From Heliocidaris erythrogramma (Eukaryota > Echinodermata > Echinoidea > Camarodonta > Echinometridae), in assembly GCA_025617745.1 (NCBI GenBank), contig CM046870.1, forward strand, positions 4,841,285-4,905,284: a stretch of DNA of 64,000 bases. Direction: 5' to 3'. A model generated the notes under the pieces. That model had not been told where the DNA came from, ran no database searches, and was given only the letters and a program-made list of their open reading frames with translations. A program made the position numbers and the translations under genes. This document shows, piece by piece, positions 1 to 64,000 of the stretch. Each line of letters opens with the position of its first letter. Within the stretch, counting starts at the first letter, position 1.

Positions 1-973
1 GTTGTGTCAAAACTCCCTTGCACACACTGTGAAGTACTAATTGTATTGGGTTGAAACTTTCCATACCTTCAGAATAGATATATTTCCATGTTTCTTTAGA
101 TTTTGAATATCAGAAAGTACATAGTTTTGAAGCTATATCAGAAAAGCGATGTGAAGTACAATCCCAGCAAGTTGACACACAGAATTTGAATGTCCAGGAA
201 AACATGGTCATTTTGAATGAGAGTAAAAACATATTTCAGCAAGGTATTTTAACCTGAAATTTTGTCAGATGGTAGATTAATACATGAACTTTCAGAAAAT
301 GCAAAAAAGTTAAAATAAAAATTTCCACCCCAAACCACCTTTTTCAGCTGTTTACTCTAAAGCTCCCATTGCGACTTATTGGTCGTTTTGTGGTGGAGGG
401 TCACAATTGTGAAAGGGGTAATGACAAATATTAGCAGCACTTTCTCTTGCCATTGGAGTGGTTAAATTTTCTTGATAAGCTTTGGCAGTCTAGCCTAAAA
501 ATCCAGCCCCCCTCCCCCATTAAAAAAAAAAAAAAAAAAAAAATACACAGACAAAAATTCCCAGCTTCCCTATAACAAATTTGTAGAAATGGAGTGCAAT
601 TTAGAACTGGATAGTGTCAAAAAATTCACTGGAAAGAAAAAGATGAAAAAAAAATTAAAACTAAACTAAAACAGCCCTTTAAGGGAACTCTTTCTACATT
701 AAGAATCGGGTTAAACACTTCCTTAGAACCAACAAGTTTAAAATACACTATTCATTAACACGTAAAAGAAACTGCTTGAATCATGAAATGTGGAGTTCAA
801 AACACAGAAGAACAAAAATCAATTTCAAAAAATTCCAGATGCACATGTACATGTACCTGCAAGTATTATGGTTGCTGCACAACAGAATAGTGGCATACAT
901 GTATATGGCAGTATATTTTTATCTTACATGTATTTCTTTGTTGTTGTCTATTTGTTTTGTCACACAAATCTAG
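1..973. other. CLP1 intron/upstream sequence, no exon recognised
   Basis: AT-rich sequence left of the first visible CLP1 exon. It holds an A-run at about 524-542 but no recognisable coding exon. About 115 residues of N-terminal CLP1 are missing and should lie left of the window. Short open frames at 776-1032 run into the exon only by chance. Confidence 0.6.
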
Positions 974-1087
974 GTGATGGTTGTAGGACCGGGAGATGTA
1001 GGCAAGAGCACAGTTTGCAGATTACTACTTAACTATGCAGTCCGGGTCGGTAGGAGACCTACTTTCATTGAATTAGATGTCGGTCAG
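974..1087 (+). CDS. CLP1: CLP1 exon a (Walker A/B)
   Basis: 38 codons in phase 0. The acceptor TAG ends at 973 and the donor GTGAGT starts at 1088. It encodes the P-loop GPGDVGKST, the helix [10 protein letters not shown] and ELDVGQ. The usual threonine after GP is glycine here; the catalytic lysine and serine/threonine are intact, so ATP binding should be kept. Confidence 0.96.
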
Positions 1088-4000
1088 GTGAGTCAGATTT
1101 TTACGAATTGGAATCAAATCACATTGTGCGAGTTTGTGATGGCAAGAAACATGGATAATTAACTTTTGTCCTCTCATTCTTATACGCCTTTCAAACCAGT
1201 TTCCCCAAGTGAACTTCCCCGGTAAACACCTCCAAATTTTACGAGAAAGAATTCCTGAGGTTATTTGGAAAAGTACAGGTCCACCTGTCACACTGACAAC
1301 ACCTCTCCGGGGAACTTGCCATTGGTAACGAATTCCACGTTCAATCGGCCAGCAGTCAGGTCAGATTCAGGGCGCGCATGTTTGTGTTTTCGTGCAGGGT
1401 TTTAAAATGAATGTCGATGCGACGTCATAGGATCATAGTGTGACCGGCCGGAAGTGATAATTGATCTGACGTATTTCACCGGGGATGTTCTCCACCGACC
1501 TTTCAAACCGACCACTTCCCCGCTGAAACTCTCTTTCCCTGCGTAAGTCTTCACCTCGGTAGGTGGAGAAGTCACCCGGGATAGTTCTTCAGCTTTTTGC
1601 AGGGAACTTTTCCCTTGTTCCTTTCAGACCGGACCTTTCCCCCACGTAACTCTGAACTTACGGGAAGTGCGTGGTTTGAAAGGGGAAAGTTCTTCGTCTC
1701 CTCCTCGTCAATTTCGAATATTAATTTAATTCCCAACTTCCACCCTGGAGACGACACTATACCTTCATGTAATGGAGAAAAAAAAAAGAGCCTTGCAGAA
1801 AAAAAGTTCAGATCAAATGCTGCTGTATTAAAAAGTGGATTAACTTATAATATGATCTTTATTTATCTTCTTCTTTATACCCTGCAGGGGTCTATATCCG
1901 TCCCAGGTACAGTAGGGGCATTGCTTGTAGAGAGACCGGCCGATGTGGAACAAGGCTTTGCTCTAACTGCTCCTCTAGTCTATCACTTCGGTGCTACCTC
2001 ACCTGGAGCTAATATGAAGCTCTATCAGATCCTGACGGCCAAGCTAGCCGAGGTCTTTGCAATCCGCTGCAAATCAAATTCAAGAAGTAAGAAAAACACA
2101 AGTAGCCGTATTCTACTAAATCAGTGAAATGTGATGTGAGGACTTAAACAGAGGGAATACTTTGATCTCGATCTAACTTCCTTTTTTTCAGGTTAAAATT
2201 TTTGTAGACTACGGACCAATTTTATCAAATAAATAAAGAGTATGTACTGCCAAAGGTGAAAAAAATTCTGTAAGCTTTTTCATTCTTTTTATTATGACTG
2301 TATGGAAGAATTTAATCAGCAGTGGTACATGAAAAGGGTTGTTCTTGAAATGCCCTCATATTCTACACAGGTTTAGAAATAGCTGACATTTTTAGACCCA
2401 ATTTTGATGCAACAGGTGTTTGTATTCCCTTGTACCCACACCTGTGTGCAGTAATTTTCAACACAACTTAAGTTATTTTCTGATTCATTGTAACTTAAGT
2501 TAATACAATCAGTGGTAGCAAGCATGGAGATAAAACAGGTTTTTACAATTTATTGTTAGTCAGTGTTTATATTATAGGGCCTATGTTAAATAAGTTGCAT
2601 TTAGAAGAAATAAAACTATTTAAAAAATAAGACAAATGATTATAACTTCTTGATATCCTTTCACCCTCTATTCTTTTGTATTCTAGTTGCTCAGAGTGGG
2701 TGTGTAATCAATACATGCGGCTGGGTCAAAGGTGACGGCTATCAATGTATCAAATATGCAGCTCAGGCCTTTGAAGGTAAAGATCAAAGCATCGTAAATG
2801 TACTGTGTCCCTTTTGCTGGTGAAAGATAAAGAAATTGTATGAATAAAATTCCTCTATCCAATATACATGTATGGAGGAAATACAGTTTAATCACCTCTG
2901 AATATAGGAACAACATTGTGACATTTCATGGAATAATCAACCCTTAGGTTTCAAATAGAATCTTTATAGGTGGGTTGCCAATATCATTTAGCTATGGGGT
3001 GCCAAGTGTAACATTTGTGATCTGTTACAAAATCAAATGATTTTGTAATGAAACATATTGAAATATGTTGAACAATGTTTTTGGGGCTAAGAAGATCTAT
3101 TTTTGTGTCCAGAAACAGAAACAGTCACCTCTATCGTGAAGTTCATATCTGCGAAAGATATTTTGCACCCAATTTTCAGTGGAACAAAGCATTTTGAGTA
3201 AAAATTTCACTCTTGATGGTTAGGAGTGGGAATTTTGGGTATTTTTATTAGGTCGGGTACACGAAAAATCAAACAATATTTGACCCCTAAAAGGTATATA
3301 AAGTATACAAAAATTTTACGATTCATGGTTTCCTGCAGCCGTGAAAAAAACATGACATGAATATAAACACATGGGATTGATTACAGTGATTTTTTTTTTT
3401 TTAAGAGTAAGAAATGTCATTAAAATGTCAATTAAATTAGTTCAAATACTTCATTAGACAAGCACTACAAGTGGTAAACAGCAGTACAAAAATAATTAAT
3501 TCAAATCTGTACAAGAATGATAGAATCTAATTTCAGGTTTTGGACTTTCAAAGTTCGTTTTACCTCTTTTGGTTTCCGAGAAAAGTATTAAACTAACTAT
3601 ATGGTATTTGAACATAGAGGTCCAAAAGTCCAAAATGCTTGAAAATAAAGATCATGAAGGAAGAATTTAGTAACTGTTTAATGATTAATTGCTGTTGATG
3701 ACTGATATCACTTGTAACAATTATGAATTTAATGGGTTTTAAGCCAACTTTTAAAACCCTTTCCTCATGATCTGTCCCACATGTTAAAAACTGTTTATTT
3801 TCGGGAAATGGGTATCTAATTTTTTGACCCGGGACAAGAAGCTTTCGGGCGGACGGGGGTACCCAGATATTAGTCACAGCCCTATTGATGGTTAATTTAT
3901 GACAATTTGTCCAAACATTTGGTGGCACAGGAGGGGTTGACTTAACATGTAAATGTGTCTTCTCTTTTACTCCAAAGTTGATGTGATAATTGTGCTAGAC

Positions 4001-7000
4001 CAGGAGAGGTTATACAATGAATTGGTCCGAGACATGCCTTCCTTCGTCAAAATTGTACTACAACCCAAGTCTGGTGGGGTAAGTAATAAATACAATGATA
4101 ATATAATTATGATAATAATAATAATAATGATATTCTGTTCTTGTATCGCAAATATCACATTGTGATATAATGCCTCTATGTGCTTCCTGACTATGTCATT
4201 ATTTTTCTGTTTTACTAAAATATCTTGAATCTCAGGAATTATGTTAGTCTGGTCAATCAACTGGTCAGAGGTCAAATACAAACAAATTAATAGAAATTTG
4301 CTGTAGGTACATGTAGGAAAAAACTAACTGAAAATGCACAACTCGTGTTAGACCATGTGTTATGCTCGTGGGTTTGGACGACTAGCTAGACACTATGAAC
4401 ACGGTGACAAAGAGAGCGGACAATTTATGCAGCTCCTCATTGTACCCTCCACAATAGCTCTTATTAGTAAACAAAAGGACATCCCTTCACTGCTATTATG
4501 TGACACCTGTTCTACATATTTTTACAGGATAGCAATGAATGGATGTTCTTTTGTTAACCAGTGCAATTGTGAAGGGTACAATGAGGAGCAGCATAAATTG
4601 TCCGCTTCTTTGTTCGTCATGTTCATAGTGTAGATCACCTTTAACCTTTTTCATTGCTCAGCTAATAATTTCTATAAAATATGTTTGGGAGACATCATTA
4701 ATCTATATAGTCTCGAACATAGAGTGTACGTTTTAAAGGATAGCTTTGAATAAAGACATGCACTCACCTCAGTAAAACGCAAGAACGGATAGAAACGTGA
4801 AATGCAAGAAATAAATGGAAACTAAAGAGGAAGAGAGAATGCTAAAAACATATTAAGCTCTAATTGGCTGCTGCACATATGGGATGCTGGTCATAGTGTA
4901 ATCTGTCTTCTTAATTCTGTAAGAAGTAGTTTTTCTAACATTCCGGGGACTCCAGATTACCTTTAACCCTTTCAAGACAATTGACCACATTGTGTGGTTT
5001 GGCACAATAACTTTTGATTCAGAGCTCTAAAAAATATACCAGATGCATGAGTGGAAAGAGCAAAAATTTCTGCATATACTATGTCCATTCTTGTTGCAAG
5101 ACCATATTGCGTTTGATGCCAGGAATTTTTTAAAATGAGAATAAGCTTTAAAAATCCTTAAACTGGCAACACATTGAGAGGTTCAAAATCAATGCTTTTT
5201 ATCAGAATTGGCAATTATCTTCAACTTGTTGACAAAATTTGTAGCCCTGTATATTGTTTCAAAGACATTTCACCTTAATTAGAACCTTGTAGCAATAAAA
5301 GAAAAATATAAGTGTTGCCAATTTGAAGAACGAAATGTGATCAATTAACCCTTAAAAATATTTCTTGTCCTGAAAGGGTTAATGATCTCAATACCAACTC
5401 TAAAAATTCTTTTATTTCTGGTTCAACCTACAGGTCGTAGAAAGATCTCAGAGCTTCAGACGGTTCACGAGAGATGAGAAAGTTCGAGAGTACTTCTATG
5501 GCTACAACTGCTGTTACTACCCACATTCCTTTGAAGTCAAGTTTGTAGATGTAGAGATCTACAAGGTTGGAGGTAAGGTCTATAGCCTCATTCCCTAAAA
5601 ATTTTTTGTTTTTAAAGTAACCTCGTTCATTTAGAAGGTTAAAAAAAAGTGGCTTATGGGTTGTGTAGGTCGTCAGGATTGAGTTCCTGTCGAAGTTGGG
5701 TTTGGGTAGTTCCACCAGCTCCACCACATCGATTTCGCCATCACCACTACCCAAACCCAACTTCGACAGGAACTCAATCCCGACGACCTACACAACCCAG
5801 TGTTCCCCCACGTCCGCAATCCACGCACATATACCCTGCCGCCGCCAGCGCTCACTCACTCCTGATGACGGGCAGTCAACCTGCCTGGAACGTCGAGAAG
5901 CCTCATCCCTCCTGATCTTCATCGTTGAGACTACTAACCGGATCTATTCTCCACCGCCGGGACTCATCACCTCATCTACTCCTCTTCTTCCAGTCACCTT
6001 TTCTCATCTGGTTTACAGTCCTTCTAAGGACTTCACCCTCTCTCACAAAACATAACTTCTTATCCCCCCTTCCACTTTTCTCTCATCTTGTTACTTTCTT
6101 GACTATCAATTTCTCATATTCTCCCCCTTGTCTCATCATTTTCTACCCTCATTTCAATATCCCAACAGTCCATATCAGGACTAACACATGGTGAACAGTA
6201 AACCTCCTCCACGTTATCTATACTACTTTACAGATACGCAACATTCGCAGTGAAAATTTTTGGGATGTCTCCAATACCAAAAGACTCAAGCTAATACCTT
6301 TTCATTTACAATTTGGTAGGAAGCAAGGCGTTTAGAAGTCATGATTGAAATAGATGGATTTGAATGATAATGATGCCTTGAAAGGGAGACAAAGGATATT
6401 GGAAAATAGGTAATGATTGTGTTGTTTTTTCCAACCATGTAGAGGGTTCCCACAAGCAGCCATGCTGGAGGAAATAACAATAAAAACCTGTTCATCCGAC
6501 TATGAAAAGCCATTGTTGTCATGGCCTAGTGCACAGGTTTTTATTGTTACATGTATGTCCTCCAGTATGGCTGCATGAAGGAACCCTCTATTGTCACACC
6601 AACAACTATGGACCTTTCTTTGATTTTAATACACTCATAACAAATATTACCTTTAATTTCTGACCGACTTGTTTTGTTTCTTGTAGCTCCTCCAGTACCT
6701 AATTCCTGTCTACCTCTTTTTGTTTCTTATAGCTCCTCCAGTACCTAATTCCTGTCTACCTCTTTTTGTTTCTTGTAGCTCCTCCAGTACCTAATTGCTG
6801 TCTACCTCTTTTTGTTTCTTGTAGCTCCTCCAGTACCTAATTCCTGTCTACCTCTTTTTGTTTCTTATACATGTAGCTCCTCCAGTACCTAATTCCTGTC
6901 TACCTCTTGGAATGACCCCGGAAGACAACCAAACCAAACTAGTCCCAGTCAATCCAGGTATACATTCCTACCTGTTAAAGACCAAGTCCACCCTATCAAA

Positions 7001-10000
7001 AAATTGATTTGAATAAATAGAGAAAAATCCAACAAGCATAACACTGAAAATTTCATCAAAATAGGATGTAAAATAAGAAAGTTATGGTATTTTAAAGTTT
7101 CGCTTAATTTCGCAAAACAGTTATATGCACATCCTGCTCAGTATGGAAATGAGGGAACCAGTGACGTCACCCACTCACTATTTCTTTTGTATTTTATTAT
7201 GTGAAATATAGAATATTTTAATTTCTGCAGATTTCACAATTAGGAAGCTCTCATTGAATTGTGTATAGGTTGCAACAATGGCAATTACACATGTTCAGCG
7301 AGGAATAAAACCTTGTTTCACATTATAACAAGGAAAAATTAAAATATTTTGTATTTCATGTAATAAAATACAAAAGAAATAGTGAGTGGGTGACGTCACT
7401 GGTTCCCCATTTGCATACTGAGCAGGATGTGCATACAACTGTTTTGCGAAATTAAGCGAAACTTTAAAATATAACTTTCTTATTTTACATCCTATTTTGA
7501 TGAAATTTTCAGTGTTATGCTTGTTGGATTTTTCTCTATTTATTCAAATCAACTTTTTGTTAGGGTGGACTTGGCCTTTAATAGCTGATTGATCAGGGCC
7601 CCATTTCATAAAACTTGTTACAATAATTGTTCTTATAAGCTACTGAAATCGGAGCATTTGATTGGATTAGAGCAAACTTGTCATAGATTTGTCGCAGTTG
7701 TTATTGACAACAAGTTTTATGAAATGGGGCCCAGTTCTTACATGCCGTATATTCTTATTTGAGAGCCTCGCACTTTGATAATGTTTGCTGTTGACAACTC
7801 CAAAATTTTATAATGATTGTCCAACATAGCAACTTACGCTGTCAGTATTGTGACCAATTCAAATGGCCCATGTAAAATCAGAAACATTTGTGAGTTTTTG
7901 AATGACGGCCGTTTTGGGGCAAGAAACTTTTTACAAATTGCAAAATGCCAGTGTTTTGATCCATTCACTTTGCAGCATGAAAACTTGCAGATCTGAACTA
8001 CTTGGGAAATTTATGAAAGTTTTGGCATGCGAATTGTTTACGTTTTACAGTAATGAAATTAAGCCTGAGTCATATCGAATATTTCATAATCCGGGATTCG
8101 ACGGCTTTGATTCGATCGAATACCGGTGCATCGATAAATGATGGGCGGTGAAAACAGAGTTGCACGCAGTGCATGCACCATGCACTGGTGACCGGTCCGC
8201 TGGCATCGCGGGCATATGTATGGGCTCTCGCTGCTCGACATTAACGATAGCCCGCTAGCCAATGGCTAGTAAAAATCACAGCGGACGAGCCAAAATCTTA
8301 AGTTTCTAGTCCGTATGGCTAGCCAAAATATCCCTCTAGTGTCGCACGAAGCGATGCTCGTTGTCGACACACCCGACAATGATTCAAATTCAAAGAATTA
8401 ATAATCTTACTTTGTCTTTGGAGAGCTGAATGGAACACGTTTGTTCGATGCAAAAAAAAAAAAATACGAAATAAACTTTTCGTCGCTCATGACTGTTGAC
8501 TCGACTTCATATATTCAGCTTCAGATATAGATCATTGAGAAGTAATTGCCAATTTGATGAGAGTGTGATATTAGTTATTGCGAATTAAGTAGGAACACTC
8601 GTACTCATGCCCGTATTTATCATGTTCAATTATACAATTGTCAAATTGACAATGCAGAGAGAGTGCAAGAATATTATCGTAAACTTCAGTTCGTAACGAC
8701 AAAACGATTTTTCCATAGAGAAAGCACAGGTAAAGCGCGACGTCCTCCGCGAGCGAATTAGCGAAAGTTAGCCAACAGTTTGAACTTTGAAGTCGCCTTC
8801 ACGTTCTCTGCTAGTATATATGCTGTACGTTACAGAGTTTCTTTTTTTATTTGCTTTTTTCATGGTGGCTACGGTAGTCAAAAATCTGGCGGACTACAAA
8901 TCGATGCACCGGATTTGCCAAAACGAATTCGGGATTCGATGTCTTCGATCGAACACCGGCTAACCAATCGATTCGACTCAGGCTTAAATGAAATCGTTCA
9001 ATATTTTCAAACTTAGATGAGAAGAGATATACATGTACAGCCCTGGAAAAAATTATTAGACCAAGATTCTGTAATAAAACTATAATATGCAAACAAAGTT
9101 ATAAAAATGATTTGTCTTTGTATTTCATTGAATGAATACCAAATTCCAGCAATTATTTATACCTTGCTTTTATGATAGTGTTATTTTCATGGTAAGAAGG
9201 AAATAAAATATCAGTAACTATTCTTGGTCTAATAATTTTTTCCATGGCTGTATATACATGTGCATGTACTATGGGAAGTATTTACACCTACAGGAAATAT
9301 CAATCCAAAGTGTTAGAAACATCATGAAATCAAGTGAAATACAAGCAAACAATAAGTTTCAGTTCAGTTCCATGTCATTAGTTTGAAGAAAGCCTGTGTG
9401 TTATTCTTTCAAACAGGTCCAGAAATTGTGCACCATCTCCTTAGTGTAAGTCTATCTGAGACTAAAGAGGATGGTATCATAGAGACCAATGTAGCTGGTT
9501 TCATTGTTATGTAAGTATCACTAATTGTTTCCTAGATTTCTGTAAACCCAGAAATTTTTGCAACATGAAACTTTTGTGAATTGTTATATTCAGCATGATA
9601 GGAGTCATCAATAACAAGTTACAATAACTGTTATAAGCTACTGAAATACTTGCATCTGATTGGCTGAGACCAAATTTGTCATAGATTTGTGGAGGTTGTT
9701 ATTGATAAGTTTGATAAAACAGGGCCCATGTCTCCTTTATTTATGAATTGTATGCTTTGATTCTGTTACCTGCTAACGATGTGTATTATTGGGAGAGGCA
9801 TAAACCTACTGTGTACGGTAAATCTCTCTACTTTAAGCCCACCGCACACTATACGAACGGTCTACGTTCTCAAATTTTGAAAGAAAATGTTATAGCATTT
9901 ATAGATATAAACACTTAAACACATTAGATATGTTTGATTGAGGTTCAGAATAGTTACATAGGTAGTAAAATCAAAATTACAGGCTATTACGAGCATTCTA

Positions 10001-11578
10001 GTCGGAGGAAAGGCCAAATCGGCTCCGAATCGTAGTGACGTCAGAGCAGTCATGCGATTGTCTACGATTTGAAACTGATTTGGCCCTTATCCCGGATATA
10101 AGGCTGACATCTCACCAAATTCCTAATTTATGTTGAGTATTTATATTATTCAGGGATGTAAGACTTCCGGATTTTTCCGGAATTCCGGATTTTTTTTAAT
10201 TTAAGAAACATTTGCGGGTTTTTTCTGTGACTTGTTATGTGTTGAAGGCATTATCGTACTTTCGTGTGCATTAACCTAGTGGCAGAAAAAAAATCTCGCA
10301 AATGAAATATAGTCTTGTACGGGCCGTTTCATACGAAGTATGTTAATATAGCGTGAAGTGGTTCTCGTATGCACAGCACGAATTTTGTATAAAAATCCTG
10401 GTAACGAGTATGTGTGGACAAGTGCTATGGACTGTAAAACCATGCGCTTTACTAAAATTCGCGTAACAGCCACGTAATGATTTTGTATTTTGAACGTGCG
10501 GCGACAGGAAAAGTGGACTGATGTATGAGACTATACGTTCTGGATCATGCATTGTCAGGACGACCGCATTGCGAAGCTAGCTAGCGCTAGCACACGTGCA
10601 CAGCGATATTGTGCTGTATATTGTGTACTGTCGACGTCGCGTATCGCATGCATATCACGCAGCTGCACAGATAGTTTACGACTTTGTGATAGCATTTCGA
10701 CTTCGTTTCCTGATTTTCTTTTGCCTCTTATTGGAATAAAAAATCAAAATGGAAGTGGACAGGACTGCAAATATAGCGAAAATCGACATAGGAATTAAGA
10801 ATACCGGTAAGTGGAATTGGAAATGGACAGGAGAAGGATGCGAACGGAGTATTCTTGAGCGATTACGTTCGGACACCTAGGCCTACATGACCTACACTTG
10901 ACTGAATCACTGCGCTGCTGGGATCGTCAAATATTTTCCGGATTTTTTTTTGCTACCCACTTACATCCCTGATTATTGTTCAGAACCTGAATCAGCTATC
11001 TTTCACTGGTTAAACTGCCAATATTTAATGCTATTGCGATTATTTCCAAAAATCGGATCGTAGTCGATCGTATAGTGTGCGGTGGACTTTAAGGAGAAGG
11101 TTGAGTTCTGTGGAAAGGTGAAAAATAATTTTTGAGCTTTCTAATTCCTTTTATGTCAGTTTAGAAGAACATCATAGTAAAAAGTCCCCTGAAAATGAAT
11201 GCTCTTCAATGCCCCAATATTCAAAATGCCATCGAAATTGGGTCAATTTCTTATCTTTTTCATGACTTCAAAACCTCACAGTATACACCAATTCTTATGT
11301 AGACATGATCAACCTTTCCCAATTGTTTTGAAACCGTTCCTATCACAAAGTAATTGCATGACCAGAACTCGAAATTTAGTTTTAACAATCTTCTATATTC
11401 ACAGTTAATGTATGTGAATATTTACCTCATAATTTTTCTACAATAATTTGTCTTTATCCATGGCAGCACCAATGTGGACATGGAGAGGAAAACCTTCACC
11501 GTGCTTTCACCCGCTCCAAGACCGTTACCACGGCGATGCCTCCTCCTTAGTGATGTACGCTTCATGGACATCAAATGA
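974..11578 (+). CDS. CLP1: CLP1: RNA 5'-kinase and pre-mRNA cleavage/polyadenylation factor (5'-partial, 8 exons)
   Basis: CLP1 is a nuclear P-loop polynucleotide kinase. By family knowledge it is a subunit of cleavage factor II with PCF11, and phosphorylates RNA 5' ends in the tRNA splicing endonuclease complex. Eight exons join in phase: 974-1087, 1888-2086, 2687-2776, 3978-4078, 5434-5572, 6877-6957, 9417-9510 and 11467-11578. They give 309 codons plus TGA, matching roughly residue 117 to the C-terminus of the human protein. Visible landmarks are the Walker A loop GPGDVGKST, the Walker B-like [26 protein letters not shown], the lid-like [11 protein letters not shown] and the C-terminal [10 protein letters not shown] and DVRFMDIK. 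The arginine matching human R140, a residue mutated in a human neurodegenerative disorder, is kept in YAVRVGRR. All introns are GT-AG. The N-terminal beta-domain is outside the window. Identity is near certain; orthology rather than paralogy is inferred. Confidence 0.97.
1186..1684. repeat. Putative degenerate inverted-repeat element in CLP1 intron
   Basis: GCCTTTCAAACCA near 1186 is mirrored by GTGGTTTGAAAGGG ending at 1684. Similar CCTTTCAAACC words recur near 1498. The stretch is more GC-rich than its surroundings. This looks like an old MITE-like insertion; no target duplication was identified. Confidence 0.4.
1888..2086 (+). CDS. CLP1: CLP1 exon b
   Basis: Acceptor CTGCAG at 1882-1887, donor GTAAGA at 2087. 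It encodes [27 protein letters not shown] and the helix ending in CKSNSR, and leaves one nucleotide for the next exon. This is the nucleotide-binding core following Walker B. Confidence 0.96.
2687..2776 (+). CDS. CLP1: CLP1 exon c
   Basis: Acceptor TTCTAG ends at 2686, donor GTAAAG starts at 2777. It encodes [19 protein letters not shown] and the following helix. Phase 1 on both sides, consistent with the neighbouring exons. Confidence 0.95.
2777..3977. other. CLP1 intron, nothing recognised
   Basis: 1.2 kb of AT-rich intron. Only a T-run near 3390-3401 stands out. No coding similarity or clear terminal inverted repeats were seen. The 111-codon minus-strand frame at 3593-3928 shows no recognisable domain. 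Confidence 0.6.
3978..4078 (+). CDS. CLP1: CLP1 exon d
   Basis: Acceptor AAAG ends at 3977, donor GTAAGT starts at 4079. It encodes [16 protein letters not shown] and [14 protein letters not shown] and ends in phase 0. The acceptor has only a modest pyrimidine tract, but the protein match fixes it. Confidence 0.95.
4967..5378. mobile_element. TTAA-flanked MITE, family A copy 1 (piggyBac-like)
   Basis: Terminal inverted repeats CCCTTTCAAGACAA and TTGTCCTGAAAGGG are flanked by TTAA at 4963-4966 and 5379-5382. It is 412 bp with no transposase frame. Related copies lie at 21147-21558 and 39803-40211. TTAA targets with CCC termini are typical of piggyBac-type elements. Confidence 0.8.
5434..5572 (+). 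CDS. CLP1: CLP1 exon e (lid region)
   Basis: Acceptor CTACAG ends at 5433, donor GTAAGG starts at 5573. It encodes [34 protein letters not shown] and VEIYKVG, ending in phase 1. The basic [11 protein letters not shown] stretch corresponds to the lid of the kinase domain. Confidence 0.96.
5657..5799. repeat. Near-perfect 54-bp inverted repeat (hairpin)
   Basis: Arm 5657-5710 and arm 5746-5799 are exact reverse complements except for one base, with a 35-nt spacer. It sits 85 nt after the exon e donor, so it would be transcribed in CLP1 pre-mRNA as a stable stem-loop. Confidence 0.9.
5800..6190 (+). mobile_element. Penelope-like element relic with hammerhead-like motif
   Basis: CTGATGA at 5862-5868 is followed by a 7-bp stem (CGGGCAG pairing with CTGCCTG) and then GGAAC. 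This resembles a type of hammerhead ribozyme found in Penelope-like retroelements, with the conserved GAAA changed to GGAA. The downstream CT-rich 300 bp has the character of such element ends. No reverse transcriptase is present. Confidence 0.5.
6440..6590. repeat. Imperfect palindromic element (MITE-like)
   Basis: AGAGGGTTCC at 6441 pairs with GGAACCCTCT ending near 6589. Pairing continues through CAGCCAT-CTGGAGGA and AACAATAAAAACCTGT. The arms are about 50 bp with a central spacer of about 45 bp, in CLP1 intron 5. Confidence 0.7.
6667..6876 (+). repeat. 46-bp tandem array duplicating a 3' splice site and exon start
   Basis: Five successive copies of pyrimidine tract, TAG and the first 30 nt of CLP1 exon f. 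Exon-like starts are at 6687, 6733, 6779, 6825 and 6877; the last spacing is 52 bp because of an ACATGT-like insertion. Only the fifth copy continues into real exon sequence. Confidence 0.95.
6877..6957 (+). CDS. CLP1: CLP1 exon f
   Basis: Encodes [19 protein letters not shown] and TKLVPVNP, in phase 1 on both sides. The donor is GTATAC at 6958. The acceptor at 6871-6876 is the last of five tandem copies. Using any of the four upstream acceptors adds sequence that reaches TAA within about 60 nt, so this one must be used for full-length protein. Confidence 0.93.
6979..7577. mobile_element. Long-arm foldback MITE, TTAA-flanked (family C)
   Basis: Inverted arms of about 240 bp start at AGACCAAGTCCACC and end at GGTGGACTTGGCCT. 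TTAA flanks it at 6975-6978 and 7578-7581. The arms differ by few bases and include matching GTGACGTCAC palindromes, so the copy is fairly young. It carries no coding capacity. Confidence 0.85.
7596..7732. mobile_element. 137-bp palindromic MITE (GGGCCCC-TTTCATAAAAC type)
   Basis: GGGCCCCATTTCATAAAACT is mirrored by AGTTTTATGAAATGGGGCCC, with a core containing TTATAAGCTACTGAAAT. It shares this core with elements at 9605, 26932, 51550 and 52409. Confidence 0.8.
7880..8030. repeat. Degenerate fragment of the 55276-55490 repeat family
   Basis: Words such as GGGGCAAGAAACTTTTTAC and GCATGAAAACTTGC resemble the inside of the element at 55276-55490. No terminal repeats are preserved, so this is an old fragment. 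Confidence 0.35.
8060..8986. mobile_element. Non-autonomous hAT-like transposon with perfect 8-bp TSD
   Basis: Termini TAAGCCTGAGTC and GACTCAGGCTTA are exact inverted repeats. Direct repeats AATGAAAT at 8052-8059 and 8987-8994 are identical. Subterminal CGATCGAA/ACCGG words are also mirrored. It is 927 bp with no transposase-like frame. The 8-bp duplication places it near the hAT group, although the tips are not the usual CAG. Confidence 0.85.
9038..9250. mobile_element. Tc1/mariner-type MITE, copy 1
   Basis: CAGCCCTGGAAAAAATTATT at the left is mirrored by AATTTTTTCCATGGCTG at the right, between TA dinucleotides at 9036-9037 and 9251-9252. It is 213 bp. A second copy lies at 26379-26596. 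Confidence 0.85.
9417..9510 (+). CDS. CLP1: CLP1 exon g
   Basis: Acceptor AAACAG ends at 9416, donor GTAAGT starts at 9511. It encodes [18 protein letters not shown] and VAGFIV and ends two bases into the next codon (AT, completed by C in exon h). Confidence 0.94.
9605..9726. mobile_element. Degenerate copy of the GCTACTGAAAT-core MITE
   Basis: Contains TTATAAGCTACTGAAAT, the ATTGGCTGAGA motif and a right end AAAACAGGGCCC. The left terminus has decayed to CATCAATAACAAGTTA. Same core as 7596-7732 and 51550-51690. Confidence 0.7.
9836..11093. mobile_element. Outer DNA transposon, interrupted by a second element
   Basis: GCCCACCGCACACTATACGA near 9837 is mirrored by TCGTATAGTGTGCGGTGGAC near 11090, each bordered by TTTAA. 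Its interior is split by the element at 10151-10971. No transposase frame was seen. Confidence 0.75.
10151..10971. mobile_element. hAT-type non-autonomous transposon nested in the outer element
   Basis: The ends CAGGGATGTAAG and CTTACATCCCTG are perfect inverted repeats, followed inward by mirrored TTCCGGATTTTT words. ATTATT flanks both sides, so the target duplication is at least 6 bp. CAGGG termini fit hAT. It is 821 bp with only short frames. Confidence 0.8.
11095..11394. mobile_element. TTAA-type MITE family E, copy 1
   Basis: GGAGAAGGTTGAGTTCTG at the left and CCAGAACTCGAAATTTAG at the right match the ends of copies at 25712, 36544 and 40787. It abuts the outer transposon and shares its TTTAA. 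Confidence 0.7.
11467..11578 (+). CDS. CLP1: CLP1 terminal exon h
   Basis: The acceptor GGCAG ends at 11466. It encodes [20 protein letters not shown] then [16 protein letters not shown] and stops at TGA 11576-11578. This is the conserved C-terminal end of CLP1, so the reading frame finishes at the family's usual place. Confidence 0.96.
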
Positions 11579-13890
11579 TCCAGAAAAATTCAGTTGCCAT
11601 GGATTGTGCAAAATGGACTATTTTTATAATAGATTTTTATGTCATTGTGCACTTTGTTGTGTCCAAATAAGTTTTAGAGTCCCTTGCCTTATTGACAACT
11701 AGTTTTGATAGACAGTTTGATACCGGTTAATTTATTTGGTACTTTCTTATGTTTATCCGTTAAAGATGGTTTTATTTGAAGAGAGACATACTGAAGAAGC
11801 CGTTTGTCTTACACTCACCAGGGTGATTTTTATATCAAATATCATGCATATCTGATGTGAAGGAATGGAAGTATAATTGGGTTGTGTCTTCCGCAGTGTG
11901 AGGCAACTTGGACTCGTAATCTGATGATTTACTACATGTACTTGTACTTGCTGTTTAACGGTTCTCACTTTCCCCAGGAGTCAAAGCAAACCTTTGGTAA
12001 ACTTTTGAGAGAAATGAAGAGCAATTCTATGGTGAGGTACGTAGCTTTGCAAAATGTAGTGGCACCTGATACTGTGGCTTTTCAGCAAAAGACCACATAT
12101 GGCCAATTAACAATCATTCTGCTAAGTCAGGGACACGCATGTGCTGGATATTGTATGTCAGATGCTGGTGCAGCAGGCCTGTCCCAGTAAGAAAGTTCCC
12201 AGATAGGGGTAAAACAAAATTACCCACCTGCATTCCTTTGTTTTTTTGTTTTTTTAAATCCACTTTCATATGCATCTACTTTTCAGTAAACACCGTTACC
12301 CAGTTATGTCAGCTGTGTGAAAAGAATCATAATTGCGTGTAGATAATTTTACATAGGATAACATAAGTGTCTTGAATTGTTATTGAGAAATTGTGGAAAA
12401 TTGTTTTGTAGTACTCTACTTCACAAGTTTTTTTCTTTCTCATCTTTGCATTGGTCTAGTAGCAAGGAGTCTTGGTACTCTTTTAGATTAGGACAAATGT
12501 TAGCTGAAAGTATGGAGTAATATCCTAATTATTCAGCCATTTTCCCCATCTGCATTTTCCCGATCTGTCTAGTAAGATTCATGTCTTTAAAGATGGTGTG
12601 TATCTTTTTTGTGCAGGCTTGAAATGTATATATACAACTTGTCTTAATAGAACATGATATACAAAAATATACGAAAATATACAGTCCAGTCATTTAATGC
12701 AGAAGTTTTTTTACGTTGGCTGTGCTTCTTTGATTGGGCAACTACTACATTGTATTTTGACTAGAGAATCAAATTGACACAAAATTGATTATGAAAAACA
12801 AGCATCATTATAACATCCACTACCAAATTTTATGTACTGAATCCTGGTGGATTTTAATATTAAGATAATTCATGCCAGTACGGTGCCTACTTTTACATTT
12901 TGAATATTTTTTTTTGTAAAGTTCTTTTGTTAAGGCTGGTGTTAACCTACTTTAATTGATTTAAAAAATAGATTTTTATTTTCTTTAATTCATTATGTTT
13001 TAGTTTCCTATATCTATCTCCTTGTTTTTCACACATTTCTACTGTTTTAAAACTTGATTATTGATGTAGACATTCTCTGAAGACAACCATTTTTTTTTTC
13101 TTTTTTTTTTCTTTTCTCATCAAGTTATAGCTAGATTTATTGTGTATGTAATGAGATCTTTGAAACTTGTTAACTTTATTTGATAACAAATCTGCTGGAC
13201 TTTGAAATTCTTTTAATCAAGAATAACAGGGTATATCTGTTTTTTATATACATGTACTGTACATGCTTGGTCCAGCGGGATGCATTGTCTTCTTTAGCTA
13301 CATTTGTACCTATATGTACATATACATGGATATTGGCAATGGCATCTACTGTACGAGTGATGAAAGTACAAAGTATTACATGTACATGTCCCCCCCCCCC
13401 CCCCCTCCTTCTTCCCCCCCCCTCCTTCTTCCCCCATGAGTGGGTGTACTGAGGAAATTTTGCTGCTATCCAGAGATCAACGTACCCATATACAAATTTC
13501 CCTGTCAAAATACAATTATGTATATTTACAGATGACCGTAAAGTATGTTTACATACACAATATCCTTCTGTAAACATTGACAAACCCGGGAGAAGCGATT
13601 GCTTTTCTTTAGCATGGTCTGTAATTGGTTTGTTAAAGCCAAACTCAGGGTTCGAATATGATTTAGTGTTACTATTTGAGTACTTGATGGTCTGATTGAA
13701 TACCGGTAGAGAGGAAGAAGGGACCAACTCCATTAAAACACTTAAAGAATTATTGAGAAAAAAATGTTATTTTGATAAGTTTAAGAAATAGAATGTTTTC
13801 ATCCTTGCAAGAAACCTTAATTAAAAACATCAGCATATATTATTCCATATACATGTAGATCTACATGAAGGTGAAATACTCAATCTTATC
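11579..13890. other. 3' flank of CLP1, no further gene
   Basis: Includes the CLP1 3' UTR, whose end I could not fix because no unambiguous AATAAA follows the stop closely. The rest is T-rich unique sequence with poly-T runs near 13090 and a C-rich tract at 13390-13433. The minus-strand frame at 13176-13733 overlaps the homopolymer tract and has no domain. Confidence 0.5.
13390..13433. repeat. C/CTT-rich low-complexity tract
   Basis: Runs of C broken by TTCTT. Simple sequence. Confidence 0.9.
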
Positions 13891-16800
13891 AAGTTTCAAG
13901 TTTCAAGTTTCAAGTTTATTCAAAACCTTCAAAAACAAAGGTACATGAACTCATCAGAAATTACAATATATGTAAACAGCATAACATATTTTCAGCATCA
14001 AAATGCTCAGGTTGATAACAACAACAACAGCAAAAAAATTGATAAAATATAAAAAAAAAGAGAAAAAAACAAAAAAACAACAACAACCAGAATAAAACAA
14101 TATATACATGTACATGGGAAGATGAATTTACATAGTCTGTGTGATAAAAAGTATGAGTTTACACAAACTAATCAATTCCTTACCCCTTGCTTGGATCAGC
14201 AATTTAAATTTGAGAGTGGACGGATTCTGATAATAATACTTTTTGATTAACAATTTTCTCTTTTCTTTATAATAATCACATTCCAGTATATAGTGAAACT
14301 CGTCACCTACAGCATTCTTTTCACATTTTTCACACTTTCTTTGATCCAGGGGTATACTCATATAGCAGCCAGAAACAACAGGAAGTTTGCTGAGGTTTCT
14401 ACATCTGAATCTAGTGTATGTAATTCGGAGGTTGGGGGACAAAATATTCAAATACTTTTCATAACAAAATTCATCCTTAAATAATCTATAATTTATACAA
14501 CTACTTGAGTTATTAACATCGAAATTCCATTCTTGCTTCTTTTGGTCAGACAGGGTTTGCATCACTACAGTTTTTAGCCACGAAAAATTTATACCATCAC
14601 ACTGATTAAGCCAAATGTATCCAAAACCTAATTTATTTAGTGTTGATTCAATAAACTGCATCCAGTTACACTTTACTAATTCATCTTTATGCATAGCAAG
14701 CATAAGCTTATATACAATTGTAGACAATTTGGGACTGTCTTTTAAAACTATTTTACTCCAAAAAGTAACAACCCTTGATTTTATAATACAAGACAAAGGC
14801 AATCTTCCTAATTCTCCATAGACCATATTTGAATTAGTGCATCTTTTAACCTTTAAAATTATTTTGCAAAACTGAAGATGCAGTTTTTCAATAAGATTCA
14901 AGTTCGAAAACCCCCAAATTTCACAACCATAAAGTATAATTGGAATTACCATAGCATCAAAAATTTTAAGTTGTGTGTCAATATCTAAACACATAGTCCT
15001 GCCCTTTTTTAAGATTTCGAACATTGCTCTACGTCCAATATCATACAGTCTTTTAATAGCTAGATTAAATGAACCATTATAATTAAAGACAATACCTAAG
15101 TAGGTATAGTTGAATACAACTTCTAAAGTTTGATCACCATAATAAATGACTGGTTTATTTTTAATCTTTCCTCTTGAAAAGACCATAACTTTTGTCTTTG
15201 CACTATTTATTTGAAGACCCCAAGTATCACAATATTCTTTCATACCAGTCAAAGCACTCTGTAACTGTTCCTTACTTTCAGCTAAAATTATAGTATCATC
15301 GGCATAAAGCAATACAAAAATATTCAAATACATAACAGTATCATCACTTTCTAACAAATTGTACACACTTTCTCTAAGATTAGGTAACCCATCATACTTT
15401 TTATACAAGAACATTTCAAGGTCACTCAAAAAGATTGCAAACAGAAGAGGTGACAAATTTTCTCCTTGTCTTACACCAGCAAGACAATTAAAATAACTTG
15501 ACTTGATCCCATTCAATTTAACACATGACTTTGCCTGTTTATACATATTAAAGACAATGTTAAATAGTTTACCATTAATATTATTGCTTAAAAGCTTTTT
15601 CCATAGATTTACTCTGTCCACACTATCAAACGCTTTTCTATAATCGATAAAGGCACAAAATAGTTTTTTCCTTTGGCCTAAATAAAAATCTAGTAAAAGT
15701 TTGAATGTGAGTATGTGATCTAATGTTGAATAATCTTTACGAAATCCAGCTTGCTCTGGTCCAATGATGTTATAATCATTGACATATTTAGTAAGACGTT
15801 GATTAATGACAGACGTAAACAACTTTCCAAAACAACTTAGAATAGTAATACCTCTATAATTATCTGCAATTTTCCTGTCACCTTTATTCTTATATAGTGG
15901 TATGATAATACCTTCTAGCCACTTCTGCGGTACAATACCAGTGTCCAGAATAATATTAAAAAACTTGACATATAATTTTGAAAAAATATGAAAGGTTGAC
16001 TTTAAAAATTCATTTTTAATCATATCTTCTCCGCATGCTTTATTATTCTTTAACTGTATAACACACTGCTGAATTTCATTCAGTGTAATAGGCATATTAA
16101 GCTCGTCATTGACCACAGCACTACAGTTCTTTAACTCTGACTCCTCTTCAATAGATATGAGTGGTCCCTCATTCAAGTTTCTAAAATGCTTCATGAAATT
16201 TTCTAGATTGGGAGACTCCACATCCCTTATGGGTTTACTCTTTAACATATTCCAAAAAACTTGTGGATCTGTAACTGACATACTCTTCAACTTTTTGTTA
16301 AAATTCTTAAAATACAATCTACGACTCTTCTTTAGCTTACTTTTATACAATTTACTTTCTAACTTAACTTCATGACTATCTTTTATGCATCTGTTTTTTG
16401 CTACGTTTTTTGCAGCAAACAACCTCTTTCGCTGTTGTTCACATTCATCATTAAACCAGGGTTTATTTTCTGCTTTCCTTTTAGATTTTCTACACGTATT
16501 TCTAACATACTTTTGCTTAACCATTTTACACACATCAGCACTAGTACAAAACACTTCACCAATCATGTGCATTACTGTATCAATATTATCTTGACAAATA
16601 TCTGTATTTGACATTGCTTGTAGCTGATTTAAAACTTTTTCAATATCTTTAACAGCACTAATATCAATGTTTTTAACAAAGTCCTCTTTCTTATCAGAAG
16701 ACCAGTGTACAGTTCTAGTGTTGCTATTAAACATTTCAACACCATCACAAGTCTTAACGTTATCCTGAGGACACAACATTGTCCCACGATTACTGTTTTT

Positions 16801-17000
16801 TATGGGATGTTTAACTTGGTCTCTGAACTTTCTAACAGAAAAGGTTACAGGATTGTGCTTGTCAGATAATAGATTGCATAATAGATTATCAAAGTGTAAA
16901 GTTCTTTTTGTGTTAATCTCTCTTTTTTTTAAATGTAGTTGCGCCCTTCTTGTGCTCATGCATTCAATTTTAAGATACAGTTGACGTCCCTCTTGATTCT
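13891..17000 (-). mobile_element. Non-LTR retrotransposon, 5'-truncated, with TTGAAAC tandem tail
   Basis: Read on the minus strand: an open reverse-transcriptase frame (16959-14128), a short 3' UTR rich in TTG runs, then AATAAACTTGAAACTTGAAA ending at 13891 in tandem TTGAAAC units. Microsatellite-like tails of this kind characterise CR1/L2-like lineages, unlike the poly(A) of L1. The 5' boundary is uncertain (about 16990-17040). No target-site duplication was found. Confidence 0.8.
14128..16959 (-). CDS. Non-LTR retrotransposon ORF2-type reverse transcriptase (endonuclease lacking)
   Basis: 943 codons open from ATG at 16959 to the stop at 14128. The product copies element RNA at a nicked genomic target. 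A lysine-rich linker holds KPWFNDEC near residues 166-173. Reverse-transcriptase blocks follow: PLYKNKGDRKIADNYRGI at 354-371, FIDYRKAFD at 437-445, GVRQGENLSPLLFAIF at 495-510, catalytic YADD at 552-555 and KTKVMVFSRG at 588-597. The C-terminus has a CxxC-H-C knuckle (CEKCEK from 876, then H889 and C894). SDKHNPVTFS near residue 32 may be the last strand of a lost apurinic-type endonuclease, whose remainder is absent upstream. The catalytic frame has no stop or frameshift, suggesting recent insertion, but without the endonuclease it should be non-autonomous. The clade is not determined. Confidence 0.92.
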   Translation of the reverse strand: MSTRRAQLHLKKREINTKRTLHFDNLLCNLLSDKHNPVTFSVRKFRDQVKHPIKNSNRGTMLCPQDNVKTCDGVEMFNSNTRTVHWSSDKKEDFVKNIDISAVKDIEKVLNQLQAMSNTDICQDNIDTVMHMIGEVFCTSADVCKMVKQKYVRNTCRKSKRKAENKPWFNDECEQQRKRLFAAKNVAKNRCIKDSHEVKLESKLYKSKLKKSRRLYFKNFNKKLKSMSVTDPQVFWNMLKSKPIRDVESPNLENFMKHFRNLNEGPLISIEEESELKNCSAVVNDELNMPITLNEIQQCVIQLKNNKACGEDMIKNEFLKSTFHIFSKLYVKFFNIILDTGIVPQKWLEGIIIPLYKNKGDRKIADNYRGITILSCFGKLFTSVINQRLTKYVNDYNIIGPEQAGFRKDYSTLDHILTFKLLLDFYLGQRKKLFCAFIDYRKAFDSVDRVNLWKKLLSNNINGKLFNIVFNMYKQAKSCVKLNGIKSSYFNCLAGVRQGENLSPLLFAIFLSDLEMFLYKKYDGLPNLRESVYNLLESDDTVMYLNIFVLLYADDTIILAESKEQLQSALTGMKEYCDTWGLQINSAKTKVMVFSRGKIKNKPVIYYGDQTLEVVFNYTYLGIVFNYNGSFNLAIKRLYDIGRRAMFEILKKGRTMCLDIDTQLKIFDAMVIPIILYGCEIWGFSNLNLIEKLHLQFCKIILKVKRCTNSNMVYGELGRLPLSCIIKSRVVTFWSKIVLKDSPKLSTIVYKLMLAMHKDELVKCNWMQFIESTLNKLGFGYIWLNQCDGINFSWLKTVVMQTLSDQKKQEWNFDVNNSSSCINYRLFKDEFCYEKYLNILSPNLRITYTRFRCRNLSKLPVVSGCYMSIPLDQRKCEKCEKNAVGDEFHYILECDYYKEKRKLLIKKYYYQNPSTLKFKLLIQARGKELISLCKLILFITQTM

Positions 17001-17163
17001 GAAACCTGCCTTTTTATGCATTTCAAAGTTCAAAGTTTACTTGTCTAAACAAAGTACCTCTAATAATTGTTTGTATGTTATTAACTTATACCATATTCAT
17101 AGTGATGGAAATTGTTGATTAAGTCAGATATTTGAATGAATTCGTGCACATGATTAATTACTT
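17001..17163. repeat. Possible second LINE tail fragment beside the retrotransposon
   Basis: TTCAAAGTTCAAAGTTTACT at about 17022 resembles the TTGAAAC tail at 13891 on the same strand sense, and AAACAAAGTACC resembles AAACAAAGGTAC at 13935. It may be the 3' end of an older related copy. Confidence 0.35.
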
Positions 17164-17616
17164 GGGCCGGTATTCAATTCAAAATCCACATTAGTAAGCA
17201 TTTTTACTTTATAGCATTTGGCTTTGGCCGAGTAAAATGAAATGGCTTAACTCGTATTCAAATCGCACGAAAGTACTTTTATTTTAGCATGCCGACTTTA
17301 AGGCAAAACATTTACCGATAGCCATTTTGACGTCATATAGCTACTGGTAGTCCAAAATATGCGCTGTTAATATGTTGCATTAAAATACTGCACACAAGTA
17401 ATTTGCTTGTGCACAGCTTATAATGATCTGCGTATGTAGTACCTGTATGAAAGCCTTTTGCCTGGCAATGTGGCTTCCAAAGTAATTTACTTAATAGGGT
17501 AAAATACTTTGACAAAAGATGAAATTGAATACCAAAGTTGCATAGTATCTTGTCTTAGCTGAAAACTAAGTAAAATACTATATTTCGTACTTTAGTATTG
17601 AATTGAATATGGGCCC
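17164..17616. mobile_element. MITE with GGGCC...ATTCAATTCAA termini
   Basis: GGGCCGGTATTCAATTCAA at the left is mirrored by TTGAATTGAATATGGGCCC at the right. It is about 450 bp, with mirrored TTTACTT/AAGTAAA words inside and no coding capacity. Confidence 0.75.
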
Positions 17617-18523
17617 TGTATATTACAGTTATGTGCTGATAAGAAAAAGACTAGTGGCCCGCTATTGAATTTTTGACATGTTTGGCATGACAGCACAATT
17701 CCTCTTGAAAATCAAAGTATTCGGTTACCGGGATACATCATTTCTTACAGTGCATTATACACCTCCGTCCTCCGGTGGAATTTGACCTACCTGTGCATTA
17801 CAGAATATTTCAATCCTTTTTTTTTTCTCTGTCTCAAGACTGACTAAATTACAGACAGAGATTATGGGAATGTAGATTACTGAGAAATCAGAAACCTTCG
17901 CGATATTTCACGAGTGGTCAATATCCACTAGTTTCATGCTGTGAAATATTAGAATTAGATAGTTTCACAACATGGAACATTTTGGATTCTTGCCACGAAA
18001 ACGGTCATCGACTATTCCTGAAGGTTTTGGGGTTTGACAGTAGCCCCAGTGGGGCTGATAATAACTTTCAGCATGTACATGTATGAAATATAATGTGAAT
18101 TTTACATTTCATGGTATATTTATATGAACATGAAATTTGTTGAAGGATGGATCACCACTGTAAATAAATCAACTGATTAATATGTAATTACTGTCTACCT
18201 TGTAATTTGTGAGGTGTTGATTATATCTAGCAGCAACTTTTGTGAAGTGATTCGACATGTTTTGGAGAATAGGGAATGAGGCCCTTTTAACCAATGTCCA
18301 ACGGGAAAGGCAGGTGGTCCCTGTATTAAGCTTATGGGGACGTGAGAATACAGTAGTCAAAGGGTTAAAGAGAAAACAATCTGTTGAAAGGGATACCCTG
18401 CCCTGTAATTTGTCATACATTAACTTCCTGGGGATAGACGAGTCCATATTTTGTTTCTGTTCATTTTTTCACCGTTCACAAAATTTGGAAAGAGTTTCAT
18501 GCATGCAAATATACATGTATGTA
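17617..18523. other. Intergenic, nothing coding recognised
   Basis: AT-rich sequence between the LINE region and the polypurine tract. A segment at 18290-18370 (GGTGGTCCCTGTATTAAGC) recurs at 53370-53440, so it is part of a dispersed repeat. Confidence 0.55.
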
Positions 18524-18671
18524 CTGTGGAACCTCGTTATAAAGAACACAGTTATAAAAAAATCTCGTTATACATGCAACAACGTGATTTTGCCAGTCCC
18601 AATTCTTTGTGTATATTGTTTTTTGGTAATTTCCTTGGTCCCGAGGAGTTTGTTATAACAAGGTTCTACTG
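18524..18671. mobile_element. Pogo/Tigger-type MITE
   Basis: CTGTGGAACCTCGTTATAA at the left is mirrored by TTATAACAAGGTTCTACTG at the right, between TA dinucleotides at 18522-18523 and 18672-18673. Size and termini fit a pogo-type non-autonomous element. Confidence 0.8.
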
Positions 18672-18699
18672 TACTGGAGGAGATGAGCCTTTATTCTGG

Positions 18700-19219
18700 T
18701 AGGGAGTTAGAGAGGTAGAGAGGTAGAGAGAGGGGGAGGGGGAGTGAGAGGGGGAGGGAGAGAGGGAGTGAGAGGGGGAGGGAGAGAGGGAGTGAGAGAG
18801 GGAGGGGGAGGGGGAGTGAGAGAGGGGGTGAGAGAGAGGGAGAGAGGGAGTGAGAGAGGGAGTGAGAGGAGTGAGAGAGGGAGGGGAGAGAGAGGGGGAG
18901 TGAGAGAGATGGAGAGAGAGGGAGGGAGGGAGAGAGGGAGGGAGGGAGGGAGGGAGGGAGGGAGAGAGGGAGAAAGAGAGGGAGTGAGAGGAGTGAGAGA
19001 GGGAGGGGGAGAGAGAGGGGGAGAGAGGGGGAGTGAGAGAGATGGAGAGGAGGGAGGGAGGGAGGGAGAAAGAGAGGGAGAAAGAGAGGGAGAGAGGGAA
19101 AGAGGGAGGGAGGGAGAGAGAGAGAGGGGAGGGAGAGAGGGGAGGGGAGAGAGGGGAGGGGAGAGAGGGGAGGGGAGAGAGGGGAGGGGAGGGGAGGGGA
19201 GCGAGAGAGAGAGGGGGGG
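18700..19219. repeat. Polypurine GA/GGGA tract, about 520 bp
   Basis: Almost uninterrupted purines on the + strand, with GGGA/GAGA units and a few T bases in GAGTGAGAG. Both strands appear open over 170-200 codons, but the products are single-pattern RE/RG or LSP repeats and are not genes. Confidence 0.95.
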
Positions 19220-20301
19220 GTCAAAAAGAATTTTCCACAAATTTTTCTCTGCCTAAAAATAGCAATCTCTTTATTGAATAAAACCACCACAACATTGTGA
19301 ATTCACATAAATATCATAAATACACATAAGTGCACATTAGACCAATATTCTCTCTTTCACGTGCTAAAATATACAAATAGATATCACTGAAAGTGCTATA
19401 AAAATTAAGTTCTCCCTTTTTACATACTTTGTATAAAGTCTACCTACAAATACAAAACACATACATGTACTATCCTTTCAAAACACATTGCTGTATCCAA
19501 CATGCAAAACAAATACAAACAAATACAAAACTTTATCTACTCTTAATAACAAATTTAAGGTGGTACTGTCGTATTACAAATAAATAAGCATTGCAAGATA
19601 TATTTATATATTCTGCTGAAAGCTTGGTGGTTAACACATACCGGTAATTAGCACATACAAATGATCCCCTTCTGCCTGTGAACATACTCTTCCACCTATT
19701 TTCCTCTATCCTAGTTTAATACCAGAAGTCAATGGTAATTATCATAGCGTATCGAGAGACTTAGTTGTGACACGCTCACCAGCGCGAGCTCAAAGGTCAA
19801 TATATGCATGGAGCTCCATGAATTTGACCTTTGAATGAGCCTGCATGCATGTGCAAGAACTATCCCTCATTCACAAGCTATGGTAACAATTATACAAGTA
19901 TATTATTAGGTGGAGCGTGTAAATTATAAAGATTCTGATACACACTGTACATGTATGTTCATGTATTATGTACACACAGTAGGCCCAGCAAGAGCACCAA
20001 CGATGGGTGCATCCATTAGCAATGTTTAAAGTTCTTTAAAAAATCCACTTAATGTTAAAAAAATCCACTTAATGTTAAATATCAAATACATCCCCCCCAC
20101 AATTTACCTTACATTTCAAAGAAAGAGTCCATGTGTTTTTGTAGCGAGACGAGTCTTTACTACAGGTGTACCTTCTCCTACAGACATTGAATCATTTGTC
20201 ATTACAATTTATTAAAACATGCTATTAGTCTCCATTGCATATTAAAGAAATCTTTAATTTTTAGTTTTCAATTCATACTCTTAAGTGCTTGAATCGGGGT
20301 A

Positions 20302-20548
20302 ACCTCGCTAGTCATAAGGACCGCTATTCATAAGGACCACTTATTCATAAGGACCGCTATCCATAACGCGTGACTAAATGAATAGCGGTTTTGTATGAAC
20401 AGTGGTCCTTCTAGATAGCGAGCAAACCATAGACAAATTACCTTGCTATTCATAAGGATCACAATTCATAAGGACCACTATTCATAACTATTCATAACGC
20501 GTGCTAAATGAATAGCGGTTTTCTATGAATAGCGAGCGGACCCCCTTG
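20302..20548. repeat. Iterated inverted short repeat (ATTCATAAGGACC)
   Basis: Several copies of CGCTATTCATAAGGACC and its reverse complement GGTCCTT-ATAGCG surround two CATAACGCGTG words. It looks like two tandem hairpin-forming units bounded by CTCGCTA and TAGCGAG. Confidence 0.75.
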
Positions 20549-21146
20549 AATCTCACTTTAAACTTCATTGACTAAATTTGAAATACAGGGTGTAGGCCTA
20601 CTCTTCAGAACACAATAGGAAATTAAACGGGTCAATTAAAACATATACACACAGGTGCACTCACATAGTGAACATGTAAACGTGAATTAATAACAGCAAC
20701 TTCATTTATACAGCACACGTACATGTACTACTCCTAGATCTACTTAAACTAGAATACACGAATCATTCTTTTGATTGTAATTTGATAATATGAACATTGG
20801 CCTCTGTATAAAAATAGAATTTTCTTGCAGAAGTAGATCATTACTCTGTGTACCGGTACATTGCATTTATACACAGAAAGAACATTCTATAATCAACTGA
20901 AATTTCACATTTATATACAGATATTCCACAACACCATAAAATATCTAGTTTTATGACACTATGCTAAATTATCATATAAATACATCTGAAATCACAAAAG
21001 TCATGGGGCATTGTAAAAAATCACTAAAGTAGTAATTCATTAGCTACATGTACATAGTTATTAAAAAATGTTATTTTATATGATTGTGCAGCTCGACCAG
21101 AATAATAAAATCATTGTAAACTGTCTGAATTCAATTATGAGCCTCA

Positions 21147-21558
21147 AACCCGTTCGAGACAATAGACCACATTTTGTGGTTTGGCTCAACAACTTTTGAT
21201 TCAGAGCTCTAAAAAAATATTCAGATGCATGAGTAGAAAGAGCAAGAATTTCTGCACAAACTGTGTCCATTTTTTTGTTGCATGACTATATTGCGTTTGA
21301 TGGCAGGAATTTTGAATAGGAGAATAAGCTTTAAAATCCTTAAATTGGCAACACATTGAGAAGTTCAAAATCATTGTTTTTTATTGAATTGGCAATTTTT
21401 TAAGTCTTTGTCAAAGTTCCTAACCATGTACGTTGTTCTTAAAGACATTACATCTTATTAGCAGCATGTAGCATTATACAAAAAATATTAGTGTTGCCTG
21501 TTTGAAGAACAAAATGTGATGAATTTAGCCCTTAAATAATTCCTGTCAGGAAAAGGTG
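21147..21558. mobile_element. TTAA-type MITE family A, copy 2 (degenerate)
   Basis: Internal sequence such as GACCACATTTTGTGGTTTGG and CAACTTTTGATTCAGAGC matches copies at 4967 and 39803. The terminal TTAACCC and GGGTTAA have both mutated, so this copy is old. Confidence 0.8.
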
Positions 21559-21939
21559 AAAGCAATCTGTAAGGATCTCAAATATAAGAGTTTTTGATCT
21601 TTCATTGCATGTCTTAAATCCCTTATCCACTATCTACATGCGCATACATACATGTATCTAATTATACCGTCTATTTTTATTCCATTTCACACAAAGAGTG
21701 TACAAGTTGTACAACAAAACGATTTGACTTGGATGTATATAGTAAGAATATAAGGCACAATCAGCTATTTAGGGGCATTTTTTTTTTTCTTCTTACCTTG
21801 GTAACAACAATTTTCCAATATCTACAAGAAGCTATCAACAAATGTATTTCAAGGGTAACATGTACATATTGTATTCCCCATGAATAAACATTATGGACAA
21901 CATCAAAATAAGCTGTACAGGCAACTATGATAACTAGAT

Positions 21940-21980
21940 GTATTAGGCGCTATATAAATCCAGAATATTATTATTATTAA
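21940..21980 (+). repeat. SINE-like tail fragment
   Basis: TAGGCGCTATATAAATCC followed by ATTATTATTATT resembles the 3' ends of tRNA-derived SINEs. No head with A/B boxes is attached. Confidence 0.5.
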
Positions 21981-24784
21981 TGTTTACACACTGCGTAGTA
22001 GCGATGGTTGTCAGAAAAGCAGGTTACAACTAAAGAAAGAAAGTGTTAGATATGTGGAACTTGGCAAATAAATGTTATTGAGAACACCAAATTAAGAATG
22101 TACATGCATGCAATTAAAAAAACGAAAGCCAATAATATGAAAAGTGGATATAGACAATGTTGCACACTGCGTAGAAATGATGGGCTTCAAAGAGGCTATT
22201 AACAGCTAAATACAAGTTCCGGTACATTAAAATAGTGCTTGAATGTAGGAAAATGGACAGAAATGAACAATGAGGGCGGTAGTACTAACCCAATACACTG
22301 AGGCAATAATAAGATGAACTATAAAACTTTTCGTTAAATTATTTTGATGTGGGCACAAACTTCTTGAAAGATTCACACGGTATAACCATCACTTAAAGTA
22401 CCGCTTCTATCTAGCAAAACAAAAGAAACGCCTAATTCTTGTGTTTATTTGTATTCATAACCCACAACTTTACTTTTATTGAAAATATTGTACTGTAAAA
22501 CAAATGTTTCTTGATACTCCCATTCAAAAACATGTAGGGAATAATCTGCATTCAGTTAAAATGAATTGAGATGTCTAATGATCACTAGTAATTAATTTAA
22601 TTATAGTGTAATTTTAAGTTAGCAACAAATTAATGCTAATAAATTGCAGAAATGTGATTTATTCTCAGTTTTGTGAAGATTGGTGCATTTTTAATTTTTT
22701 TTTACTTCACGAGTATATCTATATGAGGGTACTAAAGGTGTTCATAACAAATATCTACACAATGCTATCAATATACATAAATATGAGGAAATATCAGGCT
22801 TAAATATTATTATTATTACTATACAAAAGAAGGGAGCTATGATCCCTAAATAAATATGTTTATTTCATCCAGTAAAAAGACAGAATGGAACGGATAACAC
22901 TGCTTATTTCTATTGCATCGGAATACCTTTAAATACCATCAGTTTCAGCATTATATTCTACAAGCGCAGCCTCGCTGTAATCTATACTTGTCATATCTAC
23001 TTGTGCTTTAAAACAAGCTATTCAGCCTATGTCTATAAGAATATGTATTTGGCGCACAAATCTTTTATGATTAAAGGGTACTTTCAAATGCATGCAATCA
23101 AAATGTTTAATTTCAGATCATGGAAATGCAGATATACATGTGATTGGAATCTTTTCTCGGTTTTAAACTCTTCATACATGTTCACTTCAAATCTTTGTTT
23201 GACTCTACACGTAGCAGGCTAAGTCTCCACATACCAGCCTAACAACACAAAACAATCTTGAATTCATCCATGGTATCATTTATAAAGTGTTAGGCCATGT
23301 GCATTGGATTTAAAAAATACACCACCACCACCGCAAACTAACCAACTACACTCTAAAATATCGATAATTTCCAAAAATATATATTTAAAAAATGCAGAAG
23401 GTACAGTTCCTAATACTACACAAGTTTAAAGTACTTTGAATACACTGCATTATTAAGTGATACATACATTATTTGCATAAACAATTTAGTTCAAATTCTC
23501 TGCACCCAGTTAAATAAATGAAATGACGGCATTGCTAGCTTGAATACCTCTACGGAATGTGAAGTAATATGGGCCCTATAACATACATGTTTATGTTCAT
23601 GTGTTAATCTTTTAAAGTTCAAAATGCAATATAAAAGCAATGGTAAATTCCTAATCAGTGAAATAGGAAATACAATTCAAAGATAACCGACTCACAGGTC
23701 AATTTCACTTGATTGCAAGCACATGTATTCTATCTTTCCCAGCAATAATATAACGTCGCATTAATGTGACAGAATTAATAAATAGATTATTTAATCAACT
23801 AATTAATAAAAATAATGTCATGAAAGCAGTAGAAATTAAAGTAAATTATATTAAAAATGCATTTAATTTTATTTCATCTTTATGTCAATTATTCTTTAGA
23901 TCAACACTACAACAGGGGTGGTATCCTACAAACTAGTTTATCTTATACTTTTGAGAGAGTGATTTTGTCATAAACACATAAAAATCATGTCAAGCCACTG
24001 GTCAATGATTGTATGTACATGTAGGTACCTGTGTACATGGAAAGTTACTCAAGACATTTATGCACAAACACTCACAAAGAAGGGGAAATCTAAATTTATT
24101 ACAATTATAATCCTTCTACTAATATAAAAGATTAAAATAATTTTCAGTAACCCCCCTCCCCAACCCTTGGAACACAGTAAAGATTTTATACCAAATTAAA
24201 GCATCCAAATAAACTTCTGCAAAGTTATTGCACCCTTCAACACACTTCAACATTAGATTTTAAGAAATAAATGTGGAAATAGGCACATATTATTTTTAAA
24301 ATATACATATTTTTTTAAATTCATAGAAATACCACTGACACATGTATATCTTAAGAAATAAAATTATTGGAATTAAAAATGAAGATATTATGAATAAAAT
24401 GTGGTATTTGATAGAGCTTACTGGTGAGACAATAAAAAAATCATTTGATGGAATATGCCATAAATATCCTGTAATCAATTTGTATTTGCCGAAATATAAC
24501 AAAAGATGATAAATAGATGGACACAGAGCAGACCACCCTGCAGTAGAACAAAAATAAAAGTGAATATGTGCACTTTTTCTGGGTTTGAACAGCATCCCCC
24601 AACATACATGTACACACACATGAAAAAATAATTTGATATAGAATATACCTACTTTTTGTAGCTGAGTATTTGATACAACATTCAAGTCTAATAAAAAGAC
24701 GAGTAGAAATAGCTGTAGTGACCTACAGAGTTGGGGCATTGAAGGCAATGGTATTAGGATGATGATATACGTCTTGCACGTTCA

Positions 24785-25075
24785 TCAACACTCGGCTGTT
24801 TGGGCGTGGGGGTCGAAACCGGTGTCAACCGATGGTTCCTGCTTGCCCGCGGTGACATCCCCGTTTCCGGAGAGGGATGTGGCTCCAGGGGCGCCCGTGG
24901 TGGTGATGATGGAAGGGGTGCCAGTCATAGGGGGTGTAGGGATGGCGGGGGAGTCCTGGGGTGGGGAGTAGGCAGGGGGTGGGGTGGGTTTGCTCTCCTG
25001 CATGTTGCCAACGATGCTCTCTTGGTAGTTGTCCTGTGGGTTGCGACGCACCAGGTTTCGTACTCTCTGCTGGAT
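24785..25075 (-). CDS. PLXDC-like terminal exon: cytoplasmic tail
   Basis: 97 codons including the TGA at 24787-24785; the acceptor TTGTAG is at 25081-25076. The basic start QQRVRNLVRRNPQDNYQES is followed by a proline-rich part with PTPPPAYSPPQ, containing a PPxY-type WW-binding motif, then a Ser/Thr/Gly-rich end and TAEC. Compositional bias (GC-rich) contrasts with the AT-rich surroundings. Confidence 0.93.
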   Translation of the reverse strand: MQQRVRNLVRRNPQDNYQESIVGNMQESKPTPPPAYSPPQDSPAIPTPPMTGTPSIITTTGAPGATSLSGNGDVTAGKQEPSVDTGFDPHAQTAEC

Positions 25076-25321
25076 CTACAAGAGGAGAAAGATGAATAAA
25101 GTGTTATACTACAAGGCCAGAGTGTCCATTCTAGGAAAACTACCCCTGGATAACTAACCCAATGACAAACCCCCTCCCCCCATGAACAACCTACCTGTCC
25201 CCCCGAAAAATTACCCCTTAGTCTACATTGTACAACTCATCTAGGAGACTGAGATTATTATCATCTGGAGAAAAAAAAAACACCTGGACATGCTATTTAC
25301 ATGTACATGTATGTTTAGCAT

Positions 25322-25358
<37 letters not shown>

Positions 25359-26787
25359 TCATCATCTTCATCTCATCGTTTCCCGTTCCTCTTTCACACA
25401 CTGTGCAGTTTGATATTTCATTTCCTTGATGGCCTTACTCCAAGCCTTTCGGTCTTCCATATTCATTTTATCATAAAATCAAGAGAGAAAGGTTGATGCA
25501 GAGACAATAGAAAAGGAAAAGATCAGAAGTCAGATACATGCAGGGAATTAGAAAATTAATATCAGCAAAAGAATTACATTAAAGAAACTGTACGGTCAAA
25601 AGGAGAAGAGGAAGCATAAATAAAGTAATGAGAGATAAAAATAAGAATCATTGAACAGAAGTATAAGATACAGACAGGAAATGAGAAGATATACAAGAGT
25701 GGAAGAATCGCTTTAAAGGGAAGGTTGAGTTCTGGGAAAGGTAAAAAAACAATTTGTGAGCTTTCTCATTCATTTTATGTCAGTTTGGAAGAACATCATA
25801 GTAGAAATGTCCCCTGAAAAGGATTTCTCTTCAAATACCCTTATATTCCAAATATGACGAAAAATAGCGTCTGTGTGCAGTCCCATATACCCATTTCTGT
25901 GTGCAGTGCATGTGCTTTTGAGCGAGTTTGGAATGATTTCTTTAATATCATTTTGATGATTCCAAAACCTCACAGTATACAACAATCCTTATTTAGACAT
26001 GATCAACCTTCCCCAATTGCTTCCAGACAGTTTCCTTCACAATGTAATCGCATGACCAGAACTCAACTTTATCTTCAAAGAGAATGTTAAGGTCAATATT
26101 AAGAGAGAAGGAAACACAAAAAGTAATGAAATAAAAAATAGGGAGAATGATTAATGTAATTGAAGAAAAGGACAAATGGGAGGAAATATTAGAAGAGATT
26201 AGAGCAGAGATTACGTAAATCTAGAAAGAGATGGGAACAAAATGAGACAACTTTAGAGAGAGAAAGAGGGGGGAGATAAAGAGGGGAGAGAGAGGGAGAG
26301 AGAGAGAAATAGACAGAGACAAATAGACAGAGAAAAAGAAAAGGAGTAGCATAGGAGAGATACATGTACATATACATGTAGCCCTGGAAAAAAATTACTA
26401 GACTAAGCTAATGAAATAAGGGTACTATGATATGCATACAAAATTATAAAAATGATTTGTCTTTGTACTTCATTGAATAAATACCAAACTTCAGCATTTA
26501 TACCTTGCTTTTATGATATTTTATTTCTTTGTTACCACAAAAATAATTAAACACTATCAGCAACCAATCTTGGTCTAATAATTTTTTCCATGGCTGTATG
26601 GCTGAAGAGAGATCGTGACAGAATCAGAGAGAGAATAAGAGAGAATAAGAGAGACAGGGAGATTTGAAGATAATACTAGTAGATATATGTGGAGACAGAC
26701 AGCTCTAGGAGACAGAGAGAGAGAAAAAGAAACAGAAAGAGAGAGAGAGAGAGAGAGAAAGAAAGAGAGAGAGAGAGAGAGAAAGAA

Positions 26788-26821
<34 letters not shown>

Positions 26822-29800
26822 AGAGAGACAGAGAAAGAAAGAGAGAGAAAGAGAGAGAAAGAAAGAGAAAGAGAGAGTGAGTGAAGTTTGATGGGGGGGA
26901 GGGGGGTGTTCCATCAAGTGTCTTGTTGGTGATTTTACTGACAAATTTGCTGTCAGCCAATCAGATGCAAGGATTTCAGTAGCTTACAACAGTTATTTGC
27001 ATCTTGTCATTGATAACAAGTTTTATGAAAGAGGCCCCTGGAAAGATTCCCATTATCACCTGAACCAGTTGTTGCCCAGACCGAGACGAAGGGTTCTTGT
27101 AGGCATAGACCAGACATCCCATCAAGGCTAATGCGATCACTATCACGATCACTACGACGATGATGATAGCTGCCCGGGCTAGATAATCTGTGGAAAAGAA
27201 AAGAAGTACAGAATCGGTAGGTTCATGGTCTCCTTTCTCCAATATCATAACAGTATCCTCTAATATACTGTCATTTTTCCCCCTTGATAATTAGATGTTT
27301 TAGAAATGTATTGGCAAACAGAAATTGAAAGTTTTGACTTTATTATTTTAGACAAAAGCCCTCAAAGGGCAGTATACTCCCAAATATCAAGCTCACTATA
27401 TAAAACAATACACTGGTTCTCAAATGTGATCATCATTTGCTACAGATATTTTCTTGGCCTTAATAGATCATCAAATATCGTCTGTTTGGAGCCAGAAGGC
27501 CATTAACTCTGTGTTAAAGTATAGAGTTAATGCCCTTCTGGCTCCAATCAGGCGATATGTAGTAATAATGCTAGGGTTACCTTAAATTTTGGGTGTTAGG
27601 TCTGGGGTACAACTAGGTATAGTTGGTAAGAAGTTATGCTAGGAATTAATGACTAGTGTTTGAAATTGGACCGTGGAGCAACTTTGCTGCATATTCCAAT
27701 GATCTGTCTCTACACTTATGCCTTATGCAGTATAACAGTAATATAATACATGTATCAAACTGAAAAATGTTCAAGTCACAAGAACTATTTCTACAAAAGT
27801 ATGCACATACACAAACAAAAAATGATCTCAATTTATAAAATACTGTGCTAGCAAAGGTTATCATATTCTACGAGCCTAACGAAAAGCAAAATTTGCACTA
27901 CGTATTGTGCACAAAAGCCAAACAGAATAACAACAAAAATAAACAAGCAAATAACAGTAATACATTCATTTTTTTTTGTTAGTCTGCTATTTTGTTTTAT
28001 TGGCTAATAAACAAGCATGGGACAAAGCATTATAAAGTACATGACTACATGTATGTGCACAGGAAATGTAGCAGCCTGTTTAGAGAAACAGGGGTGTAGC
28101 TAGCCCAACCAGGGTGGTGGAAATTACCAGTTCCAGAGGCTGGTCTGGGTGAGATCCTGACCATGCCGCTGGATCATGCATGGGCCCCGCTGCTTGGATG
28201 ACGCGTGCAGTGCGCTGCTTAAAGCAGTCTGGCTTTTGACATGGTTTTGTTGTTTTAAGGTCGACTCAAAGTGTTTTTTTGAATTTTTATAATACACTAT
28301 CCTTACAAATCACTGACAAGCATTAATAATTAATTTTGGAGCACGACAAGGTCATTTTCAGCGGTGATAAGGTGCATATAATTATTTGCAACTATTGAAC
28401 CTCGGTTACGAAAAATAGTGCCGTGCGGGAAAATTGACACTCGATCATGGATGGTGGGTGGCCCGGCATACCTACAACCCTGAAAGATCATCACAATTCT
28501 TACAGATAAATTCAGAACGTTGCAAATTTAAAAACAAAAAGACAAAAACAATCAAAATTTAAACTCAGTGCAGTAAAACCAAAGAGCAATTCAACTACAG
28601 ACTGAAACTAATTTTTTTTAGCGAAATCAAGTCAAGAGTATTTACAGAAGTTTGACACAGAACTTAGCCCGAGTTAATTGCCCATTTGGGAAACAAACTT
28701 CAACATATTTTGTTGCAGCATCACACTTGTATACATACAGTATACAACATATACATATAGCTCAAAATTTACCACATATGTCTTTGCACAGAGGCTGTGT
28801 ACATTTGAAAGAGTGAACTACACATGTATACTCCTATGGGTATATGTACATGTATGCGCACTGCAAGTAAAAAAATAAGGGGAAAAAACGAAGATGCATC
28901 TCTAGCAAACAAAACAGAAATAAGCATGAAAATTGAAGAAAAAAAAAGTTTATAAGCAGCTACACCAAACATGAGATAAGCCTCACACTCATTACAACAA
29001 CAAAAATCATGACCTGAACAGTGTTGGAGGCCATAATTGCTCAAGCAACAGTTCAACGTTAGTGTGTTAAAAATGATCAACTCACCATGAAATAGCAAGT
29101 TGCAAAGTGGAGAGTAAACGAACAAGAAGGAACATTTGAAAGATAAATGTAGTACAATGGAAATACACATGTACCAGTTAAAGCCCAAGTACAATTTCAG
29201 CAACCCCCCACCTCCTGTATTGGGCTTCTTTGATTTGAAGTGATATTTGAATACAGGACAAAAGAGAGTTGAAAATAATTTACATCCTGGGCCAGGAGGT
29301 AAATTCCCACATGTGACAAGCGAATATAAAACCACTGGAAAGATTTATGTGCACAGCCTTTACATGTAAACATGTATCCAGGTGAGACTGCAATGGAATC
29401 AGCTAAGGCATAGCACACTCAGAGATACAGCCTCAATGCTGAGTTCCTCCAATCAGAAATAAGGCAGAATATTGAAATATTTGTCACATATATTTTCTAT
29501 ACAAGTGGAAGAACAAAAATTTCATTTTTTGCTCATTTTCTTTTGCTACCAATACTGTAAATGGGTTTTAACAGAACATCATTAGCTAAGAAACAAAAGG
29601 GCATAAATTCCATTCATCCGGTTGGCCCAAGGTACATCTGTGTGTGCAGGTGGGGAGATGGACGCCAGCTTTGTGTTGAAAAAAGGTTTAGGAAGAAAAT
29701 TTCAAGAACAATGAAATGGAAACAAAACGAAATAAAAACGTGAAAACAATGAAACTTTAAGAAAAATGCAATTGATGTATAAAGAGATGATGTTAATTAG

Positions 29801-32800
29801 TATTTCAGAATGAAGATGTGATGCGTACTATGTATATGCTTTGTAGCTGCCCACGGAGTCATCGTACCCACAGACTGTGGCGTTGGAGTCATCCTGCCTA
29901 CAGACTGTGGAGTTGGTGTCAAATTGATTGCACTAGTAACAGTCGAGGCTGTACGTAAGATACAAAACTTGTAGCTAGACTTCCATACATTCCATCTCAA
30001 TGTTCTTCACATACTTGTACATCTCTACATCATCCTAATATTAGCTCCTGAAAGAGGTCCTGTGCGGCCGATGGTCTGTTGGGCGAGGAAAGCCCACCAC
30101 ACACACACACTCTACATTCCAACTGTGATTTGGTAATCTTCTCGACTGTGGTTCTGAATTACTGAAAATTGCAATTTTAATTATAATCACAATAATAAAT
30201 AACAATAACAATTTGGTCTTATTTATCCAGGGTAGCCACATCAGTATGATCTTCCTTGGGGTCCTGCAATTATTATTACCCCAGCATTACCAGGTAATCA
30301 TCTAATACACCGGAGAGGGACAAATGTGCATAAAACACCTTGTCCAAGGATGTAAGCACCCAGCGAGGATTGAACTCAGGACCTTGCATACGATAGTCAA
30401 GAGCCTTTACCAATACTACAGTGCTTCCATGGCAATGCTTCTATAGTCAGAAGGCAGGCTGAAATGGCTCTCAATCACAGACCACTGAACGACTGGTCTG
30501 ACATGAAAACAAATGTGGAGCTGATTTGGGTTTCCTTCCAGCACGGAAGCGTTCAATCCCCTGAAGGTTTTATATTTTATTCACATGACTATTCATAACC
30601 TCGATCATGAAAATTTTACAAGCCTGAATGTTCATATCCTGTGCTATAATGTATTACGTACATGTACGGTGCACTGCAAATTGTTTTTAAATTAAATTAT
30701 AATCACAAAATCAAACCAAGCTATTAAAATGTGGAACATTTTGTTATCCACTGGGGTTTCACCAGTTATACATGAATGTTTGTCACAAATGGAGTTTATT
30801 AAGAAAAGCCGAGGTCAACACCTTATTCACTCATTTCTTTATCATGCAAAACCAAACAAAATCAAATCAAATATGTTACAGAAAAAAGGATAAGCACAAA
30901 AATCAAGATGTAAAATAAGGACAATGTAGTATATCAAAACATAACATAAGCATAAAACATACAACTGTATGTGTCTAATGAAGGAAAGCATCATTCAAAT
31001 ACTGCATAATATAACCATATTTAGAATGGAAAGAAAAAAATATCTGGGCAGTCCACCCTACTGTAGACCTATTGCCAGTTAGTCTAATTTTTAAAGGGCC
31101 CCAATCAACAAAATAATAAATTTTGTATGATGGGAGTTACATGAGCTTCAAATATCATTCTATAAAGAGATATACCAAGTTTAAATCAACTCTGAAAGAG
31201 TATAAAAGCAACTAGTGAGTAGACTAGTCGAAGCATCCATACGCGCTCGCATAGGATAGGGCCCGCGCGGAACCCAAGTTAGAGTTGAGTTCTGCAGGCA
31301 CCCAGTTCTATGGTTTTCATGTTAACCTTTAATTTCTTCATACTCCTTTAACCGTTAAAAGTCTTCTTAAGTTGATTTCATACATTCTAGCGGTACACAA
31401 GTTAATTTTTGTTGTTGAAAGACTGGCACACTTTAAATATTTTTTATTTCATATCATGAAACTTACCAACACTTAACATTTTAATTTAGGAAAAATGACA
31501 TGCAAACTGAAAGAAACTAATAAAGCCAAATATACATTTAACTGCAAATAATATATTTAAATAATTAATCCAAGAAATAAAGTAAAGTAGGGTTATTGCC
31601 CTTCAAAAGAAAATGTGTTGCATACTTGGTACTTTGGTCTTAGGCGACCATGGTGTTCTAGCTATATACTGGGGCGTCGGCCTCGAAACGTACCTAGAAG
31701 TCATTTCACGTGTGACAGTCAAGGCTGTACATAAAATACAAACTAAACTGTAGATAGATGTTCACCATCTCAATGTCCTACATGTACGTGCATAACTGAA
31801 TATCAGAACAAGGCTGGACAATATGGTGATTGTGTGAAATGTACTCCATACAACAGTCCCTGACTTCATCCAAAAATGAAAAATCTCTTAGTATGACCAT
31901 TAGTAAACGAAGAAGCTTGACTGGGGAGGAATTTTTTTTAATTTGTAAACAAATCTTTCGGCATATTACTCCCAGTGTTAAAGATTGTATGCTCGATCTG
32001 TAATGAAAAACACAAGTCAGAAAAAATTGGAACCAGCGGGATTCGAACCTGTCATCTACTGCTTGCCGGGCAGCGACTTAACCACCAGGCTATTCTGGTT
32101 CACGGCCAAGTCACGATGAACTAGAATCAAGTACCCAAGATCCTCTTCTTGACTATTATAAATGGTACATGCAGGCTTCTTGGCAGATAAAGTTTACGCA
32201 TGGTTCAAGTTGACAGAAATGTGGCTTTACTGAATCCCGCTGTGGGTAATCTGAGAGGACCCAAGCAATTTTGCAGGGTGATAGTATGCATGGACACATT
32301 TATTGGTCCATATTGAGTGAAATATGACCTTATGACATCCCAGGGAGGTGTTTGGGAAGACCAAAACAACTTTGGAGATTGAAAGTAGGCATTGACTGGT
32401 TTATTACCCTTGTCGGTACTCTTGTTGGGAGAATCTACACATGGTTTTTATTTTCAGAATTCCTCACCCTTGGTATCAACACCAAGGGTGTTATGTACTG
32501 GCGAGAAGGCTAGGTACATGTACATGTAGAAATACCACAAAGAACTACATGTATTAGTCATACATTGGTCAGATCATGGACAAAAGCTAGATGTCATACG
32601 TTGCTCAAGGTCCTGGCATCTAAGATTAGAGGATTTGCTTGCGTGCCTAGGGCTTCCTACTTGCATGCTTGTATTAAAGGGCAATCCAACCTTGGTAATA
32701 AGATGATTTGTGTGAAATCAGAAAAATAAGAAAAACAGGATGGTAAAAGTTTGAAAGAAATCGGACAAGGAATAAGAAAGTTTTGGATGTTTAAAAAATG

Positions 32801-33531
32801 AGATCACTATATCTATGCAAATTTCAAATTGGCAATTTGGTGAGTCGATTGTGACATACTTGTGGACAACTTTCCCCGTTTGTCGTACACATAAATATCA
32901 TTAATTTGCGGTTTTCTCCGAATCGCCTTTACCCTCGGGGCAGTAATCAAAATATATTAGAGATAGCATATTGCTATAGGTCCTCATGAAAAAAGAGATC
33001 CTACTGAGCAATACTTCTTGAAAAAAATGACACTTTAATCATTTTGTGTGTTGGAGCGAATGGGGGAGTTGTCCGCAACTACATCACAGTAACATTACCT
33101 ATTCGGCCACTTTACAACTTTCTTATTGCTTGTCTGATTTCGTTCAAACTTTCACCAATCTGCTTCTCTGATTTTTCCTCTTTCTTTCAGAGCAACTTGC
33201 CATTAAGGTTGGACTTCCCTTTAACACACATGAGTGTTGACTAGCAAATGTAAAGGGAGACAACTTATTCACTAAATTCATATGCTTCTTCATGTAACTG
33301 TATGACATAATTTTAATGAATAAGAAAAGGGACGGGTAATAAAAGGGCAAATGAAATACCACAGCAAAAGAAGACATTAAAAATTATGCAAAAGCAAAAG
33401 GACCTAGTAAATACAGTGTATGAAATAGTACCATAAATCTTAACAAGTATCTGACATGTTCTGTGTTTTATCTATTCAAACTACTTCTACCATGGGGCCT
33501 TGATCACACATGACATGGCAAATCGCTTACA

Positions 33532-33574
<43 letters not shown>

Positions 33575-36500
33575 AAATGCTGCGGCAAAAGCAGATTTGC
33601 GCAATATTAAAAGGATCTATGCCCTACCTATATTCACTTTACATGTACAAGATTGAGAAATGCGAAGGGCATTTCGCTCCTGACATTTTATTTTCCAATG
33701 GTACATTTTGGTGTAGGTTCGAGGCGGTTTCCCACATCGTGAGGTTTAAGAGAAGGTTACATACATCAAGACATCTCTACTTACCAGGATTATAGCATTC
33801 CTCTTGTGCCTATCATAAAGGAAAAAAGAAAGAATAATAAATAAACCAATTATACAGCTATTAAAGGGATATCCAATCTTTGCACTGCCTATAAATGATA
33901 TAATTTAAACTTGAAATTTCAGGAAAGCAAGGGATGTATTAAACATCACATGCACTTTTTTTATTCATATGGACGCATGGCGGTGAAGCAGTCAAGTGGT
34001 TTAAGCAGTTGACTGGGGATGAAAAAGTTTAGGTTCAAGCCCCTGCATGGCACTAATGCCCTTTAGCAAGACATTGATCTACATTTGCCACTCTCCACCC
34101 AGGTGTAGTAAATGGGTACTTGCTTGAGCATTTTGCATGGTGAATATAGGCACTTTACAGCTGCAGGAAGGCAATATTAAATATTAAAATTATATATTTC
34201 AATAGTGCATAACTGAACTACATAATGTCTTGCTTCTGAAAAAGTTTAGAATATTACAAGAGTTATAGCTAATTCATGAATCCATCAATAACAAATTTGA
34301 CCCCTTTTGGAATTTTGCTTCTTCTTTTTCTTTCTAACTTCCTTGACAATTTACCACATGGATGAGTAGAGGAGAGACCCGTTGAGCCCTGATGCCATCC
34401 CTTTGCTTCACGTGCATACATGTATTAGGAGGGGACACTTCTATATTGCAATATTCATATCCAGAGAACAAAATAATGCAATAAATTTTCACTTGGCACA
34501 AAGTCATACACATCTCTTCTTGAAACAGCAATAATGCACCAAGGACCAAAAGATTGAAATTTACTTCCTACTGTAATAAGTGAGTTCGAAACTAATGATT
34601 CATTCAAATGACCCTAATTTGTACGCGCACGGGCATTTGTTTTGGTGGACACGCTACTTGTTTAACATGTAAAATCAAACTGGTGCGCGCATCGTGTTGC
34701 GTACAAAATGACAGCGTATAAAGGTCACTTGTACTCGGTACAAATGACCTTTATCTGCACATGCGCAAATTGTAATTATGAACTGGCTTATTGAAAAATC
34801 ACTGTCACTGAATGTATCTAAAAACTAAGGAACATGTACATTAGAAGAGCACATTCTTGCAAAGTACCGACCAAATTTAAAATCTCTTATCATTCTTTGA
34901 CTTGCATAATTAATTAGGTAAAATGAAATCAAACCAAATTGAACCAATCGGCTCACCTGTTCTGAGCACTCGGCTTCCATCCAGTCCTGCCTGTGTCTAT
35001 CTACACCGCTAGAGCAACGTTTGATCTTATCACACCAGCCGCAGTCAAAGCGGATCTCTTCCCTCACAGATAGGCACCCAGAGCAGTTGGTATACAAGTT
35101 GCAAGCTGCAGGGAAAAAAAGAGAAAGAGGGTAGATTTCATGAAAGATTGATATCTGGGCAGGTCCCATACGTTACCAAGAATTATGGACTTATGAAACA
35201 TAAATTCACATTTAAAATATAATTATACTCGTTATTTGGTCTGATCCAAGCTGTAGCAGGGTTTTCAAATTAATACAACCATCAGATATCATGCTAAAAT
35301 GTCAGATGTGGTCGCTAACGTATGGGACAAAATAGCTGGGACATGCCCATATATGGACTTGGAAGACGAGAAACATTAACTCTTTCAGTGCCGATGGCAC
35401 GTATATGTGACAGATAGACTTGTCATTTTCATTTACCAATTGCTCGACCACAAGAAAGGTATATAGTCATCAATGTATATCACAAATTTGAGCGTAAATC
35501 AAGCATTCTAAATATATAATTATAATTTTATGCTAACATAGAAAATTCAGAGAAAATTGCAAATTTTTAAAAAGATATTACCTTATTTCAACAGTAAACA
35601 ATAGTAAACAAATGAGAAACCAAAATATAATAGACAAAAAAGAAACTTGAATGTAATTTTCAATCATTCTTATGCATAAAGTTGGGTAAAGTAATAATGT
35701 TTGGTATCATAAGAAATGATAACAAATTTCCTACAAGTCTTCTACACAATATTTTGTGAAATAAGAGATGGTTAATGAACTGCAGGCATTTGAAAAGTAA
35801 GCATTGATCACATTCTGGTAAAATTTTGAAGAGAGCTAAACCCCTTGGCACAGTAAGAGTTAATGATATTTGGAAAACCACTGTTGCTGTGAAGAAAGGA
35901 GAAGGAGAGGAGAGAGAAAGAGAAATATTCAAAAGAAAGGAGTGTGTTTATACATAAAACAGGATAGATAAGAGGGTGGGAGTAATGGAGAGAGAGAGAG
36001 GGGAGAGGGAGAAGGAGAAGGAGGAGGAGGAGGAAAATGAGTTCAAAGAAAGAAAGAAAAGGGGGTTGTGATAAAGGAAAAGACTTCATGATTTTAAATT
36101 TTCAAATAAGATCTACATGTACATGTTCATAGTGTGCATATAACTGCCCCGTTGCATAAAACCTACCACTAACAGTAACTTTGCCATCAGTGGTAACTCC
36201 CATGGAAACTTTGATTTTGATTGGCTGTTGAGTGATGTTACCATGGTAGTTACCATTGATAGCAGAGTTACCATTAACGGTAAGTTTTATGCAACGGGGC
36301 CTCATCAAGTGGGTTGACATTTGCCAATCTTTCTCCATTTCACTCCAATATTCAATTACAAAAGCAAACAATATCAGGAGCTGACACAGGCTTGCACCAT
36401 TGCACAATGCATTCTAAAAATAGATATGACATACTCAGGATTATCAAACAAAATTTGTCATAACAATTCAATTTTTTTTCATTCACTTGATTCATCTAAT

Positions 36501-39500
36501 GCACAATATAGCAGGTCTGAATGTGCTGTAATGTATCAAAACCTTTAAAGAAAGAGTTGAGTTCTGGTCATGAGATTGAATTGCAAAAGAAACTGTCTCA
36601 AAGCAGTTGGGAAAGGTTGATTATATACATGTAGCACATAAGAATTGGTGGATGCTGTACGGTTTTGGAATCACCCAAATGATAAGAAATTGACTCTGTC
36701 CTGCCGAGAGTCACATGCACTGCACACAGAAATGCATGTATGGGACTACACACAAATGTTCGGCCCAAATATTTCAGCTGTCTCTTGTTATATTTTGAAC
36801 GTGAGGGCATTTGAGGAGCAACCCTTGTCAGGGGACATATCTACTATGATAATCTTCCAAACTAATATAATAAGAATGAGAAAGCTCACAAATTATCTTT
36901 TACCATTTTCCAGAACTCAAACCTTCCCTTTAAAGATTGAAAAGAAACTTACTTTTGAGTGGAGTGAGTACAAAAGCTGCATCGCTAATCACAAAGGTCT
37001 TGTTGAGCTGAATGTTGTGGTAGTGGTAAATGGTTCGCCTGACCAAGTTAGAGCCTGAACAAAAAATGTGATGACGTGATAATAACAAACATTCTATTTC
37101 TTATATCGCATATAGTCTGTTGAGAGCCACAAGGGCGTTAACTGTGTGTTAAAGTATAAGAGTCAACGCCCTTCTGGCTCCAAACAGACGATATCATATT
37201 ATAATATAACGTCCATATGCGCTTCCAATGAGCTTTGCATGGAAATTAGTAAACTTCAGCTCCAGTAACCATTATCAGCACACTGTTCAAAGAATGATCC
37301 TAATGGGGACCCACTTACATGTGCTACACCTGGGTCAATACTGGCAAATTATGTAGATTAATTTACTGCTATAAATCATATATACATACCTATTCTGCTA
37401 GTCTCCTGACTACGCTACCCAATCACTTACCAAAGGACTTCAGTGCATCGTTTCATCAAAACGTCATAAGTACAAGTTCGCCAACATCCCATCGAAACGC
37501 ATGTTAATTTTAATACACGCTTTTCAAACTTTCAATGGGATGTCGGAGAACTTGTATAGGACCGTTTGATGGAACGCTGCCAAGTTGCTTACCGAGTGTT
37601 GAACCCTTTGCTTCCCCTTTCCATTGTTTAAACCTGTTGACTACAACACCTCTCCTATCTGTAACAATGCATCTAGCCATATGATGATTTTAATAATAAT
37701 TAAAATTTTGCTCCAGATATATCTCATACTTATGAAATTTGAAAGGATGCAAATGCAATGAAACCTGTATAGAAAGACCACCTGTCTATGAAAAAATGTA
37801 AACTGACTTCTCGAGACGATAAAATGTTTCCATGCTGAGGATCTTACCTGGGTAAAGGGGCTTATCTATGTAGTAGCCATCGGACAAACCAACAGTCACT
37901 TTGTGGCCATTACCTCCACCTATGTTGTTTACGTCCTCAGGAATCTGTAAGAACGAGAGAGAGAGGGGAACTTGAAAACATATGCATCGTTTCATCAAAC
38001 CGTCACAAGTACAAGTTCGCCGACATCCCATTAATATATATATATTTTTTCACCACACTTTACTAATATATGCCATATATTTTGCACTTGGTGTCTGACA
38101 ACTTTACTCCCTCTTTATTTTCTGCCCTACCACTCCACTGCACTGGACTTGTACAGTACTTATTCCTTTCTCTTGTCTTTGCATTGTTCCTTATCCTGTT
38201 TGATGTTGCCTCCCCACTTATCCTTTGCTTTCACAGGTAACCCACCCTTGAGCTTGGGGCTCATCACTCTCCTTGGATCTCCACGCCTTTGTATTTGTTT
38301 TAATCCCCCTCCACACCCACTTGACTCATGGTTTTTGACTCCCCACACTCACCTTTTGTACCCATTGTTTTGTGGCCACAGCTCCTCCCTCACAGTTCCT
38401 GTTACGTGAACTCTGTTTTGTGTCTGTAGTCTTTATATATGCTTGTCTTGCTTTTTATGTTTGCCTTTTTGCCTCTGACGAAGATTCTGCTAGGATCGAA
38501 AGCTCAGGCCCCATTTGACTCCATTTGACATCCCATTAAAAACGCATGTTAATTTAAATACATGTACACGCATTTCAATAGGATGTCGGTGAACTTGTTC
38601 TTGTTACATGTATGACGGTTTGATGACACGCTGCCCTGTTGCCCTGGATATCTTCTTTTAATTCATTAATTGTTGAATTACATGTACTCACTTATAGGTT
38701 GTTGTTTTTTTGTGTGTGTGGTTATTTGGTTTTTTTTTGCTTTGGGTTGTTCTGTTTTGCTCCCCTCCCCCTTTTTTTAGGGGGGGATGGAGGGGAAAAT
38801 TTAGGTGTTTCAATTAGCTTGTCATTACAATGGTATAATACATGCACATATTACAAGGACAGTATGATTGTTTAACAATTTTTAGTAGTTGGGTAGTTGT
38901 CTAGTTGTCTAGTTGAGTCATGCATGAACACAAGCATGTAAAAAAAGCTTTTTGGACTGTTTTAGGCAAAAAGATCATTGTTCTGTACTTAAAGGGAAAT
39001 CCAACCTTAAGCGCAAGTTGTTCCGACAGAAAGAGAAAACTCAGAGAAGCAGTTTGGTGAAAGTTTGAATGAAATTGGACAAGCAATGGGAAAATTATGA
39101 ATTTTTGAAAGTTGTAATCACTATAAATATTCAAATTGGCTGAATTGATAATGTCACTGTGATCAGGTACACGTTTGCTCCAACACACAAAATGTCATTT
39201 TTTTTTTTTTTTAAGTATTGCGCACTCAATGCGCAGTAGGATCATTTTTCTTTTATGAGGACCTAAATCAATATGCTACAATGTATCTACAACATATTTT
39301 GAGTACTGCCCAGAGGTAAAAGGCATTTCAGAGAAAACAGCAAATTCATGATATTTTAGTGCAAGACAAACGGAAGAATTGACTGCCAGTATGTTACAAT
39401 CGACTCTCCAGTTTTCAAACATCCATTTTTTCAAACTTTCACCATCCCATTTTTCTTATATTTCTGCTTGTACACAAATCATCTTATACTCCCAAGGTCG

Positions 39501-42500
39501 GATTGCCCTTTAAAAAAGATTCAATATTTGATGAATAACCCACAATAACCAAGCTACATGTACATTATTTTTCCTTATTTGCTTTGCTACAATGGTTAAT
39601 CCTCAAGCCAAATACTCACATATTTTTGCAGAATGTGACAATATCAAGGGAAAAGACACTTCTTCCTCAATATTAAGCCCGTTCGTAATTTCAGTTTGTG
39701 CATGTGCAAATCCAGGTCATCAGCAACAAGTACAATTGACCTTTACACCCTGTCATTTTGTATGTACCATGCTGCACGTGCCAGTAGATTTTAGTTGTTT
39801 AACCCTTTTGAGACAATTGACCACATTTTGTGGTTTGGCTCAATAACTTTTGATTCAGAGCTCTAAAAAATATACCAGATGCATTAGTAGAAAGAGCAAA
39901 TATTTCTGCACATACGATGTCCATTTTTGTTGCATGACCATATTGCATTTGATGCCAGGAATTTTAAAAACAAGAATAAACTTTGAAATCCTTAAATTGG
40001 CAACACATTGAGAGGTTCAAAATCATTGTTTTTCATCAAAATTGGCATTTTTGTTTCAACTTTTCGACAAACTCCTAAACATGTATATTGTTCTCAAAGA
40101 CATTACACCTTATTAGAACCATGTGGCACTAAAATAAATATATTATTGTTGCCAATTTGAAGAACGAAATGTGATCACTTTAGCCCTTGAATAATTCCTG
40201 TCCTAAAAGGGTTAACAAGTAGAGCGTCCACTAAAACAAAATGCATGTGCTCGTACAAATTGGGTTCATTTGTACTACATGTAATTATGAGCTGGCTTAT
40301 TAGGAACATATGAACATGCACTCTTGCACAAACAGTTATAAAAATGGCATTGAGATTCACATTTTGCTCAAAAACTGATATTTAAAGTGGCATTAAACTG
40401 GTAAAACCTGAACAGCGCCATCTTACAGTGACGGCTAAAGCAAGATTAAAATTTGAAAATTAATTGCATTTCATTTTGAATTTTGACAAAGACCTTCTTT
40501 GGATAAGGGGCACATTTTATATTTTAAACTATTATTTTGACTTTGCAAATGTGGAAAATTGCCTACAGGTTCATTCTAAGCTTCTAAACTCTAAAATGGG
40601 GCAAACATGATGGGAAAATGAGAGGCACAGAAACTTTTCAAAAGATGGCGCCATTAGGAGCTTCAGTTTACTGTCACTTTAAAATATGATATAATCAGGG
40701 GAAAAAAGGGAAATTCCCAAAACTACATAATCTTGGAGAGATAGAGCTCAGGTGTACATAGGATTCAGGCATTATTACTGAACATGTTAAAGAGAAGGTT
40801 GAGTTCTAGGGGAGGTGAACAATAATTTGTGAACTTTCTTATTCCTTTTATGTCAGTTTGGAAGAATATCATAGTAGAAATGTCTCCCGAAAAGGATTGC
40901 TCTTCAAATAGACTCATATTTGAAATATGACGAGAAATAGCTGAAGGGTTTGGGCCGAACATTCACGTCACATGTGTGTGTAGTCCCACATACTCATTTC
41001 TGTATGCAGTGCATGGGGCTTTTCAGCAAGATTGGGTTAATTTCTTATCATTTTGATGATTCCAAAACCTCACAGTAGACACCAATTCTTATGTAGACAT
41101 GATCAACCTTTCCCAATCACTTTGAGACAGTTTCTATCACAAGTCAATGTAGTCACATGACCAGAATTCAACTTTATCTTTAATGAAGAAACAGATAATG
41201 GCATTGAGGATCACATTTTGCTCAACGTGATGTTTGAAAAATGATATAATCAGGAAAAAAAAAGAGGGATATCACAAGAACTATCATAATCTTGAATAGA
41301 TAGATCAGGCTCAGGTGTACCTAGGTGTATAGGATTGAGGCATTGGTAACAAGCATGATAACCCATTCATTACTTGTTCTCTCATTCAGATAGCCTTTGA
41401 TACAGAAGCCACCCAGTTCCAGTAGGCAATGGCTTAATTTGTTTTCCAATGCATCAGGGGGGAAGGCCTCTTGGGTGATAACAATCAGTGAATACGTACA
41501 ATCTCTCCTAGCATCCCTAGGCTTTGGCTTGGGTTTCAATATTAGCTACATGTATACATGTATTTGTATGGCACTCATTGTAGTCGTAGACTTCAAGTTA
41601 GCAAAAACCTTGAAGTTTTAAACAACGATCCACTAACGATGTGAATTCACACAACACTGATATAACGACTGCCCAAAGTTTTAAACTACAAGCCGTGCAA
41701 GCAGTTTTTATTGTTGAAACCTGGAAGTTAAATGTGTCAGCCTGTTAAACACTCCGGCAAAATTGTACAATTGTCTTTTTATTAGTACATATATTCTTTT
41801 GTTCATACTGTCAAAGCAGAATGTGGAGGTCACAATACTACAAAATGTACAAGTACATTGTTAAAACATACCATCAAACAGCAAGCTAAACATGTACTTG
41901 TCCAAGTAAATGCCAGGAATAATTTGCAGTTTTACAGTACGCGTTTTTTCTTGGGGGAGGGGGGGTATTTTGACATCCCAAACACTTTTCTTTTTCATCT
42001 ACTTTTCACTTTCATCTATCAGTTACTATAAAACAATACACTTTCATAAATTGTTAATGATGTCCGTTTGCGGGCAGGAAACTTCAATATATTCAATGAT
42101 TCAATATAATGTGATATTTCACGGCACAAAAGTTTTACGAATCTTGACGACTTGCCAAATTCGTGAGTTTCATGCACATGAAAGTTTGTGGTCGATACAT
42201 CGGGTGGCTAGGACTAGGCTACGAACAGGTGTTTCAAAGGAAATTACCTTCTTATAGGCGAAGAGGATCCTCCCATCATCTATGAGAGTAGTCTGGAATG
42301 TAAATCGTCCAGCTGAATGTGTCAATGTATGAGCCAATCAGCACACAGCATGAAATCATTGGACCAATCAGCAGGCAGTGTGAGATGAATGAACCAATCA
42401 GCAGGCAAGTTAGCAGCCAGGTGGGCGGAGTCACATGCAAGACGGGGAGAGGGGAGGAGGGTCGGGTGGGGGGGGGGGGGGGGGAGTGTCAGGGAAGCAG

Positions 42501-45500
42501 TGGAGAATGAAATGTTATAGGTCAATTAGTAAATGAGGCAAGTCCATTGTCATGCATGTTAGAAACAAGGCATACATTTTATCATCTGCTGGTTCCAGAT
42601 AATATCACTGAAAATTAAGAAAATATTCTTTTAATTCTCACCAGACAGCATCATGATTTATGCTGGGATCAGAGTTTTGGTTCCATGACATTTGCTCCTG
42701 CGACAATTGCTCCGGTCTATCTTTGCCATGTTAATCCTAAACCTAAACCTAACCCTAACCCTAATCCTAATCCTCACATTGTCCTGAACAAAAAACCAAA
42801 TCATGACCTTGACCTTAACCTTTGACCTTTCGAGATATGGATGGCGGAGCAAATGTCGCAGGAGCAAATGTCGTGTCACCCAGAGTTTTTACACTGTAAG
42901 TTTTTATGTACATTGTAGAGAACATTCTTCTCATTTTTTTTCTCATCTACAATCTAATAAACACCTCAGTTGGGCCAAGTAAATGATTACGCCATAGATA
43001 AATATACATGTAGTTATTCACCCCTCCCCCCTTTTTTTAGCCCCCTTATAAAAGGTGGCCTGCTTAGAGTTCACTTTCATAACTGGCAATGTAATTTCTA
43101 CTTAATGTAACGCCATGTAATCGTAACCATGTACGCCAGAGAGGCAACACAGCATACATAGAATAGGCTTGCCTTACATTCAAAATTTTGAACTTATTTT
43201 ACATGCTTCCCCCCAAGGGCCCTTTTGGCGAGGCTCTGCGTAACGACTGCAGTATTACTTACATGTACAGAGACACATTAAATTGAAATTATGTACCTCT
43301 GCAAGAAAAATAGACAAACCTAGCATCTGCTGAGAATAAAAAGGACATTACCTACATTTTGGAGAAATATCATATTCATAAACTACTTTTAATGAAAAAA
43401 ATATTTGCCCATCCCTTTTTTAAATCAACAGCCTGGATTATGAAACAATACAATCAAGACAGAAATACATGTACTTGTCTCAAGAGTATAGGAATGAAGG
43501 AAATTGATGCCAAATTGAGGAGTCAAAGCTGATTCAATGGTTTTGAGTAGTCAAGAATTATCTGTAAGATGGCCGTTACGAAAGTGCATACATTTTCTTC
43601 ATGTTGCAGAATTAGAGAGCAATTTTCATTATATTATGAAATTCTAGACAACTACATCAAGAAAGGTTTCTCTATGTAAGCATAGAGAAATAAATCAATA
43701 AAACCTAGCAAATTCTTTTTTCTAACTTTTCGCTTGCAGCTTCAAATTATTCAACGTAGAACGGGCTGAATAAAATAAAAAGGTTTTACTTGGGTTACAA
43801 GTAAAAGATTATCAAGTGAATGGTACAGCTAGGGCTATGGTGCTGTTGTTTAGGAGTTTACAATAGGGTTATACAACCCAAGATCAGCTTAAATTGTGTT
43901 GAGGGAAATATCACAAAAAGCAGTTTGTGGGCTGAGGCATAAGCTTACTCTCCCTGTTCACTTTCCAAAGTTGCAGCAGAGAGCGATTTGACCTACTGCT
44001 GTTAAATCTGGCAAATCAGTTTAGGCCTTTATAAATTAAAGATTTTTTTTTCAAACTTCTGTAATTAAAGAAATATTTCAACTATCCATTAGTTTTAAAA
44101 AAGATTGTGAGGACAGTGCTACATGTATATGCAAATATAACATCTTTTTAATCTTCGTCATGTCCATACAAGCAAAAGCGAAAGCTGGTTGAAGAGGAAA
44201 GGATGAAAGGAAATTTCTTTCTTTTCAAATAGGCATTTACTAAAATCTGGCAAACTTTGTACAACAACAAAACCTTTCCTTTTGATACTGAGTAAAATTT
44301 GAATAGGAATGTAAGCTTTCGCTAGTCTCGGAAAGCGACTGCTAGCAAGAAACAAGCTTCTGCGTCTTTTTGCTATCAACTACTTGGTTGGAATATCCGC
44401 AGATGCAAGCAAAAGGTTAGAAAAAGCATTTGCTAGGCCTTTACTAGTGTTTATAATTACAGACCATTGCATACGGATAACATGCACTGCATGAGGGAAG
44501 TAATGGCATTGAGTTGACATTGGTTTTGCGAAATTTCTTAGAAATACAAAAATAACAATGTATGACATATACCAAAGATGAATTACTATTTCATTATTTT
44601 CCTTTCAAAAACAGGGTAGAATTAAGATCTATCAAATTAATTAAAATGCTATCATACAAATGATGCATTATACGATCATCTATCCGAACTCGAGTTGAGG
44701 CTGAATATCGCACTCAGCCTGACGGGTTTGTACGATAGCTGCATATGTACAGCCTCAACGCGAGTGGATGGATCGCATAATAATGAAGCAATGAAGACAT
44801 GCATCATTTGTTTTATACAACGAAACTCCTAGATCCTTGTTATTTGATTTAAAAACAAGTCCTTTTATAAGATTGGTCCATATCATTATTGATGACTAGT
44901 AAATCACAAGTTTAGTAGGCTTACTCTAGCACAAACTATAGGTGCACTAACATCTACAAGCGCTGACACGCAAAGCTACGTGAGTATTAGCTCACACATA
45001 GTATACATGTAAGCGTACCTAACTCAACACGCACTGCTGAGCATAGCGTACTTAAAATCGTTGGATAGTACTCCAAACTACTGCACGCTTTTAAATGAAA
45101 AAAACGTCTGATAGTCTCAAAAATTAAATCTCACATGACTGTGCTCAACCAATCATTTGATTACATGTAGGTGCAAGTTGTATCAAACAATTTAATATTG
45201 GTGTTTTGTAAAGGGAAATGAATTCTAGATTTTCAAACACTGTTTCAGTAAAAATGTGTGTCTATCATTGATCTGACTTTTTTCTTTTCATTCCCAATTT
45301 CTTATGCCACAACTAACTTCTCTTTGCCTAATTTCTGACCGACCGAAATGGTTTTTCTATAAAGATTTTTACAATCAGTGTCCACTAAACTGCGCATTGC
45401 ATAATCCAACAGCTCAAAAGTATAAATAATTCTAAAAAGAGTTTCAGTACCATCTGTTATGTGTTGAACATGGAGATCGTCCCACTCTACAGTGAAGGCA

Positions 45501-48436
45501 GTGCCTACATGAGAAAAAAAAATGGAAAAAACAAAAACTCAAATTCAAAGAAGTAATAATAAGCATTATCATTAAAATATAACCTGAACTGATTTATACA
45601 ATAACCAAAACAAATTATTATGAGGGAATAATCCTCAATTTTAAATCTATTTCTGTCCACAGATGTTGACTGTCACTAAATAGACCGCTTCGGTAATGTA
45701 TGCAAATTTTATGCATACCCTTCAAACAAAGGTTGTTCTTGACAACCGGAAAGCTTGCCGGGCATAGCAACAAATTATGTATGCAAACTGGATTCCAAGC
45801 ATTGAGGCTCATTTATAAAAAACGTGTTCATGGAATAGCTCGTCACTAGGTGCTCAGAGAATACATGTATATGTGCATAAATTTGTATACATTACAGAAC
45901 CGGTCTATATTGGCATTGTTGAGATTATTTACTCATGCACCATATGTTACTATTTATTGGCATCATCTGTGCCAGGGAGGGGAAAAGTGAACTTGATCAA
46001 TATAACATCATGGATTTATATCAATAAAAAATAATAAAAGAAAGATAAAGTATCTACAATAACACTCTTAGAACAAATATACATTTTGTGCAAATGTACA
46101 TTTGTTCTAATATTACCAACTGATGTCTACACAGTCATTCTTTTCAATAATTTTTCTGATCTGGTTTATAAGGCAATCCTACATAAAATACAACCAAACC
46201 CCAAAGGGAATTGCTTGCACATGTAGCTAAAACTGCATAAATTATAATGTCACTCAGGTTGGGCTAAATGACAATGAGGCCCTTTTTCAATGCAATGCAA
46301 ACACTTCAACTGTAATTCCGAATATTTGAAACCATAAACTCTTAAAGAAGTGGCTTGGAGATTATCTGGCTTCCAAGTATTTATATATTGAGAAGGGTTT
46401 TAATGTACACGCCATGTACAATCAATTTGTATATAATTTACTTCTCGCCCTCACTTCCTGTTTTCATTCCACCTCATTTGAAAAGAAGAAAAGATTCTGA
46501 GGGTTTTTTTATTTGACATGATGATATAAAGACGGAAATCCAGGAAATGCAGTCTGAGGAAATCCAAACTCTAAAGTAACAAAAAATATTAATTTCAACT
46601 TGTTTTTATCCTCTGTTGGGTATGGATAAATGAACTATCATCAAAACATTTTAAAACTGACCCAAAAGGATTTGTATGGGCAAGAAAAATATCAAAAGTT
46701 AAAAAACAGAGCCCCTTCTTTCTCATTTTGAAAATTCTCGATTTAGAAAGCAGGATTCAATTTTATGTGAGCTTGAAAAAATGGGAAAGGCGTAAATAAA
46801 AAATGATTGTAAAAAATTCAATCTTTTGACAGATCTCCTGAAGATATGAAACTACTTTAACTCCAGACAGCTCTTGAAACAAACATTGATGGGCTTTTGC
46901 AGGCCTGCATTTTATATGACGTTTAAACACGGCAGCGCAGTGTATAAAGAGCGGGTATCATCTTGAAGCCACCAAAGTTGACATGGTCTCCGTTCTGTAA
47001 ACATGTGACGTTCTGAACGTCCATCGTCATGGTAACCACAGTATCTTGGTTTCTGACTATATCTTGTAGTCCGGGTTTATGTACTTATCAGTAACAGTAA
47101 CCAGGTCAGCCCATAAATTTTTAACAATGAGAACCCGTAAAAGAGCAGTTCATTATTAAATGATGAAAAATGAAGATGAGCTCTGTGTACTAGGTACATG
47201 TCCACGTAAAAAAAAAAAATGTAGAGGGCTAGTTGAGCCGAATTTAAAACGATCTTTGTTCTTAAGATTCATTCTGGGGAAAAGGTGAAGTACTAAAATT
47301 TAAATCTGAGTCATAGAACTAAATTATTCTATCTATTGCTTCATTACTTTAATGACAATTTTGAGAACTAGATGTCAAGAAGCATTTTCAGAGGATTCAG
47401 AGGATTCAGAACTACAGTCCTTATATACAGGTTTGTCTCCTTGAAGTGATACAGGTTTTTAATAACTCATCCATTGTATCTACTTATCTCGGATGATGGG
47501 TTTAGGCTAAGATCAAAGTTTCCCATAAAAGGTGCAATGCATTGAGCAGATGATATTGATGTTACTGTTGTTGTTGTTGTTATATTATTACTATATTATC
47601 ATTATCATTATTATTATTATCATTATCATTATTATCCTTACATGCAATCTCCTACATTAAGGTGAATCCTAACAATGCGGTTTATTTCGTCACAATAGAA
47701 ATTTGACGTAAAGGCGAAGGCAAACATGCGTTAAGGCGAATGTGAACAATGGGCTGAGATATAAGGAGTCCCCTTAATGTCACATGTAGAGTTATTATTA
47801 TTATGATTATTATTAGTAGTAGTATTGTTATCAATCATAATCATCATCATCATCATCATCATCATCCTCTTCATCATCATCATCAATCATCACCATCACC
47901 AATCATCATCATCATCCTCATCATCATCATCATCATCAATCCTCCTCATCATCATCATCATCTTCCTCATCATCCTCATCATTACCATCACCAATCATCA
48001 TCACCCTCATCATCATCATCATCATCATCATCCTCATCATCATCTTCATCATCATCCTCATCATCAACATCATCAATCATAATCATCATCATCATCATCA
48101 CCATCATCACCATCATCAATTATCATCATCAACATCATCATCATCATTATCATCATCTTCATCCTCATCCTCATCATCAATATTCTTTTATGACCAAAAA
48201 TACATGTTTTATGTTTCCCTTAATCGTCATTTCTTAATACTGAAACCTGTAATAAAGTAACCTGTATATGACCTGGGTATAAAGCCTTTATAGACAGGTT
48301 TGTAATGACTCACCATTGTTTCCATATCTGATCCTGGATGTGGTGTTTAGACTGGGATCAAAGTTCCCCATCAGAGGGGCAATGTATTGAGTAGCGGACA
48401 GGTACTGATGGAAGAAGGTACTCAGTGATAAAAACC
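24785..48436 (-). CDS. Plexin domain-containing protein (PLXDC1/2, TEM7-like) receptor, 5'-partial
   Basis: Type I membrane receptor of the PLXDC family; vertebrate members bind PEDF and basement-membrane ligands. Nine exons join in phase on the minus strand: 48436-48314, 45504-45451, 42312-42248, 37944-37848, 37054-36953, 35105-34957, 33809-33785, 27187-27060 and 25075-24785, giving about 344 residues. A tenth stalk exon (29948-29868) would fit. In order: nidogen-like region (TQYIAPLMGNFDPSL, FTVEWDDLHVQ, FTFQTTLIDDGRILFAYKK, KVTVGLSDGYY, RRTIYHYHNIQL), a PSI domain with [17 protein letters not shown], one membrane helix and a proline-rich tail ending in AEC. Family match is strong through DRHRQDW and IAPLM-NFDP. 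The signal peptide and the start of the nidogen-like region are missing, probably upstream. I cannot separate PLXDC1 from PLXDC2; a single invertebrate homologue is likely. Confidence 0.94.
25290..25380. repeat. ATC microsatellite
   Basis: About 17 ATC units from 25322, following ACATGTACATGTATG. Simple sequence in the last intron. Confidence 0.9.
25712..26078. mobile_element. TTAA-type MITE family E, copy 2
   Basis: TTAAAGGGAAGGTTGAGTTC at the left and CCAGAACTCAACTTTATCT at the right. It shares GTCAGTTTGGAAGAACATCA and CAAAACCTCACAGTATAC with the other copies. Confidence 0.8.
26379..26596. mobile_element. Tc1/mariner-type MITE, copy 2
   Basis: Same ends and interior as 9038-9250 (ATTATAAAAATGATTTGTCT, TTGGTCTAATAATTTTTTCC). 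The first base is TAG rather than CAG, and there is a small internal length difference. Confidence 0.85.
26700..26882. repeat. GA-rich microsatellite
   Basis: GAGAGA/GAAAGAAA purine tract; the frames over it are artefacts of simple sequence. Confidence 0.95.
26932..27037. mobile_element. MITE core copy (GCTACTGAAAT family), reverse orientation
   Basis: Reverse complement of the 7596/51550 core: CCAATCAGATGCAAGGATTT then CAGTAGCTTACAACAGTTAT, ending AACAAGTTTTATGAAAGAGG. It lies 23 bp from the end of the transmembrane exon. Confidence 0.75.
27060..27187 (-). CDS. PLXDC-like transmembrane exon
   Basis: Acceptor CCACAG at 27193-27188, donor GTGATA at 27059. It encodes DYLARAAIIIVVVIVIVIAL then ALMGCLVYAYKNPSSRSGQQ and LVQ. 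A helix of about 25 hydrophobic residues is followed by a basic/polar stop-transfer. Phase 1 in, phase 0 out. Confidence 0.93.
27475..27558. repeat. 84-bp palindrome (hairpin family H, copy 1)
   Basis: ATATCGTCTGTTTGGAGCCA at the left and TGGCTCCAATCAGGCGATAT at the right form a stem of about 36 bp around GTGTTAAAGTAT. Related copies lie at 37103-37194 and, more diverged, 59424-59575. Confidence 0.85.
27559..29867. other. Intron, repeat-poor except a possible hAT-end pair
   Basis: AT-rich intron. CAGGGGTGTAG near 28089 and its mirror CTACAACCCTG near 28484 could be the ends of a 395-bp DNA element, but the pairing covers only about 11 bp and no target duplication is clear. The 188-codon minus frame at 28769-29335 shows no domain. 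Confidence 0.4.
29868..29948 (-). CDS. Candidate PLXDC-like stalk exon S2 (Thr/Pro-rich cassette)
   Basis: Acceptor GTACAG at 29954-29949 and possible donor GTACGA at 29867 bound 81 nt in phase 1 on both sides, so inclusion between the micro-exon and the transmembrane exon keeps frame. It encodes STVTSAINLTPTPQSVGRM and TPTPQSV, an internal duplicate of TPTPQSVG. A Thr/Pro-rich juxtamembrane stalk is expected in PLXDC proteins, and the remaining exons encode almost none. The donor is weaker than at other junctions. Confidence 0.6.
30240..30440 (-). mobile_element. tRNA-derived SINE (diverged)
   Basis: The minus strand has TAGTATTGGTAAAGGCTC (A box-like), GAGTTCAATCCTC (B box-like) and the body words CTTGGACAAGGTG and CCAGGTAATG seen in other SINE copies. 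Confidence 0.6.
31590..31724 (-). pseudogene. Duplicated copy of the stalk exon (S1)
   Basis: The flank GTACAGCCTTGACTGTCACA matches the start of S2 (GTACAGCCTCGACTGTTACT), with similar sequence continuing 60 bp upstream. A strong donor GTACGT at 31693 would end a 31-nt exon in phase 2, which cannot join the transmembrane exon in frame. Without that donor the frame reads on through RPTPQYIARTPWSP, matching TPQSVGTMTPW of S2. It is probably a non-functional or alternative duplicate. Confidence 0.55.
32030..32101 (-). other. tRNA-like sequence (pseudogene or SINE head)
   Basis: 72 nt whose ends GAACCAG and CTGGTTC pair perfectly. It holds the A box-like TAGCCTGGTGG, a GCTGC-CCGGCAA-GCAGT anticodon-like arm and the consensus B box GGTTCGAATCC. 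The D arm is poor, the loop has C where U33 is expected, and no normal variable loop fits, so a functional tRNA is unlikely. Confidence 0.55.
32678..33220. mobile_element. TTAA-flanked MITE family B, copy 1
   Basis: AGGGCAATCCAACCTT at the left and AAGGTTGGACTTCCCT at the right, between TTAA at 32674-32677 and 33221-33224. Mirrored GAAAGTTTG and TAAGAAAGTTTT words extend into the arms. A second copy, at 38993-39512, is inverted. Confidence 0.85.
33534..33572. repeat. AT dinucleotide microsatellite
   Basis: About 19 AT units; 200 bp from the micro-exon. Confidence 0.95.
33785..33809 (-). CDS. PLXDC-like 25-nt micro-exon
   Basis: Acceptor GATAG at 33814-33810, donor GTAAGT at 33784. It encodes AQEECYNP plus one base. 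Phase 0 in and 1 out match the PSI and transmembrane exons exactly. Its cysteine would be the eighth of the PSI domain. Confidence 0.8.
33972..34195 (+). mobile_element. tRNA-derived SINE
   Basis: Head GGCGGTGAAGCAGTCAAGTG and the B box-like GGTTCAAGCCCC, then the shared body GCAAGACATTGATC and CTCTCCACCCAGGTGTAGTA and an AT-rich tail. Body matches the reverse complement of 51185-51372. Confidence 0.8.
34600..34795 (-). repeat. Dispersed repeat carrying the empty TTAA site
   Basis: The reverse complement matches both sides of the family A MITE at 39803-40211 (TACAAATTAGGGTCATTTG, CATAATTACAATTTGCGCAT). At the homologous point it has a single uninterrupted TTAA at 34662-34665. Confidence 0.75.
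34957..35105 (-). CDS. PLXDC-like PSI-domain exon
   Basis: Acceptor CTGCAG at 35111-35106, donor GTGAGC at 34956. It encodes CNLYTNCSGCLSVREEIRFD then [20 protein letters not shown] and WMEAECSEQ: seven cysteines in PSI spacing. The SSG-DRHRQDW signature is specific to the PLXDC family rather than plexins or integrins. Confidence 0.97.
35380..35859. mobile_element. TTAA-flanked MITE family D
   Basis: CTCTTTCAGTGCCGATGG at the left and mirrored CTTGGCACAGTAAGAG at the right, with TTAA at 35376-35379 and 35860-35863. 480 bp, no coding capacity. Confidence 0.7.
35885..36060. repeat. GA-rich tract
   Basis: GGAGAGA/GGAGGA purine-rich low-complexity sequence. Confidence 0.85.
36147..36301. mobile_element. 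Palindromic MITE (GCCCCGTTGCATAAAAC termini)
   Basis: CCCCGTTGCATAAAACCTAC is mirrored by GTAAGTTTTATGCAACGGGG. Internal TGGTAACTCCCATGG and CCATGGTAGTTACCA also pair. The termini resemble those of the 7596 family. Confidence 0.8.
36549..36930. mobile_element. TTAA-type MITE family E, copy 3 (inverted)
   Basis: AGAAAGAGTTGAGTTCTGG at the left and CAGAACTCAAACCTTCCCT at the right next to TTAA on both sides. It ends about 20 bp from the donor of the PLXDC-like exon at 36953. Confidence 0.8.
36953..37054 (-). CDS. PLXDC-like exon before PSI
   Basis: Acceptor GTTCAG at 37060-37055, donor GTAAGT at 36952. It encodes SNLVRRTIYHYHNIQLNKTF then VISDAAFVLTPLK, aligning with the RRRTIYEYHRVEL region of vertebrate PLXDC. 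NKT is a possible glycosylation site. Confidence 0.93.
37103..37194. repeat. Hairpin family H, copy 2
   Basis: ATATCGCATATAGTCTGTTG at the left and AAACAGACGATAT at the right around TGTGTTAAAGTAT; same design as 27475-27558. Confidence 0.8.
37445..37581. mobile_element. Palindromic MITE (CGTTTCATCAAAACGTC), copy 1
   Basis: GCATCGTTTCATCAAAACGT is mirrored by CCGTTTGATGGAACGCTGCC. Arms continue through GTACAAGTTCGCCAACATCC. 137 bp, uninterrupted. Confidence 0.85.
37848..37944 (-). CDS. PLXDC-like nidogen-region exon (GLSDGYY)
   Basis: Acceptor TTACAG at 37950-37945, donor GTAAGA at 37847. It encodes IPEDVNNIGGGNGHKVTVGL then SDGYYIDKPLYP, matching KVGLSDAF of vertebrate homologues. Phase 0 in, 1 out. 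Confidence 0.95.
37983..38636. mobile_element. Palindromic MITE copy 2, split by an insertion
   Basis: Left arm GCATCGTTTCATCAAACCGT, right arm ACGGTTTGATGACACGCTGC. The MITE is broken at CCCATTAA by the element at 38035-38526; without it the element would be about 150 bp like copy 1. Confidence 0.85.
38035..38526 (+). mobile_element. Retroelement insertion with 13-bp TSD and hammerhead-like motif
   Basis: GACATCCCATTAA flanks it at 38022-38034 and 38527-38539. The CT-rich body ends with CTGACGA (38475-38481), a short stem-loop and GAAA (38498-38501), a pattern typical of Penelope-like element ends. Stem II needs a bulged A, so ribozyme function is doubtful. It has no coding capacity. Confidence 0.65.
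38993..39512. mobile_element. TTAA-flanked MITE family B, copy 2 (inverted)
   Basis: AGGGAAATCCAACCTTAAG at the left and CCCAAGGTCGGATTGCCC at the right, between TTAA at 38989-38992 and 39513-39516. Interior matches the reverse complement of 32678-33220. Confidence 0.85.
39655..40310 (+). repeat. Dispersed repeat interrupted by the family A MITE
   Basis: Sequences 39660-39802 and 40212-40310 are the two halves of the repeat seen intact, inverted, at 34600-34795. The join point falls at TTAA. Confidence 0.75.
39803..40211. mobile_element. TTAA-flanked MITE family A, copy 3
   Basis: CCCTTTTGAGACAATTGACC at the left and GTCCTAAAAGGG at the right with TTAA at 39799-39802 and 40212-40215. 409 bp; the best preserved copy. 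Confidence 0.88.
40791..41179. mobile_element. TTAA-flanked MITE family E, copy 4
   Basis: AGAGAAGGTTGAGTTCTAGG at the left and CCAGAATTCAACTTTATCT at the right between TTAA on both sides (40787-40790, 41180-41183). Confidence 0.8.
42065..42190. repeat. Degenerate copy of the 55276-55490 repeat
   Basis: GAATCTTGACGACTTGCC and TTTCATGCACATGAAA match the interior of that element. Termini lost. Confidence 0.5.
42248..42312 (-). CDS. PLXDC-like nidogen-region exon (FTFQTTL)
   Basis: Acceptor ATTCAG at 42318-42313, donor GTAATT at 42247. It encodes GRFTFQTTLIDDGRILFAYK and K, matching FTFQATLLMDGRIIFGYKE of vertebrate homologues. Phase 1 in, 0 out. Confidence 0.95.
42328..42420. repeat. Three 30-bp tandem units (CCAATCAGCAGGCA)
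   Basis: GAGCCAATCAGCACACAGC, GACCAATCAGCAGGCAGTG and GAACCAATCAGCAGGCAAG recur every 30 bp, just upstream of the exon acceptor. A G-run follows at 42468-42484. Confidence 0.8.
42679..42881. mobile_element. Small inverted-repeat element containing telomere-like hexamers
   Basis: ATGACATTTGCTCCTGCGAC at the left is mirrored by GTCGCAGGAGCAAATGTCGT at the right. Inside are about seven CCTAAA/CCCTAA/TCCTAA units at 42736-42776. No TSD determined. Confidence 0.75.
42900..45440. other. Intron, mostly unique AT-rich sequence
   Basis: No exon recognised. The only structured part is the palindrome at 44656-44811. Minus-strand frames at 44158-44568 are short and have no motif. Confidence 0.55.
44656..44811. 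repeat. Imperfect palindromic element
   Basis: ACAAATGATGCATTATACGA at the left pairs with GCATCATTTGT at the right; CGAGTTGAGGCTG pairs with CAGCCTCAACGCGAG inside. MITE-like, single copy here. Confidence 0.7.
45451..45504 (-). CDS. PLXDC-like 54-nt exon (TAFTVEWDDL)
   Basis: Acceptor CATGTAG ends at 45505, donor GTACTG at 45450. It encodes TAFTVEWDDLHVQHITD in phase 1 on both sides, matching TALVVQWDHVHLQD of vertebrate homologues. Donor beyond GT is weak. Confidence 0.9.
45683..45905. mobile_element. MITE with GACCGCTTC termini, copy 1
   Basis: GACCGCTTCGGTAATGTATG is mirrored by CATTACAGAACCGGTC between TA dinucleotides. Second copy at 61461-61682, about 90% alike by eye. Confidence 0.8.
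46920..47090 (-). other. Unassigned coding-like segment
   Basis: On the minus strand an open stretch encodes DTVVTMTMDVQNVTCLQNGD then HVNFGGFKMIPALYTLRCRV and a stop. Composition is more GC-rich and codon-like than the flanks, but there are no clear splice sites and no family was recognised. Confidence 0.25.
47414..47556 (-). pseudogene. Decayed tandem copy of the PLXDC-like nidogen exon
   Basis: The minus strand encodes SSAQCIAPFMGNFDLSLNPS and SEISRYNG, then TGA. This parallels SATQYIAPLMGNFDPSL of the exon at 48314-48436. The flanking intron (TTATTAAAAACCTGTAT) is copied too. The donor GTGAGT has become GATGAGT and no acceptor is visible, so normal splicing is lost. Confidence 0.8.
47565..48182. 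repeat. ATT/ATC trinucleotide microsatellite block
   Basis: GTT, ATT and ATC runs in two blocks (47565-47640, 47790-48182). Frames of polyH, polyS and polyI over it are artefacts. Confidence 0.95.
48314..48436 (-). CDS. PLXDC-like nidogen-region exon (TQYIAPLMGNFDP)
   Basis: Acceptor GTGCAG at 48442-48437, donor GTGAGT at 48313. It encodes FLSLSTFFHQYLSATQYIAP then LMGNFDPSLNTTSRIRYGNN. This is the first exon I can place; phase 1 in means a preceding exon ends with a single G. Confidence 0.95.
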
Positions 48437-51184
48437 CTGCACGAAAAGAGATATTAATTGAAAACATGTTAACACAGGCAACAATTTAATGCTACGAAAG
48501 AGGGATAATTATGTAAGCAGTAATGTATTCACCTTGCCATCTCTAAACATGGAGATGGCTTACTGAATAGACTGCTCTGGACTTCCATGTATTACAGTGG
48601 TGTTGAGTGGGTGTAAACCACTACATTGATTATCACAGTCTGAACAGATCATGTTGTCTACTAGTGGTTCACACCCACTCAAAATCAAACTGTCTGTTAC
48701 ATATACATGTACATCTTAAAGTGTCAGGTGTGATAGGGAGCCCTACGTCTGCACACTAAGATTCGACTTGAAACTGAATTAGCATTTTCTTTCATACTGC
48801 TCTAATGCTTTACATACATATATTTTATTTCTGATTATTACCTAAAGAGTAAGTGTCCCAAACATTTCACAAAAACTTCGAGCAAGAAGGATGTCACTTT
48901 TACAAGGAAAGGTGGCTGTGTCATTATGACAATGCAAAAAAAAACCCACATGCCCCATGCTTACTCACTCAGTCAGTCAATTAACGTGGGGTCAGGATTT
49001 CAGACATGAAAGATAACATTTTTAGGCTTCTATAAAAATTGTGTAAATTAGACCTTTTCTCAATATTTTGAATTGTTTCCTCATGACTGTGTACTGCTAT
49101 GATAAAGAGGAAAAGTTGGTATTTGCTGCATGTTTTGCCTTATCAGAATCATTCACTTATGAGTTTGCAGGCAAGGGCACTGCACAGACATAGGGCCTCT
49201 AAACATAAAAAAATGTACATACATACTTCTTGGGTGTGGTGTGAAGCAACAGGAAATATACTTGTATGGTAAAATTTCAAGATCCATACACTTATCTTGT
49301 ATGCTATGTCAGTATTATCAATTTTAAGGTTGTCTCTTTCTTTCATGGAATATTTTTTAGCTTTTGCTCTTGACCGCTTTTCATCTCACTGATGGGTTCA
49401 CTTGGTCTGTAGAATCCATTAACAAATTAAAAAACACTCGGCTATAATAATAATAGTACCGGTAATATTAATAATAAACTGTTCATGTATAGTGCACATT
49501 ATGTTATGATACAACGTGCCTATGCGCTTCCAAAGGGTTTGGATATTGTAGTGACGAACTACCATTTTTGCGGATACTGTAGATGCGGATTAATTAAATT
49601 GAATATTTGAGTGAAAGTGTCATTGGAATTGAACCGTAACGAGTTATTTCTTCTTAAATAAGAATTAATAGAAATAGTTGCTTTAGGAGAGTATTAATGA
49701 AATTGTAGATTTCCTAGATTCGCCACTGTTATATTTGTTCAGTTCCACAGAATTGTTAATTGTTATTCTTTCTTTTTGTTTAAAAATGGAACTATATTGT
49801 TAGAGAAACGCACGAATACCAATGTTAGGTGTTTTTGGTGACACGTCGGGCAACACCCCACGCTATACGTTCATTGGCACACTAGTAATAGCAGCCGACA
49901 GACGTTTGGGCGCTATACGTGCGTTCGTGTTGGCATAGCCAAGTTTTCGACCGTTTAAATATGGTACGTAGCAATTAATTATAACTCGCATTAGCATTAT
50001 CAATTGTAGCGAACATTAGGTAATCGATTAAGATATAGTAAATTAAATTTTGTACAATTTTTCTCATGTGTACAATGTTGGTACAGATTGGATTTTGGGC
50101 GTGGCATTAAATTTTGCCGCGGTACTGGTCATGTGACTTTAATAAGGGATGAAAGTTATTTATAGATGAATGTTTACCTTGTGCGAGAAAAGCATGATTT
50201 GTTTGATTATGTTAAATTTATTTTTATCATGTTGATGATTTAATCAACTGATATTTGATGTTTCTAGAACTTTGAAGCGGGTTACTATTGTTTTATATAA
50301 CTAGATATTCAAGTCACCAAACACAGAATTTGAGAGTTGATAATTTATTCTGTTGTGAAGGCATTTTTAGAAACTGATGACTATTTTAGCATCAGTCTCG
50401 CTCGCCGTATCTAAAATAATTTTTGGGGTTATAATTATTGAGTTTGTTCTTTTTTAAATCACATACTAGACGATTTATGTATTTTTGTCAAAATAGGGCT
50501 TGCTGACGTGGCTTTAATGGACGCCATGTTTAGGGTGTGACTTTATAATGGAGCTGACTTGGCTTATACACCACCTAGGGTGAGATACTATTAATAGTTA
50601 CATGTTAGTTAATTATATCACATATATACATTTGTTCCATTTGATGTGAATTCATATATTGGTATTGTCTTTCTACATGATTTACTATAACACAATTTTA
50701 CATGCCGTGTAGGTGTTATCCCAGACGGTTATGGATTTATGATAACGAAATGCTATGAGTAATTTCTATTTTCGATTCTGCGATATATTGATAATGTTAT
50801 GATTAAAATATTATCCCTTAATCTATACAATTTGAGGCACGTATATACAGCACCTTTTACTACTATTCTCAATGCTTTACGGATTAGTAGTTATTTACAA
50901 TTAAATCAATTGCATAGACAACTTAACTTCACAATTATAATTGTCGAAATATCAGGTGATAATTGATGATATGTCTATTGTATTGTATCATTTATATTTG
51001 CGCTCTGTAACAATTATTACTTGTGATTCTACTGTATTTTTATTCAATGCAGGGATTTGTTGTATACCCAATAAAATAAACACCATAAACGCTAGCTACC
51101 AGCTTCACGACTCCAGATTTGTTGGTTCTAAAAAGGTGTGTCGACTGGGACACCAAAATATCATTACCCTGGCTTTATAGCTCC
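48437..51184. other. Upstream intron or flank, nothing coding recognised
   Basis: AT-rich. A SINE-like or related fragment lies at 49440-49545 (CCTATGCGCTTCCAAAG, also near 37220). CGCTATACGT occurs twice at 49860-49920. No nidogen-type exon was found. Confidence 0.5.
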
Positions 51185-51372
51185 GGCAGCCTTAATTAGC
51201 GCACAGTGCATTTCAAGGAATAAATCCTGCCAGGTACCCATTTAACACCTGGGTGGAGAGAGGCAAACGTGGATTAATGTCTTGTCAAAAGACGTTAGTG
51301 CCAGGCTGAGATTCAAACCCTCAACCCTTGGATTGAGAGTCAAGTGAATGAACCACTATACCACAACACCTC
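51185..51372 (-). mobile_element. tRNA-derived SINE
   Basis: Minus strand: head TTGTGGTATAGTGGTTCATT (A box region), B box-like GAGGGTTTGAATCTC, then AGACATTAATCCACG and CTCTCCACCCAGGTGTTAAA and GGGTACCTGGCAGG. Best preserved of three SINE copies. Confidence 0.85.
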
Positions 51373-51549
51373 CACAAACTGATCAGTTACATCTTTAGTT
51401 GTTAGTATTCAAAAGTCACCAAAAGGACTAGTTTTATAAAAGGAATCTTTTCTGATAAAAGATCAAAATTTCTTTATTCTCTCATTAAGGATGACTGATT
51501 GCCATTTAACACAACATTCAAATATTGTTAATAACTATTGTCAAACTGG

Positions 51550-51690
51550 GGAGCGTTTCATCAAGCGTTTTGTAAGTGATTTTTACCGACAACTTTTATA
51601 AGCTACTGAAATCCTTGCATCTGATTGGCTGAGAGCAAATTTGTCAGTAAAAATCACTGAAAAAAACGCTTGATGAAACGCTCCCCAGTT
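51550..51690. mobile_element. Palindromic MITE (GGGGAGCGTTTCATCAAGCG), copy 1
   Basis: GGGGAGCGTTTCATCAAGCG is mirrored by CGCTTGATGAAACGCTCCCC, with core TTATAAGCTACTGAAATCC and GATTGGCTGAGAGC. It sits in a longer imperfect palindrome (AACAATATTTGAATGTTG on both sides). Confidence 0.9.
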
Positions 51691-52408
51691 TGACAATAGT
51701 TATTAACAATATTTGAATGTTGCTGCTGATTTGTGTTAAATGGCATTCAGTCAATTTTGACTATTATCACCACTACTTTTATTATTTCATATTATGATTC
51801 AAAGTCATATGACTCATTAGACCAACTATTTTATACTTTATGTACAATTTGCTATTACAGGAGACAGCCTCAAAAACTTTGAGAAAAACCCATCGTAAAT
51901 GAAAAAAGCCTGTAAAATTCTGTCCATTGTCTTTACAGATAATAATTGAACACAATACACAAGTCCATCTTGGCGTAAAAATAGCCTTAAAAATGCATGG
52001 TAATTCTTTTTATAAAATTCTGCTCTACAAATGAGCCTTACAGTAGATATTCTTCATTTTACATGACCTGCCTAGCATGACAACACAAGATTATCTCTAT
52101 AATGCATTGTGCCCATTAATCAGACTGATATCGCGAGAAGAAGTAGAGCTCAAATGGCATTTCAATTTGTAAATTATTAAACAGTATGGGTTAATTATGA
52201 TAGAAAAATACTGTGCTTCCAGACAAATCCATCGCCTAATGGATCGGATCATATATGTCATATTGCATAAAAACAACCAAAACACGTCAAAATTCATTAA
52301 ATAAATGAAAGGCGGCTTAGTACCGGTAAAGTGTGTGTTTGTATTTGTCTCTCAGGCCCTGTTCACATCTGCCACTGATCTATAAAATAGTTGCAAAGAT
52401 GAACAGGG

Positions 52409-52543
52409 GAGCGTTTCATCAAGCGTTTTGTCAGTGATTTTCACCGACAACTGTTATAAGCTACTGAAATCCTTGCATCTGATTGGCTGAGAGCAAATTT
52501 GTCAGTAAAAATCACTGACAAAACGCATGATGAAACGCTCCCC
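52409..52543. mobile_element. Palindromic MITE (GGGGAGCGTTTCATCAAGCG), copy 2
   Basis: Nearly identical to 51550-51690, only about 720 bp away and in the same orientation. Confidence 0.9.
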
Positions 52544-53828
52544 AGGTACTCCTGAACAATGCAGAATTTTGCTTCCACCTATTTTGCGCTTGTTTTCCTG
52601 CTTTTTGTCTGGATAGAAACATAGGCGAAATGGAAACACTACTACATGACTTTATGCAATATGGCAGGAATGAACAGTTAGTCTGTATACATGTATGAAG
52701 TTACTTTAATATTAAAACACTGTAAAAGTTGCAATTAAGGGGCTATTGAGTAATTGGAATACATTTGCATAATGTTACCATTATTTATAATAAATTAAGA
52801 ACAAAATATATTCTGAATGTTTCTACAAATTAGATTAGGAATCTTTAAACTGGACCTCAACACAGGACATTTGCCTTCAAAAATTGCAAACATCTTCGAC
52901 ATTAAAATACAACTTGACTCACTACAACAATACGATTAAAGCAATATAAGTTGGATTTTTGTGGGGTTTTTTCTTTCTTTTTGCTAGATGCATATCATAA
53001 TAAATTTTCATGCAAAAGGCCCCTGAACATATATTAGCAGTTTTTGTGACTTGTCATATTCTTACAGATACATGTACATATGTAGAAGCTACAAGTACCT
53101 GTTTTATGAGATCTGTCATTGCATTTATATGCAAATGAACTGATACTACTTAAAATGAAATCCATCATAAAGAAACAGTCTCGGAATATGGGATTTACAA
53201 TTCAAATGATTGCCATGACCTTTGATGTGGTCTATTTTCTAAGCTTTTCTTCTTTTTAGGGGGGGGGCATGATTTTCTCAAAATCTGTGATCTCTGCAAC
53301 TTGATTCTGTGACTAGATTGATGGTTTGCTGGTATCTCCAAACTGTCAGACAAACTTAATCCATTGCAAATGGGGAACCAGGTGGTCCCTGTATTAAGCC
53401 TATGGGGATGAGAGTATTCAGTTGTCAACAAGTTAATATGCAAATACTTATTTTACCTTAAATCAGAATTGGCATTTCAGAAGAGAATGCAAATGGTCTG
53501 AAACTTCAGGGACCTTTAATCATGTACTGAATTTAATATATTTCAACTGTTAAGAAAAGCTTGTCTTTCTTCCTGAAATTGAAGACAGAATCATTGATTG
53601 TTAAGTTTGATGTCATGGGACACTGTTTTCATCACGATGAACAATATGAAAAAGGTAACCACAAACTAACAAGGTAATTACCCAGTACAAACTGGTATAA
53701 TGAAATCTTATCTGTGATACATGTTCGCACAACTGGTTTCACTACAATGTTTAAAGAATGCAATCACATGCAATTTTAAGAGATCAACAGTGTCCTCAGT
53801 AGAGAAAAAAAATACACAGCAGCAAAAG

Positions 53829-54505
53829 CGAGAGCTCTGGTAAACTGAAAAAAAGGGCTCTGGTAAATTGAAAAGAGCTCTGGTAAACTGACAAAGAGCT
53901 CTGGTACAGGTAAATGGAAAAAGAGCTCTGGTAAACTGACAAAGAGATCTGGTAAACTGACAAAGAGATCTGGTAAACTGAAAAAGAGCTCTGGTAAACT
54001 GACAAAGAGATCTGGTAAACTGAAAAAGAGCTCTGGTAAACAGAAAAAGAGCTCTGGTAAACTGACAAAGAGCTCTGGTATGTAAATGGAAAAAGAGCTC
54101 TGATAAACTGACAAAGAGATCTGGTAAACTGACAAAGAGATCTGGTAAACTGAAAAAGAGCTCTGGTAAACTGAAAAAGAGCTCTGGTAAAGTGACAAAT
54201 AGATCTGGTAAAATGAAAAAGAGCTCTAGTAAACTGAAAAAGAGCTCTGGTAAATGGAAAAAGAGCTCTGGTAAACTGACAAAGAGATCTGGTAAACTGA
54301 CAAAGAGATCTGGTAAACTGAAAAAGAGCTCTGGTAAATGGAAAAAGAGCTCTGGTAAACTGACAAAGAGCTCTGGTAAAGTGACAAAGAGATCTGGTAA
54401 ACTGAAAAAGAGATCTGGTAAACTGAAAAAGAGCTCTAGTAAACTGAAAAAGAGCACTGGTAAACTGACAAAGAGATCTGGTAAACTGACAAAGAGCTCT
54501 GGTAC
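53829..54505. repeat. 21-bp minisatellite, about 32 units
   Basis: Unit GAGMTCTGGTAAACTGAMAAA with two main variants (AGCTCT and AGATCT). Longer TAAATGGAAAAAGAGC variants recur at 53911, 54083, 54251 and 54335, showing a higher-order period near 168 bp. The unit is seven codons, so both strands stay open (SGKLKK on +, FSLPEL on -). Confidence 0.95.
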
Positions 54506-54865
54506 AAAACCAATAAAAAAAAACATGTATATGAAAATAGCTCCTGTAAATTTAAAAGTTTTTTCAAATCATTTGTCATTTCAATAAGGGAGCACCACAT
54601 TGCTTTAATACTGTAATGTGCAAACATTATCAAGGTCTCTCACAGTACATAATCCAATCATATTTTTTTGTATGTGCCCAACACAATATGGGCTTGAAAA
54701 TTGCCCAAGAGGGATAATTTCTTTCAAATGTTTGCGCCTGTGAACTATATGCACCAACGTAGGTATTTCTTCTCTTGTTACACCCGTATCTTGAAGCTAA
54801 TCTTGGTGTGTTCAAGCAGTGTTCTCCCAATATCTAACTTCGTCTTTAAGAACATGATCGTCGTT

Positions 54866-55205
54866 TCTCTATCACTCCGCTGACAAATGTAACCTCTTCC
54901 TATCTCAATTGTAATCTTAGTCTTCTTAGCCACGTTCACACATGACATGGTTAACCGCTTAAGAAAAATAACGCAGATGAAAAGTAAGATAACATAAAGA
55001 TTTAATAGGGCGCTTCACATATATATCCGTAAATAATATATTTATTATCCAAAATAAATTTCTTGTAAATATCTCACTCCACTGCCCACAAATGTAAACT
55101 TTTCCTATCTCAATTGTAATCTTAGTCTCCTTAGCCACATTCACACATGGTGTGGTTAACCACCTAATAAAAAACAAAATGCAGATGAAGAATTAGATAA
55201 CATAC
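54866..55205. repeat. Tandem duplication, unit about 197 bp
   Basis: CCTATCTCAATTGTAATCTT followed by TAGCCAC-TTCACACATG occurs at 54899 and 55096, with GATAACATA after each. Two diverged copies. Confidence 0.8.
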
Positions 55206-55275
55206 AGTACTTAAGCTTCACATAAAGAACACACAAGAGAAGTAAGTGCAAACATCGCACACAATTAGCCACTAG

Positions 55276-55490
55276 TTACTGTAAAACCAGAAATATTTGA
55301 GACTAAAACCTTCGCGAATTGTTAATGTCAGCCAATTTTTCAGCAAGAAACTTTTGCGGATTGCAATGATTTAAATGTTGTTTCCATTGTGATTTGATTA
55401 CATGTATTTCGTGGCATGAAACTCTCGCGAATCTTGACCACTCGCGAAATTTTCATGCACACGAAAAGAAAATTTCTGGTTTTACGGTAA
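55276..55490. mobile_element. MITE with TTACTGTAAAACCAGAAAT termini
   Basis: TTACTGTAAAACCAGAAAT is mirrored by ATTTCTGGTTTTACGGTAA. Internal CTCGCGAA words. 215 bp. Fragments elsewhere at 7880 and 42065. Confidence 0.85.
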
Positions 55491-56279
55491 TCTCTAATCT
55501 TTCCTACATAAATCATGAACCGCGTATTTGTTTTTTTTTTCAGTCTCACCAGTGCCTTTGACTAGGCAACTTGATATGGGCGCTCTACAAATTCCCGGAT
55601 TGGATTTTAGAGTGGATCGGATTAAGGGGGCTTTGTTACGCACAGATGGGTTTTTTTATTCTTCATCTCCATTTGCCATTCAAGTACACATAAAATGCTT
55701 TTTGCTTGCTGCAGTATCTTTTGATAAAGGCAGTTCATACCACACCACATGTGAACGATGCTTTAGTTGGCACTCATCCTTTCTCTTTCCCATTAATTTT
55801 CTCCACTCAATATCACATCTCACTTCTCTGTGTACATGTACATGCTGTACCATTTCAGTCCCATAATCAAAGCTTCTTTCATCATCCCCTGAATTCAGTC
55901 TCTATCAGAGTTCCCAGAATTTCATGAAAACAAATTTCCCTGATTTTTTTTCCATGATGGTGTTTCAAACTTCCAGGATCATTATATTAACCTATCTTCA
56001 GTTCGAAACATCTTCGTCCTGTGGATACATTTCTTTGGACACAACACAAAATATAAGAGACTATACTTTCTTATTGGGCTAATGAAATGCCCTGATTTTT
56101 TCCCCCGATTTGAATGATATTTCTCAAATTCCCTGTCTTTTCCACTGACTGCAAAAAAGGGAATTCCTTTCAAAGTTCTCCCTAATTTTCAGGACAACTG
56201 GGAAGCCTGTATAGAGATAACTCCCTACATGTACATGTCCATATCTCTCTTGATCTCTCCATGATTTTGTGTAAACACC

Positions 56280-56350
56280 TCTCCCTCCCTCCCTCCCTCC
56301 CCTCCCCACCCCTCCCTCCTTTCTTCCCTCCCCCTCCCCTCCTTCCCTCC
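56280..56350. repeat. CT-rich low-complexity tract
   Basis: CCCTCCCTCC-type runs; simple sequence beside the Harbinger-like MITE. Confidence 0.9.
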
Positions 56351-56399
56351 CTCCATTACAAAGTGTATGTCTTCCCCTCTGTCCTTCTCCTATCTCTTA

Positions 56400-56773
56400 G
56401 GCCCCTGTTACACATGCGTCGGCTTTTAAAGGCGGCCCCAGAGCAGGTTTCACGCCGGCAATTTGAAGCCGCCTCAAGATCATTAAAACATCTGTTACAC
56501 ATGTACATCGAGCCCGCAATTTTGTGTCTACACATAGGCCGGTTTCATGTCGCCTTTTCACAAGCTGACGATGTAATGTTGATTATGATGACGGGTTACA
56601 TCACTTCCGCTTATAAGCCGGCGCCAACTCCACTTTGGTGTTACACCTACTGACTGCGGGACTGAAACCACATCCAGAAGTGGACTGGGATGGAGGCGGC
56701 CTCAGTCCGGCTTTTAAAAAAGTTATGTTACACATACGTCGAGCCGCCTCCGGAGGTATGTGTAACAGGGGTC
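56400..56773. mobile_element. PIF/Harbinger-type MITE with TTA target duplication
   Basis: GGCCCCTGTTACACAT at the left is mirrored by ATGTGTAACAGGGGTC at the right; TTA at 56397-56399 and 56774-56776. Internal GTTACACAT and GCCGCC words repeat. GC-rich and 374 bp. Confidence 0.82.
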
Positions 56774-57689
56774 TTACCCTCTCCCCCTCTCTCTCTCTCT
56801 CTCTAATGTCATGCCCTGTTCACTGCAGAAGAGGTTTGAGCCCAGGCTTCGTCCAGATCCAAACACTACATGAATACATCATGAACAGTATCAGCATTAC
56901 TTCATTCAGACTTCTCAACCAGCATCGAGTGGAGGGTTGAATGCGGAGCGAGTCAACATCCGAAGTAGACTCTCCACAGTGTAAATAATATCAATGACTG
57001 TAGATCAAGCAATCTCCTTAAGGATGCGCTTCATATTCAACGATACGATGGAGTAGAACATCAGAAATCATAGAAATAATTCGTCTGACCTTATGTGCAA
57101 ACATGAAAACAAACATGCATACCGGAAGCAGAATAGCTTTTTGCTTTAATACAGGAGCAGTTGTGCACCCCCCCCCCCCCCCTTAAATCTACATGTACAA
57201 GTGATCAAGGGTATTGAATACAAAAACAATATAACTATCACTCTACGGCACTATCCTTTAATTTCTCCCACCTGATAAAGTTTCTACATCTCTGAAAGTG
57301 TAATATCATTGATCACTCTCAATTCAGGTGTCATATAAAATAGTTGGGTTTTTTTTCTTTTCTTTTTTTTCTCGCTGCTTTCTTTCTCTCAAATTCGATC
57401 AATCTCCCTCCGGAATTTTCTATACATTTATTTGGATCTCTTTTATCCCAAGTAACAAACACTTTATAGCATGATCAATCTACAACTTTTCAGCTCTTTC
57501 TACAGGGGAGGACATTCATAGAAATAGGCCTATAACTCTATATGTTCAATTTCCGGGGGGGGGGGGGGAACAAAACAAAAATCACAAGGAATATGTCTTA
57601 TGCATTTTCCTCACGATTCAAGTTTGGATCAAATTAATCCTAATTCCTTCTTATTCTATCTTCCTATCCTCTCACTCTTGTTCTCCTCC

Positions 57690-58005
57690 TCTCTATCAAT
57701 TTGTTTAGATATCATTCTATCTCTCTCCCTCCATCCTCCCACTGTTCTCTCTCCCTCTCTCTCTTCCTCCATACTTCCATTGCTCTCTTTCTTTCTTGTT
57801 TGCTCGCTCACTCTCTCCCACCCTCTCTCCCTCCCTCTCTCCCTCCTCTTTTCTCTATATCCCATTCTCCATCCCCCTCTCTCTCTCTCTCCCTCCATCC
57901 CCCATACTTCCATTGCTCTCTTTCTTTCTTGGTCGCTCCCTCTCTCCCTCCCTCTCTCCCTCACTCTTCTCTCTACCTCATTCTCCATCCCTGTCTCTCT
58001 GCTGC
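57690..58005. repeat. CT-rich polypyrimidine tract
   Basis: CTCTCTCCCTCC runs with an internal duplication of ACTTCCATTGCTCTCTTTCT at 57771 and 57906. Overlapping serine/leucine/proline frames are not genes. Homopolymers C(57167-57182) and G(57556-57568) lie nearby. Confidence 0.9.
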
Positions 58006-59119
58006 TTCTCTCTGCTGTTTCTCTTTGTTGTCACTACACTGCAGGGAATTATTATTTGCTATTAAAAGTTGGTTGTTTTAATTTACAAAAAGAAATTTCT
58101 CTTGACACTAAAAATGTGCGTGTAGATGTCGCTAAGTTTCCATATTTCCTTCCGTATGTTTCCGAACTTCTTGCCAATAAAAATACAGGTCTGAATAGAT
58201 AAACTAGAAGTAATGAAGGGATTTCAGATAACATTAATGCCATGTACGCCAAAATGCACGTCAGAAAAATGAATCATGCAAATACAGGTTGAAAATAAAG
58301 AAGTGTTCCTAATCAAATTTCATGTCGCTTTCATCGTATTTTCTCATCTTTTATCTCAATAAATCATCCTGTACAAATGCCAGATTTGTTTATTGCATTT
58401 CCAATTTCAACTGATTTTCCACATGTAGCTATCACTCTGTGAGTCTCTCTCTGCATGTAGAGTGAAACTGATTTAACCCTTTCAGAGCCATAGGCAGTTC
58501 TACAGTATTATTGCATTGAATCAAATCATTACTGTTTTCACGAAGTGACGGATGAACGCGCAACTATTAAAAGAAATATAGTTCTCTTTGAAAGTTTTCA
58601 TTAAAGCATAATCTCAACCTCTTCAATGTATGAAGGTTGAATAAATTATATATCCTGTTGATAGATTATAATTCAATGTTTAGTTCTATGTTTGATTATT
58701 TGCATCAGTTTTTATATTTTGAGGGGGGAATGAATTCATCTCAAGATAAGCACAAAAGTTAACTCTTCCGCACATTTATATGTACCAGTGCATCAATGTA
58801 TGTATATGTAGTTTACTTGTAAGCCACTTTTAGCTTATAGAGTGTAATTTGGGTACCTTAACTTCCAGCATCTCTTTACAGAAATCAACTTAAGAAGCTG
58901 ATATTTTCTTGTGAATATATGTATATACTGGCAAGGAACCTGAAACACACCGTGTGAAATATGTTTTGATGATTGGTCTGGAGAAAGCATGTAGATTGCT
59001 CCTCACATATGAACAAGGCTCCTATCCTATCCCAGGAACACTTTGCAGCTGTCCGCCTCTAGTAACCTCCTAATTCCCACATTACAATTCCCTCGCAAGA
59101 GGGTTCGACAGCGTCTTAC
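58006..59119. other. Unique AT-rich sequence, nothing recognised
   Basis: TTAACCCTTTCAGAGCC at 58475 resembles a TTAA-type MITE end, but no matching right end was found. Confidence 0.5.
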
Positions 59120-59204
59120 CCAGGAAACTGCCGCAACCGCAAGAAAAATTGATGAATTGGTATCGAACGAATGAATCTTTCATGCGCGTTTGTGGCTCGC
59201 GAGC
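59120..59204 (-). CDS. Candidate exon on the minus strand, unassigned
   Basis: CCCCGCAG (acceptor) and a strong donor GTAAGA bound 85 nt in a locally GC-rich island. The open frame reads MKDSFVRYQFINFSCGCGSF and LG and ends in phase 1, the phase needed by the PLXDC-like exon at 48436. The peptide does not resemble the expected nidogen-like strand, so assignment is weak. Confidence 0.25.
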
Positions 59205-60125
59205 CTGCGGGGCAAAACACATCAGTGGCACATTTGGGGAATTGACTTGTTTTTCATCAAGGGTGTCCCAACGACAAACGATCATGCATTGTAGATCAAA
59301 GGAAGCCATACCGATGTTCTTGAATTTATAAATGCCTATTTTTCACTTCCTTTCCTGTTTTTTCTACATTTAAAAAAAGCTCCTTAGATTCTCATTCTTT
59401 ACTGCTTGCCAATGCTTAAATATTTCTGAGAGCCATAGGTGTGTCACTTCATATCGCTTTACGCAGAATTAACGCCATTCTGACTCCAAGCAAAATATTA
59501 ATGATACAGTATAGGTGTTAACTCTGTGTTGAAGAACATGGATCAACGCCGTTCTGACTACGATCAGATACAATGTAGATTGAAATCATTTGGGGGGATT
59601 GTTTGCATGCAAAGTTAGGATTGAATTTATTTTGGGGGTATTTTAATCTACAACGTATGTACATCAAGAACTGCACATACTGAACATTTCTACACACTAA
59701 ATACATGCACATACATTTTTTCAGATTCCTCTTTTATATTTTCTATCTCTCAATCATCTTTTCCACAAAATATTACTGATATGATATAATCTTCATTTTC
59801 ATTAATTTCCACGCAATCTCTTAAATCTTTTTTTCTCCACAAGTCCTTCCTATAGATATCTTTCTAATCGTTTTTTTTAATTCTTCTCCATCTTCTCTTT
59901 TAAACAAAAGTTAACATTTTCATTTTCTCCTCCCTTGGAAAGCAGGCTGAATACCTACATCATCTACAAATGTAAATTTCTTCACGCCACCACTTCCCAC
60001 AATTGTCAATTAAGAAATGTCATAGATCCTATTCCATCCCATGTGAACTGCAGAAAGAAATTGGCAGGCCCTTGTAGCTCCAAGCAGATATCTGGCTAAA
60101 TCCTCGAGGGATTCGTGAAACTGAG

Positions 60126-60212
60126 ATGAAATTTTGAGAATTGTTGAGGTAGAGAGCATTACAAGAGAGGAAATTTTGAGAATTGCCGAGGTAGAGAGCA
60201 TTACAAGAGGGA
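60126..60212. repeat. Two tandem 43-bp units
   Basis: GAAATTTTGAGAATT-GAGGTAGAGAGCATTACAAGAG occurs twice in tandem with few changes. Confidence 0.85.
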
Positions 60213-60802
60213 TGAACCCGAGAAAAAGGGTTGAGAAATGCAATATCCTTCTAAAAAAACAAGGGAGGGAGGAAGTCGTGACATGAAAACTGCGGAGATC
60301 AGTTTTTATATTAGAGAGAAATTGAGAGATATCATAAACATTAACCAGAAGTAGAGTTTTCTTCTTTTTTTTTAAGAAAAAGAAGAACAACACATGCTGC
60401 TTTTAAGTAATCATTTCCAGGAAAAAGACTTTTCTGCCCTATACAGGTTTACAATTTGAAAAAAAATAACGTACTGTACATGTATATCAGCTTCAATGCA
60501 ACAACATCAAAACAGACATACATTGTTGGAAACCTTAACAAAATGACTGGCTATATTGGTACAACCAATATCGCAACCTTTACAATTACATTATTTGCTC
60601 AACTTTTGTGAAAAAAGGGAGAAAATGCTGCTGTTGACATTTATCAACTGATATGAAAGTTCTAATTAGTGCTGTAATGTCTCAGTTATTTCATTTTCCG
60701 TTTAACGAAGGCTAAAAATCGAACGGTTTTCGGTTAAACGCACTCACACATATATGCGAGTTTATAACAATTGGGTGATGCAATATGATTTCGAACACAC
60801 GG

Positions 60803-60836
60803 GACAAAGGCGGGACAAAGGCGGGACAAAGGCATA
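60803..60836. repeat. Triplicated 11-bp unit GGGACAAAGGC
   Basis: Three perfect tandem copies of GGGACAAAGGC. Confidence 0.9.
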
Positions 60837-61460
60837 ACAAAAAAGAGACTTGACTTTTAACTCACAAAATAACAAGAAATAAGACATTCTAAAATCAAAT
60901 CATGGTAGGTAAATTGATACTTTTTAGCACTGTTATGAATAAAAAGAAGGAAAATTAGGCTTTTATAGCAAGTTTCGTTTTGCTTTTGCCTAGTTTTGGA
61001 CATTGCCATGTATTCAAAATCATGGAGCATCTTTTCACGGCTAACTGAAAACCGTGAAATCCATTCAGTTTTGGGACCTCACGGTCATTTTCCGAACGTA
61101 AAGCGTTTCGATACCGCCCTACATGTAGTTCTAATTCTCTCAAAAACTGATTTGTGGGACACCAAAACTTTTATGCACACAGCACATGCGTTATTCAATG
61201 TCATCAAAGATTTCAATACTACATGTAAATATTTAAACAACAAGATTGAGTGACAAAGTTGCATTACAAATCAAATATCACATGAGGTATTGACTTTCAT
61301 TATGCATACAAAAAGGTGTAAATTGGGTACATATTTGAAGGGTTCTATGAATACTCCTCCCCCAAAAGTCTCCACCATACAAACCCTCACTCATATTCAT
61401 CCATATACATGTACGTGCTGTGTGCATGCAGAGAACAGGCAAGTAATGAATGCCAAACAG

Positions 61461-61682
61461 ACCGCTTCAGTAATGTACATGTATGCAAATTTTATGCATA
61501 CCTTTCAAACATAGGTTGTTCTTGACAACCTGAAAGCTTGCCGGACATAGCAACAAATAATGTATGCAAAATGGATTCCAAGCATTGAGGCTCATTTATA
61601 AAAAGCATGTTCATGGAATAGCTCGTCACTAGGTGCTCAGAGAATATATGTGCATAAATTTGTATCATTACAGAAGCGGTCT
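61461..61682. mobile_element. MITE with GACCGCTTC termini, copy 2
   Basis: Same ends and interior as 45683-45905 (CATTGAGGCTCATTTATAAA, GAATAGCTCGTCACTAGGTG). Confidence 0.8.
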
Positions 61683-61779
61683 ATTGCGAACAAAATTCTG
61701 GATTTACATGCACTTTTAATAATCCACATCGACTCTTAGCACCAAATTCAAACCTAAAACTGGGGGTCATTGTTTTTAC

Positions 61780-62165
61780 GAAGGTTCATTTTTTTGAAGG
61801 TTCATCATACTGTCAAAATTTCATAGTTCCGAAACACAAATTTCCTACAGCAGGGGGATCATCATTCCGAAAATGAAATTGGGTTCATAATTCTGAACAT
61901 CTGATGCATTACTCTGAAAGTTCATTATTCTGAAGGTTTGTGATTCTGCAAATGAAATAGGGTTCGTAATTCAGAAAATGCAAAAGAGCCCTACATAACA
62001 TTTCTGAATTACAAACCTTCGGAAATATGAACCCTTTATCATTTTCTGAATTATGAACCTTATTTCGTTTTAGGAATTATGAACCATCAGAGTATTAAAT
62101 GAACCTTCGGAAATATGAATCTTCAGAAAAAAAACGAACCTTTGGAATTACAAACCTTCGGTAGG
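61780..62165. repeat. Iterated GAAGGTTCATAATTC repeat in inverted halves
   Basis: The left half carries GAAGGTTCAT and GGGTTCATAATTCTGAA; the right half carries the reverse words such as TTCAGAATTATGAACC and ATGAACCTTCGG. An element of about 385 bp made from one short motif. Confidence 0.75.
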
Positions 62166-63866
62166 ACGACATGTACATGTAACCCCTAAAACCCAATTAC
62201 AATCCTAACCCCATCCCCATATATCTCTGACCATATAAAGCCGATATAGAAATTGCTCCTTGAGCATATATGTCGGAGGAGCATATACATATATGTCGGA
62301 GCAGCATGTTTCAAATCACTAATTGTGCTGCATTATGGAAATGTAAGTCTGCATTTAGGTACAGGAGGATAAGTATTTTGTCTGAAAACTTTCAGAACAT
62401 AATCATCATCTAATTCGGTGTAAAAAATACTTTAATATGCAGGTTTATGGGAGCTCTTTTTATTTTGCTATAAGACCTCATCACAGTGATTTTGTGTATT
62501 CTTTCGTTTTTTGACCATCTGGAGCTCTTTTTCAGTTTACCGAGTTCTTTTGGAGCTTCCCAGAGCGGAATCCCTCACTGCTTTCATTTGGGTTTTTTTC
62601 ACCATTCTACATTGTAAAAGAAGTAAACCATGATTTAGACATCTGAGCTAAAAACCACTCTGAACTCTGTGTCAGTCTTGAGACGCATCAAACCCCGCTT
62701 CTCTCACCACTTAATGCCAAGTATCGCTTATCTCCAAGAATCAATCTATAAGGCCACTGAGTGAAAGCTAGAAAACTGAGACGGTTTACCGTGATTAAAC
62801 TGTTGCTTGGTGTCTGCATCTCTTACAGTGGCTTAGGCTGTGGACTTAGGATACTTGTCAGATATATCAAGGAGGTACTAGGCAAACTTGCCTAGATTTC
62901 AGATTTCAAGTACATACAGTATGATGAATCAGAAGGATAAAAGCCCTAGCTAGCACAAAGAGAATGCTATAAAGCCACAAGATTGCTCAACCTGAAATTT
63001 AGGCTCCTTGAAATTCAGCATTACTTCTCAGATATCTATGAAGGAAAAAAATGCGCTGAGTAGTTGAAAATCTATTTGAAAATACAAATTATGTATACAA
63101 CCTAACTTATATTTTGTCAAGGGTTGTATTTTTATCATCATCCTCATACTGACCTTGAAAACATGAATTCTCAATATCATTTTGTTTTTTGGAGGGGAAT
63201 TTCTTACTGTTTTTTTTTTCATTTCCACATATTTTTTGAAATGCCTGCTACATGTACATTTAGACATACAGACTGTGTGTACATGTACGTGGAATAACCA
63301 TACTTTCAAAGTTGAAGGACCCATTTCAGAATTCCAACAGCATACTTCCTTCATTTGTTCATACAGATTATTCTTCTCTTCATTTTTATTACATCATTTT
63401 TATTTTTAATGCACAGAAATGAAAATTGTCATTAGTGCTACAACATAGTGATGAAATGATAGAGGCAGCTGCCAAAAAGGGGATGGGAAGAAACAAAAAA
63501 AACATGATAGTAATAATTCTATTTCACAAATTTTTATTTGTCAGCAAAATCTGAACCCAATGTTTGGTTTGTTGTGCTTCCATGATGACTGATCTGATAC
63601 ACAAATTCTTATGGTCTTGTCTCTATCAAAAAGTGCAAACCAAATTTCAAACTGCACTGTAAAAGCATTTGCAAAAAATGTTATAATCACAAAAATTTGA
63701 CACCCTTCAACTACATTGTATACATCGTGCAAATTTCAGTTTAAACTTGATATTCTTAGCTATCAAAAATGTCTTCGTTTTTTTTAAACACCTATTGGAA
63801 GTATCAAAGAAATGCTCTCAGAAAGCTTACGCGGTAATTGTATTCTGTCTTCTCCGACTAATTTCA
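62166..63866. other. AT-rich sequence, no gene recognised
   Basis: No inverted-repeat element or domain recognised. Short frames at 63028-63409 are unremarkable. Confidence 0.5.
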
Positions 63867-63867
63867 G

Positions 63868-63969
63868 AGGGTGAGAATGCAATCTTTAGTGAACCAACGC
63901 GGCTGAAGGCACTCCTTGACCTGAAATTTGATTCATTATGCGCAGAGACAGCTTGGGGGCAAGACTAGA
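63868..63969 (+). CDS. Weak candidate terminal exon, unassigned
   Basis: After ATTTCAG (ends 63867) the + strand encodes GENAIFSEPTRLKALLDLKF then DSLCAETAWGQD and TAG. Composition is protein-like but no family was recognised and no upstream exon is known. Confidence 0.2.
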
Positions 63970-64000
63970 AATTTACAATTCTATGCAGCCAGCCATTCGG

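Follow-up and report, generated by a model that had tools for sequence, protein, structure and literature searches.

Which of several near-identical 3′ splice sites in front of a single CLP1 exon is used, and whether the array carrying them is harmless, damaging or regulatory, is the question raised by this locus in Heliocidaris erythrogramma. The stretch of DNA analyzed, henceforth referred to as the window, is 64,000 nucleotides long.

The CLP1 reading frame was reconstructed by fixing the acceptors and trying 27 combinations of nearby GT donors in each of three frames. Only one of the 27 combinations gave an open eight-exon reading, with plus-strand exons at 974-1087, 1888-2086, 2687-2776, 3978-4078, 5434-5572, 6877-6957, 9417-9510 and 11467-11579, the last comprising 11467-11576 plus the stop codon. 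The resulting 309 residues align over their full length to residues 137-445 of human Clp1 (E 2.4e-154) and match the Pfam families CLP1_P (3.7e-71) and Clp1 (3.7e-34). The exons for the amino terminus fall outside the window, on its upstream side, where pieces matching human Clp1 97-136 (E 2.1e-14) and 60-91 (E 1.8e-8) were located by eye. The exon preceding the array (5434..5572, plus strand) ends at the donor GAG/GTAAGG. The exon following it (6877..6957, plus strand) is 81 nt or 27 codons long, so that its omission would be in frame, and its donor, CAG/GTATAC, agrees with the consensus in 6 of 9 positions. Comparison of the protein with the genome (1,064,227,859 bases in 26 contigs) revealed no further copy of CLP1: nine candidates yielded eight matches, each an exon of the present locus. 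The contig that carries CLP1 also matches the family of bindin (PF02084, E 2.1e-68), a sperm protein of sea urchins, for which 14 control genomes gave no hit; this fits a sea urchin host and disfavors amphioxus. The possibility of a broken or duplicate CLP1 is unsupported, as the gene reads intact and all genome matches fall in its own locus. A large palindromic repeat with arms 94-96% complementary begins 15 nt past the end of the CLP1 exon (6972..7584, plus strand). Elsewhere in the window, a probable exon on the minus strand at 34825-35172 encodes a PSI (plexin repeat) domain (E 6.2e-06), with other exon-like frames seen by eye nearby on the same strand.

The array itself is a minisatellite on the plus strand at 6672-6908, reported by Tandem Repeats Finder with a period of 46, 5.0 copies and 94% matches and also delineated by repeat families; it extends from the last part of the CLP1 intron (5573-6876) into the beginning of exon 6877-6957. 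Each 46-bp unit contains a pyrimidine tract, a TAG and then the initial 30-32 nt of the exon. The five TAGs end at 6686, 6732, 6778, 6824 and 6876, which confirms to the base the fivefold 46-bp unit and the TAG ends given in the initial annotation. The spacing from TAG to TAG is 46, 46, 46 and 52 nt, the final interval being longer because unit 5 has six extra nucleotides upstream of its AG. The sequence ahead of the exon copy is TTCTTGTAG in units 1, 3 and 4, TTCTTATAG in unit 2 and TTCTTATACATGTAG in unit 5. A splice-signal test for a boundary-spanning unit found the TAG in all five units, with 32 nt of exon in common. Over these initial 32 nt, units 1-4 show one mismatch to the exon in 4 x 32 positions, and a single C to G change is present in the exon copy that begins at 6779; copies this similar are either young or homogenized by exchange. 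That only the fifth unit leads into the full exon, as first proposed, is borne out. The count of five acceptors holds for the TAGs and is otherwise a minimum, as each of the five units has a second AG (CCAG) 9 nt into the exon copy, in the same frame as the unit's TAG.

Considered as a repeat, the array far exceeds what chance would produce. When used as a query against its own genome it returned one locus, in one assembly representing one haplotype. Arrays of similar form, defined as having a period of 20-200, at least three copies and at least 85% match, occupy 877 bp or 0.46% of 190 kb drawn from 19 other places in the genome, a rough figure based on four arrays. At that coverage, and with assumed numbers of genes and introns, hundreds of the genome's acceptors would be expected to lie inside such arrays if there were no selection. 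The overlap of an array with a splice site is thus less remarkable than the array itself. The window also contains a 21-bp tandem repeat at 53831-54504 (31.6 copies) that is open in several frames, among them one of 286 residues on the minus strand.

The five TAGs differ in the transcripts they would yield. The acceptor at 6876 keeps the CLP1 frame and is the only one of the five to do so. Translation from the acceptors at 6686, 6732, 6778 and 6824 reaches a TAA in the following unit, as had been suggested for these sites. A premature stop located more than about 50 nt ahead of an exon junction usually triggers nonsense-mediated decay. The distances from the TAA to the 6957/9417 junction are 209, 163, 117 and 65 nt for the four sites in that order, and those to the last junction are 303, 257, 211 and 159 nt, placing all four upstream TAGs beyond this limit. 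As their stops precede the next junction by 65-209 nt, all four upstream products are expected to undergo nonsense-mediated decay. Splicing to the second AGs at 6695, 6741, 6787 and 6833 would run into the TAA codons already reached from the upstream TAGs. The one in unit 5 (6884..6885, plus strand), 9 nt past 6876, would keep the frame with the loss of three residues, all of which are present in human Clp1, and it scores higher than the productive TAG (5.31 versus 4.63).

Acceptor strength was scored with a simple matrix built on human frequencies and not trained on this species. The TAG of unit 1 (6684..6686, plus strand) scored 9.25; the A of the branch-point-like CTGAC that precedes it (6663) is 22 nt upstream of the AG's own A. 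The branch-point consensus is CTRAY, which is matched by the CTAAT present in every exonic copy, so that each unit supplies a candidate branch point for the next. On the plus strand, the TAGs of unit 2 (6730..6732; score 11.05), unit 3 (6776..6778; 11.61) and unit 4 (6822..6824; 11.61) each have a CTAAT 29 nt before them, in units 1, 2 and 3, respectively. The productive TAG of unit 5 (6874..6876, plus strand) scored 4.63, the lowest of the five, and the CTAAT of unit 4 is 35 nt before it. Judged by tract, TAG and branch-point-like motif, acceptors 2-5 appear complete. Pyrimidines at positions -20 to -4 number 13, 15, 15, 15 and 12 of 17 in units 1 to 5. By the same matrix, the other seven CLP1 acceptors scored 1.69-12.02, six of the seven above 4.63. 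Of 473 further AGs within CLP1 introns, 11% scored at or above the productive site and about 1% at or above the upstream ones. Nothing speaks more strongly against the array being harmless than the weak productive score set beside the strong upstream scores.

Two ways in which the array might conceal or exploit its splice sites were considered. Masking of the upstream sites by RNA structure was not relied upon, as it may cover site 1 and not sites 2-4. The main feature of the predicted fold of 6430-6960 is a MITE hairpin 5′ of the array (z -5.33), and the mean unpaired probability over the 20 nt before the AG is 0.32 in unit 1, 0.77, 0.75 and 0.77 in units 2-4 and 0.66 in unit 5. Small exons within the array were not favored, yet by a crude count the GT at 6873, created by the six extra nucleotides of unit 5, agrees with the donor consensus in 6 of 9 positions, as many as the real exon donor; the remaining GTs of the array match at 2-5 of 9.

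The six extra nucleotides constitute an exact insertion at a TA. Compared with unit 2, unit 5 has TACATGTA where the former has TA (6868..6875, plus strand), and the insertion sits between the pyrimidine tract and the productive AG. Like Tc1/mariner footprints, it is a short insertion at TA that can be read as the terminal bases of an element plus a duplicated TA. The footprint left by Tc1 excision is taken here to have the form TA-CA-TG-TA, which follows if two end bases are retained on each side after excision. The six nucleotides look like such a Tc1-type footprint and would most simply be the scar of a departed element. According to PMC7827188, footprints correspond to the overhangs that excision leaves behind, which for Sleeping Beauty and mariner are 3 nt long. 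Unlike the 3-nt overhangs described there for these two systems, two bases per end fit the present insertion. Among open-licence papers containing TACATGTA, as judged by title and the start of the abstract, none concerned transposon footprints.

A second TACATGTA lies in the same intron as the array, at 6548 in the 3′ arm of a TA-flanked hairpin MITE (6440..6590, plus strand). A genome search with this MITE scored 40 places among 514 candidates. The six bases inserted at 6548 were absent from all 29 of the other copies fetched, which carry TA at that place in 28 cases and CA in one, flanked by GTTATGTCC or GTTATATCC in 25. The MITE hairpin and the array units have the 10-mer TCCTCCAGTA in common, and docking of the hairpin's CTGGAGGA to the units' TCCTCCAG was considered. 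At the docking place the 29 other MITE copies have CCTCCAGC (26 copies), CCTCCAAC (two) or ACTCCAGC (one); as TCCTCCAG is thus largely MITE family sequence, the likeness between hairpin and units was taken as chance.

The octamer TACATGTA is abundant well beyond this intron. It occurs 68 times in the window against 3.7 expected, an 18-fold excess (for example at 6548, 6868, 25298 and 41547), and 76 times against 6.95 expected, an 11-fold excess, in 190 kb from 19 other places, where it ranks first by z-score among palindromic octamers. Extrapolation gives a genome total of roughly 0.4 million. For comparison with potential empty sites, 219 TACATGTA sites in 351 kb, with up to 128 bp each, were aligned to all remaining sequence, and 27 had a paralogue across the site. 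In 10 of these 27 the paralogue was exactly 6 bp shorter, always with TA in the shorter copy. The remaining testable sites comprised eight with identical copies only and eight with other gaps or changes, which weigh against a footprint origin, together with the site at 38605 with a longer gap; 38605 was scored as exact by the script and excluded by eye, and another version of the script scored 38559 instead. Without the two sites that had raised the idea (6548 and 6868), 8 of 25 have an exact 6-bp-shorter paralogue. Eleven control octamers gave none in 48 (0/26 and 0/22), which corresponds to Fisher p values of 1.0e-5 for 10/27 and 8.0e-5 for 8/25. A plain microsatellite origin of TACATGTA is possible for chains such as TACATGTACATGTA, but not for isolated 6-bp insertions.

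Three of the four TACA-N-TGTA forms are enriched (16 versus 4.2, 8 versus 2.2 and 19 versus 4.4 expected), and the fourth, TACACTGTA, is not (2 versus 2.3 expected). In the 351 kb, TAGGCCTA (24 versus 1.9 expected) and TACCGGTA (11 versus 1.7) are both enriched and are possibly the footprints of elements with other ends. An empty allele was found for none of six testable TAGGCCTA sites, and TACCGGTA had no testable sites, so no footprint claim is made for either.

Elements that could have left such scars are present. Tc1-like transposases are plentiful in this genome, with PF01498 scored in 150 cases among 1,494 candidates. One of two elements fetched has the ends TA-CACTACTC...GAGTAGTG-TA, the ends of the other being indistinct, and small TA-CAGTGG...CCACTG-TA repeats also occur. 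Source elements with TA flanks, CA...TG ends and a transposase therefore exist in the genome, whereas the former occupant of 6868 is putative. Among the matches listed, at least ten open frames of 364 residues share an identical Tc1-type domain score of 72.2 bits (for example at C5:42366672), which suggests the recent spread of one Tc1-like family. Within the window, a 961-residue open frame on the minus strand at 14128-17013 matches Pfam RVT_1 (E 1.1e-33) and is probably a non-LTR retrotransposon, a class assigned by eye.

Multiplication of a splice site by a minisatellite has precedent. A 1995 paper in Nucleic Acids Research reportedly describes a minisatellite with multiple splice donor sites in the human interferon-induced 6-16 gene (IFI6/G1P3). 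This minisatellite likewise multiplies a splice site, although donors are repeated there and acceptors in CLP1. In the 1986 work of Reed and Maniatis on duplicated splice sites, exon sequence as well as proximity is said to decide which site is used.

The closest parallel is provided by the mirages of amphioxus, minisatellites that lie across an intron-exon boundary and in which, according to PMC3087553 and PMC3902484, regular splicing is undisturbed. Genes with mirages named in PMC3087553 are Adh3 and the globins BflGb6 and BflGb9, to which PMC3902484 adds PGBD5 and troponin C. Like the mirages as presented in these texts, the CLP1 array consists of minisatellite-like tandem copies of an intron-exon boundary with splice signals in the units. 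BflGb6 duplicates the 3′ end of an intron together with the 5′ part of exon 2 (PMC3087553), an arrangement similar to that in CLP1, where an intron 3′ end is likewise repeated along with the beginning of the following exon. Unit lengths differ, being 46 bp in CLP1 compared with 150-160 bp in BflGb6 and 10-72 bp in Adh3 as quoted in PMC3087553, which also raises the possibility that the repeated sites could act as cryptic splice sites. The host and gene differ as well, a sea urchin CLP1 here and cephalochordate genes for the earlier mirages, and the 6-bp TACATGTA insertion in the productive unit alone is a feature of the CLP1 array, unlike the amphioxus mirages. Searches of open-licence papers yielded no recognized sea urchin example of a boundary-spanning array. 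The CLP1 array is by structure a mirage, of a kind already described, in a host group that is new as far as the literature was searched.

Taken together, the probable account of the locus is a young, tolerated mirage that arose by slippage or unequal exchange and whose productive unit carries a transposon scar. Slippage or unequal exchange would have multiplied a 46-bp segment across the CLP1 intron-exon boundary, and the near-identity of the units argues for youth. The spliceosome would mostly join 5434-5572 to 6877, since only the last acceptor precedes a complete exon followed by a donor: an upstream acceptor would open a 30-nt exon followed by more pyrimidine tract, while the last would open the 81-nt exon with its donor. 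Transcripts from leaky upstream splicing would be cleared by nonsense-mediated decay, and with such products cleared the array could be tolerated and its copy number could drift. A TA-targeted transposon may once have entered unit 5 and then departed, and the 6 bp now found between tract and AG would be its footprint. The array is most likely a nearly neutral, young product of slippage. Against tolerance stand the scores, by human frequencies, of 4.63 for the productive TAG versus 9.25-11.61 for those upstream, with 5.31 for the AG at 6885. If strength or a first-AG rule decided, the upstream sites would win and CLP1 would be harmed, and exon definition may help less than assumed, given an exon donor that fits at only 6 of 9 positions and is equaled by one GT in the array.

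Slippage, noise and a splicing decoy had been left side by side in the initial annotation; of these, slippage has the strongest support, and the decoy is mechanically possible with no sign of selection. A selected decoy, in which a fixed fraction of CLP1 transcripts is sent to decay through the four upstream acceptors and the output is tuned by copy number or splicing-factor level, is considered unlikely. It would account for upstream sites that appear complete and outscore the productive one, the weakest of the five, and for upstream products that are all predicted decay targets. However, the units are nearly identical, so that age is not evident, and the undisturbed splicing reported for mirages in PMC3087553 and PMC3902484 argues against it. 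The weakness of the productive site also has a chance explanation in the footprint. The RNA-processing role of CLP1, which had been called notable, does not count as evidence, as one minisatellite in one gene does not amount to enrichment.

The same scores, with upstream values above the productive one, would suit a harmful or hypomorphic allele in which heavy upstream use leaves little CLP1 from the sequenced haplotype, the allele surviving in a heterozygote, and a young array could still be a rare variant. The remainder of CLP1 is undamaged, however, and this explanation is regarded as improbable.

An assembly artefact, in which read or polishing errors would have distorted the copy number, is highly improbable. 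Short tandem arrays are error-prone, and one mirage was aberrantly assembled in the amphioxus draft according to PMC3087553, but the CLP1 units differ at definite places (GTAG/ATAG, the C to G change and the 6-bp insert), unlike a copied read error, and the locus is single and clean in an assembly whose contigs span tens of megabases. An early stage of intron sliding or gain, in which one of the upstream units turns into a small exon or the exon edge shifts, was proposed for mirages in PMC3087553 and would fit the frame-preserving AG at 6885 with its three fewer residues and the 6/9 donor match of the GT at 6873, the same as that of the real donor, but it too is very hard to credit when the other array GTs match at 2-5 of 9 and the unit length of 46 is not divisible by 3, leaving the units mutually out of frame.

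A stronger combined proposal, that the scar-weakened last acceptor makes the array a CLP1 dosage device and that the roughly 0.4 million TACATGTA sites are a fossil record of excision, is held to be very doubtful. If it were true, the level of CLP1 would be set, through decay, by repeat copy number together with the level of splicing factors, and some of the footprints in that record would fall in splice sites. If the footprint reading itself is correct, sites such as 6548 and 6868, which have TACATGTA where close relatives have TA, would make excisions countable throughout the genome. With the array read as a tolerated mirage, boundary-spanning minisatellites would extend from amphioxus to a sea urchin, in a conserved gene for which no second copy was found in the genome. 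The locus would also make it possible to examine, in a natural setting, how the spliceosome selects one of a series of nearly identical acceptors that look complete, of which only the last opens a full exon.
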